A stretch of 47,843 nt of DNA, taken from positions 1 through 47,843 of the IMG/VR virus record IMGVR_UViG_3300022200_000003. The stretch is one strand, 5' to 3'. This stretch comes from a virus. This document shows, in pieces, positions 1 to 47,843 of the stretch. How positions within the stretch are numbered: position 1 is the first letter of the stretch; the number at the start of each line of letters is the position of its first letter. Below the pieces are notes generated by a model, which saw only the letters and a program-made list of their open reading frames with translations, did no database searches and had not been told where the DNA came from. The position numbers were made by a program, and so were the translations under genes.

Positions 1-127
1 CATGGGAATCGAAGCACCTTGGATCACTAAGGATGGAATAGCTAAAAAAGACTTAGTGCAGGCAGGCTATATCCTGAGTATGGCCGGGTTCGACCGCAAA
101 TCACATTTTGTCAAAGAGATTGGCCAG
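1..127. repeat. Terminal direct repeat, left copy (circular closure)
   Basis: Bases 1-127 are identical to bases 47717-47843, and the reading frame entering the right copy continues in frame out of the left copy. The simplest reading is a circular contig written with a 127-base overlap. The length equals a common maximum assembler k-mer, so it is more likely an assembly overlap than a biological terminal repeat. Confidence 0.95.
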
Positions 128-289
128 CCTGTAAAATGCTGGATACTCTCTCACTCCAAACATCTCTCAATGCTTGAGCGGGCAATCTCCGTTAAGACAA
201 TTATCAAGACTGAAATAGCGCGAATTGAGGGGAGAGACACTAAGCCGCTTGAAGTGGTAAACACTGAGACTTTTGGAGATTTCATATGA
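1..289 (+). CDS. Hypothetical protein, 3' part (gene begins at 47397)
   Basis: This is the C-terminal end of the 202-aa protein that starts at 47397. The ATG at base 2 is an internal methionine (residue 108), not the start. The segment contains AGYILSMAGFDRKSHF and ends ...NTETFGDFI. The next two small proteins end similarly (YGDFT and VEQFI), a short acidic-aromatic tail shared by three consecutive products. The stop TGA overlaps the start of the next gene in an ATGA junction. Confidence 0.85.
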   Translation, partial: MGIEAPWITKDGIAKKDLVQAGYILSMAGFDRKSHFVKEIGQPVKCWILSHSKHLSMLERAISVKTIIKTEIARIEGRDTKPLEVVNTETFGDFI

Positions 290-543
290 ACTACGACATT
301 GCAATTGAGATAGGTAAGCGGGCAGCTTCTGAGTACGCAGAGAAGCACCAGCAGCCTGTCAAGGCATTTGTGGAGTCGGCATACTTTGCAGGGTATATGC
401 AGAACGTAGCAGAGAGGGAAGCCCTTCGTGCTATTGTGAAACGGATCGAAGGGACTACTAAAGCTATTTCCAAAAAAGCCGATAGTCCAATAGTCCAAGT
501 GGCAATTCCGCCAGTCATTGAAGACTATGGAGACTTTACGTGA
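286..543 (+). CDS. Hypothetical small protein, 85 aa
   Basis: Starts at ATG 286 in an ATGA overlap with the preceding stop and ends at 543, overlapping the GTG start of the next gene. It is mainly helical (IAIEIGKRAASEYAEKH) with an acidic aromatic C-terminus (EDYGDFT). No family recognised. The tight coupling on both sides shows it is translated as part of the replication operon. Confidence 0.75.
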   Translation: MNYDIAIEIGKRAASEYAEKHQQPVKAFVESAYFAGYMQNVAEREALRAIVKRIEGTTKAISKKADSPIVQVAIPPVIEDYGDFT

Positions 544-719
544 AAGAAGCTATCATCAAAATTTTGAGAGTCGTGTTCCCTGACAGGCACCTAAGCATCC
601 TAACTGAACTCCAGATAGGCACTGAGGACAAGGAGCTTGACCAGGCCTGCATAGATCTCAGAGAAGACATTGTTGATGGAAAGTCATTTGATGACTACTC
701 AGTGGAGCAGTTTATATGA
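540..719 (+). CDS. Hypothetical small protein, 59 aa, GTG start
   Basis: A GTG at 540 overlaps the previous stop (GTGA) and opens a 59-codon frame ending TGA at 717-719, which overlaps the ATG of the helicase gene at 716. The product begins MKEAIIKILRVVFPDRHLSI and is acidic towards the C-terminus, ending VEQFI. Without it there would be a 170-base gap between coupled genes, and its two four-base overlaps make it convincing. Function unknown. Confidence 0.75.
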   Translation: MKEAIIKILRVVFPDRHLSILTELQIGTEDKELDQACIDLREDIVDGKSFDDYSVEQFI

Positions 720-2116
720 TTACTCCCAGAGCTCATCAGGTAGACTTCCACCACTTCCATAATAGGACAGGACCATACTCACACATGCCAATGATGATGG
801 GATCTCTTGCATGGCATGGGATGGGACTAGGTAAAACAGCAGAAGGTCTTTGGGAAGCCAGAGAAATTTTGCACCAACTGAAAGAACAAAGAATTCCAGG
901 TGTGCCTATGAAGTTCATTGTGGTATGCCCCAAGTCGGCAATATCCACATGGAAGAAAGAGTGCTATGCCGTGACCCCCGACATCTTCACTAACATGATA
1001 ATTTATCCATACTCCCAGCTCCACAATGCCATCAAATCAATGCGCCAGTGGGATGTGAGGGCGATCATATGGGATGAGGTCCACACACTCAAGGACCCTA
1101 CCACTCAGCGCATAGGCGTTGTGGCAGATTTCTATCGGGAGCTGGGGAAGCATAACGGACGCTTTCACAGAGGGCGCATTATTGATCTCACAGGAACAGC
1201 AATGCCAAACGGAGCTCACGAGCTCTACACCCAATGGGCCATGTGTACGGCACCTGGAGTTAATGAGGCAGCTGACCAACTAATAAACTTGGAGAGCTAT
1301 GAGAAGTGGAAGAAATGTTTTGCCGAGAAGAAGGCGAAACGATTTAAAAAGCAGAAAGGAAAGCCTTGGGAGTCGGAGGAAGTTCGCCACTCATGGGGAG
1401 GTGTTGCGCAGCCCGTACTTTTGCAACAGCTACTCAGCCCTTTTGTGCATTTTAAACGGGTTTCCGACTGCATCGACCTCCCAGAGAAAACCGAAATACC
1501 TATTGATCTTGGACTCCATGATGATCGACTTCTTAAAGACGCAAACCTTGAAGAGCCTGAAGCCTACATGGCACTTCTTGCCAAACTCTCTGAAGCAAAA
1601 ACGCCACATATGCTGGACTGGGTGGAAACATTCATAGCAGGGACGGATGAGCAGCTCATAGTCTTCTCTATGTACAGGCACCCAATCGAAGAGCTGGCAG
1701 CTAAATGGCCCAAACTCGTTCGGATGATAACAGGCAAAGAGACCAATGAAGTCAGAGCTCAGAACGAGAAAGACTTCCAGGACGGGAAATATAAGATCCT
1801 GGGCATGACTTTTAAAGCTGGATCAGAAGCCTTGAACTTCCAAAATTGTGGCTTCACTTTGTACCACGGATACCCATGGCATGATGATGCTCTTAAGCAG
1901 GCAATTGCTAGGACGTACCGCCAAGGGCAGAACAAAAAGACAATGCACTACTTCTTAACTAGTGGCGAAAACGATATGCGGATCTTGGATATTATCTTAA
2001 AGAAGGCAGAAGCTACGGGCGTAGTGCATCAATTGTTATTAGCAAATCAAGGCATTTACGTGCCACAAACAATAATCCAACACCGTCAAGAAATAAGCAT
2101 TGACGAGTGGGTTTAG
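716..2116 (+). CDS. SNF2/SWI2-type superfamily 2 DNA helicase
   Basis: The 466-aa protein carries the helicase motifs in order: Walker A HGMGLGKT (K40, T41), motif II IIWDEVH near residue 120, motif III LTGTAMPN, motif V AGSEALNFQ and motif VI QAIARTYRQGQ. This is the compact SNF2-like helicase common in phages that also carry a RecB-like nuclease, an SSB and a family A polymerase. It probably translocates on duplex DNA during replication, recombination or repair. The start overlaps the previous stop (ATGA). Intact at both ends. The assignment to the superfamily is firm; the exact role is inferred. Confidence 0.93.
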   Translation: MITPRAHQVDFHHFHNRTGPYSHMPMMMGSLAWHGMGLGKTAEGLWEAREILHQLKEQRIPGVPMKFIVVCPKSAISTWKKECYAVTPDIFTNMIIYPYSQLHNAIKSMRQWDVRAIIWDEVHTLKDPTTQRIGVVADFYRELGKHNGRFHRGRIIDLTGTAMPNGAHELYTQWAMCTAPGVNEAADQLINLESYEKWKKCFAEKKAKRFKKQKGKPWESEEVRHSWGGVAQPVLLQQLLSPFVHFKRVSDCIDLPEKTEIPIDLGLHDDRLLKDANLEEPEAYMALLAKLSEAKTPHMLDWVETFIAGTDEQLIVFSMYRHPIEELAAKWPKLVRMITGKETNEVRAQNEKDFQDGKYKILGMTFKAGSEALNFQNCGFTLYHGYPWHDDALKQAIARTYRQGQNKKTMHYFLTSGENDMRILDIILKKAEATGVVHQLLLANQGIYVPQTIIQHRQEISIDEWV

Positions 2117-2148
2117 GATTTTATAACGTGAACTTGAGGGAATACATT

Positions 2149-3447
2149 ATGTCTAATTTATCAGTGGTGAAACTTCACCCAACACTTACGAACTTTGTTC
2201 GTCCTAGCCCACATAGTACGTTTAGCCCGTCTGCTATCGACTCTTGGCTTGCATGCGCTTATCGCAAAAACGCCATTGTTGGGATTCCAGAAACGAGTTC
2301 ATGGTACGCAGAGGAGGGCACACTTGCTCACTCTATTTGTGAAGCCATGTTTGCTTTGCTCTACTACGACTTCCCCTTCTCTTCTAAGCTCCAGATGGAG
2401 ATGATTGCATGGGACAAACTCAATGGGCACAAGTCCCCTACTTCTCATATGCTTGAGTGCGCTCGGGCCTATGTGGAAGTCATAGTTTATTGGCTCAACA
2501 ATACACACGACCTGGGGAACATCCTTTGGTTTGGGCTTGAGCGAGGAATTCCAATCTTTCCTGAAGAGGGGTGTTTTGGTACTGGTGACTGCATCATAGT
2601 AGGTACTAGCGGATGTGCAGTTATCGACTTTAAATTCGGGAAGGGCCATAAGGTTCAAGCTGATACTCTACAGCTTAAGGCATACGCAGCGGGTATAGCC
2701 CGTCATTTGATTGACATCCCTGCAGATTATAAATTCATTACAGTGATCTTCCAGCCTAGAGTTCAGCCAGGCGCCCTAGAATACACATGGACCCTCCCTG
2801 AGATGAATCAATTTCTAGGTGAGATATGGAAATCAATCCAACAATCGAAGGAAGAGGGGCTATCCCCAGTCGAAGGGCGTCACTGTTACTGGTGTCCTGC
2901 ACGCAAGCCTAAAGATCCTGCACAGATGTGTGGAGCTATTAAAGAAAAACCCATGAAGCTAGTAGCGGAAGATTTTGCAGGCTTTATGTCTGCTATGCAA
3001 TCTCCAGTAGACTATGTGGGAGCTCCAAACCGAAAAAGGGATGAAGCGATCATGAAACTCATTGCCCTCAAGCCCATGATTGATGACGTGGTAAAGAATG
3101 GCCTGGAAGAATTCATGATGAGACTTGACGATGGGGAAGTGATCCCAGGTGCAGTTATTACTACGACCTTTGGGAATCGCTCATACAATGGGACAGAAGC
3201 AGAGATCTTTGAACTCCTGCGGACTAAGTTTCCTATGGTGACAGAGCCTTCCACTGTCGTTCCGTCAAAACCAAAACTCAAATCAATCACAGAGATTGAG
3301 AGGGAATATAAAATAGATCTAACATCAATCTGCATCAAGAAGGGCACTAAGACAGTGGACATCCTTGATGATAAAATGCGAACCGTCTTAGGTGAGATGG
3401 CGAACTACGGAAAGATGCTTAACAACGGCCAAGGCCAAGGGGAATAG
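2149..3447 (+). CDS. RecB/Cas4-like PD-(D/E)XK nuclease (DUF2800 type)
   Basis: I take ATG 2149 as start because it follows TTGAGGGAATACATT; the longer frame from 2107 overlaps the helicase and has no good ribosome site. The 432-aa product shows the RecB-family pattern: a histidine in EEGTLAHSICE, an Asp in FGTGDCIIV, the DxK pair in AVIDFKFGKG and QLKAYAAG. A Cys in WLACAYRK plus C-terminal CYWC and a later Cys suggest a Cas4/AddB-type iron-sulphur cluster. Such proteins sit directly upstream of a DUF2815 SSB in many phages, as here. Likely an exonuclease in phage recombination or repair. Confidence 0.88.
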   Translation: MSNLSVVKLHPTLTNFVRPSPHSTFSPSAIDSWLACAYRKNAIVGIPETSSWYAEEGTLAHSICEAMFALLYYDFPFSSKLQMEMIAWDKLNGHKSPTSHMLECARAYVEVIVYWLNNTHDLGNILWFGLERGIPIFPEEGCFGTGDCIIVGTSGCAVIDFKFGKGHKVQADTLQLKAYAAGIARHLIDIPADYKFITVIFQPRVQPGALEYTWTLPEMNQFLGEIWKSIQQSKEEGLSPVEGRHCYWCPARKPKDPAQMCGAIKEKPMKLVAEDFAGFMSAMQSPVDYVGAPNRKRDEAIMKLIALKPMIDDVVKNGLEEFMMRLDDGEVIPGAVITTTFGNRSYNGTEAEIFELLRTKFPMVTEPSTVVPSKPKLKSITEIEREYKIDLTSICIKKGTKTVDILDDKMRTVLGEMANYGKMLNNGQGQGE

Positions 3448-3448
3448 T

Positions 3449-4351
3449 ATGCAGACAGACCAAATGAAAGACTTTTTAGGGCAGAAGTTTATCTTAGAGG
3501 GAAGAATTTTTCACTCTAACTTACTGACTAAGAAAGCAAAGAAAGACAAGAAGCGTGAAACTTTTGATACACAATTCGTGTGGTCAAAAAATTCAAACCA
3601 AGCTGTATACCAGCAAATCCTCCAGTTCCTTCAGCAAGCTGGACAAATGGTGCATCCTGGATTCAACCCAGCTGCCATGATTAATCCAATCAAGGACTTT
3701 GATACTTACGTTAAGCAAAACGGTAAGCCAAATGACCCTTGGACTCAAGGATGTTTTTGGGTTAACGCTTCAACTGGTTGGGAGATCCAAGTAGCCAAAG
3801 AAACTCCAGTTGGATTAGTCCAGCTAGGGCCTGAGTCAGAAGTGGAAATTTATTCTGGAAGAAATGCTTGCATCCAGATCTCTTTCTACGCGCAGATTCC
3901 TAAGCCAGGTGACGTGAACCAACGCCGTGGGTTTGGAGTTAACTTCCATGTCATCCTCCTCAAAGAGGGTGGGGATCGTGTTGCAGTTTCTGAAGGCTCA
4001 GCACCTGTAGACTTGAACCAAGTTTTTGGTCAATTCAAGTCGCAGATGGGTGCAGGATATGGACAAGCGCCAGCTCCTCAAGCTCCTCAGCCTCAGTACG
4101 CGCCACAGCCGCAATACGCGCCACAAGCGCCAGTTCCTCAGCCTCAGTACGCGCCACAGCCGCAATACGCGCCACAAGCGCCAACTAACTTGCCGCCATT
4201 GAATGCACCAGCTCCTGCAGCAAATCCATTCCAGGCACCAGTAGCAGCTCCAGGTTGGGCAGCTCCAGGGCCAGGTCCAGGTCAGCAGCAACAGCAACAG
4301 CAGTATCCTAACCTTCCATCATTTCCTGGCCAAAACGGTCAGGGCTATTAA
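3449..4351 (+). CDS. Single-stranded DNA-binding protein (DUF2815-like)
   Basis: Start ATG 3449 lies after AAGGGGAATAGT, one base past the nuclease stop; a longer frame from 3392 lies inside the nuclease gene and lacks a ribosome site. The 300-aa protein has an OB-fold-like body of about 200 residues (FLGQKFILEGRIF, SGRNACIQISFYAQ, GVNFHVILLKEGG), as in DUF2815 phage SSBs. A low-complexity Pro/Gln/Ala tail follows, including an exactly repeated 17-residue unit and a poly-Gln run. It would coat ssDNA for the polymerase and primase-helicase encoded downstream. The tail is not acidic as in T7 gp2.5 but resembles the disordered linkers of bacterial SSBs. Confidence 0.85.
   Translation: MQTDQMKDFLGQKFILEGRIFHSNLLTKKAKKDKKRETFDTQFVWSKNSNQAVYQQILQFLQQAGQMVHPGFNPAAMINPIKDFDTYVKQNGKPNDPWTQGCFWVNASTGWEIQVAKETPVGLVQLGPESEVEIYSGRNACIQISFYAQIPKPGDVNQRRGFGVNFHVILLKEGGDRVAVSEGSAPVDLNQVFGQFKSQMGAGYGQAPAPQAPQPQYAPQPQYAPQAPVPQPQYAPQPQYAPQAPTNLPPLNAPAPAANPFQAPVAAPGWAAPGPGPGQQQQQQQYPNLPSFPGQNGQGY
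4085..4186 (+). repeat. Two tandem 51-bp coding repeats in the SSB tail
   Basis: Two adjacent 51-base units (4085-4135 and 4136-4186), nearly identical at the DNA level, each encode a 17-residue unit rich in PQYAP. The near identity of DNA, not just protein, suggests recent duplication. Copy number could vary between related isolates. Confidence 0.85.
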
Positions 4352-4363
4352 CAGGAGACACAC

Positions 4364-4993
4364 ATGTCTAAGAAATTTATTTTTACAGCAGAGTTTGCAT
4401 CAGTCGAAGAACTCCAAGCTTTTACAAGTTCACTCGGCACTCGTACAGTGGGCGCAAGCCCCGTACTTGCAGCCCCCTATTCTGTTCCAGTTCCAGAAGT
4501 TATTGAGGAAGTAGCATTGACGCCAGCTCAAAAAGCTCAGGAAACTAAGCGTAAGAAAGCAGAAGAAAAGGCGAAGGCAGCTGCAGCTTCGGCACCAACG
4601 CAGGCCCCTTCTACTCTTGGGGCAAATCCCTTTGCTGCTGGACCAGCTGCTCCCACTCATGTGCCCCAGCTTCAACAAGCAGCACCTAATGCTATGCCAC
4701 ACATAGCGCCAATCGCTCCGATTGCTGCTCCTGCTAAAGTCGCTGCTGACCCAGCTTCTCCGCGTGGACAGTATGATGCTGCATGCATTGCACTTGTTAA
4801 TGACCTTAAAGCTGCGGGCGTAGATGCTGCGACTTTTGGCAATATCATGGTGGGCTCATTCACTGAAGCAGGATGCTCTCCTCAGTCTAAGATCACTCAG
4901 ATTGAAGACGCTGAGATGCAAAAGTTCTACCACATCCTAAAGAGAAATGTGGACGCGGCTAAAGCGGGACAAACTGCACCTAGTTACACTTAA
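4364..4993 (+). CDS. Hypothetical protein with Ala/Pro linker, SSB neighbour
   Basis: ATG 4364 follows AACAGGAGACACAC, an excellent ribosome site. The 209-aa protein has a short N-terminal segment (MSKKFIFTAEFASVEELQAF), a charged helix with KRKKAEEKAKAAA, a long Ala/Pro linker to about residue 130, and a C-terminal helical domain containing RGQYDAACIALVNDL and the acidic stretch QIEDAEM. I do not recognise the family. The architecture of two small ends joined by a flexible linker, directly after the SSB, suggests an adaptor for the replication complex; this is an inference. Confidence 0.8.
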   Translation: MSKKFIFTAEFASVEELQAFTSSLGTRTVGASPVLAAPYSVPVPEVIEEVALTPAQKAQETKRKKAEEKAKAAAASAPTQAPSTLGANPFAAGPAAPTHVPQLQQAAPNAMPHIAPIAPIAAPAKVAADPASPRGQYDAACIALVNDLKAAGVDAATFGNIMVGSFTEAGCSPQSKITQIEDAEMQKFYHILKRNVDAAKAGQTAPSYT

Positions 4994-5002
4994 TTTTTAA
5001 TT

Positions 5003-5030
5003 GCAGCGTCCTTAGTGGCGCTGCTCTTTC
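5003..5030 (+). terminator. Possible intrinsic terminator or attenuator before the polymerase genes
   Basis: GCAGCG (5003-5008) pairs with CGCTGC (5019-5024), the stem can extend by CC/GG past a bulged T, and TCTTTC follows. It lies 10 bases past the stop of the 4364 gene. The U-tract is weak, so partial attenuation is more likely than full termination. Confidence 0.45.
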
Positions 5031-5047
5031 ACCCCATGGAGGGAACA

Positions 5048-5410
5048 GTGAGCGAATCAAAGAATCCAATGCTAGATGATGCAGGCAATTTAGTGCCTCA
5101 CGCTGAGATAATAAACGTCATTCGCCAAGAGCCAGGCGACTTTATTCTAATCCTTAAAGACAAAATACTCCCAGAGCTTAAGAACTATGTAGAGCTTATG
5201 CATGAAGCACTCCCAAGTGAGCAGTTCCAGATCATGGTGATGGATGTCGAGAACATGCTTAACCACGTAAACGACTGGCTAGACAGAGGGCCAAAAGCCC
5301 CATTCAAAGACATACCACTTGAAGATTCAATGCTTGAAGACGGGTTTGATTTCTCTCATATTGAAGAGGAAGAACAGACTCCAGGTCCTATTATTTCAGA
5401 ACACCACTAA
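5048..5410 (+). CDS. Hypothetical acidic protein upstream of DNA polymerase, GTG start
   Basis: I choose GTG 5048 because GGAGG (5038-5042) sits five bases before it; an in-frame ATG at 5036 would lie before this site. The product is 120 aa, begins MSESKNPMLDDAGNL, has a helical core (ILILKDKILPELKNYVEL) and a very acidic C-terminus (FSHIEEEEQ). No family recognised. Its TAA overlaps the polymerase ATG as TAATG, so the two are translationally coupled. Confidence 0.75.
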   Translation: MSESKNPMLDDAGNLVPHAEIINVIRQEPGDFILILKDKILPELKNYVELMHEALPSEQFQIMVMDVENMLNHVNDWLDRGPKAPFKDIPLEDSMLEDGFDFSHIEEEEQTPGPIISEHH

Positions 5411-7413
5411 TGTTTATATCTGACATCATCCTAGATTTTGAGACCAGGAGCCGACTAGAAATCAAGAAAGTAGGCTCTTGGAAATACTCCATGCATCCTT
5501 CCACTGAAGCCACTCTCCTCACTTGGTGTGAGGGAAGGACAGGCACAGTGATGTCATGGCGCCCAGGTCAGCCAATCCCTGCGCTGTTCTACAACATGGC
5601 CAGGAATCCGCACCTTTTCAGATTTATTGCTTTCAACGTGGCCTTCGATTATGCAATCTGGTTGAACGTGATGAACAAAATAATTCCAGAAATTAAACCC
5701 TTCCCAATACAAAACATAGACGACGGGATGGCACTCAGCTGCCACTTCCGTACAGGTGGATCGCTTGAAATGTGTGCAGCACTCCTCAACCTCAATATGT
5801 CGAAGGATAAGTTGGGCAGGACACTCATGCTAAAGAGCTGCAAACCAAACGGCAAAGGTGAGTTCATTGAGCTCACTCCATCCGAGTGGGTTCACTTTGA
5901 GCGCTATGGGAAAATGGATACCGAGATCCTACGCAGAGCTTACTACATGCTCCCCCCACTGCCAGAGTCTGAGCGCTATGCATTTGAATGGACTCTCCGC
6001 AGAAACCTCATGGGCATTCGCGTAGACATGGATCTCGTGAAAGAGCTCTGGAGCATCATCGAAGCTGAGAAGCCTAAGCTTATTGCAGAGTTCAATTGGC
6101 TTGTGAACAATGAATGCGGAATGAACTCCACATCAGGAAAGCGTTGTGCCAAAGACTGGTTCAAGAAGTTCTACCCATGGATCGAAAACATGGCGGCAGA
6201 TACTGTCCGCGACATGTTGGCAGAAGATCCACGCAAAGTTCCATATAATGTTAGGCGTGCCCTGGAGATTAAAGATCTTGCAGGCTCCACTTCTATTGGA
6301 AAACTCCCAGCTGCAGGGCTCATGGAGTGGGCAGGAAGAATCTACGGACTCTTCGCGTATCACGAAGCCCAGTCCAAACGATGGGCCGGACGCGGAATCA
6401 ATCCACAAAATTTCCCTCGTGTTGACGAAAAGCTCATGGACCCCATCGACTTCAATATGGATATTCCTGATCTTGCAGGATACGTGCGGTCAATTAGGCA
6501 CACACTCAAGGACCCTGTAGGATTCGTTAAGAACATGCTCCGGCGTATATGGCTACCTGATGAAGGGGAGACATTCTACTCAGGAGACTGGGCCAAAGTA
6601 GAGCCTGCAGTGCTGTATTGGCTTTGCGACCTGGGACCTATTCCTAAGAAATGGTATGAGGAGATGGCAGCAGAGATCTACAACATGTCCCCCGACCTCA
6701 TAACTAAAGATTCCGTTGAGCGCCAAGTAGGAAAAAATGCAAACTTAAGTTGCCAATATGGCACTGGTTGGCTTGGGTTCCGCACAGCTCTTTACAAAGC
6801 GACTGGCATATGGCTTGAGGAAGAAGAGGCCAAGAAAGTTGTAAGTGCATATAGGCGCAAGCACCCAGAGATCACTAAGTTTTGGTATGACCTGGAGAAG
6901 GCTTTCCGCTTAGCTCTTTACGGGCAAACCACGTCATTAAGTCGAGGGCGAGTCCATGTCATGCCTATGCAACATCCATGGCGTGGTGTTCAAATAAGGC
7001 TCCCTTCTGGATCTTTTCTCTACTACCACCAAGCGCGGGAAGAAGAGGAAGAATATGAGGAAGAAGAGTTTTACCTAGAGCATGGAGTTACAAAGAGCCG
7101 CAAAGTTAAAAAACTTCGCATGGTCCTCACGTACTTAACAGACAAGAATGGTCGAGTGATACGGAAGAAAGTTTACTCAGGGCTCTTTTGTGAGAACGTG
7201 ACCTCCGCGACTGCTAGGGATCTAATTCTCCCTGCACTTTATCGTGTGGAGGCAGCAGGCTTCAAAGTTCCTGGCCTGGTACACGATGAGATGTGGGGCA
7301 GCTCACATGCAGGGCGAGAGGAAGAGTTTGAATATCTAATGTGCATCAACCCATCATGGTGTGATATGCTCATTGGTGCAGAAGTTAAATCAGGTGGGAG
7401 GTACTTAAAATGA
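5410..7413 (+). CDS. Family A DNA polymerase with 3'-5' exonuclease domain
   Basis: This 667-aa protein combines a DnaQ-type proofreading domain and a PolA-type polymerase domain. Exonuclease motifs: DFE (D9, E11), AFNVAFDYAIW and YGKMDTE. Polymerase motifs: motif A GDWAKVEPAVL near residue 392, motif B RQVGKNANLSCQYG near 440 and motif C VHDE near 624. All catalytic carboxylates are present. An insert rich in Glu (REEEEEYEEEEF) lies between motifs B and C. It is the main replicative polymerase candidate and belongs to the group found with DUF2800/DUF2815 genes. The start is in a TAATG overlap and the stop in an ATGA overlap. Confidence 0.95.
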   Translation: MFISDIILDFETRSRLEIKKVGSWKYSMHPSTEATLLTWCEGRTGTVMSWRPGQPIPALFYNMARNPHLFRFIAFNVAFDYAIWLNVMNKIIPEIKPFPIQNIDDGMALSCHFRTGGSLEMCAALLNLNMSKDKLGRTLMLKSCKPNGKGEFIELTPSEWVHFERYGKMDTEILRRAYYMLPPLPESERYAFEWTLRRNLMGIRVDMDLVKELWSIIEAEKPKLIAEFNWLVNNECGMNSTSGKRCAKDWFKKFYPWIENMAADTVRDMLAEDPRKVPYNVRRALEIKDLAGSTSIGKLPAAGLMEWAGRIYGLFAYHEAQSKRWAGRGINPQNFPRVDEKLMDPIDFNMDIPDLAGYVRSIRHTLKDPVGFVKNMLRRIWLPDEGETFYSGDWAKVEPAVLYWLCDLGPIPKKWYEEMAAEIYNMSPDLITKDSVERQVGKNANLSCQYGTGWLGFRTALYKATGIWLEEEEAKKVVSAYRRKHPEITKFWYDLEKAFRLALYGQTTSLSRGRVHVMPMQHPWRGVQIRLPSGSFLYYHQAREEEEEYEEEEFYLEHGVTKSRKVKKLRMVLTYLTDKNGRVIRKKVYSGLFCENVTSATARDLILPALYRVEAAGFKVPGLVHDEMWGSSHAGREEEFEYLMCINPSWCDMLIGAEVKSGGRYLK

Positions 7414-7805
7414 TTCAGGAAAAACAAAAAAGATTCTATGCCGCACTCGGCAGTCTATTGACAGCAGCTCGCAAGAGTAGAAGCATGACAATTGCACAAT
7501 TAGCAAATAGATCTGAGGAACAATTTAATACGATTAAAAGCATTGAGGAAGGCAAAGCCTGCTCGTCGCACCATTTCATATGGATGCACGAACTATTTGG
7601 CATTGACTACGCAGCTGTAAAATTGCACATGGAGGGAAGAAGTGGGAAGCAGGAAGAAAACATCACAGCAGGAAGACTTACAATCAAAGGGAAGCCAGTC
7701 AGAGTCCTTGAAGAAGGGGAGATCCAAATCAACTGGAGCCAAGTCCCAGAAGAGCACAGACCTAAAGAAGGATTCATCTACGACGAATTCGGGGACTACC
7801 TCTAA
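7410..7805 (+). CDS. Small XRE-type helix-turn-helix protein
   Basis: ATG 7410 overlaps the polymerase stop (ATGA). The 131-aa protein has an N-terminal Cro/C1-like HTH at about residues 8-65: LGSLLTAARKSRSMTIAQLA, a recognition-helix region, IKSIEEGK and FGIDY. The rest is acidic and may mediate contacts with other proteins. It could regulate the early-to-late switch or be a replication accessory. Its last 164 bases are also coding in another frame for the next gene. Confidence 0.78.
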   Translation: MIQEKQKRFYAALGSLLTAARKSRSMTIAQLANRSEEQFNTIKSIEEGKACSSHHFIWMHELFGIDYAAVKLHMEGRSGKQEENITAGRLTIKGKPVRVLEEGEIQINWSQVPEEHRPKEGFIYDEFGDYL

Positions 7806-8310
7806 GTCAAAGAAAAAGAAAAAGAAGAAAGTTAATGGCGCAAAGAAAGGGAAGGCTTACGAGCGTGAAGTTTCAAACGACATTGGCCACATATTCCCAG
7901 AGGCACAGCGCCACTTAGAGTATCAGGCAGACGAAGAGCAAGGACTTGATATTGAAGGCACTGATGTCTTCAGAATCCAGTGCAAGTTCCGTCAGAACTA
8001 TGTGCCCATTAACGCCATCCGTGAAGTACAGATTAAAGATCCTCGACATATCCCAGTGCTAGTCACTAAGGGCAATCATCGTGAACCAATGGCCGTACTG
8101 CCATGGAAGAAATTCGTCACCATTTTAGAAGTGTTGTACGGTCTTGAGCGGGCATGGGACTTACCTGTGTCCGCCATTCACAACCCTCTTAAGGTCCTAG
8201 TCTCTGCTCCTAACTTAGGACTCAGCATGGCAGAAGAAAAGCTTCAGGCAAGGTTTGAAGCGATTGAAGCAGAGTACAGAGAAGAATTTTCAGTTAACGA
8301 TTTTATTTAA
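7642..8310 (+). CDS. PD-(D/E)XK nuclease, Holliday-junction-resolvase-like, GTG start
   Basis: GTG 7642 has GGAGG six bases upstream (7631-7635), and no other good in-frame start precedes the conserved domain, so the 164-base out-of-frame overlap with the HTH gene appears real. The 222-aa product starts with about 65 residues rich in Lys, Ser and Thr, then a nuclease core: KGKAYEREVSND (catalytic Glu), GLDIEGTD and FRIQCKF (the D...QxK pair). A C-terminal helix ends the protein. Its likely role is resolving branched replication intermediates. The basic N-terminal tail may be a DNA-binding extension created by overprinting. Confidence 0.8.
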   Translation: MGSRKKTSQQEDLQSKGSQSESLKKGRSKSTGAKSQKSTDLKKDSSTTNSGTTSKSKKKKKKKVNGAKKGKAYEREVSNDIGHIFPEAQRHLEYQADEEQGLDIEGTDVFRIQCKFRQNYVPINAIREVQIKDPRHIPVLVTKGNHREPMAVLPWKKFVTILEVLYGLERAWDLPVSAIHNPLKVLVSAPNLGLSMAEEKLQARFEAIEAEYREEFSVNDFI

Positions 8311-8327
8311 TTTTTAAGGTGACACTT

Positions 8328-10415
8328 ATGATACATGATCTAAACGCAATCCGAGTGGTTGAAGGCACAAAAGTCTCTCATGATTATTCTGGGAGCAACA
8401 TTCAGTTGTTCAGCTATCGTGAGTTGTTTGAAAGACGGACGCCAGCAGTAGGAATTCCCTGCAAACAGAATGGACTTATCATCATTGATGTGGATGTCGA
8501 AGGACCAACACACAAGAAAGATGGGCGTGAGTTCTGGAGACGCTTCTGCGTGGAGAATAACATCCCCTCGACATATGCAGTGAGAACCCCTTCAGGTGGA
8601 TACCATTTCTATTTCTTCTTGCCAGAGTCTGTGAATCCAGAAACTTTTAGCCCTCCAGGGGAGCTTGCTCCAGGAGTGGATCTTAAATGGAATGGATGGG
8701 CAGGCGCTCCTCCCACTGCAGGGTATTCAATCCATTACGGAAGCCTTCAAGATATTCAAGTCGCACCTCCTGCTTTGATGAACTACATAAGTGAGCTCAT
8801 CCAGGGCAAGGGCTCCAAGACTTTTGACATTATGAAACCAAACGACATCACGACAATGCACCAGCCATTCTCTCCATCTCAGATCCATGAGTTGGTAACG
8901 AAGCTAGAGTGGATGCAAGTGAATGCGACTCTGAGCCGCGCAGAGTGGCGTGACGGGCTTTTCGCACTCAAGGCAGGCATTGATGACCCCGTGCTCTTGG
9001 ATGAGCTCACATGCAAATGGACGATGAACAAAGCATATAGCCCTGGAGATGAAGATCAGGCCAGGGAGATTGTAGCTCGTGCAGATAAGTACGGGACTGT
9101 AGGTCCTGGAACAATCCTAGCAATTATTCGCATGGTACAGATCCGCGAAGGCGCTCCCATGGTGGAAACAAAATTCACAATTGCAGAGATCTTTGACCGC
9201 GCCAAGATCCCTTTGGAGTTTGATAAGAAAAGTAAAATAATGATTGAGTCCACTGAATCAAACGCAGGGGCATTACTAGGAGCTTCTTTTGATGAGGACG
9301 AACTTTACCACGACATTCGGCAGGACCTTTATATCTATAAGGGCAAATCATATTCTGATACTCAGCTGGTTAACATGTTTATCCCTATCCTTCAGTCACC
9401 CGCTTTCGGTCTGGGCCTGGAGAAATTTAGAAAGAACCAAATATCTTCCGGACTTGATGTTCTTATGTCGTCACGCCAGAAGGACCCGCATATCGAATAC
9501 CTCAAAGGGCTTAAGTGGGATGGCGTTCGACGCATTGGAAAGTTCTTCACTACTTATGCCGGAGTTCCCTCGTCCCCGTACAGTGATCTTGTTGGGACCA
9601 ACTTCTGGAGCTCACTCGCTGCACGCGGGCTTGAACCTGGATGTAAGTTCGATTCTATGGTTGTCCTTGAGGGGCGCGAAGGGATCAACAAGTCCAGTTT
9701 TGTGGAGGCCATTGGAGGCGAATATACATATGCGCCGGACGAGAAAGACTCTCTATCAGACAAAGACGCATTACGACAAATGCACCAAGCGGCGGTAGTA
9801 GAGCTTCCAGAACTTATTGGACTGGTAGGCGAGTCTGCACTTAAGGTAAAAGCCTTTCTAGCAAAACCATATGATAACTGCAGAGATCTCTACGCCCGTA
9901 AGGCCATGAAAAATCCTAGAGGATTTGTGTTTATTGGCACTACCAACGACGACAAATATTTGACACTTGCTTTGGGTGCCCGAAGATTCTGGCCCATTAA
10001 AATCCCGCATGACCAGCAAGTCAACATCTCAGCTCTGCGCTCAGACAGGGACCAGCTCTTTGCAGAGGGCATCCAGATGTACCGTGATGGGCATCCATAC
10101 TGGCTTATGCCAAAGACCCTCCTTGACCCCGAGATTGAATCTCGTGTGATCGAAGAGCCTCTGATGGGCCCAATCAAAACGAACCTACTGTCTATGGGAC
10201 CAGCGGTCTCAACGTCTGACATATACAGAAGTCTGGAATCTGCAGGCTATGTGACTAGAGGACTCACACACTTAGTAGTGACTCGCATTGAAGACTCACT
10301 TCGACGTTTAGGTTGTCATAGAGATGTTAACGGGATGTGGCAGAATAATCATAGCTCAGTGATGCAAAGCTTTATCCAGGCCATGGCGCCTCAGAGTTAC
10401 GAGGCATATGTTTAG
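8328..10415 (+). CDS. Prim-Pol/VirE-family primase-helicase
   Basis: ATG 8328 follows TTTTTAAGGTGACACTT; a GTG nine bases earlier is less well placed. The 695-aa protein has an N-terminal primase-polymerase domain with IIIDVDVEG (D54, D56), TPSGGYHFYF and GVDLKWNGWAGAPPT, as in bifunctional Prim-Pol proteins. A VirE/VapE-type P-loop ATPase follows, with Walker A EGREGINKSS near residue 448, VVELPEL as a Walker B-like strand, and GTTND as sensor. It should synthesise primers and unwind DNA for the family A polymerase. The last gene of the plus-strand arm. Confidence 0.92.
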   Translation: MIHDLNAIRVVEGTKVSHDYSGSNIQLFSYRELFERRTPAVGIPCKQNGLIIIDVDVEGPTHKKDGREFWRRFCVENNIPSTYAVRTPSGGYHFYFFLPESVNPETFSPPGELAPGVDLKWNGWAGAPPTAGYSIHYGSLQDIQVAPPALMNYISELIQGKGSKTFDIMKPNDITTMHQPFSPSQIHELVTKLEWMQVNATLSRAEWRDGLFALKAGIDDPVLLDELTCKWTMNKAYSPGDEDQAREIVARADKYGTVGPGTILAIIRMVQIREGAPMVETKFTIAEIFDRAKIPLEFDKKSKIMIESTESNAGALLGASFDEDELYHDIRQDLYIYKGKSYSDTQLVNMFIPILQSPAFGLGLEKFRKNQISSGLDVLMSSRQKDPHIEYLKGLKWDGVRRIGKFFTTYAGVPSSPYSDLVGTNFWSSLAARGLEPGCKFDSMVVLEGREGINKSSFVEAIGGEYTYAPDEKDSLSDKDALRQMHQAAVVELPELIGLVGESALKVKAFLAKPYDNCRDLYARKAMKNPRGFVFIGTTNDDKYLTLALGARRFWPIKIPHDQQVNISALRSDRDQLFAEGIQMYRDGHPYWLMPKTLLDPEIESRVIEEPLMGPIKTNLLSMGPAVSTSDIYRSLESAGYVTRGLTHLVVTRIEDSLRRLGCHRDVNGMWQNNHSSVMQSFIQAMAPQSYEAYV

Positions 10416-10545
10416 GGTGCCAGCTGCAGTGGTTGGAAACTCACGCTGGCGGATGAGCAAGGAGGTCCGCCTCTGGTTGCGGCCCACAACACTGCTGGTG
10501 GGTATGAGATACGTCAGAGAACCCCTGCCAAAACAAGTCTAGCGG
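10416..10545 (+). ncRNA. Candidate structured RNA at the convergent junction
   Basis: This non-coding stretch follows the primase stop. One long arm can form: CCAG 10420-10423 with CTGG 10495-10498, CAGTG 10427-10431 with CACTG 10490-10494, and TTG 10433-10435 with CAA 10487-10489. It would enclose a perfect hairpin GGCGGA 10448-10453 with TCCGCC 10466-10471. A GTTG/CAAC hairpin (10476-10490) could compete. I recognise no known RNA family and see no clear T-tract. It could instead be a two-way transcription barrier. Confidence 0.35.
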
Positions 10546-10622
10546 TTGGTATTAAATATAGTATGGTTGTGAGATTTTATGTTGTCTATGGTTTAGTTAT
10601 TAAGTATTCTGTGCTAGCTGCT

Positions 10623-11105
10623 TCATGCTCTTCCAATCTCCATTCCCTCAGATGAAAGATCTTCCGGAGTATGAAGTGGCGCCTTAACTAAGGCCAGAAA
10701 TCCTGTCTTACCAGAACCCGGAGGAACAGTTTGGAAGTGAACCCACCCCTTAGTGCCAAGCTCGTAATAGAGGCCCATCTCCTCAAGGATAATTTCATTT
10801 TTCTGGACCCAAGCGTAGAGCTTTCCATCCTTGTCCTGGATGTCCACTGCCTGACAGAAAAGATGCTTCGATTTCATAGGAATCTTTTTAGGATCAGTGA
10901 TTCCCTTCTTGTTATAAATTCTGATGTGGTAAAGAAGCGAACGAAGTCCCGACGTGGAGACAAACTGCAGTTTCCCATAGCGCTCTTGGACCTTGTTGAT
11001 CCTCTTTAGAAGCTTCTCTAAATTCTTCTCGTAACCTGGAGGGCATGCCTTTAGTACGCCACCTTCAGTCAGGATGTCTTCTCTAGTTAGTTCTCTTAAT
11101 TTCAT
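10623..11105 (-). CDS. Endolysin, peptidase M15 (VanY-like)
   Basis: The 160-aa protein has the M15 pattern: FVSTSGLRS, the zinc site SKHLFCQAVDIQD with H81 and D88, and the second histidine in GWVHFQ (H123). M15 enzymes cut peptide cross-links in peptidoglycan, usually L-Ala-D-Glu or D-Ala-D-Ala bonds. No signal peptide is seen, so it would need a holin to reach the wall, and holin candidates lie just upstream in the same transcript. It is the last gene of the late arm. The ribosome site is weak. Confidence 0.85.
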   Translation of the reverse strand: MKLRELTREDILTEGGVLKACPPGYEKNLEKLLKRINKVQERYGKLQFVSTSGLRSLLYHIRIYNKKGITDPKKIPMKSKHLFCQAVDIQDKDGKLYAWVQKNEIILEEMGLYYELGTKGWVHFQTVPPGSGKTGFLALVKAPLHTPEDLSSEGMEIGRA

Positions 11106-11111
11106 GGGTTA

Positions 11112-11405
11112 TTACTGGAAGCGCCCAGCGCAAGTCATAGTGCAATCTGCAGCAATGAACTTCTCGCGGACAAGTTTGTCGTTCATGTCATAGTCTTCTT
11201 CGATGTGGTCTATCCGGCACTTGCTGCCCAAGATGCGGCCAATGCCTGTACGTGGAGTGCATGTCTCAAGGTCATATGGAAACGACATGGCGGGCTTATT
11301 AGGATGGACCAGGAACTCTCTGTCTTTGAATTGAAGAATGCCTTGGGCTGTAATGGTTGAGCATGCAACAAGAAGCCCGAAGAAGAGACCCATTAAAAAT
11401 TTCAT
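11112..11405 (-). CDS. Lysis-block lipoprotein, possible outer-membrane spanin
   Basis: The 97-aa protein begins with a lipoprotein signal MKFLMGLFFGLLVACS, with lipobox LVAC and lipidated C15. The mature part has several Cys and no proline-rich stretch. Its position between the endolysin and small membrane proteins fits an Rz1-like subunit, but it lacks the usual proline content, so the call is tentative. Its start overlaps the upstream stop (ATGA), with GAGGG in front. Confidence 0.7.
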   Translation of the reverse strand: MKFLMGLFFGLLVACSTITAQGILQFKDREFLVHPNKPAMSFPYDLETCTPRTGIGRILGSKCRIDHIEEDYDMNDKLVREKFIAADCTMTCAGRFQ

Positions 11406-11638
11406 TTAGTCCCTCTTGCTTCGCCCAGAACTTCACGCCCGAGAGCTTCTGTTCTGCGCTTGAGCTCGCGTTCGGCTTGCCCTTTTTTGTTCATGTCTTT
11501 CTTAGAGAACTCCGCGTCCTCCTGCTTATCAATCTCTGCTAGAAGCTTTCCAGCTTCCTTCTCATAGTAGCGTTGCCGCTCTTCAGATAAGAGTTTAGCA
11601 GAGGTTAAAACAAGCTGAAGGACGAGAGCTGCATTCAT
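11402..11638 (-). CDS. Small helical, highly charged lysis-block protein
   Basis: This 78-aa protein has a short hydrophobic start (MNAALVLQLVLTSAKLL) followed by a long charged helix with coiled-coil character (KEAGKLLAEIDKQED, ERELKRRTEALGRE). Coupled to the lipoprotein gene by ATGA, it could be the inner partner of a spanin pair, although the hydrophobic segment is short for a membrane anchor. No family recognised. Confidence 0.65.
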   Translation of the reverse strand: MNAALVLQLVLTSAKLLSEERQRYYEKEAGKLLAEIDKQEDAEFSKKDMNKKGQAERELKRRTEALGREVLGEARGTK

Positions 11639-11640
11639 AG

Positions 11641-11940
11641 TTACTTAACTTTCTGAGGTAGAACTTTGTCGAGGAACTCGCCAAGCTTGGAAAGTAAATT
11701 TCCGAAGAGCTTGAAGGCGCCAGCGATAACGTACATGATGCTCATAGGTTTGTCGGACTTCACAAAGCGAAGAACAAACTCAAGAACAGCTGCGATTATC
11801 ATGGCACCAGATCCAGAGCTGATAAAGCTTAGGATAGAATCCACAATACTTTGGCCAGGAACAGACTCAACGTCTACTCCAAAGGCTGAGAACGTGAATA
11901 AAATTGTCATTGTGACAAGTAACATTAAAAAGTTAGTCAT
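11641..11940 (-). CDS. Candidate holin
   Basis: The 99-aa protein has two hydrophobic segments: an N-terminal one (MTNFLMLLVTMTILFTFSAF), which could also be a signal peptide, and a second around residues 44-60 (GAMIIAAVLEFVLRFV). A basic C-terminus follows (DKVLPQKVK). Size, topology and location beside an endolysin suit a holin. AGGAGG lies close before the ATG. Holins are too diverse to assign by sequence alone, so this rests on topology and context. Confidence 0.65.
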   Translation of the reverse strand: MTNFLMLLVTMTILFTFSAFGVDVESVPGQSIVDSILSFISSGSGAMIIAAVLEFVLRFVKSDKPMSIMYVIAGAFKLFGNLLSKLGEFLDKVLPQKVK

Positions 11941-11999
11941 AGATTACCTCCTATAGACTTTATGTACTAAGTAGAACATGAGGACTATGAGTGGGCAAG

Positions 12000-12290
12000 C
12001 TATTCTTGCGGCTCTCTGGGTGGAAGCTGTTTACGCTTCTCAGCAGGGACAGTCTCTGTCCATATCTGATAGACCCTCCCCTCAAGGACTTCAAACTTCT
12101 TATCTACCTTGTTATTAGTGTCACTGATCCATTCTTTCTGGCGGTCTATTCTGGCTTCAGCGTTTGAAAGCCTGGCAGCATGAGTGCCTACCCAGATCCC
12201 AATCACTACAAGTATTGTGATGAAGGAGCCTGTCAGCCCATAGCTGATCCGAAGATATGCATCATCCTTAAGTTCTAGTTCTTTGCTCAT
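12000..12290 (-). CDS. Single-span membrane protein with coiled coil, spanin- or holin-like
   Basis: The 96-aa protein has a cytoplasmic start, one membrane span at about residues 18-36 (LTGSFITILVVIGIWVG) and a polar, probably coiled-coil C-terminal half (SNAEARIDRQKEW, FEVLEGRVYQIW). This is the layout of an inner-membrane spanin with an Rz1-like lipoprotein nearby, but some holins look the same. GGAGT precedes the ATG. Confidence 0.65.
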   Translation of the reverse strand: MSKELELKDDAYLRISYGLTGSFITILVVIGIWVGTHAARLSNAEARIDRQKEWISDTNNKVDKKFEVLEGRVYQIWTETVPAEKRKQLPPREPQE

Positions 12291-12312
12291 ACAGACTCCT
12301 ATTTAACCTTTG

Positions 12313-12687
12313 TTATAAATCGAGAATCTCAATGACTTCTTTTAATATATTCTTAACTGATGCTACTGTCGTGAGCTTTGTGTAGTCAACTGCCTTAAGT
12401 TTTGCTTTTGCAGCTTTTCTCTTCTGTACCCATTGCTCATTCCGTTCAGTAGAGGTTATGTCGATCTCGTACTCAGCAGGAACTTCAACTGTCTCGGTTA
12501 CGGCAGGGGTTGATATGTTGCCTTCACCATCAAGAATAGCAGGAGTTACTTCTCTCTCATAAGAATATGCTTCTTTCCCAAGCTCACCCTCACTTCGAAG
12601 TTCACCAACCCACTTATCCATTTGCTCCTTGGTATCAAACAGCCCTGAAGCCAATACTTTTTCGTTCTTATAAATATCTACTTGCAT
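12313..12687 (-). CDS. Hypothetical protein next to tail adhesin, possible fibre chaperone
   Basis: This 124-aa protein lies directly downstream of the glycine-rich adhesin. It starts MQVDIYKNEKVLASGLFDT, is acidic in the middle, and ends with a helical segment AKAKLKAVDYTKLTTVASVK similar in style to C-termini of tail-fibre assembly proteins. I cannot name a family with certainty. Position and the charged helical end suggest a fibre assembly helper. Confidence 0.65.
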   Translation of the reverse strand: MQVDIYKNEKVLASGLFDTKEQMDKWVGELRSEGELGKEAYSYEREVTPAILDGEGNISTPAVTETVEVPAEYEIDITSTERNEQWVQKRKAAKAKLKAVDYTKLTTVASVKNILKEVIEILDL

Positions 12688-12700
12688 GTCTCATCCTTAA

Positions 12701-13684
12701 TTATATTGTTGCTATGTCTGCGTATCCATTACTCCCTGCTGCTCCATCTCCTGCTAGAGTAGAACCTGACGTACTGTTGACACCTCTTGGACCAGCAGTT
12801 CCACCAGCACCGCCAGCTACCGAGTACGCTGTGGTAAAAGAACGTGACCGAACAAATAGAAGTCCGCCGCCACCACCAGCACCGCCACCGCCTCCGCCTC
12901 CGCAGCCTCCGTAGTTAGAACCTTTACCATTACCACCGCCACCGCCATCAAACCCATCTTGGCCACTCATATCAATAATCCCACTTCCGATAATATCGTC
13001 GATGCTATGTAGGTATAGACCTAGAGAGTGCCTGCCTTTAGCACCACCTCCACCGCCACCACCATTTGTAGTAGAACCACCGCCACCGCCAGCACCGCCA
13101 CCGCCACCGAAGCCCACTTCACCACCATTGCCACCATAATTTACATTGTGATTTCCTGCTCCACCACGACCCGGAGTTGCTATGTAGTACACTCCTCCAT
13201 TCGAACTTCCTGAACCGCCAGCACCATTCGACCCATTACCATTACCTGAACCGCCAGCACCGCCCCCGCCTCCGCCTCCGTTACCTGAACCGCCACCGCC
13301 TCCGCCTCCGTTACCAGTAGAACCACCGCCACCACCAGCACCAGAGACAGCGTTGGTTCCTTGGAGTCCACCCTTACCACCAGCACCACCAGCACCTTGC
13401 GTGATAGTGTACGATAGAGACTCCCCGAATAATCCTGTTCCCGTGAACGTGCCGCCATTGTGTCGGACTCTTCCTGATATTTCCCCGTCCACAATGATCT
13501 TGCCGTAACAAGAAACTATGGTAGGAGCTTGCGACAGTGTTCCGTCAATTAGAAGCAGACCTCCTGCCTTTACGTGGATGAATCGGTAAAGGTAAGTTTC
13601 TCCTGCGAGAAGATATTGAGTTTCCCCGTTCTCCACTACCAGCATCCGAGGGGCCTGAATACTTGCGGTAGGTATTGCGTACAT
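12701..13684 (-). CDS. Glycine-rich tail adhesin (polyglycine-type)
   Basis: The 327-aa protein has a roughly 90-residue N-terminal domain (beta-rich, HVKAGGLLLIDGTLSQAP). About 220 residues follow that are dominated by glycine runs broken by Ser, Asn and Thr, with one island (LYLHSIDDIIGSGIIDM). It ends with AGDGAAGSNGYADIATI. Such repeats form polyglycine II sandwiches in the T-even gp38 receptor-binding adhesins. It is encoded directly after two fibre proteins, so it is probably the receptor-binding tip. Coding is secure; the homology to gp38 is by style, not alignment. Confidence 0.75.
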   Translation of the reverse strand: MYAIPTASIQAPRMLVVENGETQYLLAGETYLYRFIHVKAGGLLLIDGTLSQAPTIVSCYGKIIVDGEISGRVRHNGGTFTGTGLFGESLSYTITQGAGGAGGKGGLQGTNAVSGAGGGGGSTGNGGGGGGGSGNGGGGGGGAGGSGNGNGSNGAGGSGSSNGGVYYIATPGRGGAGNHNVNYGGNGGEVGFGGGGGAGGGGGSTTNGGGGGGGAKGRHSLGLYLHSIDDIIGSGIIDMSGQDGFDGGGGGNGKGSNYGGCGGGGGGGAGGGGGLLFVRSRSFTTAYSVAGGAGGTAGPRGVNSTSGSTLAGDGAAGSNGYADIATI

Positions 13685-13685
13685 A

Positions 13686-15596
13686 CTACGCTTCCATTTT
13701 GTTCAGGTAGGAAACGTAAGTCTTCCCATTAGAACGTATGAAGGTGTACAAGTTCTCTTTGCCTGCATCGATTGCTAAGTCGAGAGAAGGGTCTTTGTAT
13801 ATTCCAACTGGCAGAGTGATACCTACAGTAGAACCAGATGTGTTGTTAAGGATAACAGTAATGATCTGCCCGTCAGATATATTTGAGAATGTCAGTGTCT
13901 CCGAAGTTGATATGTCCTTATAAAATACATTCCCTAAAGACCAGTCAACATCGAGTGTAGTTATCTCTTGGCTTACTGGAATTATAGTAGGTGCATCCCC
14001 AGTGTCTGGAGAGAGTAGTTCAAAGTCATTTTCTTGGAGATGGAAGTTTACGTAAACACTTGCAGTAGCAGCAGGTGTGGCCGATGCCATAATTCTTATA
14101 ATATCACCTTCAGCAACATCTCCACTCCATGAGAAAGGCATGATCGAAGCAGATGAAGAATCGTATGTTCTTCCCAAGCTTTCTGAGTCTGTTGGTGCGG
14201 CCGTAAGTACAGCTTGGTTTTTAGAAATGTATGCCGATTGAGCCGCAGCAGATAGATAAATATTTCCTGAAACACTTAAGGTGCCTGCCTTCGTCATTCT
14301 AACGTGAGTCCCGTAGGTAGTGTCCACCCCAAGAGGGTTGACCTCTATACCTGACCCTCTAATAGAAGCAAGAGTCGTGAACTTAACAACGTAAGTATTA
14401 GCTCCAGTACCTCGAGCTACTGCGCCTTCGAATCGCACTTGTGAAGATCGAAGTGTTACCTTCTGGTTAGAAGAAGTCTTCACACTCTTAAGTGCTCCTT
14501 GTCTGGCTATGACTAGGTAATGGTAAAGGTCGTTAGACCCTGAGGTATTTAATGTAGCAGTGGCAATAAACTTTAAAGATATTACGGAGCCAGCAGTGAA
14601 AAAAGCCTCATGGGTAAAATACGAAAGAGATGTTGAAGTTTGTTCATACGATAGTCTTCTAATCTTTACTCCATCTACATATAGTTCAATACCCTGATTT
14701 GCATTGGCCGTGAGATACACTGACCCAGAAAGACTGAATACTCCGTCTTTTAAAACTGTGAACTCACTTCCATTCCATGAACCAGCATCACCTCGTAACG
14801 TGGTAGACACTGCCCCGAAAGGAATGTTAGTGGTGTTTGCTGTTACGACTTCTCCTGCGTTTCCTGTTACTTCTAACTCAAAGTCTTCTTCTTGAATGAA
14901 CGCATTTGTTATACTGTCTGTCAGGAATATTTCAATGTCGTCTATCTTGGTAGTTGGGAACGTGACTTCTGCAAGCATTGTTACTGTGTAGCTAATAGAA
15001 GCAGTGGTTAGTTCAGTATCGAAGCGGAAATATCTTTCACTACTTTGAGTGCTTAGAAAGTCTACGACCTCGAATCCTGTAAGGTATGCAGCGTTTGTTT
15101 CATCGTACATAACCACTGTCACATTACCATCAGTAGCGTTTGAAATACCTGTTAGTTTTACCGTAAGGTTTCGTCCTCGGAATTTTTCATCTAAGGGTAT
15201 AGCCTGTTTAAAGTATTGAGTACCTAAGTCTAAGTGGTCTACAACTGCTGAGACTAACCCATGGATAGGGTCAGTAGCAGAAAGTACAAGCCCATCCTGA
15301 TCGAAGTCACCAAGAGCAGCAGTTTCAAAATCCTGAACAAATAAAGTATCAGTGCCACTTACTCCACCGCCACCGCCATCGCCGCCACTACCTGAGCCAG
15401 CTTCAATCCAGTCAGTATTTAGTACCCCTCCAACTAATTTATACTCTTTGGCTTCTGATATAACGTAGACAGGCATGCCCTCCCATCTAACACCTGAAGG
15501 GATTGCATCTCTAGCTGTGAGGTCAGCGACTTGCGCTCTGCTGTCCAAAGGTAGTGGTGAGCCTACGTCGAAATTTAGAGCTAATGGAATACCCAT
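13686..15596 (-). CDS. Tail fibre protein with duplicated jelly-roll-like modules
   Basis: The 636-aa protein starts with a module seen in many fibre proteins (LTARDAIPSGVRWEGMPVYV and a Tyr/Lys-rich strand), followed by a Gly/Ser linker at about residues 68-80. Two C1q-like beta modules carry matching strands, GVFSLSGSVYLTA and GTLSVSGNIYLSA, and matching flanks QEEDFEL and QENDFEL. A C-terminal beta domain ends YTFIRSNGKTYVSYLNKMEA. It probably forms the distal fibre that carries or precedes the glycine-rich adhesin. Confidence 0.78.
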   Translation of the reverse strand: MGIPLALNFDVGSPLPLDSRAQVADLTARDAIPSGVRWEGMPVYVISEAKEYKLVGGVLNTDWIEAGSGSGGDGGGGGVSGTDTLFVQDFETAALGDFDQDGLVLSATDPIHGLVSAVVDHLDLGTQYFKQAIPLDEKFRGRNLTVKLTGISNATDGNVTVVMYDETNAAYLTGFEVVDFLSTQSSERYFRFDTELTTASISYTVTMLAEVTFPTTKIDDIEIFLTDSITNAFIQEEDFELEVTGNAGEVVTANTTNIPFGAVSTTLRGDAGSWNGSEFTVLKDGVFSLSGSVYLTANANQGIELYVDGVKIRRLSYEQTSTSLSYFTHEAFFTAGSVISLKFIATATLNTSGSNDLYHYLVIARQGALKSVKTSSNQKVTLRSSQVRFEGAVARGTGANTYVVKFTTLASIRGSGIEVNPLGVDTTYGTHVRMTKAGTLSVSGNIYLSAAAQSAYISKNQAVLTAAPTDSESLGRTYDSSSASIMPFSWSGDVAEGDIIRIMASATPAATASVYVNFHLQENDFELLSPDTGDAPTIIPVSQEITTLDVDWSLGNVFYKDISTSETLTFSNISDGQIITVILNNTSGSTVGITLPVGIYKDPSLDLAIDAGKENLYTFIRSNGKTYVSYLNKMEA

Positions 15597-15602
15597 ATCT
15601 AA

Positions 15603-16949
15603 TTACCTTTTAAACGTGTTAGTAAATGCCACCTGAGTAGTAGGGAGCGTGAGTTCGTAAACTCTGTATGACTGTGGTGTCCCGTCCAGCCCCGTAATAC
15701 TCACTGTCCTAGCTGTGTACCCTGAGATTGTCTCAAATCCGTTAGGATCTAAGATTGAAGTAAGGGCAGCATATGCAGCAGGGTAGCAGAAATAAAAGTG
15801 TTCAGAGGTCGGAGAAGTGGTCACTGCCACGTTTGCTGTTGACCCCCTCACTACTTTGTTTAAGTTTGACACGATGCCAGAAGAGTTGAGTCCTGCAGCG
15901 CCTTTGCCTTCATAGTACGGGTAGGCATATGAATACGTGACTGTGTTTGATTGGATAAGCGTTGTGCCATCATAAACTTTAGAATAGAAAGACATTGTGT
16001 CTGAGAAAGGAGTTGAGTCTACATAGACTTCCACGCCGCCATTTGCATTAGGCACAGCTTCGGTATGCACCAGGACTCCATTTCTGAAGTGAGTGACTGC
16101 CGTGATGAGATCTGATCTCTTCGTTGTGGACGCCGACATGCTGACTGAGGCTACCGTGGAGCCCTTCTCTCTTACTGCACTTGAAGGGGAAACTCCAAGG
16201 GATATTTGAGGAGGGAGGTATGCAAAATCCAAAATTTTTAGTATTGTGTCATCAAGGCCTGTAGAGGCAAATGCTGCTCCAAATCTTGCAGAGTAACCCA
16301 CATAGGCGCCATCTTTCCAAACCGCATCTCCAACTACTGTAGTGTCTCCCTCTAGGAAGCCGCCATCAATGACTCCCCCTGGAAGAGATCCGCCTGCATC
16401 AAGGAATTCAGCTAATGTAGTTTCCATTAGAGTAAGTCTTTCAACTAATTCTTCTGCATTTACAGGAATTCCAGGCTCGTCATAGGATGCATCTGAGAAC
16501 TTGAGGGCCTTGTCAATTTCATATCGAAGCGCCCGAATGTTCATCGTCAGGCGGTCCGTCATTTTTTCAATTGCGGTTGGGGTGAGTGATCCAAAATTTC
16601 TCAGGGTTGTTGGCTGGTTTGCTTCGTCACTAAACTTAATGAAGAGCTTGTAGCCAGTCTTGAGCTTTCCTGCTATGAGCCATGCTTGGCTATCTGGGAT
16701 AGGTCCCATCCATCCTGGAGGCACATCGGCTGCATCCTTCAAGACAAATGTGGCAAGAGTGTTTGGTCTCCCAATATTGCTGAGCGTAAAGTCTGTGTCA
16801 AGAACTAGGGCGGTCTCAATGTTCTCTGAGTCTGATATGACCGCATGGACGTTCTCAGCCTCGTAAGTAGGGAAGACTACGGAGAATGTATCCGCCGCAT
16901 CATTTCCCTCATACTTTACGACTGCCGGAGTGTTTATTGCTACTGTCAT
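15603..16949 (-). CDS. Tail fibre protein with T7 gp17-like N-terminal anchor
   Basis: The first about 150 residues match the phage T7 tail fibre N-terminal pattern: YEGNDAADTFSVVFPTYEAE, a strand pair typical of the anchor, then a helix with TDRLTMNIRALRYEIDKAL. The rest is beta-rich, with an Ig-like stretch (PQISLGVSPSSAVREKGS) and a C-terminal domain with YAALTSILDPNGFETISG and LDGTPQSYRVYEL that occurs on several phage tail proteins. Residues 1-150 would attach to the T7 gp11/gp12-like tail. It lies between the ejection proteins and the second fibre gene. Confidence 0.85.
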   Translation of the reverse strand: MTVAINTPAVVKYEGNDAADTFSVVFPTYEAENVHAVISDSENIETALVLDTDFTLSNIGRPNTLATFVLKDAADVPPGWMGPIPDSQAWLIAGKLKTGYKLFIKFSDEANQPTTLRNFGSLTPTAIEKMTDRLTMNIRALRYEIDKALKFSDASYDEPGIPVNAEELVERLTLMETTLAEFLDAGGSLPGGVIDGGFLEGDTTVVGDAVWKDGAYVGYSARFGAAFASTGLDDTILKILDFAYLPPQISLGVSPSSAVREKGSTVASVSMSASTTKRSDLITAVTHFRNGVLVHTEAVPNANGGVEVYVDSTPFSDTMSFYSKVYDGTTLIQSNTVTYSYAYPYYEGKGAAGLNSSGIVSNLNKVVRGSTANVAVTTSPTSEHFYFCYPAAYAALTSILDPNGFETISGYTARTVSITGLDGTPQSYRVYELTLPTTQVAFTNTFKR

Positions 16950-16974
16950 GCTAGTCTGCCCTTTTTAGATAATG

Positions 16975-19900
16975 CTACTCTTGGCGCTTTACTTTTGCCA
17001 GCTTTCTTCTTCGAACTCCCGCTTCTCTTCGCTTTTCTCTGGCAGGCTTGTTTCTGTTTGAAAGATCAATGGCCGCACCAAGAGCTTCAAAGCCTACAAA
17101 TCCTGTGAGGAGTGTTGCGGTAGAGATAAGTGCTGTGACTTCAGTGTCACTTAAAGGAACGCCTTGACGCTTATGGTTAGCGCCTGCAATGGCAGAAGGA
17201 ACCTTGCTCAAGACTCCAAAAGCAGCTGAAGGATTGGCACTTCCAAAGATCATTGCCGAAGAAACTAGTCCCCCCATGATAGGCATTGGACCTTCAATAG
17301 GTGCCATTATGGCCCTAAGTGCAAGGGTTCTTTGTGAGCGCTTTCTCTGCTTCTCTTCGTCTGCCTCGTCATCCCCTTCCGCGCGTACTGCCTCCGATAT
17401 GATAGAGTCGAAGATCATTGGAATGTAGAGGGCTATGACTCCTAAGAGGGCAATCACTGCAGCTTTCTGGGCAGCTGGTGTGTCTCTCTGCATCTCGACT
17501 GAGAAGAGGTTTCTGATTGCAAGTTTATATGAGAGTGCCATAGTGAACACTTTGTATATGTCCTCCCCGCGCTGGAAGTTTGACATTCCAGAAACTCCCG
17601 TAGCTACCTGAGTCTTATCCACTAGGAGATCTGCCTGAAGAGCTGCTTGCTTCTCACTGAGATTTGAATCTAGGGCCTGGTTGTATGCGGCCATCCACAC
17701 GTTAACATCTGTATAGTTCTGGAACATTTGCATGGCCCATGAGGATATGTCGCGTGAGACTATTTCTGATCCATTGATCCAATCAAAACGAGTATCAAGG
17801 AATGAAGTGGACCTTCCAAGCTGCTGCATAGATCCGTTAAGTCTGTTCTTCATTAGAGCTGATTTACTTGTAATGAACTCCCGAGTCTGCACTGGGGAGA
17901 AACTTTGCTGAGCAGAGGCCAGGAGCATTCGCCCAGGATTCACTTCTTTCATTGCAGGGAAATGCCCCAAGAGCTGCTTGAATGCCACCATTGAGTTGAA
18001 TGAATAGATCGCAATGTTCGCATTCTGCCTGAACTTGCGGGCTATGCTGTGCTGGTCAAGGCTTCCAGGTTTAGTGAAGATCTGCCCACTGGTGTCTTCA
18101 AACCATGGAAGGATGACGTTCTTTAATGCCCCTGGTCTTTTAGCTTCAAGAGCTGCATGGACTTCCTGACTAGAAAGAACTTTGCCTAGGTCCATCATTG
18201 GGTTTCTAAGGTAGATAATATTCATTACTGCAGAGAGGTATTGGGGCACTTTTGACATATCTAACTCAGAGTCATAGTACGTTTGCGTCCGCTCGTTCGT
18301 CATACCTGTGTTCTGCTTAGGGTACATCTCTTCGACTCTGTAGTTTGAATTGGCATCTGGGTCTACCAGAGACTCAAATTTTGCAATGGTGTCCAGGACT
18401 CGTGACTTACTTGATGGGAAGTACCCGCCCTTAAGAACGCCCAAAGAAGTGGTGAGGGGTCTTGCCTCAATGTTCCCAATCTCAAAGCTGCTAGACTTTC
18501 TATGCTCACGCTTAAGCTCTGGGTGAAGTTTAGCAAACTCATCCCATATGGTTTGGTACATCTCGAAGCGCTCAGCTGTGAGTACGCCTTCGGAGATAAG
18601 GCGCTCAATAAATTCCATCGTCTTAGTCATGTCTAGCTGAAGATCTTTAGGAGACATAAAACTCAAGGGGCCACTGCCATTGAAGCCACCAAGTAGAATT
18701 TTCTTAGCACCAGACTCCGAACCTAAGTTCATCATAAAGGCGTCAAGTTGGTTCATGCTCTGGAACGTCACCTTTAGCTCAGGTGAGTGGATGGGCTTCA
18801 TGTTCTTATCAAGACTCACAAATGGGAGCCTTCTCAGGATGGGTGCATATAGAGCCTCCATAGCTGAGTTGTTCTTAACTGCTTTACGGACTGCTTTAAC
18901 GATAACTCTGTCCACTTCATTTTTATGGAGAGTGAGTTTGGCTTCCTGGTCCCGAACACCTGTGAGCATTTTGCCCATGGCAGACTTCACAAAGTCGCCT
19001 GTGTTTTTATAGAAGCCTTCCATGAGAGTGCTCATGTTCACAAGGCTTGCATTCTTCTTACTCTGATATGAGGTCTTAGTGAAGTCTACAACATTGCCCA
19101 CTCTATCAAAGTCTTCAACTACCTGGCCCTTGATTGTGTCAAGCTGTTCGATCTTGTTATCTACTTCAATTTTCTTGGAGATCCTGGCCTCTTTCATTAT
19201 GGCCTTAACTAATTCTCCTAGGGCCGTGTAGCCTCCTACTGTCAGGTTCTCCCCGGCTTTCCCGCCTGCTTGCTGCTGGAAGTCTGTTACGGCATCATTG
19301 ATTCTAGTGATCGAATCCCCTGTCACTCCGCTAATGTCATTGAACATCTCTGCAGTGAGAGGAGGGACGTCACCTTTCATCTTAATGATCTGAACTATCT
19401 GGCGCCCGTATCTCATCATGTCGAAGTCATAAACCTTTAAATGGTCCTTCGATCTTGAATATTTCTTAAGGTTGTTGATGCGGACTTTAGTTTCTGCCAC
19501 ATCATTCTGAGCATCTCTTGCCGCTTTATATGCATAGTAATGGATTGCTTCTTTGAACTTGGAATCAAAGCTGCCCATGAAGTCACCTGTGCGGAAGAGT
19601 CTTGCTGCCTGTCTTCCGTGGCGCTGTGAATCCATAAGGAATTTATTGGCGCTAAATCTATATGCAAGGGAATCCCTAACAAGTTCTTGCCCTCTTGCTG
19701 TGATGTTTTCTTTGCTCCCTTTAGCTATGTATTCTGCAGGATTGATTGCTTTTTCCGCAAGTCCTTTAAGGGTTGGGAGAAATTTTGTGGCCAGGATCTT
19801 AAGCTCATCTTGCATAAGCTTCTCAGCTCCGCGTGAGTTAACTGCATCCACTGCAATCTGGTGAACCTCCTCGTCTGATTTCATTACTGGGATTTCAGTC

Positions 19901-22900
19901 TTGAGAAGCTCATCAAAAGTTTGGTTGATGAAGTCTTGACGCATACCCATTTCCACAAGCTGCTCAAACATCTCTGCAGGATCTGAGATCCTTTTCATTT
20001 GCATGTAGAGGGAAACGTCCATCCCGCCTTTCTTCTTGCCTGTCATAACCGCACGAGGGAGTGTTTTTCTAAGAGCTTCCATGCGCTCCTCAGAGCCCCC
20101 AAGGATTGTTTGAAGAACACTTTCATAGCTCAGGCGTGGGTCCGGCGTGTCGCCTTCAGGGTCGTTTTTATGCTCTCCATACGCAGACTCAAAATCTCTA
20201 AGCGTTTGCATGGAAGGCATTGCATCCACTTCTTCAACTGCCATATCAATAATTCTGTCTTGTTCCTGGAGGATTAGTTTCTCTCGGTCCTTGATGGATT
20301 GAGCAAATGATTTGTGGTAGGCGGATCCAATCGCAAGGGATCTGGCATCTGCAATTCTCTCTCCATATTTCACGCCTTCTGGACCTAGCATTTCAGGGTC
20401 AAACATTGGGACTGGGAACATTGGGATGACTTCTTCCTCAATGCGGTTACTTACTCCAAGGATTGCTGAGAACATTCTCTCAACTTCTGGAGTCATTTTA
20501 AGTGGCGGGTACTGAGGGTATGTCATTTGTCTTATAGCATCTGCGACTTCATTGATCCATTTGCGGAACACTTCCATGAGCGCTCTGATGCGGTTGTCAT
20601 CGAACTTTCCATCAAGGAAATATCGTTCAGTCGTTTGTGCAAAAGATTCATGGACCTGGGCATATCTGTCCCCTCTGAGCGTGAGGAGTTCGTCAATTGT
20701 CTTCATTCCAAAAGAGCGCCCAAGAAGATCCGCTGCAGTTTCCATGGCAGTCTTGTATTCTTTCTGATCTGGAGTGAGCTTGTCTTCTGGAATCACACTT
20801 ACTATCTTCCAGTCTTCGGCCATCTCGTGGAGCCATGAATGCCCAAACTCATGGACTATGGTTTTTGGAGTTGATGTTGGGGCAAAGACAATAGTGTAAA
20901 CTCCGCCTGGCATTTGGTTGGGCTTGAATATCCCATGAGCTCTATTGCTTTCTTTCTTAGTTGTCTTACCGATCTGCAGTCTTGAAGCGACTTGCTCCAT
21001 AGTTTGCCCTGTGACCTTAGCACGCATGCGCATATGTCGAAGCTGCGCATCAGCAAAGACTTCCACCATTTCTGGGGCAAAGCTTTTGTCATTCGCTTGC
21101 TTAAGCCTTGATACTAGGGACTTAAATACTTTACGCTCTTCTGCGTCACGATATTTTGAGGTGAGTTCTACAGGCCTGGAGATGATGTTGTCTCCAGCTT
21201 CAGTAGGCTCTATGATCTCGATGCTGTCATCTGGAGTGGAGTCCACATCTGTCTCACTGTCATTTGTCCTATCAAAGAGGTCATATGGATTTTTCTCTAA
21301 GGCCTCTACTGTTTCCTGGGCTTCGACTGCATTAAACTCATTTCCATTGAAGCGGGCAATTGTTTCAAGCATTGGGTCGCTCTCAGTCGCTATGATCCAA
21401 TCTGCCATTGGCACCTGGAATGAAGTGTCTGAGACTCGGTTGCTCATGTAGTCTTTGAGGGCCTGTGGCGTGAAGGAGTTCATTGCCTCTAGTGAGTCAA
21501 CGCCTTTCTTCATATGGTAGGCTTCCCACTCGGAAGGTGAGATGGAAACGTGGCTATTGGATGCTCTGTCCTGTGCCTGAATTTCTTTATTAATTCCTGG
21601 CTTCAAGTCAACATCCATAGGAGCGTGAACACTCTCAACTTCTGCACCTGGTGCCATTGATTCATTGATAAGATCTTTAATCTGGTCAGGCGAAGTTTGC
21701 CCAGTGCTGTCACTCATTACTGAGGCACGTAGGTTTGAGACTGCTGCCGCTGCCTGAGTCGCTGCATTTGCAGTCTTAATCTTTGCACCAGTCGCAAGAG
21801 CTGCAAGCTTCTCCGACTTATAAATTGTTCTCGCGCCATATCCTACTGAGCTGAATGCTGCTCCAGGGAGAATAGATGCCACCATTTCAAGTTTGGCTTC
21901 CTTTATGTTCTCTGCCTTCTTCTCTGGGGTCAGTCTGCCACCATATAGGTCGGCGGCATTTGAAGCTGCAAGTTGAGACCCACCTTCTCCAGCTGCATTG
22001 AGCGTGCCTTCTGCAATCGCTCCAGTTGAGAATACGGCCATCTTGCCCATTACTGTCTTGGCCACTGCTTTCTTCACTGTGTATTTGAGGAGTAAACCTC
22101 CAGTTAATCCAATGACTGCATCAGAGGCACCCATGATCCCGCCATATAAAGAAGCTTCTTTTCTCATAAGAGATAGCTTCTGTGGGTCTTGCCCAGCTTT
22201 CACATAGTCAATTTTTCCTGTCTTCGGATCTGCATAATCACTTAAAAGGTCCTGCATTTTTTCACCAAACGAGAGAAGTCCTCCCGCTGCGAAGGCACCT
22301 AAAGTTCCTGTGATTCCCGCAGTCACCCCTATAGGACCAGTGAAAGGGACAGAGGCAAAGCCTGCAATCCCTACTACTGAAGAGGCCATAGGAAGCAAGG
22401 AAGATCCAATGCCTTCCATGGCAAACGTGCCTGTGGCGCCTGGATTTTTTGCCATCTCTGCCAGGATGTTTAAAACTCCATCAGCTTTAGTAATAGCTTC
22501 AAGTCCTGCGCTTTCTGAGTATGTCTGAGTCTGGGTATCAAGGTGGTTCAGTTGAACTATGCCTTCTTCCCACGTCATAGTCCCAAGCGCCATTTGACCT
22601 TGAACCCATGCTTTAGTTATGAATATTTTTTGGTTTGTGTAGACTTTCTCCGCATCACTCATCTTGTCTGGATTGAATGCCTGCGCAGCGTTGTCAATCT
22701 TTCTGGTATAGTCACCTGTGTTCTTCATGAGCTCATAGTTCTCAGGAGACTTAGCTGCCCACCTGGCCACTGGCTGGTTGTACTTAGCGACTAAATTCCT
22801 CTTCGACTCTACTACTGCATCATTGAAGCCCATGTTGCTGAGCTTAGCTTCTGAAGCTTCCTGTGACATGCCAGTAAGGATGGAGAGTTTCTTTGCTTCC

Positions 22901-23565
22901 TGGGCCATCTTCACGCGTTCTGGGGTGGCCGTAGCTGCCATGATTGCCATCTGAGCGCTGAGACCTTTAGGTGTTATCTCTTCAGCTTCCCCTTCTTTGG
23001 CCTGGGCAATTGCTGACGAGAAGTCATCTTCTTCAGTAGGTCCTTCTTTGGCCTGGTTGATTGCTGACATCATGTCGTCGTCTACAGGGATCTCTTCTGC
23101 CATCAAAGGTGCAGAAGCTGGGCCCATTGACCCCCACATGTTTGATCTGTCCTGAGAACGAGTAACTAGTCCGCCCATCTTGACAGACTCACCATTGGTG
23201 TTGTCACCCTTATTGTATTCTAGGAGCTTCGCTTGGATCTCTGAATCTGTAGCGCCGCTCTTAATGTAATTGTAAATTTTCTGGCGAGACTCACTCTTCA
23301 TATTGTAGTCGATGTCTAAAAGAACATCCTGCTGAGCTTGAGTAAATTCTCTTCCAAAATCCATAGAAGAAAGGGAGGCTTCTGAGTTTGCAACATATGC
23401 ACGCATGTCTTTATCAGCTTGGTCCCTCGTCACAACTCTTTCTGGGTTGTCAGTCTTTACCCCATAGCCCGCTGACATCTGAGTGCCATCTGGATATGCG
23501 TTTTCTCTGAAGCCTTCTTTACCTTTGATTCTATCGTAAAAACCGTTTGATGCTTTAATTGCCAC
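16975..23565 (-). CDS. Giant internal virion/ejection protein with lysozyme and zinc-protease motifs
   Basis: GTG 23565 follows TTTGAGGGGATTTT. At 2,196 aa this is the largest protein. Residues 1-145 form a T4-type (GH24-like) lysozyme domain: IKGKEGF with candidate catalytic E17, AGYGVKT, FTQAQQDVLLD and GLVTRSQDR. Hydrophobic Gly/Ala-rich segments lie near residues 385-530. An HEFGH zinc-protease motif is at H905-H909, followed by a long helical region and a predicted membrane segment near residue 2034 (ALLGVIALYIPMIFD). It fills the T7 gp16 role: local wall digestion and a DNA-ejection conduit. Both enzymatic motifs look intact; activity is inferred. Confidence 0.88.
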   Translation of the reverse strand: MAIKASNGFYDRIKGKEGFRENAYPDGTQMSAGYGVKTDNPERVVTRDQADKDMRAYVANSEASLSSMDFGREFTQAQQDVLLDIDYNMKSESRQKIYNYIKSGATDSEIQAKLLEYNKGDNTNGESVKMGGLVTRSQDRSNMWGSMGPASAPLMAEEIPVDDDMMSAINQAKEGPTEEDDFSSAIAQAKEGEAEEITPKGLSAQMAIMAATATPERVKMAQEAKKLSILTGMSQEASEAKLSNMGFNDAVVESKRNLVAKYNQPVARWAAKSPENYELMKNTGDYTRKIDNAAQAFNPDKMSDAEKVYTNQKIFITKAWVQGQMALGTMTWEEGIVQLNHLDTQTQTYSESAGLEAITKADGVLNILAEMAKNPGATGTFAMEGIGSSLLPMASSVVGIAGFASVPFTGPIGVTAGITGTLGAFAAGGLLSFGEKMQDLLSDYADPKTGKIDYVKAGQDPQKLSLMRKEASLYGGIMGASDAVIGLTGGLLLKYTVKKAVAKTVMGKMAVFSTGAIAEGTLNAAGEGGSQLAASNAADLYGGRLTPEKKAENIKEAKLEMVASILPGAAFSSVGYGARTIYKSEKLAALATGAKIKTANAATQAAAAVSNLRASVMSDSTGQTSPDQIKDLINESMAPGAEVESVHAPMDVDLKPGINKEIQAQDRASNSHVSISPSEWEAYHMKKGVDSLEAMNSFTPQALKDYMSNRVSDTSFQVPMADWIIATESDPMLETIARFNGNEFNAVEAQETVEALEKNPYDLFDRTNDSETDVDSTPDDSIEIIEPTEAGDNIISRPVELTSKYRDAEERKVFKSLVSRLKQANDKSFAPEMVEVFADAQLRHMRMRAKVTGQTMEQVASRLQIGKTTKKESNRAHGIFKPNQMPGGVYTIVFAPTSTPKTIVHEFGHSWLHEMAEDWKIVSVIPEDKLTPDQKEYKTAMETAADLLGRSFGMKTIDELLTLRGDRYAQVHESFAQTTERYFLDGKFDDNRIRALMEVFRKWINEVADAIRQMTYPQYPPLKMTPEVERMFSAILGVSNRIEEEVIPMFPVPMFDPEMLGPEGVKYGERIADARSLAIGSAYHKSFAQSIKDREKLILQEQDRIIDMAVEEVDAMPSMQTLRDFESAYGEHKNDPEGDTPDPRLSYESVLQTILGGSEERMEALRKTLPRAVMTGKKKGGMDVSLYMQMKRISDPAEMFEQLVEMGMRQDFINQTFDELLKTEIPVMKSDEEVHQIAVDAVNSRGAEKLMQDELKILATKFLPTLKGLAEKAINPAEYIAKGSKENITARGQELVRDSLAYRFSANKFLMDSQRHGRQAARLFRTGDFMGSFDSKFKEAIHYYAYKAARDAQNDVAETKVRINNLKKYSRSKDHLKVYDFDMMRYGRQIVQIIKMKGDVPPLTAEMFNDISGVTGDSITRINDAVTDFQQQAGGKAGENLTVGGYTALGELVKAIMKEARISKKIEVDNKIEQLDTIKGQVVEDFDRVGNVVDFTKTSYQSKKNASLVNMSTLMEGFYKNTGDFVKSAMGKMLTGVRDQEAKLTLHKNEVDRVIVKAVRKAVKNNSAMEALYAPILRRLPFVSLDKNMKPIHSPELKVTFQSMNQLDAFMMNLGSESGAKKILLGGFNGSGPLSFMSPKDLQLDMTKTMEFIERLISEGVLTAERFEMYQTIWDEFAKLHPELKREHRKSSSFEIGNIEARPLTTSLGVLKGGYFPSSKSRVLDTIAKFESLVDPDANSNYRVEEMYPKQNTGMTNERTQTYYDSELDMSKVPQYLSAVMNIIYLRNPMMDLGKVLSSQEVHAALEAKRPGALKNVILPWFEDTSGQIFTKPGSLDQHSIARKFRQNANIAIYSFNSMVAFKQLLGHFPAMKEVNPGRMLLASAQQSFSPVQTREFITSKSALMKNRLNGSMQQLGRSTSFLDTRFDWINGSEIVSRDISSWAMQMFQNYTDVNVWMAAYNQALDSNLSEKQAALQADLLVDKTQVATGVSGMSNFQRGEDIYKVFTMALSYKLAIRNLFSVEMQRDTPAAQKAAVIALLGVIALYIPMIFDSIISEAVRAEGDDEADEEKQRKRSQRTLALRAIMAPIEGPMPIMGGLVSSAMIFGSANPSAAFGVLSKVPSAIAGANHKRQGVPLSDTEVTALISTATLLTGFVGFEALGAAIDLSNRNKPAREKRREAGVRRRKLAKVKRQE

Positions 23566-23580
23566 AAAATCCCCTCAAAT

Positions 23581-25266
23581 TTATTTCTTCACATATGGAA
23601 GGTGTACCTGTTTGTTATTTGCTTTCATGATGCTAATTGCTTTGTTGATTTGCATCTCCGACATTGTGGGGTCTCTCTTCTTGAGTTCTGCAATCCATGA
23701 TGGATCTACTCTGTCCTCTTCAGCCATCTTTGAGAAGCCTTCATTGAACACTTCCCTTTCAGGATTTCCAAAAAGTCCAAAAGTCTTACCATAGAAAAAG
23801 CTTTCCTCTTCTTTAGAAGTTCCATGATCCTCAAGCTCTGTGTAGAGCATGTTCCGCACGTCACGTCTTGTCGCCTTCGGGTTCTCTCTGAGGAGCTGCT
23901 CATACCGTATGTTTGCTATGAGGTTTGCTTGCCCTCTTTCTTCTGGGTCCATGATGCCTTTGGCTTCATAGAAGTTTTTAAGCATGCGGTCTTTCTCTGC
24001 ATCCATTCCAAGCTGGGTGGTGTTCTGTTCCTTAGTGTCCATAGAGATATACCGTTCTCTCTTGGCACGAAACATCTCCATGTCCTGGAATGACAAGTCA
24101 CCCACAAAGGCTCCTAGGTCAGTGACCTTAGCATACTCTGGGTCTTGGGCAAAACGCTCAAGAAGTAAATCTCTGACCGCTGGGTTTGTGACTGCTGGGG
24201 CCTTGCCCCCATGCTTATTTATTGCTTCTGCAATTTTCGCTCTGTCTGCTACCGGAATTTTAATAAGCTCCGACTGATAGTCCTTCCCACTGTTCACTGC
24301 TGCATAGACTGAAGAAGCTTGCTTCTCAAGGTCCATAGTCTTTTGCTTCTTCTTCATCTCAAAGTTCGTTTTGGCAAAGCCAATAGATTCTCGGGCCATC
24401 TTGCTTGTGGGCGCATGGGCCTGAATGAATTGGTTCTGGAGGTCTGGGCTATCTGGATGTTTATCCATTGCCATGTTGGAAAGGGAAATAGCTTCACGAG
24501 AATTTTTTTCTTCCCTGGCCGTATTGAGAAAGCCAATTGCCTTAATTCTGTCTTCAGGTGTGAGCTCAGGATCGAAGCGGTTGAGGATTTCCTCAGCTCG
24601 GTTGATCCCTCCAGGAAGCTTGGCTTGCTGTTCTATGGATCTTCTGAATAGTTCGGAGGTCCCTTTCTGTAGGTTTGCCTTCACTTGCTCTTGAGGAAGC
24701 CCCATTCTTTTGCCGTGGTCTATAATTGCATTCTGTACATTCTTAGCGCCTTCTCCTCCAAGGTAATCTAAATCACCTGAAGCTTGGATAGAGTCATTAA
24801 GTGTATTCGCTACGCGAGTTTTAAAGATTCCGTCCTCAGCTGCGCGGACTTGTCCTGCAGTGTATGGGGTGGCAAAACGATTGTACTTAGTGAGCTTCTC
24901 TTCCAGGGCCTGCTTAATGAAAGGGCGAAATTCTTCTTTAGTTCCAAGAACTCTTTTATCAAATTTCTGCTGGAGCCATTTTGTCCGCTCCGACTTCACA
25001 TCAACTGCATTGATTCCACGGGCATCTGAGAGGTCTGCCTGCGCCTGGATGACATCATTTTCAGCATCGTTTTCAGCTTGTGCCTTAAGGAGGTCAAGAG
25101 TTTTTTTCTTTCTCTCGTTCTCCTGGGCTTCTTGAGCTGAGATAGTTTTTTGGAGTGTGCCAATAAAACCTGTATCTAATTGTGCTGCTTTTGGGGTTTG
25201 AAAACGTGTTGCTTGCTCCGCTTTAAGCGAAGTGATTTGCATTTCTTGGGGAGATCTTTGCGGCAT
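23581..25266 (-). CDS. Internal virion protein, helical (T7 gp15 position)
   Basis: The 561-aa protein is nearly all helical and charged, with Gln- and Glu-rich segments (TISAQEAQENERKKKTLDLL, QAQADLSDARGINAVDV). No enzymatic motif is visible. It lies between a T7 gp14-like small core protein and the giant lysozyme protein, the same order as T7 gp14-gp15-gp16. It is therefore probably the middle ejection protein that forms the periplasmic tube. Its ATG overlaps the upstream stop (TAATG), with AGGAGC in front. Confidence 0.75.
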   Translation of the reverse strand: MPQRSPQEMQITSLKAEQATRFQTPKAAQLDTGFIGTLQKTISAQEAQENERKKKTLDLLKAQAENDAENDVIQAQADLSDARGINAVDVKSERTKWLQQKFDKRVLGTKEEFRPFIKQALEEKLTKYNRFATPYTAGQVRAAEDGIFKTRVANTLNDSIQASGDLDYLGGEGAKNVQNAIIDHGKRMGLPQEQVKANLQKGTSELFRRSIEQQAKLPGGINRAEEILNRFDPELTPEDRIKAIGFLNTAREEKNSREAISLSNMAMDKHPDSPDLQNQFIQAHAPTSKMARESIGFAKTNFEMKKKQKTMDLEKQASSVYAAVNSGKDYQSELIKIPVADRAKIAEAINKHGGKAPAVTNPAVRDLLLERFAQDPEYAKVTDLGAFVGDLSFQDMEMFRAKRERYISMDTKEQNTTQLGMDAEKDRMLKNFYEAKGIMDPEERGQANLIANIRYEQLLRENPKATRRDVRNMLYTELEDHGTSKEEESFFYGKTFGLFGNPEREVFNEGFSKMAEEDRVDPSWIAELKKRDPTMSEMQINKAISIMKANNKQVHLPYVKK

Positions 25267-26012
25267 TATGTGCTCCTGTGGCCATATACACTCGCTCCAA
25301 ATTGAAGGGCAGATCCAAGAACTGCATAATTCTTATTAATCTCTGCCGCTCTAACTTGATAGCCGTAATTAACTTCTTCAAGTTCATATCCAAGGGCTTC
25401 GCGCATAGAGTTTATTTCCTCTTGTGCTGCGTTGTAATATCCGATGGCTTCATATGAGCCTTGGATCTTCTGGGTTTGGGCGCCATTAACGTCCTGCCCT
25501 TGCGCCGCTGCGTTCAGTAAAGCGCTTTGTCCTGCTTGGTATCCTTCTGATTGTGCATCTAGTGCCGCCTGTCGTCCACGATATAGTGCATCTGCTTGCT
25601 GATTTCTTGCTTGTAAGATGTTCAGCTGCGCCGTTGCTGCCACTTGGGTGTATGCGTTGTTCGCATTGTAAACATCTACCATGAATTGTGCGCCTGACAA
25701 TGCTGTCTTTGCTGCCTTATAGTCTGTGTCTTGCTTCTTAGTTTCTGCTGTAAGCCCTTCAATCCCTTTAAGAGGTGCATCAAAGTCCTGCCCCATAGAC
25801 ATCGTTTGGTCTACTTCGACTGGTGCATACTCTTTCTTGACTGGAGTTTCAATTACTACCTTGTCTTGTTCAGCCTGGATCTTCTTGACAGTCGCAGTGC
25901 GCTTCTTCACTCCTTCAGCTTCCACATTAATTGCAGGAAGGGAGAGTCTGCTGCCCCCCTGTGCCATTCTTCCGCCAAGTGAATAAACGCCCGATGAGTT
26001 ACTGATTGCCAT
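25266..26012 (-). CDS. Internal virion protein, T7 gp14-like position
   Basis: The 248-aa protein is polar at the N-terminus and has long Ala/Gln-rich helices (AATAQLNILQARNQQADALY, AAQEEINSMREALGY). It ends with a weakly hydrophobic segment (YAVLGSALQFGASVYG). T7 gp14 is a small Ala/Gln-rich helical protein that inserts in the outer membrane during ejection, and the gene order here matches. Sequence identity alone would not decide it. Confidence 0.7.
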   Translation of the reverse strand: MAISNSSGVYSLGGRMAQGGSRLSLPAINVEAEGVKKRTATVKKIQAEQDKVVIETPVKKEYAPVEVDQTMSMGQDFDAPLKGIEGLTAETKKQDTDYKAAKTALSGAQFMVDVYNANNAYTQVAATAQLNILQARNQQADALYRGRQAALDAQSEGYQAGQSALLNAAAQGQDVNGAQTQKIQGSYEAIGYYNAAQEEINSMREALGYELEEVNYGYQVRAAEINKNYAVLGSALQFGASVYGHRST

Positions 26013-26014
26013 GG

Positions 26015-28768
26015 TTAATCTCCCGATATGCCTTTAGGGTACACGGAAAGAATTGTCATGGGTACTGGATCTACGTTTTTTATATTAACTCTTCCAGGGC
26101 CATTCCATTCTGTTGGGAAGTTTACTACTTTATGCCCGTTGAAGTTTGGAGTGGTGATTGAAAGATCCCCTTCCATTCTCGTGTCGAGCTCTTCCATGTT
26201 GGTCAAATCTTTTCCAGGAAGCCCAATGAAAGCACCTCGGGTTTCCATCATCCCCAGGCCCACGGCATTTATGAGTTTGTTGGCATCTGTGAGAGTTCTC
26301 TCCCCAGACGTTTCAATGTCCATAGTCTCAAACTCCGACATGTACGGAATCCCTACATAGCCGTAGCAGTAGTGGTCAGGGAGGTTGACTTTTGAAACTC
26401 CCAAGACATCTTTGTCTACATAGAGGGTGTTTTTGTGTGGGTTGTTTGGGGAAGAAATAACTTCTCCATCTGCAAAAACTGAAACACCTTTTAGCGAAGT
26501 CTCCGCAACAAGGCTCTCTGGGTCTGTGAATGCATACAAGAGTGTTCCGTGACTTAGGCTTGCGCTATTAAAGGCCTGGAGACATCTGGTCTGGAGATTC
26601 TTTTTCTGGGCATCTGTAAGTGCTTGAGCATTGACATCCTGAAGGACTTCAGGGACATCCTGGTCAAAGAACCCACTATACTCTTCAAGGAAAGTCGGAT
26701 CCCCTGTGGCCACCAGGCTTCCATTAGTTACATGGTATCGAAGAGTCTGGACACTTTCAAACTTCCCATCTATGTCAAAAGAGTCATAGAAGAAATGAAG
26801 TATGCAGTTATCAGAATCTTTAATTATTTCACTGCTTGATAATGTGGTGCGGAGCTTGATAGTCTCTCCCGCAGTCCATATTCCTGACCCTGGAGTCTCA
26901 ATGTTTATTCGTGTTGCGAGAGGGAGCGGAATCCCTGCTGAGTCAATGCGTGCATATCCCTCATTCCCGTTATTTGAAAGTCTGTACCCGAAGGATTTAA
27001 AAGAGTCTGCAAAAAACTCAGCTTCACGAAACTTATCTTCTCTAGTGTTAAGCCTTTCAACAAGTCTTACTCCGTTTCGGATAACATAGCACATGAGGAC
27101 ATCGTAGTATTTATCCGTCACTAGTGAATCAACTGAGTTGGCATAGTATAGATTTTTTGCTTTCCCTAGATATATGCTCTCAATGTATCCATCTGTTTCT
27201 AATACAGCAAATCCTTGCCCCAGGTTGTCGTTCCCTGAGTTTGTTATTCTCACCAATTTCCCGTCACGTCTAAGAAGGTATACTGTATCTTCAGTCCCGT
27301 TCAGGACTTCCATTTGAACAATATCCTGGTCTAGTGTGTGTTCAGAAAAAGCAGAGGCTTCCGATATGTTTAAGTTCCCATCTATGCTGAACTCTATGGC
27401 CATTAGTTTAGTGTGACTATTGTTAAGGAAATATCCCTTTCTTCCACTGCTTTTTGGTTCAACTGAAGAAGAACATCCTTCATTGGAAACTATTAACGGA
27501 TTCACTTGAGTTGGAGTAAGCACTCCTTGCTCTCCTCCTCTGACTATATACACACCTTTGCCTGTAAAGGCGATGAGCCTCTCCATGGACAGCTGTGCGA
27601 CACATGGAGTTCCGTCTGTGACGGGGATGTTGAATTGGAAGGCTCCGACGTCTGTATACACGATAGGGGATTTTAGTTGTTCTGGGGCTCCTAGCTTGGA
27701 TGCGTACATGTCTCCCGCTCGGATCCCTGATCCTTCAGGTCCTTGTTCCATTCCAAGCACAAGTCTTTGCTGATAGTAAGAGGCGCAGAGCGCCCCTCTC
27801 AGCACTTGTTTCGCTTCGTCGTATATACCACTGTCTATTGGTGCCGTGACTGACGGATTAGAAACTCCGTAGTCGGTAAATGATACTGAAGTTTTTGTGT
27901 AGTCACTAAAAGGGACTGCTCCTGCAAATTGGTAGAAAGATCCGCCAAATCCAGCATTTCCGGCTCCACGGTAGAAGTTGAAGGCTTTTACAGGGCTCCA
28001 GTAGGCTTCCCCTCCAGTTGTGGTCAAAACTAAAGTTGTTGAAAGCTGGGCGTGTGGATGCGCAATGTTTCCTGCACTTATAGTGGCAGGAGTGGGTTGT
28101 GTACCTTGCATCACTGCGACTCTGACTTCTCTCCCATCCTTGAACACTGCTGTGACAAGATAGGATACAGACAGGAAAGGGGAAAGCCCTAGTGAGGTTC
28201 CTGCAAGTGGGTGTGTCCCAATACCACCTAAACCATAGTTGAACCTGAGCCCACCTCCATTGTTTAGTATTGTGATATGGTCATGAGGGAGTGGGTTAAA
28301 TGCTGCATCTAGTATGGCCACTCTTGACTTGGGGGATACAAAAATTTTCTCTTTTAAGAGAGTGAATCTAACTTCGTTTGGAGATGGCTCGATAAAGTGC
28401 TCATCCTCCAAAACTCCATCAATGGCGAATTTATATTTATCCTCGTAATAAGGAACGTATCCAGGGGCAGGCCCATACAGTAACTGGGAATGTTTCCCAT
28501 ACTCTGCGGTTCTCCAAACATTATTTTCTGCATCCCACCATGTGAATGCTTTGATACCTGCTTTCCCTCCAAGGGAAGGAAGGTCTTTTTGAGTAGATGC
28601 TATTTGTATGTATTCAAAGCCAGGTCGGTTGCTAACGCCCCCAGCTCTTCGCACGTACATGTTTCTGAGTTTTGCCAAGCCTTGGCCATAGGAAACTTCA
28701 TCGGACTTATATCGAAGGGACGGGGAGACTTCACCATATATGAAGGATAGTTGTTTTCCCGAAGACAT
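26015..28768 (-). CDS. Tail tubular protein B (T7 gp12-like nozzle)
   Basis: I place the start at ATG 28768 (917 aa): AAGGTGG lies at proper distance, and it forms TAATG with the stop of the upstream gene. A GTG nine bases earlier lacks a ribosome site. The N-terminus is diagnostic of the T7 gp12 family: LSFIYGEVSPSLRYKSDE, followed by LAKLRNMYVRRAGGVSNRPG. The rest is beta-rich. It builds the tail nozzle that binds the gp11-like ring and the fibres. Its size is somewhat longer than T7 gp12. Confidence 0.9.
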   Translation of the reverse strand: MSSGKQLSFIYGEVSPSLRYKSDEVSYGQGLAKLRNMYVRRAGGVSNRPGFEYIQIASTQKDLPSLGGKAGIKAFTWWDAENNVWRTAEYGKHSQLLYGPAPGYVPYYEDKYKFAIDGVLEDEHFIEPSPNEVRFTLLKEKIFVSPKSRVAILDAAFNPLPHDHITILNNGGGLRFNYGLGGIGTHPLAGTSLGLSPFLSVSYLVTAVFKDGREVRVAVMQGTQPTPATISAGNIAHPHAQLSTTLVLTTTGGEAYWSPVKAFNFYRGAGNAGFGGSFYQFAGAVPFSDYTKTSVSFTDYGVSNPSVTAPIDSGIYDEAKQVLRGALCASYYQQRLVLGMEQGPEGSGIRAGDMYASKLGAPEQLKSPIVYTDVGAFQFNIPVTDGTPCVAQLSMERLIAFTGKGVYIVRGGEQGVLTPTQVNPLIVSNEGCSSSVEPKSSGRKGYFLNNSHTKLMAIEFSIDGNLNISEASAFSEHTLDQDIVQMEVLNGTEDTVYLLRRDGKLVRITNSGNDNLGQGFAVLETDGYIESIYLGKAKNLYYANSVDSLVTDKYYDVLMCYVIRNGVRLVERLNTREDKFREAEFFADSFKSFGYRLSNNGNEGYARIDSAGIPLPLATRINIETPGSGIWTAGETIKLRTTLSSSEIIKDSDNCILHFFYDSFDIDGKFESVQTLRYHVTNGSLVATGDPTFLEEYSGFFDQDVPEVLQDVNAQALTDAQKKNLQTRCLQAFNSASLSHGTLLYAFTDPESLVAETSLKGVSVFADGEVISSPNNPHKNTLYVDKDVLGVSKVNLPDHYCYGYVGIPYMSEFETMDIETSGERTLTDANKLINAVGLGMMETRGAFIGLPGKDLTNMEELDTRMEGDLSITTPNFNGHKVVNFPTEWNGPGRVNIKNVDPVPMTILSVYPKGISGD

Positions 28769-29388
28769 TATTGCCACCTTGCGGTGAGAAGTGGGTTAGG
28801 AGCATCCATTTTTTGAGGCTGTCTTCCAAGGTCATATGCTATGGCGCGAGTAAGCTCCGTGGCAGCATCTGCCATAAGGAGTTCTTTGACTTTTGCCCAG
28901 TTATTTGTGACCACTGACTTTCCAATGTCTAAGGCCAATTGGTACGCAAGCCCTCGCCCGAAGTGTGTGGGGAAACTTACGTCCTCCGACATTCTGGTGG
29001 TGTATTCTGCCCATGCGAATTGGACATTACACCAAACTCTAGTGGTGGCGCCAATGTTCATTTCTTTCCACTTGTGCTTTTGGTCCTCGTACAGATTGTA
29101 CTCTGAGAAGATTCCTTCCGGAGCAATCTGACGAATGACTAGGCAGTCTGCAGGGTAAAGATATTCATATGCAAAATTTTTGCTTGGGTTGTCCTGAGAA
29201 AAAGCAAGTGCTAGTTCTTGGGATGCGAAGCTCCATGGATGGGCTTCTAAAAATGTATCAAGCGACGTCCGAAGATGACGCCTGATAATTTTAGCTACTA
29301 TAGTATTTTCTGTGTCCAGATCTGTTACTGACAAAGTAGAGGCCAGGTGCCCGAGAGCCATATTCGCAATCTCGTTTTTCTGTAGCAT
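28768..29388 (-). CDS. Tail tubular protein A (T7 gp11-like gatekeeper)
   Basis: The 206-aa protein shows the gp11/adaptor pattern: MLQKNEIANMALGHLAS at the N-terminus, LRTSLDTFLEAHPWSFA, a Tyr/Pro segment with LYPADCLVIRQI, and a C-terminal helix that includes LAYQLALDIGKSV. It forms the 12-fold ring between portal and nozzle. The start follows GAGGG. The stop TAA shares bases with the gp12-like ATG. Confidence 0.9.
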   Translation of the reverse strand: MLQKNEIANMALGHLASTLSVTDLDTENTIVAKIIRRHLRTSLDTFLEAHPWSFASQELALAFSQDNPSKNFAYEYLYPADCLVIRQIAPEGIFSEYNLYEDQKHKWKEMNIGATTRVWCNVQFAWAEYTTRMSEDVSFPTHFGRGLAYQLALDIGKSVVTNNWAKVKELLMADAATELTRAIAYDLGRQPQKMDAPNPLLTARWQ

Positions 29389-29402
29389 TGTGGCCCTCTA
29401 TC

Positions 29403-29822
29403 TTAAGTGAGTGAAGGAAGAACAGGAGCGGCTGGAGCTTTCACTGCAGCTTTCTTAGCTGGAGCAGCTTTCTTAGCTGGAGCAGCTTTCTTAGCTGGAG
29501 CTTTCACTGCAGCTTTCTTAGCTGGAGCAGCTTTCTCACCGTCTTCTGATTTTTTATTCTCTTTCAATTTTTTGACAATATAGTCTTCAATATTAAACCC
29601 TTCAGGCTTCGATGGTTCCATCCAAAGAGGCAGTTCACCGTCTTTGCTTAGGTATCCTGAATACTCAAAAAGATGCCCAGCACGTACAATGGCATAGCCT
29701 TTCCCGTCGTGGATCTGCCCAATGTCTGTTGCAATAACAGGGACATTTAGAACTTGGTCTCTTTCACTTTCTTTTTGTGCTTTTGTTGCTAGGTCTGAAG
29801 CTGATTTAAGTTGTCTTCCCAT
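29403..29822 (-). CDS. Lys/Ala-rich repeat-tailed protein
   Basis: I choose ATG 29822 because GGGGGATCAA precedes it; an ATG at 29834 has no ribosome site. The 139-aa product has a folded N-terminal part of about 90 residues (DGKGYAIVRAGHLFEYSG, LPLWMEPSKPEG) and a C-terminal tail of AKKAA and VKAPA repeats. That tail is histone-H1-like and would bind nucleic acid or other polyanions. It sits between cement and tail-ring genes, so a minor head or head-completion role is possible. Function unknown. Confidence 0.75.
   Translation of the reverse strand: MGRQLKSASDLATKAQKESERDQVLNVPVIATDIGQIHDGKGYAIVRAGHLFEYSGYLSKDGELPLWMEPSKPEGFNIEDYIVKKLKENKKSEDGEKAAPAKKAAVKAPAKKAAPAKKAAPAKKAAVKAPAAPVLPSLT
29431..29545. 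repeat. Internal tandem repeats encoding the AKKAA tail
   Basis: On the plus strand a unit containing AGCTTTCTTAGCTGGAGC recurs, and a longer segment recurs with a 63-base offset (starting about 29434 and 29497). Such near-identical coding repeats are prone to length change. Confidence 0.75.
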
Positions 29823-29840
29823 TTGATCCCCCATGAAGTT

Positions 29841-29869
29841 TTTAAAAGAAAGGGCACCGAAGTGCCCTT
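29841..29869 (-). terminator. Intrinsic terminator after the capsid/cement genes
   Basis: On the minus strand AAGGGCAC (29869-29862) pairs with GTGCCCTT (29857-29850) around a TTCG tetraloop, followed at once by TCTTTT. This is a textbook intrinsic terminator 31 bases past the cement gene stop at 29900. It would separate high-level capsid transcripts from tail genes. On the plus strand six T follow at short distance, so it may act both ways. Confidence 0.85.
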
Positions 29870-29899
29870 AGAGTAACTTTTTTAGTATAGTTAAAAATA

Positions 29900-30334
29900 C
29901 TATCCGACGTAAGCACCGTCAACCGCTGCAACAATCCCTGCAGTAATTTGACCTAGTGTAGGAGCTGTTCCTGCCACTGTGTACTTAAGGCGTAAGTAGC
30001 GCATAGTGATTCCGCGTGGGACTTTTTCAATCGGGCAGATATATCCGGCCTTAAGATCCGCAAGTAAAACTAGCTCTGAAGCTACAATTACTGGGGCAGT
30101 GAAGGCTTCGTCAATTGCCATCTCAACATCAATTTTAAGTGATGTTAAAGTGTTGAAAGACTGAACCACTTGGATAAGAAGTGGGATCTTCTGCGACTTG
30201 TCCATATTGCGCTTAAGCTGATTCTTCCTATAAGGAGCAATCCCTGGAGCGCCCAGGTCAAGAGAGTTCGTTGAAACTGCAGTAGCCGTAATTACTTGGG
30301 CTTCTGAGAAAAGAACTTGTGTGTCGATAATCAT
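29900..30334 (-). CDS. Capsid cement protein (Bbp16-like)
   Basis: The 144-aa protein matches the pattern of Bbp16-family capsid stabilisers of BPP-1-type phages: MIIDTQVLFSEAQVITA, SLDLGAPGIAPYRKN, LIQVVQSFNTLTSLKIDVEM, and the end segment MRYLRLKYTVAGTAPTLGQI. These proteins bind the outer capsid surface and lock it after expansion. It follows the major capsid gene, as expected. The start follows CCGAGGTTC. Confidence 0.82.
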   Translation of the reverse strand: MIIDTQVLFSEAQVITATAVSTNSLDLGAPGIAPYRKNQLKRNMDKSQKIPLLIQVVQSFNTLTSLKIDVEMAIDEAFTAPVIVASELVLLADLKAGYICPIEKVPRGITMRYLRLKYTVAGTAPTLGQITAGIVAAVDGAYVG

Positions 30335-30395
30335 AAAATAGAACCTCGGTAAATTGTTTTATACTCTTTTAAACGTCAACCGAAGGCGGCAGTTA

Positions 30396-31409
30396 TTAAA
30401 CTACACGCGCTTCAGAGTTGATAATTCCGTCACTCTCACGAAGAGGAATTCCTCTAAAGTGGAGAACTTCCTTAGCGTTAGGGCCTGTGTCCTTGAAAGT
30501 TAAGAACAAGTTTTTGCCAGCAGCATTGCGTGCTTGGAAGTCCAAGAACTCAATGATAGTGGTGTTCATGTAAATGAACGTTTTACCCATAGACTGTCTA
30601 CGACCTTTATGGCGGTAGTAAGCCTTAGTTAGGAAGTTGATGATGTCTGCACCTGTGGCAGCATCAAGCGTAAGGTCACTTACGTCAATGTTTGCTACTC
30701 GTGCAATGTACTGCCAGTTACGAACAGTTACACCAAAGTGCCAAGTGAACTCTTCACGGTAAACCATGAACATGTTGTTGGCTGCGTCATACTTAGGCAC
30801 TTTGCCGCATTCAACACGTTGAACACCAGCTGAGTGACCATGTGGGTAGATCAAGTGGCACGACTCTTCGTCCCAAGTAATCATCCAGATTGAAGTATTG
30901 TCTCCGCCTGTCCCAAGAGCATCAATGATTTGTGAACCATTTTCTGCAGAGAGAGAGCTGAAACGTGGAGACAAGCCCATAGGGAGTCTCGCGTTAGTTC
31001 TTGAATCGTGGTAAAAAATTGCCGTAGCAGCTTCTTGTGCCATTGCTTCAAGGTGGTTTTTTGCTTGTTGAAGACGAACTGATGCTTTCTTCTCAGCCTT
31101 CTCATAGATGTCTACAAGGCGGCAATCGACTTCAGCTGCAGAGTTAACAAACCCTGTAGTGTCCTTGACTGTCTGCATAGTGCCTTTAGTAGAAGGAATC
31201 CCTTCATATAAAGCACCCCATGCAACTTGAGGAAGTCCTGTAAGTACAGTGGTCTCGTGGTACGTTCCACGGTTACACTCGTAAGCAGGAGCATCTTCTA
31301 GTACAGGATTCTGTGCTGCCAAAAGGTTAATAACTTCTGCGCCCTTGCCGTTCTCTGGCATTAAAGCTAGATCAAGAAGCGTAGGGTATTTTCCGTTTAG
31401 TAAAGCCAT
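30396..31409 (-). CDS. Major capsid protein (BPP-1 Bbp17-like, HK97 fold)
   Basis: The 337-aa protein carries the recognisable BPP-1-type sequence: NPVLEDAPAYECNRGTYHET, TGLPQVAWGALYEG, MGLSPRFSSLSAENGSQIID and VRNWQYIARVANIDVSDL. It is encoded between scaffold and cement genes. The upstream leader (31410-31494) has an A10 run and AGGA before the ATG. HK97 fold is inferred from the family. Confidence 0.9.
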   Translation of the reverse strand: MALLNGKYPTLLDLALMPENGKGAEVINLLAAQNPVLEDAPAYECNRGTYHETTVLTGLPQVAWGALYEGIPSTKGTMQTVKDTTGFVNSAAEVDCRLVDIYEKAEKKASVRLQQAKNHLEAMAQEAATAIFYHDSRTNARLPMGLSPRFSSLSAENGSQIIDALGTGGDNTSIWMITWDEESCHLIYPHGHSAGVQRVECGKVPKYDAANNMFMVYREEFTWHFGVTVRNWQYIARVANIDVSDLTLDAATGADIINFLTKAYYRHKGRRQSMGKTFIYMNTTIIEFLDFQARNAAGKNLFLTFKDTGPNAKEVLHFRGIPLRESDGIINSEARVV

Positions 31410-31494
31410 ATTTCATTTTCCTGGTTAGAAATTTTTTTTTTCTTATTCTTTAAGCTTCAGACTATTAGTCTAGCCCGTCAACTATTTTTTATTA

Positions 31495-32187
31495 CTATTT
31501 ATAAAAATCTGGATAAAGTTTTTCCAAGACGGTCTTTTCTCCCTGGCCATCAGGAACTATTGGAGTCCCTTTGCCGTGCCCACCTTCTTCTGCAGGCTTG
31601 AGTAAGTCTCCGATCTTCTTGAGAAATTGTGCCACTGGAAGCTGGTCCCCAAACCCTGGCTTAGATAAAAGTGCATGGAGTTCAGGTCCACCAAAAGTCT
31701 CTACTGCCAAAGAAATAGAATCATATGTGCCTTGCTGGGCAGAGGCTTCAAAGATTGGGTCTAGCATCATGGCCGCATAATCCGCTTGTCCCTTAGTTGT
31801 GTACTCGTCACGTACAGACTGTGTTGATTTTTTGACAGCAGCTTCCTTGATAAGTACAAGCTTGTCCGCCGCTTCTTTAGTCAGCCCATTCTCATGAGCG
31901 TATGTGGCAATGGCATCCAGGTCTTCTTGAGACAAGGGAGAGTCATCCGCAATTTCAATTTCATATTCCTCATCCAAAACGACTGTAGGTTCCACAACCA
32001 CTTCAGCTGGAATGACTGCAGGGTCCACAATTACTTCAGCAGGAATTACTTCCGCATCAGGCAATGCCGCTGGAATCTCCAGCTTCGGGGAGTCCAAGGA
32101 AGTCTTTATAGTAGTTTCCGTCACTAGGGGTGGAAGTATAACCTCCGCTGCTGCTGGAGTCAGGGGTGTCGTTGTTTTCTCGCTCAT
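31495..32187 (-). CDS. Capsid scaffolding protein
   Basis: ATG 32187 has GAGGAG 11 bases upstream, so it is accepted although its first 131 bases overlap the preceding gene in another frame. The 230-aa protein is acidic, with a Pro/Val/Glu N-terminal third (repeated VIPAEV-like units), a helical middle (ADKLVLIKEAAVKK) and a C-terminus EKTVLEKLYPDFYK. This composition and its place just before the major capsid gene are typical of scaffold proteins that leave the head before DNA packaging. Confidence 0.82.
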   Translation of the reverse strand: MSEKTTTPLTPAAAEVILPPLVTETTIKTSLDSPKLEIPAALPDAEVIPAEVIVDPAVIPAEVVVEPTVVLDEEYEIEIADDSPLSQEDLDAIATYAHENGLTKEAADKLVLIKEAAVKKSTQSVRDEYTTKGQADYAAMMLDPIFEASAQQGTYDSISLAVETFGGPELHALLSKPGFGDQLPVAQFLKKIGDLLKPAEEGGHGKGTPIVPDGQGEKTVLEKLYPDFYK

Positions 32188-32461
32188 GTTTTATTTGCTC
32201 CTCAATTGCTTTGCTTTCTGCTTCTCGCATCATGGTAAATACCTGTGCTTGGGAAACGTCTGCGGTTATTCCCATAAGAAAAAGTCCTATGGATCTCTTG
32301 CCTTCTTGCTTCATTAGCTGGGGGATTGTGTCGCCTTCAAGTTCTTTGTACACTCCACAATGGGAGAGTAGTCGCCACATGAATCTTCGACCTTGTAGAG
32401 TGGACATCACCCATTCAATATCATCTCGCTCACGCTTGATGTCTTCTTGTTCTTTGCTCAT
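32057..32461 (-). CDS. Bbp19-like head-module protein
   Basis: The 134-aa protein follows GAGGGAATGG and has the Bbp19 pattern: WVMSTLQGRRFMWRLLSHCG, KQEGKRSIGLFLMGITADV and FTMMREAESKAIEEQ. In BPP-1-type phages this small protein is encoded between portal and scaffold/capsid genes, as here. Its function is not established; a role in head assembly is assumed from position. The last about 43 residues are low-complexity (Ser, Gly, Asp) and are encoded over the scaffold start in a different frame. Confidence 0.82.
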   Translation of the reverse strand: MSKEQEDIKRERDDIEWVMSTLQGRRFMWRLLSHCGVYKELEGDTIPQLMKQEGKRSIGLFLMGITADVSQAQVFTMMREAESKAIEEQIKHERENNDTPDSSSSGGYTSTPSDGNYYKDFLGLPEAGDSSGIA

Positions 32462-32471
32462 CCATTCCCTC

Positions 32472-34229
32472 TTAGATTCCCGCCTCTGGCGCCATTGTGT
32501 CTAATGCTGAGTTCTTCCCAAACTCTGCCTGTGATAAAGTTTTTAGTGTTTCAGCTTCCGTCTTTTGGTTCTGGGCGTCTAGCTGTGCCTTGTCATTAGC
32601 AGCGCCTTGGGCCTGGATCTCTTTGTATTCTGCTTCATCTGCAACAAACTTAGGATCAATTGCTACAAAGTCCAGATACTCACGAGTAAATTCTTCCGCT
32701 TTGATGAGTCGAAGAATGTTTTTATCTTGAGTCGCATTCGCCACTGAAGTGACAAAGTTTATACCACGCTCCATTGAAGCAAGCATAGAAACTTTTTGAG
32801 CTTGAGCAAGAATAGAAATGTATTCTGGGGCAAGGTTTTCTCCCATAAGTTCTTGAGGTCTGAGTGGTATCATTCGCGCTTCTTCAAGCATGATCTGCCC
32901 ATTCTCAATTACTTTTGTAAGAACATCCCTGTCTAACTGAGCTACCACTGGAGATAGAGCAGACATTTTTTCCCCTGCTTTCTCCTGGATCTCAACTGTG
33001 GTGACGTGAGTTTTTTGTTCCCCACTGGAGAACATTGAAAATAAATGCTCAAAATAGCACTCTTTAATTCGTGCTGTGTCTTGCTCAATAGTTTGGAGAA
33101 GTTCCGATAGTTTAGGGTCCATCTCATAAGCTGGCTTAAATCCTGCCTGAGCTCCGGCATCGTCAACATAAGTAATCCCTCCAGCTAGAATGCTGGCCTG
33201 GTGTCTCCGAAGTGATGCATGTCCTACCATTGGGGGTTTTACCAGTTTAGCAATTGCTTCAAGGCGGAACTTTTCTTTTGTTTGAAGTGCCATTACGTCT
33301 GACAGTGCCATTTGTGTTGGGCCATCAACGCCATAGTTTTCCTCTGCTTGCACTTCCCACCTAGGAGTTATTACAGGGAAATAGCTGTATCCGCTTATTT
33401 TTAGGAATTGATCTGGGTTAAGAGATTGCTCACTTCTAAATCCTGAAGAGGATTGAGGGGGAATGTTGTTTGCCCCAAAAGATTGTGCCCAAGTGTATGC
33501 CTGGAATTTTTTTGTTGTTTGGTCAAAAGGATTAACTCTTCTCGGGTCATATGAAGCATTAGGGATCATGAGCTGGCTCATAGTCATGGTAGATAAGTAC
33601 CTTACCGCTTTCCATTCGTTCTGAACCCAAGCTGGAAGTGTTGTCCAGTCAATGTGCCCTGAAGGAGTAAGTTTCCCAAACTCTTTGACCACTTGCTGCA
33701 CCGACATTGTAAAGTCTCTGGTGAACATGTTTGTGTCACCTAGGGCGTCACATGCAAATGCATACGTGCCTACAGCATATGGATAGAAGTAAAATCCCAT
33801 CGTCGCATGTGGGAGCATGGCAAATGCAGAGTTAGAAAAAACGCCCACATCCTTGTAGGCCAAAGGAAGGACAGTATACAAATTGGATTTTTGAAATTTC
33901 TCATTTAAGAGTTGCTGACGCTCAGACAAAAATCTTTTTATAAGTGTTGAACTTGCTTTTGCTTTGTTGGCCGAAACTAAATTGAACCATGGGCGCGAAC
34001 GAGGTGTCGCCCCATTGCTCATCCCTGATTGGAAAGTTCGGAGTGAGAGCCCTGCCTGGCCATTAATAATCGCATGATCTTTCCTGGCACCCAAACGTGC
34101 TCCAGGTTTACGGAATCTCTGAGGGGAGACAAAACGTGCAGCAAGCTCCCACTCTGGGAGATACATGCTGAGCTCTTGTCTCATAGAGTTTCTAAGGGCG
34201 TAAGCCTGCGTAAAGTCAATCTTAGACAT
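32472..34229 (-). CDS. Portal (head-tail connector) protein
   Basis: The 585-aa protein fits the podovirus head-tail connector family: residues 1-90 include ELAARFVSPQRFRKPG and LSLRTFQSGMSNGATPRSRP, with PWFNLV, VGVFSNSAFAM and a C-terminal helical, Gln-rich tail (DKAQLDAQNQKTEAETLKTL) likely forming the barrel. It forms the 12-fold portal used for packaging and ejection. The ATG makes TAATG with the upstream stop, with AAAGG in front. Confidence 0.9.
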   Translation of the reverse strand: MSKIDFTQAYALRNSMRQELSMYLPEWELAARFVSPQRFRKPGARLGARKDHAIINGQAGLSLRTFQSGMSNGATPRSRPWFNLVSANKAKASSTLIKRFLSERQQLLNEKFQKSNLYTVLPLAYKDVGVFSNSAFAMLPHATMGFYFYPYAVGTYAFACDALGDTNMFTRDFTMSVQQVVKEFGKLTPSGHIDWTTLPAWVQNEWKAVRYLSTMTMSQLMIPNASYDPRRVNPFDQTTKKFQAYTWAQSFGANNIPPQSSSGFRSEQSLNPDQFLKISGYSYFPVITPRWEVQAEENYGVDGPTQMALSDVMALQTKEKFRLEAIAKLVKPPMVGHASLRRHQASILAGGITYVDDAGAQAGFKPAYEMDPKLSELLQTIEQDTARIKECYFEHLFSMFSSGEQKTHVTTVEIQEKAGEKMSALSPVVAQLDRDVLTKVIENGQIMLEEARMIPLRPQELMGENLAPEYISILAQAQKVSMLASMERGINFVTSVANATQDKNILRLIKAEEFTREYLDFVAIDPKFVADEAEYKEIQAQGAANDKAQLDAQNQKTEAETLKTLSQAEFGKNSALDTMAPEAGI

Positions 34230-34591
34230 TAGTAACCTTTGCGTTTCACTTTTGCTTTTCTTGACTCTTTAATTCTTGCCACTGCAGCTGTTCCGGTTTC
34301 ACCCTTCTCAGCTCTGCCGTAGCCTATGCTTTCATCATAAATGTTGTTGTTGTCAATTTTGTCCTGCTCTGCCTGAACTTCCATCACGGCCACTTGCTGT
34401 GAAACATTGTCCGCTTTAGGGACCTGGGAAGCCTTGACTCTATTAGCACTCGCAATCTTCTCATCAGAATTAATGGACTTCGACTTTACAAAGCCACCCA
34501 TTGTATTCGTGTTGACTGTATTGACTTTCTGTGAAGCCACTTTATTTGCTGAGGGGACTAATTTTTTCTTAACCTTGGCTTTCTTTGCCAT
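34229..34591 (-). CDS. Hypothetical basic protein between terminase and portal
   Basis: The 120-aa protein has basic ends (AKKAKVKKKLVPSANKVA and ESRKAKVKRKGY) and a polar middle with YDESIGYGRAEKGETGT. No family recognised. The start follows AAAAGGAACACTAT and the stop overlaps the portal ATG, so it is translated with the portal. A nucleic-acid or head-internal role would fit its charge but is a guess. Confidence 0.75.
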   Translation of the reverse strand: MAKKAKVKKKLVPSANKVASQKVNTVNTNTMGGFVKSKSINSDEKIASANRVKASQVPKADNVSQQVAVMEVQAEQDKIDNNNIYDESIGYGRAEKGETGTAAVARIKESRKAKVKRKGY

Positions 34592-34603
34592 ATAGTGTTC
34601 CTT

Positions 34604-34975
34604 TTAAAAAGTTCCGGATCCGGTCATATTGTCACCCACTGTTCCAGGGGATGCATTAGCTGGGCTTGATGAGGTCTTTGAGTTCCCCTGTGTTGCTGTA
34701 AGGGAGAGGGAATCAGCTTGTTGTTTAGCTCCCATCTGCTTTACTATGCTCTCACGTCTAACTCTCTCAGCTTCTTCTTCAGCTTGTTTACGGGCCGCAC
34801 GGTCTTTCTTGCGCTTACTATCCGCAGCAAAATACCCAGCAGTAGCTCCAATGACTGCACCTATTGCAGCTCCTGGCAATGCACCAACTCCACCAACGGG
34901 GGCGCCTATCGCTGCACCTATCGCTGCACCTGATGCTGCTCCGCTTAGTACGCCTGCTTCTGTTTCGCCTGCCAT
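34604..34975 (-). CDS. Glycine-zipper protein with charged helix
   Basis: The 123-aa protein starts with glycine-zipper repeats (GAASGAAIGAAIGAPVGG, GAAIGAVIGATAGYFA) suited to membrane insertion or tight helix packing. A charged helix follows (DSKRKKDRAARKQAEEEAER), then a Ser/Thr/Asn-rich tail. AGGAGC precedes the ATG. Similar glycine-zipper proteins occur in podovirus virion modules, and it may be an ejected membrane-active protein. Function unproven. Confidence 0.72.
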   Translation of the reverse strand: MAGETEAGVLSGAASGAAIGAAIGAPVGGVGALPGAAIGAVIGATAGYFAADSKRKKDRAARKQAEEEAERVRRESIVKQMGAKQQADSLSLTATQGNSKTSSSPANASPGTVGDNMTGSGTF

Positions 34976-34986
34976 ATAGTATGCTC

Positions 34987-36585
34987 CTATGAATTATAAT
35001 TAGGCGCTGGTCTATGGTATTTGTCAATCTGTGATTCATCATGCACAAAATTTCCTTGCATAGACCTATGGTACGCATTCGCAAAGTCTCTCAATTCTTG
35101 GTCTGTGCGTGGTGTGTCACGAGGTCCGTCATCAATTCCTGTCTGAGCAAAGAAGCTGGATTGCTCCACATCCGCAAAGGTTTGGGCCAGGGAATCCGAT
35201 CTATCTGGAGACCTACCAAGTCTTTTCTTGATGTCTTCTTTAGGTTCAATCCGAGTCACGCCCGCATGGAAAATTACTTTAATCGTTGTAAGTTCTTTGG
35301 CAAGCTCGGGATCTTTTGGAAGTCCCCCACCTTTTCGCACCCAGTCCCGCAAGCGCATATACATTTCTGTGCGCTTGTTAAAATATCTAGTCTTATCTTG
35401 AGCATTGGCATTGTAGACCACTGGGGTCACTTCCATATTGGGGAAGAGCTGAAGACTATCAATCACTGAAGATCCGTACCCTCCAGTATTATCCACAAAA
35501 ATTCTTTCAATTCTTTCTTCGCCTTGTTTCATGGCGACAATACCCGCAAGCTGAGGGCCCGTATGAGTAGAGTCAAATAGCTCAAGTGGGTATGCCTTAA
35601 GCCCTTTACGTTTAGCAAATGAACTTCTATCTACCCCGCCTCGTGCCACGTCAATACCTAGGCGAGTCTGAGAACTTATGACAGTCCGCTCTTCGATCAC
35701 TCGGTCCATTGCCTCTTTCACTTCTGAGTCTGAGAGCAAAGTGTCCATAGCAGTCGGAGGATACTCTCCAAAAACGTTTACTAGAACCCATGGATCATGT
35801 CGCCCATAAGTTCTAATCTGAGACTGTGCCCATTTAACATCCACTCGTGGTGAACGTTTCGGATCATCAGGATCCCCAGTCACTCGGACTATGCCCCATT
35901 CCTGTTCAGTCAGGCCTTTACTCGCTTCATATATCATGCCACTTGGGATCTCGGGATTTCCCGCAGCTAAGATTCGTGCTTTCTTTTGTGGCCCATCCCC
36001 TGTAGAGAGCGCCGCATCTGCAGTCGCAAGCACTGGATCTGGAATCATCCCTGCCTCATCCAGGAGGAATGCCACGTTTGGTGCGTGAAGCCCTGCCAGT
36101 GCTGAGGTCATGGACTTACTATCCGCCTGCTTAGGGAATGAACGTGCATCAATGAAGGAGTAGAGCTCATGCCCAATAAGCTTGAAGCGCTCCCCGCCTG
36201 CTTCGACTGATCTCTTGAGGAGGTCTGATCGCGCGTGAAGGGATGCAAGCTCTGCCCATAAGTTAGACATCAAATGGTCTTTCGTAATGGCAAGCGCAGC
36301 TATCTTAGGTTGGTGGTTCGTTATGAAAAAGTGCCATCCGAGTACGGCCAGGGTAAATGTTTTACCAGGACCTTTGTTGGCAATCATGGCAATTCGCTGG
36401 AAAAGCATGTAGAGGTCAAAAACTTCTTCCTGCCATATGTCCAGCTTGGCATCAAACACGTCCGCCACAAAGATCTTAGGACGCTCCCGCCATAACTTCA
36501 TCATATGTGCAGACTGCAGCTGAGCTGGTTGTTTCCACGCACGCTGAACGTTTACAGGATGAAACGCAGGCTTACTCGGCTCCAT
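34987..36585 (-). CDS. Terminase large subunit (packaging ATPase and nuclease)
   Basis: The 532-aa protein has Walker A NKGPGKT (K75, T76), Walker B AFLLDEAG (D176, E177) and a RNase H-like nuclease domain with RLGIDVARGG (D312), RIFVDNTGG (D365) and a late acidic site near SPDRSDSLAQT. It cuts concatemers and pumps DNA through the portal. ATG 36585 is the only in-frame ATG but has no ribosome site (CTCCTCTTATT before it). The frame is open for more than 80 bases upstream and would encode plausible protein (KEIYLPKLELPPLI), so the true start is uncertain. Confidence 0.9.
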   Translation of the reverse strand: MEPSKPAFHPVNVQRAWKQPAQLQSAHMMKLWRERPKIFVADVFDAKLDIWQEEVFDLYMLFQRIAMIANKGPGKTFTLAVLGWHFFITNHQPKIAALAITKDHLMSNLWAELASLHARSDLLKRSVEAGGERFKLIGHELYSFIDARSFPKQADSKSMTSALAGLHAPNVAFLLDEAGMIPDPVLATADAALSTGDGPQKKARILAAGNPEIPSGMIYEASKGLTEQEWGIVRVTGDPDDPKRSPRVDVKWAQSQIRTYGRHDPWVLVNVFGEYPPTAMDTLLSDSEVKEAMDRVIEERTVISSQTRLGIDVARGGVDRSSFAKRKGLKAYPLELFDSTHTGPQLAGIVAMKQGEERIERIFVDNTGGYGSSVIDSLQLFPNMEVTPVVYNANAQDKTRYFNKRTEMYMRLRDWVRKGGGLPKDPELAKELTTIKVIFHAGVTRIEPKEDIKKRLGRSPDRSDSLAQTFADVEQSSFFAQTGIDDGPRDTPRTDQELRDFANAYHRSMQGNFVHDESQIDKYHRPAPNYNS

Positions 36586-36665
36586 AATAAGAGGAGGCAG
36601 TTCAAGCTTTGGAAGGTAAATTTCTTTAGGAGCTGCAGGGAATAGAGGAGGGAGTGAATGAATAT

Positions 36666-37250
36666 CTATACAAAGTCTCCCCAGACAGTCGAATGTTCAC
36701 TAGTCGTCGCAGTCACTTCAATATCAGGAAGAGTGTTTGCTTTCTTCCCCTCCCAGTACGCGGCTTCAATCTCTTCGATTGTCAGGTCTTCCTCACCTGT
36801 CGGGAGGTTATAAGACTGCATGATGATGTCTGACAAAGAATGCACTACTGACATATCAATTTTCTCCACAAAGTCTGTTTCTGATTTACCAAGAAGCTCG
36901 GAGCCCTTAAGCCTTGCCGCAATGGGCATGGGCTCAGGAGTTAAAGGTGCATTCGTTATAGGGTCGTACTTCTGTATGTAATGAGGATCCTGATTTCGCA
37001 TCACTGAGGTCCAGAACGCCTGCCGCTCTTTCCGGTCTGCAATCGCATTAGAGGTTTGCTTCTGATACTTATCCCTGTCCGCAATTGCTTCCTGAATTAA
37101 AGGCATCTTTAAAAGCTTCTCACCCTCTGCCTTACAAAACGCATCAGAACCATTGGATCCTGAATACCTCATGGCATCGGCCGCATCTCCGTGATAGCGC
37201 TCAACAAAGAGCCTATGCTTAGTAGAAAGTTTTGAAAGTACGCTGCTCAT
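36666..37250 (-). CDS. Terminase small subunit
   Basis: The 194-aa protein lies directly upstream of the large subunit gene. It has an N-terminal helical DNA-binding region reminiscent of small terminases (LSTKHRLFVERYHGDAADAM, then YSGSNGSDAFCKAEGEKLLK), a middle QAFWTSVMRNQDPH, and an acidic C-terminus (EEDLTIEEIEAAYWEGKK) that could bind the large subunit. It would recognise the packaging start site. The ATG follows ACGAGGATTC. Confidence 0.82.
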   Translation of the reverse strand: MSSVLSKLSTKHRLFVERYHGDAADAMRYSGSNGSDAFCKAEGEKLLKMPLIQEAIADRDKYQKQTSNAIADRKERQAFWTSVMRNQDPHYIQKYDPITNAPLTPEPMPIAARLKGSELLGKSETDFVEKIDMSVVHSLSDIIMQSYNLPTGEEDLTIEEIEAAYWEGKKANTLPDIEVTATTSEHSTVWGDFV

Positions 37251-37383
37251 GAATCCTCGTATCTATAAGTCCATTCCCTTTACAGTTATCACATGTAATG
37301 GGCTCCTCGTCAAAGTCAGAAGTGGCTTCGCACCCTGTGCCCTGACAAATGCTACAAGCTTCGATGTTTGGAAAGTAGGTCAT
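37219..37383 (-). CDS. Zinc-knuckle mini-protein, 54 aa
   Basis: ATG 37383 overlaps the upstream TAA as TAATG, with GGAGGG nearby, and opens a 54-codon frame ending TAA at 37219-37221. The product has two CxxCxGxG-type knuckles like those of the DnaJ zinc domain: CSICQGTGC and CDNCKGNG, joined by an acidic linker. It overlaps the start of the small terminase gene by 32 bases. The four paired cysteines in a small frame make chance unlikely. A role in protein folding, or as a zinc-bound regulator, is only a guess. Confidence 0.72.
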   Translation of the reverse strand: MTYFPNIEACSICQGTGCEATSDFDEEPITCDNCKGNGLIDTRIHEQRTFKTFY

Positions 37384-37586
37384 TAGCTGACCCTCCATCC
37401 CTGCCCATATTTCCCATAGACATATCCGTCAAGCCAGATTGCCACCGCGTCGACTTTACGGATCTTTCTGAGTGCCAGTATTTTCCTGTTTGCGTGCATG
37501 AATTGCTTGAAAATGATTCTTTGCCTTTTTGAAAGGCTTGCGGTGCCTACAATCGTCCGATCCTTGCGCACTAAAACTTTTGCCAT
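37383..37586 (-). CDS. Hypothetical basic protein, first gene of the late arm
   Basis: The 67-aa protein follows GAGGGAGGCAAC and is strongly basic (KDRTIVGTASLSKRQRIIFK, ALRKIRKVDAVAIW). It is the first gene after the divergent hub in the late direction, a typical place for a small DNA-binding regulator. No family recognised. Confidence 0.75.
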   Translation of the reverse strand: MAKVLVRKDRTIVGTASLSKRQRIIFKQFMHANRKILALRKIRKVDAVAIWLDGYVYGKYGQGWRVS

Positions 37587-37625
37587 GTTGCCTCCCTCAG
37601 TAGAGTTGGAATGATTTAAAGTCTA

Positions 37626-37655
37626 ATCGTATTTGTGTCTGGAAGAAAAAGGCAA
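37626..37655 (-). promoter_or_regulatory. Candidate late promoter
   Basis: On the minus strand TTGCCT (37655-37650) is followed after 18 bases by TACGAT (37631-37626), 40 bases upstream of the first late gene. The match to sigma70 is moderate. It is the best candidate I see for driving the late arm, besides the repeats upstream of it. Confidence 0.35.
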
Positions 37656-37723
37656 GTGAAATTGTTTGAGCTGTTATGACTCTCCGCACTGTAAGTCTTG
37701 GCGGCGCTTAGTTATTAGAATAA

Positions 37724-37830
37724 TTATTTGAATAAGTCGGTCATGGAATTTATTTGAATAAGTCGGTCATGAAAGCGTGGAGGCTTACTGCAATAAGTTA
37801 TTTGAATAAGTCGGTCATGAAAGCGTGGAG
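37724..37830. repeat. Three 22-bp direct repeats upstream of the late arm
   Basis: The 22-mer beginning TTATTTGAATAAGTCGGTCA and ending TG occurs exactly at 37724-37745, 37750-37771 and 37798-37819, with offsets of 26 and 48 bases. Copies two and three share 11 more bases (to 37782 and 37830). The first 12 bases are an inverted repeat (TTATT-TG-AATAA), and a related element TTATTAGAATAA lies at 37712-37723. Such clustered repeats act as replication iterons or as binding sites for a transcription factor; the sequence alone does not decide. Confidence 0.9.
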
Positions 37831-38340
37831 ACTTTCCGGTGGGTGGGTATAGCCCCTGCGCCGCGCGGCCGTGGGGGGTTGACGGGGTGGCCTGCCTGCA
37901 CGCCGTATCGACTCTCCAACTCGATGCATCACATAGTCTATCAGACTAGCAGACTAGGCGCCCAGAATCGCCCTGAGCGTACAGATCGGTGCGCATGCCT
38001 TGAATTTGACGCTCTAGGATCGCTCAGGTGGCGTTTTTGGCATGGGGTCCATGTGTTAGGGTGGGCAGAAAGCGGGCGTCACCTCGTGGCGCTGAGAGCG
38101 TAGCAGCTGGATAGCATGTAGGCGCGCGGAGCGCTTGGAATCCACCTAGCATATACGTGACTCGGAGAGTTATAAGCGCCCTTCTCATAGTCCAAGGCTT
38201 CGACATATTGGCATGTAGTGGACTATGAGCATGCAGGCATGGAGGCGCTCAACACTAAAGCGCGAGGCACTTAGCACAGTAACTAAAAACGTGGCGGCGT
38301 GAAGTCTGGGCGGCGTATGGCATGAAGGGCGCATAGTTAC
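37830..38340. other. GC-rich, hairpin-dense non-coding block
   Basis: This block has no convincing gene. Line 37861-37920 has 44 G/C of 60, against 13 of 60 at 38461-38520. Foldable elements include the palindrome GCCGCGCGGC (37860-37869), TAGTCT/AGACTA (37934-37948), a long arm CGCCCTGAGCG (37969-37979) with CGCTCAGGTGGCG (38021-38033) followed by TTTTT, CATGG/CCATG (38041 region), GCGTCAC/GTGGCGC (38076-38092) and an 11-bp inverted repeat CTCATAGTCCA (38184-38194) with TGGACTATGAG (38219-38229). It could be a large structured RNA, an origin or a packaging site. Confidence 0.6.
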
Positions 38341-38367
38341 ATAAAGAGCGCCAAAACACTATGCTCA

Positions 38368-38410
38368 TAGTACATCACTTTTTGACCATGGGACTATGTA
38401 CTAGTTTTTT
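38368..38410 (+). terminator. Terminator-like hairpin at the end of the GC-rich block
   Basis: TAGTACAT (38368-38375) pairs with ATGTACTA (38396-38403), and GTTTTTT follows (38404-38410). A second hairpin ACTATG-CT-CATAGT overlaps its left side (38358-38371). The orientation would stop plus-strand transcripts coming from the GC-rich block, hinting that the block is transcribed to the right. Confidence 0.5.
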
Positions 38411-38455
38411 CTCGCTTTTTCACCAACGTGTGTATCAAAACCTCACCATATCCCC

Positions 38456-38484
38456 TTGAGGTATTGATATACTACTTTTATACT
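38456..38484 (+). promoter_or_regulatory. Candidate early promoter in the AT-rich tract
   Basis: TTGAGG (38456-38461), 17-base spacer, TATACT (38479-38484). It lies in a stretch with about 22% G+C (38461-38520) that could also serve as a DNA-unwinding element. Reading is toward the early operon. Confidence 0.45.
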
Positions 38485-38757
38485 TATATCTCTATTATAG
38501 TAAGGGTATATATTAAGCTAAAAGCACTCAAAAATCGCAACACTATTCAATACTTACTCTCAGTCTATCATACCGCTATAAAAAAGTGTGGGCCATGCCC
38601 TTTTCTCGACCGACTGCACAACCGTGACACAAGTAGCCTAAACAAAACACCTCCCGAAAACATAGTCCACGTTTTCCATAGTCTAATAGACCACTTGTAA
38701 ATTAGTACACGAGTCTAAGGTAATATTTACACACTACAAATAGGCATAAAAGACCGC

Positions 38758-38786
38758 TTGACATAACATTGGTATGCGCATACTAT
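38758..38786 (+). promoter_or_regulatory. Strong sigma70-type early promoter with overlapping palindrome
   Basis: TTGACA (38758-38763), exactly 17 bases, then TACTAT (38781-38786), 36 bases before the first early ATG at 38823, which is preceded by GAGGGAG. The perfect 12-bp palindrome GTATGCGCATAC (38772-38783) covers the end of the spacer and half of the -10 box, an ideal operator position. The promoter assignment is strong by consensus; the operator is inferred. Confidence 0.8.
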
Positions 38787-38822
38787 CTCTTTGTACCAAA
38801 CAACACTTGAGGGAGTGACAAC

Positions 38823-39269
38823 ATGATCTTAGTAACAATAACAATCAACAACAAAACAAAAACACTAACAGACACCAAAGACATACCACTAGTATGCGCC
38901 CTACTGAATGCCACTGAGCAATTCCAAAAGACAACAATCGAAGAGCTCTCCGACTTTGCAGCGGACCACATGAGCAACGTAAAGGCATTGTTTGGAGGCA
39001 GTCAGACATTCAACGCACGCAAGCGAGAAGATGTCAGCGAATCCCACTTCGAGCGCTTCACAATGGCATACTATGCAGAGCTTGAGGCACGCTTTGCCCT
39101 TGACCATGATGGACACAGATACACCCTGGACGAAACATTCCACAGAACAGTGGCAGCAATATTCAGGCAGTCATTCATAAAAGACACCCAGGCGTTTAAA
39201 GACACATGCAAAGTCCTTAAGATCAAACACACATACAAAGCGATTGAAGCTTTCATCCAAGGCAAATAG
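38823..39269 (+). CDS. First early gene, hypothetical 148 aa
   Basis: The ATG follows TTGAGGGAGTGACAAC and is the first gene after the strong early promoter. The product has a beta-rich start (MILVTITINNKTKTLTDTKD) and a helical rest (FERFTMAYYAELEARFALDH). No family recognised. First-expressed genes of lytic phages often act on host defence or host transcription, but nothing in the sequence shows this directly. Confidence 0.8.
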   Translation: MILVTITINNKTKTLTDTKDIPLVCALLNATEQFQKTTIEELSDFAADHMSNVKALFGGSQTFNARKREDVSESHFERFTMAYYAELEARFALDHDGHRYTLDETFHRTVAAIFRQSFIKDTQAFKDTCKVLKIKHTYKAIEAFIQGK

Positions 39270-39270
39270 G

Positions 39271-39507
39271 ATGTCAAAAACCACCTATAAAAACGTCAAC
39301 GCAATGCCTACATGGAAGCTTGAGGGCATACTCTCAAGCCCAAATTGCACTGGAATTGACGGGGCCGACTACTTCCCAGTACGTGAGGAGCTCTTTAGTG
39401 AGCTATTCAAGCGCTATGCTAAAGAGGCCCGCGACAACGAAGCGCAATTTCATAAACAACAAAAAGAGCTATTCAACGCAACATACAGAAAAGCAAAAGG
39501 AGCTTAA
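39271..39507 (+). CDS. Hypothetical early protein, 78 aa
   Basis: I use ATG 39271, one base after the previous stop; a TTG at 39244 would overlap the previous gene. It is mostly helical and charged (SELFKRYAKEARDNEAQFHK). No family recognised. The spacing to the next gene is two bases. Confidence 0.72.
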   Translation: MSKTTYKNVNAMPTWKLEGILSSPNCTGIDGADYFPVREELFSELFKRYAKEARDNEAQFHKQQKELFNATYRKAKGA

Positions 39508-39509
39508 AA

Positions 39510-39758
39510 ATGAAAACAGCAATTCTAGTGAGCAAGTGCGAATCAATTAACCCAGCGAACCAAACGGCCCAATTCACTTTTAACGGCTCGCTCTGTGGTT
39601 GCATTGTGGTTAGCACAGAGCTAAAAGTGCCCCAAGGTATGTCAGTAGTCGTGGGCGCTGAGTACCTTATGTACGTTTCAATTGGTGAGCTAAAAGAAAA
39701 CAAACTAACAGGGACAATTCTTAAGATTAAGGAACTACCCAGAGCGTGGGACCTATGA
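39510..39758 (+). CDS. Hypothetical beta-rich early protein, 82 aa
   Basis: The ATG follows AAAAGGAGCTTAAAA. The small protein is beta-rich (AQFTFNGSLCGCIVVSTEL, VVVGAEYLMYVSIGEL), with the look of an OB-fold or small barrel. Stop TGA overlaps the next start (ATGA). Function unknown. Confidence 0.75.
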   Translation: MKTAILVSKCESINPANQTAQFTFNGSLCGCIVVSTELKVPQGMSVVVGAEYLMYVSIGELKENKLTGTILKIKELPRAWDL

Positions 39759-39949
39759 GCAAAACACCCCAACTCTCCAAAGTGCATTTAGATGCTATTG
39801 CAGAGGAGTTTTACCTCGTCTACTTCAACGACTATCTGAGCACAGAGAAAATGGCAGATCATTACGGAATAAGCGACGAGCTGGCCTATGAACTAATGAA
39901 CCACGGCAAGAATATAAACAACGCACGACCAACCAAAAAGGATAAATAA
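39755..39949 (+). CDS. Hypothetical small protein, possible HTH, 64 aa
   Basis: ATG 39755 sits in an ATGA overlap; the longer frame from a GTG at 39746 is less likely. The sequence DYLSTEKMADHYGISDELAY has the spacing of a short helix-turn-helix, as in small phage DNA-binding proteins. Basic C-terminus (NARPTKKDK). The call as HTH is tentative. Confidence 0.68.
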   Translation: MSKTPQLSKVHLDAIAEEFYLVYFNDYLSTEKMADHYGISDELAYELMNHGKNINNARPTKKDK

Positions 39950-40800
39950 TGAGCACACTAAACAAAACGCAAATGATTCAAAGTTACAATTGGACGAGCT
40001 TTTCACCTGAGAAGCGAGGCGAGGCAGATTTTAACTACTATACGCAGCTACTAGCTGAGGACCTAGCGACCTTGCTTGCAGCACCTCAAGGCATCACGGG
40101 CAACTACGAGCGCAAATTCTGTGAAAGAGTTATGCTCATCTTTGCTAGACAGTCACGTTGTGCAAGCCCAGCAATCACTGGCCCGGCAAATTTTAACAAT
40201 CGGAGAAATGGCAAGGCGTGGGACTCACGAGACCGCGCAGTAAGTGACTTTGACCATTGGAGAAAGAAATATATCAACGCGGCCACTCGTGAGCGTACGT
40301 TAAGCCCAGAAGCGGAAATTGATAAAACACTGGAAAGCATCGACCGATTAACCCATAGAAGGGATGCGTACAAGGCCGCAAATAAGCTTAAAACGCGTGA
40401 AGCGCGTGAGGAGTATCTCAAAGAGCATAAAGAATTCTCTCCACGTACGGCCCAAAATATGGACTACGGGCAAGGGGCCATTCCAGCGTTTTGCATTACT
40501 TCACTCACCACAATGATAAGAGAGCGGAACAAAAAGCTAGAGGCCATGCGCTCACGTATTGAGACCAAAGCAAGCTTTGAGGACATAAAGGTTCCAGACG
40601 GACGCATATCCTTAGAAAATGACCGCGTGATTGTGGCCCACAACGAGAAGCCATCAAGCGAAGTGCTACACCTCATCAAGTCCCATGGCTTTAAATACTC
40701 TCCGAAGTTCAAACAATGGGTAAGAAAGCACACTGAGAATGCAATATACAGCGCTGAGAGACTCGGCCAGGCCCTAAATAAGGTGGTAACAAATGACTAG
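39949..40800 (+). CDS. Hypothetical 283-aa protein with a plasmid/phage-type C-terminal module
   Basis: The start makes TAATG with the previous stop. The N-terminal half includes ITGPANFNNRRNGKAWDSRD, a motif seen in a widespread family of mobile-element proteins of unknown function. The C-terminal 60 residues (DRVIVAHNEKPSSEVLHLI, then GFKYSPKFKQWVRKHTENAI) resemble a module at the ends of plasmid and phage proteins. It is one of the largest early genes, so it may have a central early role; I cannot name it. Confidence 0.78.
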   Translation: MSTLNKTQMIQSYNWTSFSPEKRGEADFNYYTQLLAEDLATLLAAPQGITGNYERKFCERVMLIFARQSRCASPAITGPANFNNRRNGKAWDSRDRAVSDFDHWRKKYINAATRERTLSPEAEIDKTLESIDRLTHRRDAYKAANKLKTREAREEYLKEHKEFSPRTAQNMDYGQGAIPAFCITSLTTMIRERNKKLEAMRSRIETKASFEDIKVPDGRISLENDRVIVAHNEKPSSEVLHLIKSHGFKYSPKFKQWVRKHTENAIYSAERLGQALNKVVTND

Positions 40801-41173
40801 AACAATCACAACAACCGTCGGGACATGCCTTCTACTGGAACAGCTAGTTGAAAATGAGCTGCGAATGCTTAACAACCGAGTGACAAATCACCGTCTGGAG
40901 GAAAAAGAACGTGCAGAGGTTCAAGCTGAGATTGCCCAACTCAAAGAGCTCATCGCACAGCTAAATGAGCTTAACAATTTAGAGGAGTCTGTTAACACTG
41001 AGGTGACAGAATGCTACACACCAGAAGAGATTGCACACTTCGAGCACTTTGAAGCCTTCTGGGATGCAATAGACGTACAGAACGCCTATGAAGAGGACTG
41101 GGACAAGTGGCAAGGCAAAGGCATTAAAGAGACATACAAAATCGTATTCGACAAACTGAGAGGCAAACAATGA
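40793..41173 (+). CDS. Hypothetical coiled-coil protein, 126 aa
   Basis: ATG 40793 overlaps the previous gene by 8 bases. The first 65 residues form a coiled coil (LLEQLVENELRMLNNRV, KERAEVQAEIAQLKELIAQL); the rest is acidic with aromatic residues (HFEHFEAFWDAIDVQ). No family recognised. The stop overlaps the next ATG (ATGA). Confidence 0.75.
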   Translation: MTRTITTTVGTCLLLEQLVENELRMLNNRVTNHRLEEKERAEVQAEIAQLKELIAQLNELNNLEESVNTEVTECYTPEEIAHFEHFEAFWDAIDVQNAYEEDWDKWQGKGIKETYKIVFDKLRGKQ

Positions 41174-41727
41174 GCACACCAACCTACAAAGGACGCCAAG
41201 ACTTAAAGCTTCCCAGGCCACTCATAGAGCTTTATCTGGAGTATCTCAGAGTACACCAAAACAGCATAGCAGCTTTATGCGCCAAGTACCCCAAGTGCTC
41301 AGAGTTTGCACTTACTAACGCCATGAGCAATGCCCGCATGATCTCAGAGAATTTTATCTTCACGCGCAGGAATTACATAAACTCGTTTGCGGTCCCATAC
41401 CCAAAACAGGCGCTATGGTTCACAGCTGCAGCACAAGGCTTCTCTATTGTAGAACTACAAGAACGCCTCAACCTACCACATTCGAGGGTGCAGCGCCTAA
41501 TACAGGGCCGCAAATGGATCTCGAACAATGAAGCCCAGCTTATATCGCAAACTCTCAACTTTCCTTTGCCTTCGACTGCTGAGATAGTCTTATGGAACGC
41601 TGAAATTCACCAACATAAGGCAGAGATTGCAAACAACTACAAAGAGGGAGCGGCAAAGCGGGAACGCGCCAAGCTACCAAAGCAAGTCACTAAAGAGCTC
41701 ATCACCATTGACATCAAGGGAAGATAA
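41170..41727 (+). CDS. Early helix-turn-helix regulator candidate, 185 aa
   Basis: The protein has a central segment that fits an XRE/sigma-like HTH: FSIVELQERLNLPHSRVQRL followed by a basic IQGRKWISNN and a helix LISQTLNFPLP, at about residues 95-140. The N-terminal part is helical (LIELYLEYLRVHQNSIAALC). It is the best candidate for an early DNA-binding regulator, for example one acting on the palindrome in the early promoter. ATGA overlap at the start. Confidence 0.72.
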   Translation: MSTPTYKGRQDLKLPRPLIELYLEYLRVHQNSIAALCAKYPKCSEFALTNAMSNARMISENFIFTRRNYINSFAVPYPKQALWFTAAAQGFSIVELQERLNLPHSRVQRLIQGRKWISNNEAQLISQTLNFPLPSTAEIVLWNAEIHQHKAEIANNYKEGAAKRERAKLPKQVTKELITIDIKGR

Positions 41728-41731
41728 TTTT

Positions 41732-41827
41732 ATGGACTACACACCACTAAGCCAAATGCCTCTACTAGTTACATTAATATTAATTGCTCTGGGCGTGATT
41801 GCCCTAAGAGCTACTCACAAGGAATAG
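41732..41827 (+). CDS. 31-aa single-span membrane peptide
   Basis: ATG 41732 starts a short frame encoding MDYTPLSQMPLLVTLILIAL and a short basic end (ATHKE). The frame continues upstream into the previous gene, but the local AGGGAAGATAATTTT site and the fit into the gap support this start. One membrane span of about 18 residues. The function is unknown; such peptides in phages can alter host membranes. Confidence 0.55.
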   Translation: MDYTPLSQMPLLVTLILIALGVIALRATHKE

Positions 41828-41829
41828 GT

Positions 41830-42174
41830 ATGCAATACCAGCCCACAAACCACTTTATGATCCACCCAAACAATGAGGCCATGCGCGGACAGCTTGCAAG
41901 CTTTGAGCTTGGAGAGTTTATAAACTTCAAAACAACGCTTAAAAACCTCACGAGAGACAATGCCCATGGAGTGGCACTGGAACACACAGCTAGGCGCTTC
42001 AAGTTCACTAAGCTTATAAAAATTTTTGACAACATAACTCAGATGCATGTCATTGAAGGCAACATGCCCCAAGTGCTTATAGAAGTGAGGACCTTCTATG
42101 CTAATGAGCTGCATGCTGCAATTCTTAAGAACTACGGCCAGGAAGTCTCAGAAGAAATAAAGGCATGTCTATGA
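41830..42174 (+). CDS. Hypothetical early protein, 114 aa
   Basis: The ATG follows ACAAGGAATAGGT. It contains FELGEFINFKTTLKNLTRDN and MPQVLIEVRTFYANELHAAI. No motif or family recognised. The stop overlaps the next start (ATGA at 42171-42174). Confidence 0.75.
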   Translation: MQYQPTNHFMIHPNNEAMRGQLASFELGEFINFKTTLKNLTRDNAHGVALEHTARRFKFTKLIKIFDNITQMHVIEGNMPQVLIEVRTFYANELHAAILKNYGQEVSEEIKACL

Positions 42175-42575
42175 GCTATGTAGCAATGTACCGAGCAGAG
42201 AAGAAAAAGCACGACTTGACCAAGCAGCTCCTCAAAGATGCACTCAAGCAAATAAGCACTGAGCTGGAGGGCCAGACCGAAGGGCTCACCCTGCTGCAGG
42301 CGTTTGCGTCTGGGCGCCCATTCAAGCATAAAAGCCATGAGTGGTACTGGAGGCACGACGATGCTCCCGACTACCTGAGAAAGGCCATGAGTGGTGACTT
42401 CCAGATATTTCCCGAGATCACGGACCATGAGCGGGTTAAATTGATGCTGGACTTCTCTCTGCACCCAAGAAGAGACCACAAATACTACAAATTGAAAGAA
42501 GCTGAGGAAGGCAGAGACTATGCAGAAAGTCAATACAGAGATGCTCACCAGGCCGCAATGAAGGCGGAGTCATGA
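42171..42575 (+). CDS. Hypothetical early protein, 134 aa
   Basis: I prefer ATG 42171 (ATGA overlap, AAGG at proper distance) over ATG 42165 two codons upstream. The protein has helical ends (HDLTKQLLKDALKQISTELE and GRDYAESQYRDAHQAAMKAE) and an aromatic centre (HEWYWRHDDAPDYLRKAM). Function unknown. Confidence 0.73.
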   Translation: MSYVAMYRAEKKKHDLTKQLLKDALKQISTELEGQTEGLTLLQAFASGRPFKHKSHEWYWRHDDAPDYLRKAMSGDFQIFPEITDHERVKLMLDFSLHPRRDHKYYKLKEAEEGRDYAESQYRDAHQAAMKAES

Positions 42576-42709
42576 AATTACTCAGGTTTGAAATTTTCTT
42601 TGACATAAAGAGCTGGGGACTAGGCATTGGGTATTATCACGGGCAGTACCTCGACCTTACTCTCTTATGCTTTGATTTCGTCATAGATTTCAAGAGAGGC
42701 GGGATATGA
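42572..42709 (+). CDS. 45-aa hypothetical protein
   Basis: Both ends have ATGA overlaps, at 42572 and 42706. The product begins MKLLRFEIFFDIKSWGLGIG and ends with a hydrophobic CFDFVIDFK segment and GGI. Alternating hydrophobic residues suggest a small beta-hairpin sheet. Without this gene there would be a gap in a chain of coupled genes. Function unknown. Confidence 0.68.
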   Translation: MKLLRFEIFFDIKSWGLGIGYYHGQYLDLTLLCFDFVIDFKRGGI

Positions 42710-42957
42710 AAAAGTTCCTAGTCCACTTAACCCATACAACTAGCGCATTTATTCCCATCAGTGGACGCATGGAAATGCATGAGACTGACTGCCCAAACAA
42801 GGCCAGGAGGCTATTGAGGCACAATGCGGGCAAAGGAAACATTATGCATGCAACAGACAAAACAATCGAAGAGTGGCAGGCGCTCAGAGAATACTATAAA
42901 GCTCTGAAAGTCACATGGATAATCCATAACACGCCGCACAAGGAAAAGACCTTATGA
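42706..42957 (+). CDS. Hypothetical early protein, 83 aa
   Basis: ATGA overlaps at both ends. Begins MKKFLVHLTHTTSAFIPISG; basic centre (NKARRLLRHNAGKGN); ends with THIS-like polar residues. It contains one Cys and several His but no clear zinc site. Function unknown. Confidence 0.7.
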   Translation: MKKFLVHLTHTTSAFIPISGRMEMHETDCPNKARRLLRHNAGKGNIMHATDKTIEEWQALREYYKALKVTWIIHNTPHKEKTL

Positions 42958-43295
42958 TAATTTTTAAACACCTTGGATGCAACCACCTAGACGCTTTCAC
43001 TAATGACCCTAAGTGCGCAGTGTGCATTAGCCGCAAGGCACTTGCCACCCGAGAATATTGCAGAGAGCGAGCAATGCGACCAGGCCAACGCCCTCGCGTG
43101 GAATATTACGTCAACGCAGGGCCACTAGACCAAGAGATCATGAGAACACTAAACCAAAAAAGACGCTGGCATAAGGTTAAATGGTATCATCAACCACGAT
43201 ACATAAATTTGACTAAAAAAGTTCTTGTACTAGCATTATTTGTAGTGCTAGCTTTTAACATCCAATACATTCTACTATTTCTGAGGGGAAATTAA
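42954..43295 (+). CDS. Small membrane protein with cytoplasmic basic domain, 113 aa
   Basis: The first 30 residues hold CNH and CAVC, a possible zinc site. The central part is basic (REYCRERAMRPGQRPRVEYY, KRRWHKVKWYHQ). A membrane span ends the protein (VLVLALFVVLAFNIQYILLF). Start in an ATGA overlap. It would face the cytoplasm with the span near the C-terminus. Function unknown. Confidence 0.7.
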   Translation: MIIFKHLGCNHLDAFTNDPKCAVCISRKALATREYCRERAMRPGQRPRVEYYVNAGPLDQEIMRTLNQKRRWHKVKWYHQPRYINLTKKVLVLALFVVLAFNIQYILLFLRGN

Positions 43296-43487
43296 GTGGT
43301 CACAAAAATAATCATATTCTGCCTTATCATATGCCTGATACTTTTCACTCTTCATGAAATTGAGAGGTGGCGGAAAGCCTTCTACTCTATGGACCAAGCG
43401 GAGCTAGACCAAGAGTATCCATATGTGGAGCCATGCACGTGTACCGAGACAGAGTTTAAAGTGTATTGCGCAGGCTGCGGGCACTAA
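43296..43487 (+). CDS. Small membrane protein with Cys cluster, GTG start, 63 aa
   Basis: GTG 43296 directly follows the previous stop, with GAGGGG upstream. An N-terminal span (IIIFCLIICLILFTLHEI) is followed by an acidic segment and CTCTETEFKVYCAGCGH, with four Cys that could bind a metal. Together with the preceding gene it forms a pair of membrane proteins with metal-site-like cysteines. Confidence 0.68.
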   Translation: MVTKIIIFCLIICLILFTLHEIERWRKAFYSMDQAELDQEYPYVEPCTCTETEFKVYCAGCGH

Positions 43488-43488
43488 G

Positions 43489-43707
43489 ATGAACAAAAAA
43501 TTTAAATATGAGTCTAAGCGCAATGGTGACATAGAGTTTTTCTCAATTGAGAAAGCTGGGCACTACATCCGCGACAGTGATGGGAAAGTCCTCACAATGG
43601 TGCAGCTCAACCAACACTACACGTATGTCTCAGTGCTCAGACGCCAGCGGGCCCAAGAATATTTTATCAACCATAACGGATTTAAAATAAGGAAAACCAA
43701 AGTATGA
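43489..43707 (+). CDS. Hypothetical basic protein, 72 aa
   Basis: ATG 43489 lies one base after the previous stop; the longer frame from 43423 is inside the previous gene. Begins MNKKFKYESKRNGDIEFF and is basic at the end (FKIRKTKV). No family recognised. The stop overlaps the start of the lipoprotein gene (ATGA). Confidence 0.7.
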   Translation: MNKKFKYESKRNGDIEFFSIEKAGHYIRDSDGKVLTMVQLNQHYTYVSVLRRQRAQEYFINHNGFKIRKTKV

Positions 43708-44297
43708 AACCAATTTACTATGCACTCCTCTTACTCCTGGCCTTAAGCTGTGAGTCAAGAGGAATTTCAAAAGACCCAGAGATTGTGGTCGTGACGCCAG
43801 CACCAGTGGAAATTCCTGGAGCTGCATGCAAGACCCCCAACTATCAATCGAAGAGCTCTTTTGGACCACAATATACCCAGGCCCTAGAGTTCGTCAGGGA
43901 CTATGGGAACAGTGACGACTTCTACGCTTTCTTAAGCAAAAAATACCCAAAGTTTACCCATACTGATAAGACCGCGTTTGAAGCGATCAGACTCTTTAGG
44001 ACCCAGCTTGCTAAGTGCGAAGCGATCACAATTGAATTCTACTCTCCGATCTTGAAAGGCACCTATGTGGGCAATTGGGATGGAGTTAAGATTTCACAAA
44101 ACGCTAAGTTTATCTTAACCCCTTCAAGGCGTGCAGGGCACTTGCTCCATGAGACATCCCATAAGTACGGCTGGATTCATAAAGGCAACAAAGTGGCACA
44201 ATATGACAATGTGAACAGCTTCCCATATGCCCTCGGCTATGCGTTTGAAGAGTTCCTAGAGTCTAAACTTATCAACACTAAACTAGCGGACCAGTAA
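43704..44297 (+). CDS. Early lipoprotein with metzincin-type HExxHxxGxxH motif
   Basis: The 197-aa protein has a lipoprotein signal (MKPIYYALLLLLALSCES, lipidated C16), a short Pro/Val linker, and a C-terminal zincin-like segment with HETSHKYGWIH (H149, E150, H153, G156, H159). A Met-turn is not evident after the motif, so classical metzincin fold is not certain. It is synthesised early and should be anchored facing the periplasm. It may be a periplasmic or surface peptidase involved in superinfection exclusion or envelope remodelling; this is inferred. It is unlike any lysis gene in this genome. Confidence 0.75.
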   Translation: MKPIYYALLLLLALSCESRGISKDPEIVVVTPAPVEIPGAACKTPNYQSKSSFGPQYTQALEFVRDYGNSDDFYAFLSKKYPKFTHTDKTAFEAIRLFRTQLAKCEAITIEFYSPILKGTYVGNWDGVKISQNAKFILTPSRRAGHLLHETSHKYGWIHKGNKVAQYDNVNSFPYALGYAFEEFLESKLINTKLADQ

Positions 44298-44298
44298 A

Positions 44299-44544
44299 AT
44301 GAGAAAAGGCAACGCGAAGATCAAAAAGATCACAATCGTTTCAGAGTTTGAAGGCTCAACTGAGAACTTCCTGGCCATGCTATGCAAGGGCCTGAGAGAG
44401 TCTGGGATGACCAATGAGATGATTTTGAGCATCAAGGGTGGCAAACCCACAACACTTAAATCACTAAGCCCAACAACGGGCATTATGAACACTACGACAT
44501 GGACCGTGGAAAGAGGAGAAGAAGATGGCACTGGAAACGCTTAA
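44299..44544 (+). CDS. Hypothetical early protein, 81 aa
   Basis: Begins MRKGNAKIKKITIVSEFEGS with a predicted alpha/beta pattern (FLAMLCKGLRESGMTNEMIL). The Thr-rich centre and a C-terminus that overlaps the next gene by 20 bases. No family recognised. Confidence 0.7.
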   Translation: MRKGNAKIKKITIVSEFEGSTENFLAMLCKGLRESGMTNEMILSIKGGKPTTLKSLSPTTGIMNTTTWTVERGEEDGTGNA

Positions 44545-44932
44545 AGGTTTAGCATCAGTACGCGGAGAAGGCATTGTGGACATGGTGGCACTAAAAGTCA
44601 CTCACCCTGAGATGTTTCGTCCTGATGGATCAATGCACTACCATTTGTTTGAGGAGAAAATTCGCCCGACAAACCACATATATGTGCGCCATGATGTGAA
44701 CTCCCTGAGCTTCACACTTCAAAATGGCCCGATAGGAGAAGTGGGCAAGAACGGCTGTCAAGTAACTGAGATCATCGCAGTGGCCAAGCATATCCTTGAA
44801 GGTCTTAACAGACTATACCCTTCACGAGAGAATGCAATGTCCATCACTAAGCTGGACGAAGCACTAATGTGGCAAGATAAGCGGACATCAGACCGCATTG
44901 CCAGAGGTGTTGAAGGGAAGTCTTCTTTATGA
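44525..44932 (+). CDS. Acb2/Tad1-like protein, possible anti-CBASS/anti-Thoeris sponge
   Basis: The 135-aa protein has an N-terminal part of about 65 residues, then FTLQNGPIGEVGKNGCQV and a helical hairpin of about 55 residues ending in YPSRENAMSITKLDEALMWQ and RTSDRIARGVEG. The SREnAlAiTKLeEAvmW style is that of the Acb2/Tad1 hairpin proteins, which bind cyclic nucleotide signals of CBASS or Thoeris defence. It is an early gene beside other accessory genes, which suits counter-defence. I judged by motif style only; a profile search is needed. If wrong, it is a helical phage protein of unknown role. Confidence 0.6.
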   Translation: MALETLKGLASVRGEGIVDMVALKVTHPEMFRPDGSMHYHLFEEKIRPTNHIYVRHDVNSLSFTLQNGPIGEVGKNGCQVTEIIAVAKHILEGLNRLYPSRENAMSITKLDEALMWQDKRTSDRIARGVEGKSSL

Positions 44933-45102
44933 GTGAGCTAGAGACAGACTTGCACCACCTTAAGACAATACTGGCGCAAGCCAGGGAGAGCGTTGAAAAC
45001 GGAACTCCCTCTGCTTTCTCAAGAGAAGAGATCCATAAGCTTGCGAACACTGTTCAGGGCCTGGAGCTCACCCTGCATTTGAGCAAGAAAGAACAAAACT
45101 AA
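44929..45102 (+). CDS. 57-aa helical early protein
   Basis: ATG 44929 overlaps the previous stop (ATGA); the 57-codon frame ends TAA at 45100-45102. It is helical and amphipathic (LETDLHHLKTILAQARESVE, EIHKLANTVQGLELTLHLSK). Coupled to the Acb2/Tad1-like gene, it may work with it, but this is only position. Function unknown. Confidence 0.7.
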   Translation: MSELETDLHHLKTILAQARESVENGTPSAFSREEIHKLANTVQGLELTLHLSKKEQN

Positions 45103-45113
45103 TATCAACCACG

Positions 45114-45156
45114 ACCGGCAAATTTCGTGGAATTCGTGTGTTTTGAGTGTGCCGGT
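45114..45156 (+). promoter_or_regulatory. Hairpin in the leader of the 45184 gene
   Basis: ACCGGCA (45114-45120) pairs with TGCCGGT (45150-45156), around an inner AATT/AATT pair and a TTCGTG direct repeat. It lies in the largest gap of this part of the operon. The T-tract behind it is poor (CTCTTATTTTA), so it may be an attenuator, processing site or leaky terminator. Confidence 0.45.
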
Positions 45157-45183
45157 CCACTCTTATTTTAAAAAGGAAAGATT

Positions 45184-45621
45184 ATGAAATTTGTGCCAAT
45201 GATAACTAACATGGATACTGGAGAAGTAACTGTCTTTGATAAACCCGAAAAGAAAATTGTGGTTAAGAAGTATGGCATCAAGGTGGGGAGCTATGCCTAC
45301 TTAGTGCTGCGAAATTGCGTAGTAGAAGTGAAGATCACATCCATGGAGCCTTCAAAGAAACTTGGAGGTCCTTTCCGCATTACTTATGTGTACACAGCAG
45401 GGAAATATAAGCAGCGAGGGGACACCACCATTATGCTTAAAAACATTGTGACATGTGAAAAGAAAGCGAACAGAGAGCTTATTAAGTCACTTCGACAATC
45501 TCACAAGCATGCAGTTTCCAAAGGCGCGTGGTATATCCGCAACATTTCTAAGGCAAAAGAGAACTTGGAAGATGCGATAAAAACGCTTGGGAAGCTCAAG
45601 AAAAAGAAGGCAAAGAAATGA
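45184..45621 (+). CDS. Hypothetical basic early protein, 145 aa
   Basis: The ATG follows AAAAAGGAAAGATT. The N-terminal half is beta-rich (MKFVPMITNMDTGEVTVFDK, YAYLVLRNCVVEVKI) and the C-terminal half helical and basic, ending in GKLKKKKAKK. It could be an RNA- or DNA-binding protein. No family recognised. The stop overlaps the next ATG (ATGA). Confidence 0.75.
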   Translation: MKFVPMITNMDTGEVTVFDKPEKKIVVKKYGIKVGSYAYLVLRNCVVEVKITSMEPSKKLGGPFRITYVYTAGKYKQRGDTTIMLKNIVTCEKKANRELIKSLRQSHKHAVSKGAWYIRNISKAKENLEDAIKTLGKLKKKKAKK

Positions 45622-45737
45622 TAACTCTCCCCGAAGCATTCAAAACTTTCATACTCGGAGTGGCAATTGTTGTGGCCTGGAGACAGACCAGGAAGCCAAA
45701 GAGTATGAAGATCATTGAGAGAATAGTTAGGCTTTGA
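45618..45737 (+). CDS. 39-aa membrane peptide
   Basis: ATG 45618 overlaps the previous stop (ATGA), and the frame ends at 45737. It has one short span (FKTFILGVAIVVAW) and a basic C-terminus (RQTRKPKSMKIIERIVRL). A tiny membrane protein of the type phages express early. Function unknown. Confidence 0.6.
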   Translation: MITLPEAFKTFILGVAIVVAWRQTRKPKSMKIIERIVRL

Positions 45738-45786
45738 AGCGCAAAATAACAAACCTTATGATGAACAAAAACTTGAGAGGGAATCT

Positions 45787-46143
45787 ATGAAAAACACAAT
45801 GATAGAACTAGTAACTGAATTAGAGAAGCTTTCAGGTACTCCATACATCGGCAAGCTTATTGAGCTTGCAAAAGACGGGCAATTCCATGACTACAGATCA
45901 AAATCAGTTTGCGGTAAGCACTACTTTTTAGAGTGTGCAGGCCATGTTTTTAAGCATGATAAGCATCTACCATCTAGTGACACTTTAACGCTTATGAAAA
46001 TAAGACTCGATGTAATAAATGGCGAATACGACGAAACTCTAACCGATGAAGACCGAGCAATCATTAAAGAAGAATGTCTTAACGATAAAACCATGAGTGA
46101 AGAGAATAGAAATTTTTTCTTTGCTGGCATGGGAATTAAATAA
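45787..46143 (+). CDS. Hypothetical early protein, 118 aa
   Basis: The ATG follows GAGAGGGAATCT. Helical start (NTMIELVTELEKLSG), a region with Cys and His (CGKHYFLECAGHVFKH) that could bind metal, and a C-terminal half with an acidic segment (DETLTDEDRAIIKEECLN). No family recognised. Confidence 0.75.
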   Translation: MKNTMIELVTELEKLSGTPYIGKLIELAKDGQFHDYRSKSVCGKHYFLECAGHVFKHDKHLPSSDTLTLMKIRLDVINGEYDETLTDEDRAIIKEECLNDKTMSEENRNFFFAGMGIK

Positions 46144-46161
46144 TTAAACAACGGAGGGGTT

Positions 46162-46353
46162 ATGCTGATTAGGTTTGATGAGTATTACATTTTTTGCTCC
46201 AAAGAAGAGCTAAGTATTTTCTTATATAAGGTTGATAAGAAAGTAGACTCCTCTAAATATGGATTCGTTAATAATGGTAAGAGATGGAAAAGAGTAACGC
46301 TTGAACAATTTAACGATATGAACTTGGCCCTTGTCGGGAAATATAAGAGATAA
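46162..46353 (+). CDS. Hypothetical early protein, 63 aa
   Basis: The ATG follows ACGGAGGGGTT. Begins MLIRFDEYYIFCSKEELSIF; Lys/Tyr-rich, basic. No family recognised. Confidence 0.7.
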   Translation: MLIRFDEYYIFCSKEELSIFLYKVDKKVDSSKYGFVNNGKRWKRVTLEQFNDMNLALVGKYKR

Positions 46354-46378
46354 GAAAAATTATGATGAAGGAAATCTT

Positions 46379-46681
46379 ATGAATTGGAAAGAAATGGACG
46401 AGACTCCAAGACGTTACGGAGTTTGGATGAATAAGAAAAACGGAAAGCTTGCAATGGCTATTCCTTCAGAAGATCCGAAATGTGATTGGGAAATTGATAA
46501 AGGACTGGTTAAACCCCATCCATTGTTCAGAATCAAACAGACTATCGTGGCACAAGGTACAGGTAACTTTTTCTTTAATAAACATCTTAGAGGGTATGAA
46601 TTAATCGACGAACAGGTGAACGTGACTAGGCCTATGGATATTATAGAAATGTTTAACGATGTAGCAAACGGTAGAGATTAA
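46379..46681 (+). CDS. Hypothetical early protein, 100 aa
   Basis: ATG 46379 follows GAAGGAAATCTT; the longer frame from 46331 overlaps the previous gene and lacks a ribosome site. The protein has beta-like stretches (RYGVWMNKKNGKLAMAIPSE, IKQTIVAQGTGNFFF) and no recognised motif. Confidence 0.73.
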   Translation: MNWKEMDETPRRYGVWMNKKNGKLAMAIPSEDPKCDWEIDKGLVKPHPLFRIKQTIVAQGTGNFFFNKHLRGYELIDEQVNVTRPMDIIEMFNDVANGRD

Positions 46682-46703
46682 CCGCTAAAGACAAGGAAGA
46701 TGT

Positions 46704-46910
46704 ATGAGTGCAATTGGAAACTATATGGATCAACAAGATTCCCTTATACGGGATTTAAGAAAAATCATTGGTGATAATGAGGCCAAGCTGAAAACTGCGG
46801 TGGAGGCTTTGGAGAAAATTGACGATATTGATTGCTCACAAACAGCTATGGAGAGGACAGCTTATCTTGCCCTCGAAAAACTTAAACAACAAGCAGGAGA
46901 TAAGGGATGA
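46704..46910 (+). CDS. Coiled-coil early protein, 68 aa
   Basis: Continuous heptad-like helix (DQQDSLIRDLRKIIGDNEAK, LKTAVEALEKIDDID) with a polar end KQQAGDKG. Similar small coiled-coil proteins are common in phage early regions. The stop overlaps the next start (ATGA). Function unknown. Confidence 0.72.
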   Translation: MSAIGNYMDQQDSLIRDLRKIIGDNEAKLKTAVEALEKIDDIDCSQTAMERTAYLALEKLKQQAGDKG

Positions 46911-47068
46911 GAAGCTATGCCGTTTTTATACTTGTCGCAAATTCGGTTTACTTTGGTGCAAGCAATACCGAAAACCTATGGCTCAGAGCTGCCCAAGGAC
47001 TCACTATTATAGGGCTAAGTGGAGTGGTTTTATTTCATAAAGAACAACAAGCAGGAGATGAGGAATGA
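46907..47068 (+). CDS. 53-aa two-span membrane protein
   Basis: ATG 46907 and stop 47066-47068 are in ATGA overlaps with both neighbours. Two hydrophobic segments (YAVFILVANSVYFG and GLTIIGLSGVVLF) suggest a helical hairpin in the inner membrane. The end EQQAGDEE mirrors the previous gene's KQQAGDKG, reflecting a 16-base repeat at the junctions. Confidence 0.65.
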   Translation: MRSYAVFILVANSVYFGASNTENLWLRAAQGLTIIGLSGVVLFHKEQQAGDEE

Positions 47069-47292
47069 GTGAAGAGATAAAGAAGGCATCATTAGAAATA
47101 ACACTCGAACTTAATTCAACGTGCCCTTATTGTGAGAATGTTAATGATTTAAGAGAAAGAGATTACGAGTGTGATTATTTCTGGAGCCAGCAAGCCACAA
47201 ACAGGCTTAACGGCAAATATGAAATAAAGGAAACTCATGAATGTTATGAATGTGGAAAGGGTTACGAGATTAATGACTTTGAGATAATGTAA
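47065..47292 (+). CDS. Zinc-ribbon protein, 75 aa
   Basis: Two CxxC pairs 42 residues apart (CPYC and CYECGKGYE) form a zinc-ribbon-like pattern. The N-terminus is a beta strand (KASLEITLELNST). Small zinc-ribbon proteins in early operons may bind nucleic acid or host proteins; nothing more specific can be said. Confidence 0.75.
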   Translation: MSEEIKKASLEITLELNSTCPYCENVNDLRERDYECDYFWSQQATNRLNGKYEIKETHECYECGKGYEINDFEIM

Positions 47293-47293
47293 G

Positions 47294-47344
47294 CGATAAG
47301 AAACGTTATCGTGAAGGAAATTTAGTTTAAATAAAATTCCGTGA
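47294..47344 (+). promoter_or_regulatory. Leader hairpins before the replication block
   Basis: CGATAA (47294-47299) pairs with TTATCG (47306-47311) around GAAACG, and GGAAATTTA pairs with TAAAATTCC downstream with one mismatch. These lie in the 104-base gap between the last early gene and the 47397 gene. They could mark a processing site or an attenuator separating early from replication genes. I see no good promoter here. Confidence 0.4.
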
Positions 47345-47396
47345 GGGAATGGAGCAGGCTATAAGTCCACCAAACTTAAACCCCTGGAGGGAAAAA

Positions 47397-47843
47397 ATGA
47401 GCATTTATCAGGTAAAGCAATTAGTAAGTAAGATTAAAACAAGTAGTAGGGAAGAACTTCAGCTTATGTTGGAGCGAATCGCACGCTTGAACTTCTCAAA
47501 GAGCATGCAGCACTCCATCAACAACATTGTGATGAATGAGGCGCCAGCTGATGCCTCCGATGCTCAGTGTTATGCAGGTCCTAGGCGAGTCATATCATAT
47601 AAAGAGATGAAGGCGCTTAGCCAATCATATCTTATGGATCATGTACAAAGAATCCTCCAGGCCGCAGCAGACCCAAGTGGTCCGTTCCAGTCAGGGGACC
47701 TCATGACAGTCGCGGCCATGGGAATCGAAGCACCTTGGATCACTAAGGATGGAATAGCTAAAAAAGACTTAGTGCAGGCAGGCTATATCCTGAGTATGGC
47801 CGGGTTCGACCGCAAATCACATTTTGTCAAAGAGATTGGCCAG
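47397..47843 (+). CDS. Hypothetical protein, 5' part, continues at base 1
   Basis: ATG at 47397 follows a strong ribosome site (CTGGAGGGAAAAA). The frame is open to the window end and, across the 127-base overlap, continues as the frame ending at 289, giving a protein of 202 aa. The N-terminal half is helical and polar, with MSIYQVKQLVSKIKTSSREE at the start and a middle containing a run of Ala. I recognise no domain. It is the first gene of the replication block and couples to the next gene by ATGA at 286-289, so a role in early DNA metabolism is only an inference from position. Confidence 0.85.
   Translation, partial: MSIYQVKQLVSKIKTSSREELQLMLERIARLNFSKSMQHSINNIVMNEAPADASDAQCYAGPRRVISYKEMKALSQSYLMDHVQRILQAAADPSGPFQSGDLMTVAAMGIEAPWITKDGIAKKDLVQAGYILSMAGFDRKSHFVKEIGQ
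47717..47843. repeat. Terminal direct repeat, right copy (circular closure)
   Basis: Exact copy of bases 1-127. It lies inside the coding sequence that begins at 47397, so a real physical end here would cut a gene. That favours a circular or circularly permuted molecule over a phage terminus at this point. Confidence 0.95.

Follow-up and report, generated by a model that had tools for sequence, protein, structure and literature searches.

In phage SPP1, the packaging site (pac) sits at the gene for the small terminase subunit (TerS) and contains direct repeats; TerS binds this repeat-bearing DNA at the gene that encodes it, and the cut made by the large subunit (TerL) falls between the stretches so bound (PMC6316719, PMC4737164). 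SPP1 pac overlaps both the TerS promoter and the start of the gene (PMC6316719). In the podovirus LUZ24 of Pseudomonas (Bruynoghevirus), the order is leftward TerS, leftward late promoters, genome terminus, rightward early promoters, and rightward early genes, and the annotated 184-bp direct terminal repeat lies inside the gap between the late and early promoters. For its relative PaP3, a 20-mer "cos" (GCCGGCCCCTTTCCGCGTTA) is bound in vitro by PaP3 TerS (PMC7672466), and, in a strain of that species, the genome carries 182-bp terminal repeats and lacks a cos (PMC8540360).

The LUZ24 gene order recurs in the viral record analyzed here, a stretch of 47,843 bases (the window) from a podovirus with a T7-like portal, in an uncultured phage clade. 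Structural genes (T7-like portal, major head protein, tail proteins, TerL, and TerS) run leftward from about 37.6 kb, and replication genes (SNF2-like helicase, exonuclease, PolA, and Prim-Pol/VapE) run rightward from 38.8 kb, continuing through the first 10 kb on a circular map. Leftward late and rightward early genes are separated by a 1,236-base gap whose left half is a GC-rich block. At the gap (38000 to 39000), AT skew turns from negative to positive, matching the reversal of transcription direction. Elsewhere in the genome, a 2,196-amino-acid protein on the minus strand (16975 to 23565), probably a large virion protein, matches only phrog_9880, a family of unknown function, and a short open reading frame beside TerS (37219 to 37398) carries paired CxxC motifs (CSICQGTGC and CDNCKGNG) resembling a DnaJ zinc finger. 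The features of the gap and its flanks are as follows:

34987 to 36585, minus strand: TerL (terminase large subunit) gene, 40% identical to Xanthomonas phages by tblastn against annotated phage TerL; used to find relatives
36666 to 37250, minus strand: TerS (terminase small subunit) gene, SPP1/SF6 type, Pfam Terminase_2, phrog_51
37383 to 37586, minus strand: 67-amino-acid open reading frame with ribosome-binding site that heads the leftward late operon
37626 to 37655, minus strand: candidate late promoter TTGCCT-N18-TACGAT, 8/12, by consensus match only
37679 to 37685, minus strand: ACTCTCC site
37721 to 37834, plus strand: three direct-repeat copies (26 to 40 nt) ATTTGAATAAGTCGGTCATGAAAGCGTGGAG, possible TerS-binding repeats
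37830 to 38330: GC-rich noncoding block, 58% G+C
37837 to 37878, plus strand: conserved packaging-like element CGGTGGGTGGGTATAGCCCC-N-GCCGTGGGGGG
37911 to 37917, minus strand: ACTCTCC site, left arm of an inverted pair
38164 to 38170, plus strand: GGAGAGT site, right arm of the inverted pair
38184 to 38229, plus strand: longest perfect local stem, an 11-bp stem-loop CTCATAGTCCA/TGGACTATGAG (arms 38184 to 38194 and 38219 to 38229)
38368 to 38410, plus strand: weak terminator candidate, an 8-bp stem closing a long loop, then T6
38428 to 38475, plus strand: hairpin in the AT-rich half, outside the block
38758 to 38786, plus strand: early promoter, sigma70-like, TTGACA-N17-TACTAT, 10/12, by consensus match only
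38823 to 39269, plus strand: first rightward early gene, no assigned function

A Terminase_2 domain was found in TerS of seven of nine relatives, the TerS family profile matches the SF6 TerS structure 3zqp (E = 1.1e-11), and the best Foldseek match is 3zqq; TerS is of the SPP1/SF6 type. With the pac of SPP1 and SF6 and its G1P-type TerS, the locus shares this type of TerS and direct repeats near the TerS gene. It differs in that the signal here does not overlap the TerS promoter or gene start, the conserved element lying about 0.6 kb upstream.

Relatives were collected as 27 close loci from TerL searches, with further loci from TerS searches, and about 20 relatives encode a TerL 55 to 67% identical to that of the window. 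A DNA similarity search against phage records returned none, and none were obtained by way of the first early gene or by way of TerL in bacterial and archaeal genomes. A noncoding gap occupies the same place in all species with enough sequence, spanning about 0.8 to 1.4 kb and in one case 2.3 kb, and most of these gaps are GC rich beside TerS and AT rich (down to 13% G+C) beside the early genes. The sequence itself has turned over: blastn of the window's gap against the relatives found no similarity, even at 67% TerL identity. In 12 of 14 gaps, direct repeats outscored all of the shuffles (the best in the window's gap scores 34, against a shuffle maximum of 14), as inverted repeats did in about half. 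These repeats are species specific, for example, 44-nt direct repeats in locus L005 and 67-bp inverted arms in L003. The L003 arms lie 260 bp apart in the AT-rich half, and the AT-rich half of the L009/L010 gap holds an imperfect palindrome of about 240 bp, 74% self-complementary (1173 to 1413 of the region upstream of TerL). In L004, an HNH-like open reading frame of the homing endonuclease type, read by eye, lies between TerS and the gap (2704 to 3162).

Short signals persist across this turnover. In a k-mer comparison of the 14 gaps, ACTCTCC/GGAGAGT occurred in 12, against 0.65 expected (P about 6e-12). Wherever a gap holds both arms, ACTCTCC comes before GGAGAGT, and L005 carries two interleaved pairs. 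Sigma70-like promoter sequences at the gap edges are a further signal shared among the relatives. The words AAAGGGGG and GGGTGGGT were also well above expectation, and the G-run words proved to be parts of one element of about 40 bp. Its family consensus is CGGGGTGGGTATAC-N16-GAAAAGGGGG, also written GGGGTGGGTATAC-N16-GAAAAGGGGG and often followed by NNCGGGG, with a spacing of 15 to 18 nt in most species. In the window, the element is upstream of TerS by about 600 bp, beyond another small gene; in others this distance is at least about 140 bp. Copies are degenerate in the window, L003, L021, L022, L025, and L030, and those in L004, L022, and L025 were missed by the automatic scan and recognized by eye.

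A blind scan of IMG/VR viral contigs with the pattern GGTGGGTATAN{12,26}AAAGGGGG returned 15 contigs, mostly TerS-adjacent loci, of which 10 carried the family element and 5 appeared chance-like; among the 10 were three new species, with TerS where expected. Exact-pattern matches number one per contig. A further viral scan, using GGGGTGGGTATACN{14,24}GGGGG, recovered known members together with additional contigs. When the motif was built with the window left out, its best match on either strand of the window was at 37837 (14.4; next, 13.8). Upstream of 33 more distant TerS genes the motif was absent, with a plus-strand maximum of 11.5 versus about 20 in typical members, and a literature search for the string GGGTGGGTATA gave only matches that, judged by title, were chance-like.

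The element motif, trained on the present family only, was also run over the 1.88-kb gap of LUZ24, where its best match, with a modest score of 9.6, falls at the right edge of the terminal repeat. Both edges of that repeat read GGGGAATATCCC, a G-run/AT/C-run sequence. A best match would fall so close to an edge by chance in a few per cent of cases, which makes the agreement suggestive only. TerS and TerL have no detectable homology to those of LUZ24 and PaP3, and LUZ24 is therefore a likeness in layout rather than a member of the family. Its gap differs in that the side toward TerS contains tRNA-like sequences (PaP3 has annotated tRNAs) and that ACTCTCC sites are missing. LUZ24 also has a terminal repeat, whereas the window and several 46- to 48-kb relatives run through the gap with no end repeats detected, as expected of collapsed or concatemeric DNA but no proof of it. 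The CCCCTTTCCGCG within the PaP3 "cos" resembles the complement of the element, CCCCCTTTTCGCG, a resemblance only; it was dropped as evidence because the adjacent GGGTGGGTATA partner is missing and the cos claim is itself disputed.

Many IMG/VR contigs of the family (L002, L012 to L017, L019, L020, L023, and L025 to L028) break off no more than about 1.8 kb upstream of TerL. Physical ends at contigs stopping at the element were considered and rejected: break points vary within one species, which makes repeats or coverage dips the likelier cause, and one break is a collapsed repeat.

On balance, we lean toward reading the region as a cis-acting DNA site for packaging initiation or the genome terminus (pac, cos, or a short terminal repeat) together with a divergent control region. 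This reading is supported by the conserved gap position, the element, the inverted sites, the repeats, the SF6-type TerS, and the LUZ24 layout. The first-pass annotation had named an origin or packaging site as a fallback to a large RNA, and the fallback fits a region that is adjacent to TerS, lies between divergent operons, and keeps short DNA signals conserved across unrelated sequence. The packaging region would sit between a late promoter driving TerS and TerL leftward and an early promoter driving the replication genes rightward. TerS rings could bind the direct repeats at 37721 to 37834 and the G-run element at 37837 to 37878, and TerL, positioned at the repeats or element, would then cut the concatemer and packaging would start, leaving headful, cohesive, or short-repeat ends. 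Initiation of replication, or regulation, may be the role of the inverted ACTCTCC/GGAGAGT sites and the AT-rich hairpin half, and a replication origin is possibly combined with the packaging region.

The alternative that survives best, although we consider it well short of probable, is that the region is a replication origin in its own right: ACTCTCC/GGAGAGT would be initiator-binding sites, the AT-rich half would melt, and the inverted repeats would load the Prim-Pol/VapE helicase-primase, while packaging may start elsewhere. The inverted ACTCTCC sites (12 of 14 gaps), an AT-rich half with a hairpin or long inverted repeats (the L003 arms and the L009 palindrome), and a genome encoding replication genes that include Prim-Pol/VapE and PolA are all consistent with an origin. 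However, the cumulative GC skew curve has its minimum near 44.5 kb and no extreme at the block, each gap holds just 0 to 4 ACTCTCC sites, with none in L004 and L024, and an origin would leave the G-run element beside TerS unexplained.

Packaging and replication signals could also share the region. Slightly more tentatively than the origin alone, we suggest an undescribed two-part packaging or terminus signal, a G-run pair with conserved spacing around GTATAC, joined with an ACTCTCC-iteron origin in one module. Such a module would be 1 kb long and fast evolving and would have been kept across the uncultured podovirus clade while all the intervening sequence turned over. The region is ordinary in kind, and its set of signals appears to be undescribed.

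A divergent promoter region of purely regulatory function, whose sites bind an early/late transcription switch of the phage with no role in packaging, is improbable. It would draw on the early sigma70 promoter at 38758, on an HTH protein encoded nearby (41170 to 41727), and on the late-promoter-like TTGACN-N17/18 sites found upstream of TerS in most relatives (by consensus match only), but the G-run element is separate from and upstream of the candidate late promoter, its exact-pattern matches occur once per contig, and the roughly 1 kb present in every relative is more than such a region would need. The element as the late promoter itself was rejected, since most relatives have separate TTGACN-type promoters closer to TerS; with the candidate late promoter set apart from it and the early promoter at 38758, the element is no obvious promoter.

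The earlier proposal of a large ornate RNA of the GOLLD, ROOL, or HEARO type had started from the composition and stems of the GC-rich block. Its G+C counts were exact (44/60 at 37861 to 37920 and 13/60 at 38461 to 38520), and G+C reaches 58% in the 500 nt from 37830, compared to a mean of 45.8% and a maximum of 57.4% among 947 windows of 500 nt taken every 50 nt across the whole 47.8-kb window. The block also holds up as gene free, the open reading frame at 37825 to 38103 having no counterpart in the relatives' gaps. Multiple stems are present in modest excess, with 14 local perfect stems (6 bp or longer, with loops no larger than 60) compared to 6.0 ± 2.4 in dinucleotide shuffles, none of 100 of which reached this number, and the excess is real given that coding controls average z = −0.3. 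Folding energy, however, is ordinary: the whole block is no better than shuffles (z = −1.3), 120-nt windows from 37827 to 38307 have a mean z of about −0.2, like coding controls, and the sole fold clearly beyond shuffles (z = −3.2) is the hairpin outside the block. The arm reported as 12 bp (37969 to 37979 with 38021 to 38033) pairs as 8 perfect bp, extendable past a 2-nt bulge, and the proposed terminator at 38368 to 38410 does have its stem and T6 but, with a long loop, is not compact and was not called as a terminator.

The block is like GOLLD, ROOL, and HEARO in being phage borne, noncoding, and rich in stems, and differs in having neither a covariance-model match nor a conserved fold; Rfam, at the gathering score and at a relaxed E value, gave no match to those three and nothing credible in the window, the stretch (relaxed), or six relatives. 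A large structured noncoding RNA with a plus-strand transcript is thus very improbable, despite the local stem excess (14 versus 6), the T6-tailed stem, and the fixed 5′-to-3′ order of ACTCTCC and GGAGAGT, by which the arms could pair, because those arms are sequence conserved rather than covarying, the block folds at shuffle level without an Rfam match, its left edge has no called promoter, and the relatives hold no alignable homologue and no systematic stem excess in their GC-rich halves. Any reading of the block as an RNA gene is unlikely, and stem-bearing GC-rich gaps in phages are easily mistaken for ornate RNAs.

With the packaging and terminus reading preferred, a lead resembling a new RNA class becomes a testable DNA signal. 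Control regions in divergent gaps can be compared by short motifs where ordinary alignment fails, and, judged from its sequence and position, the element of about 40 bp would predict the site of terminase action in an uncultured podovirus clade.
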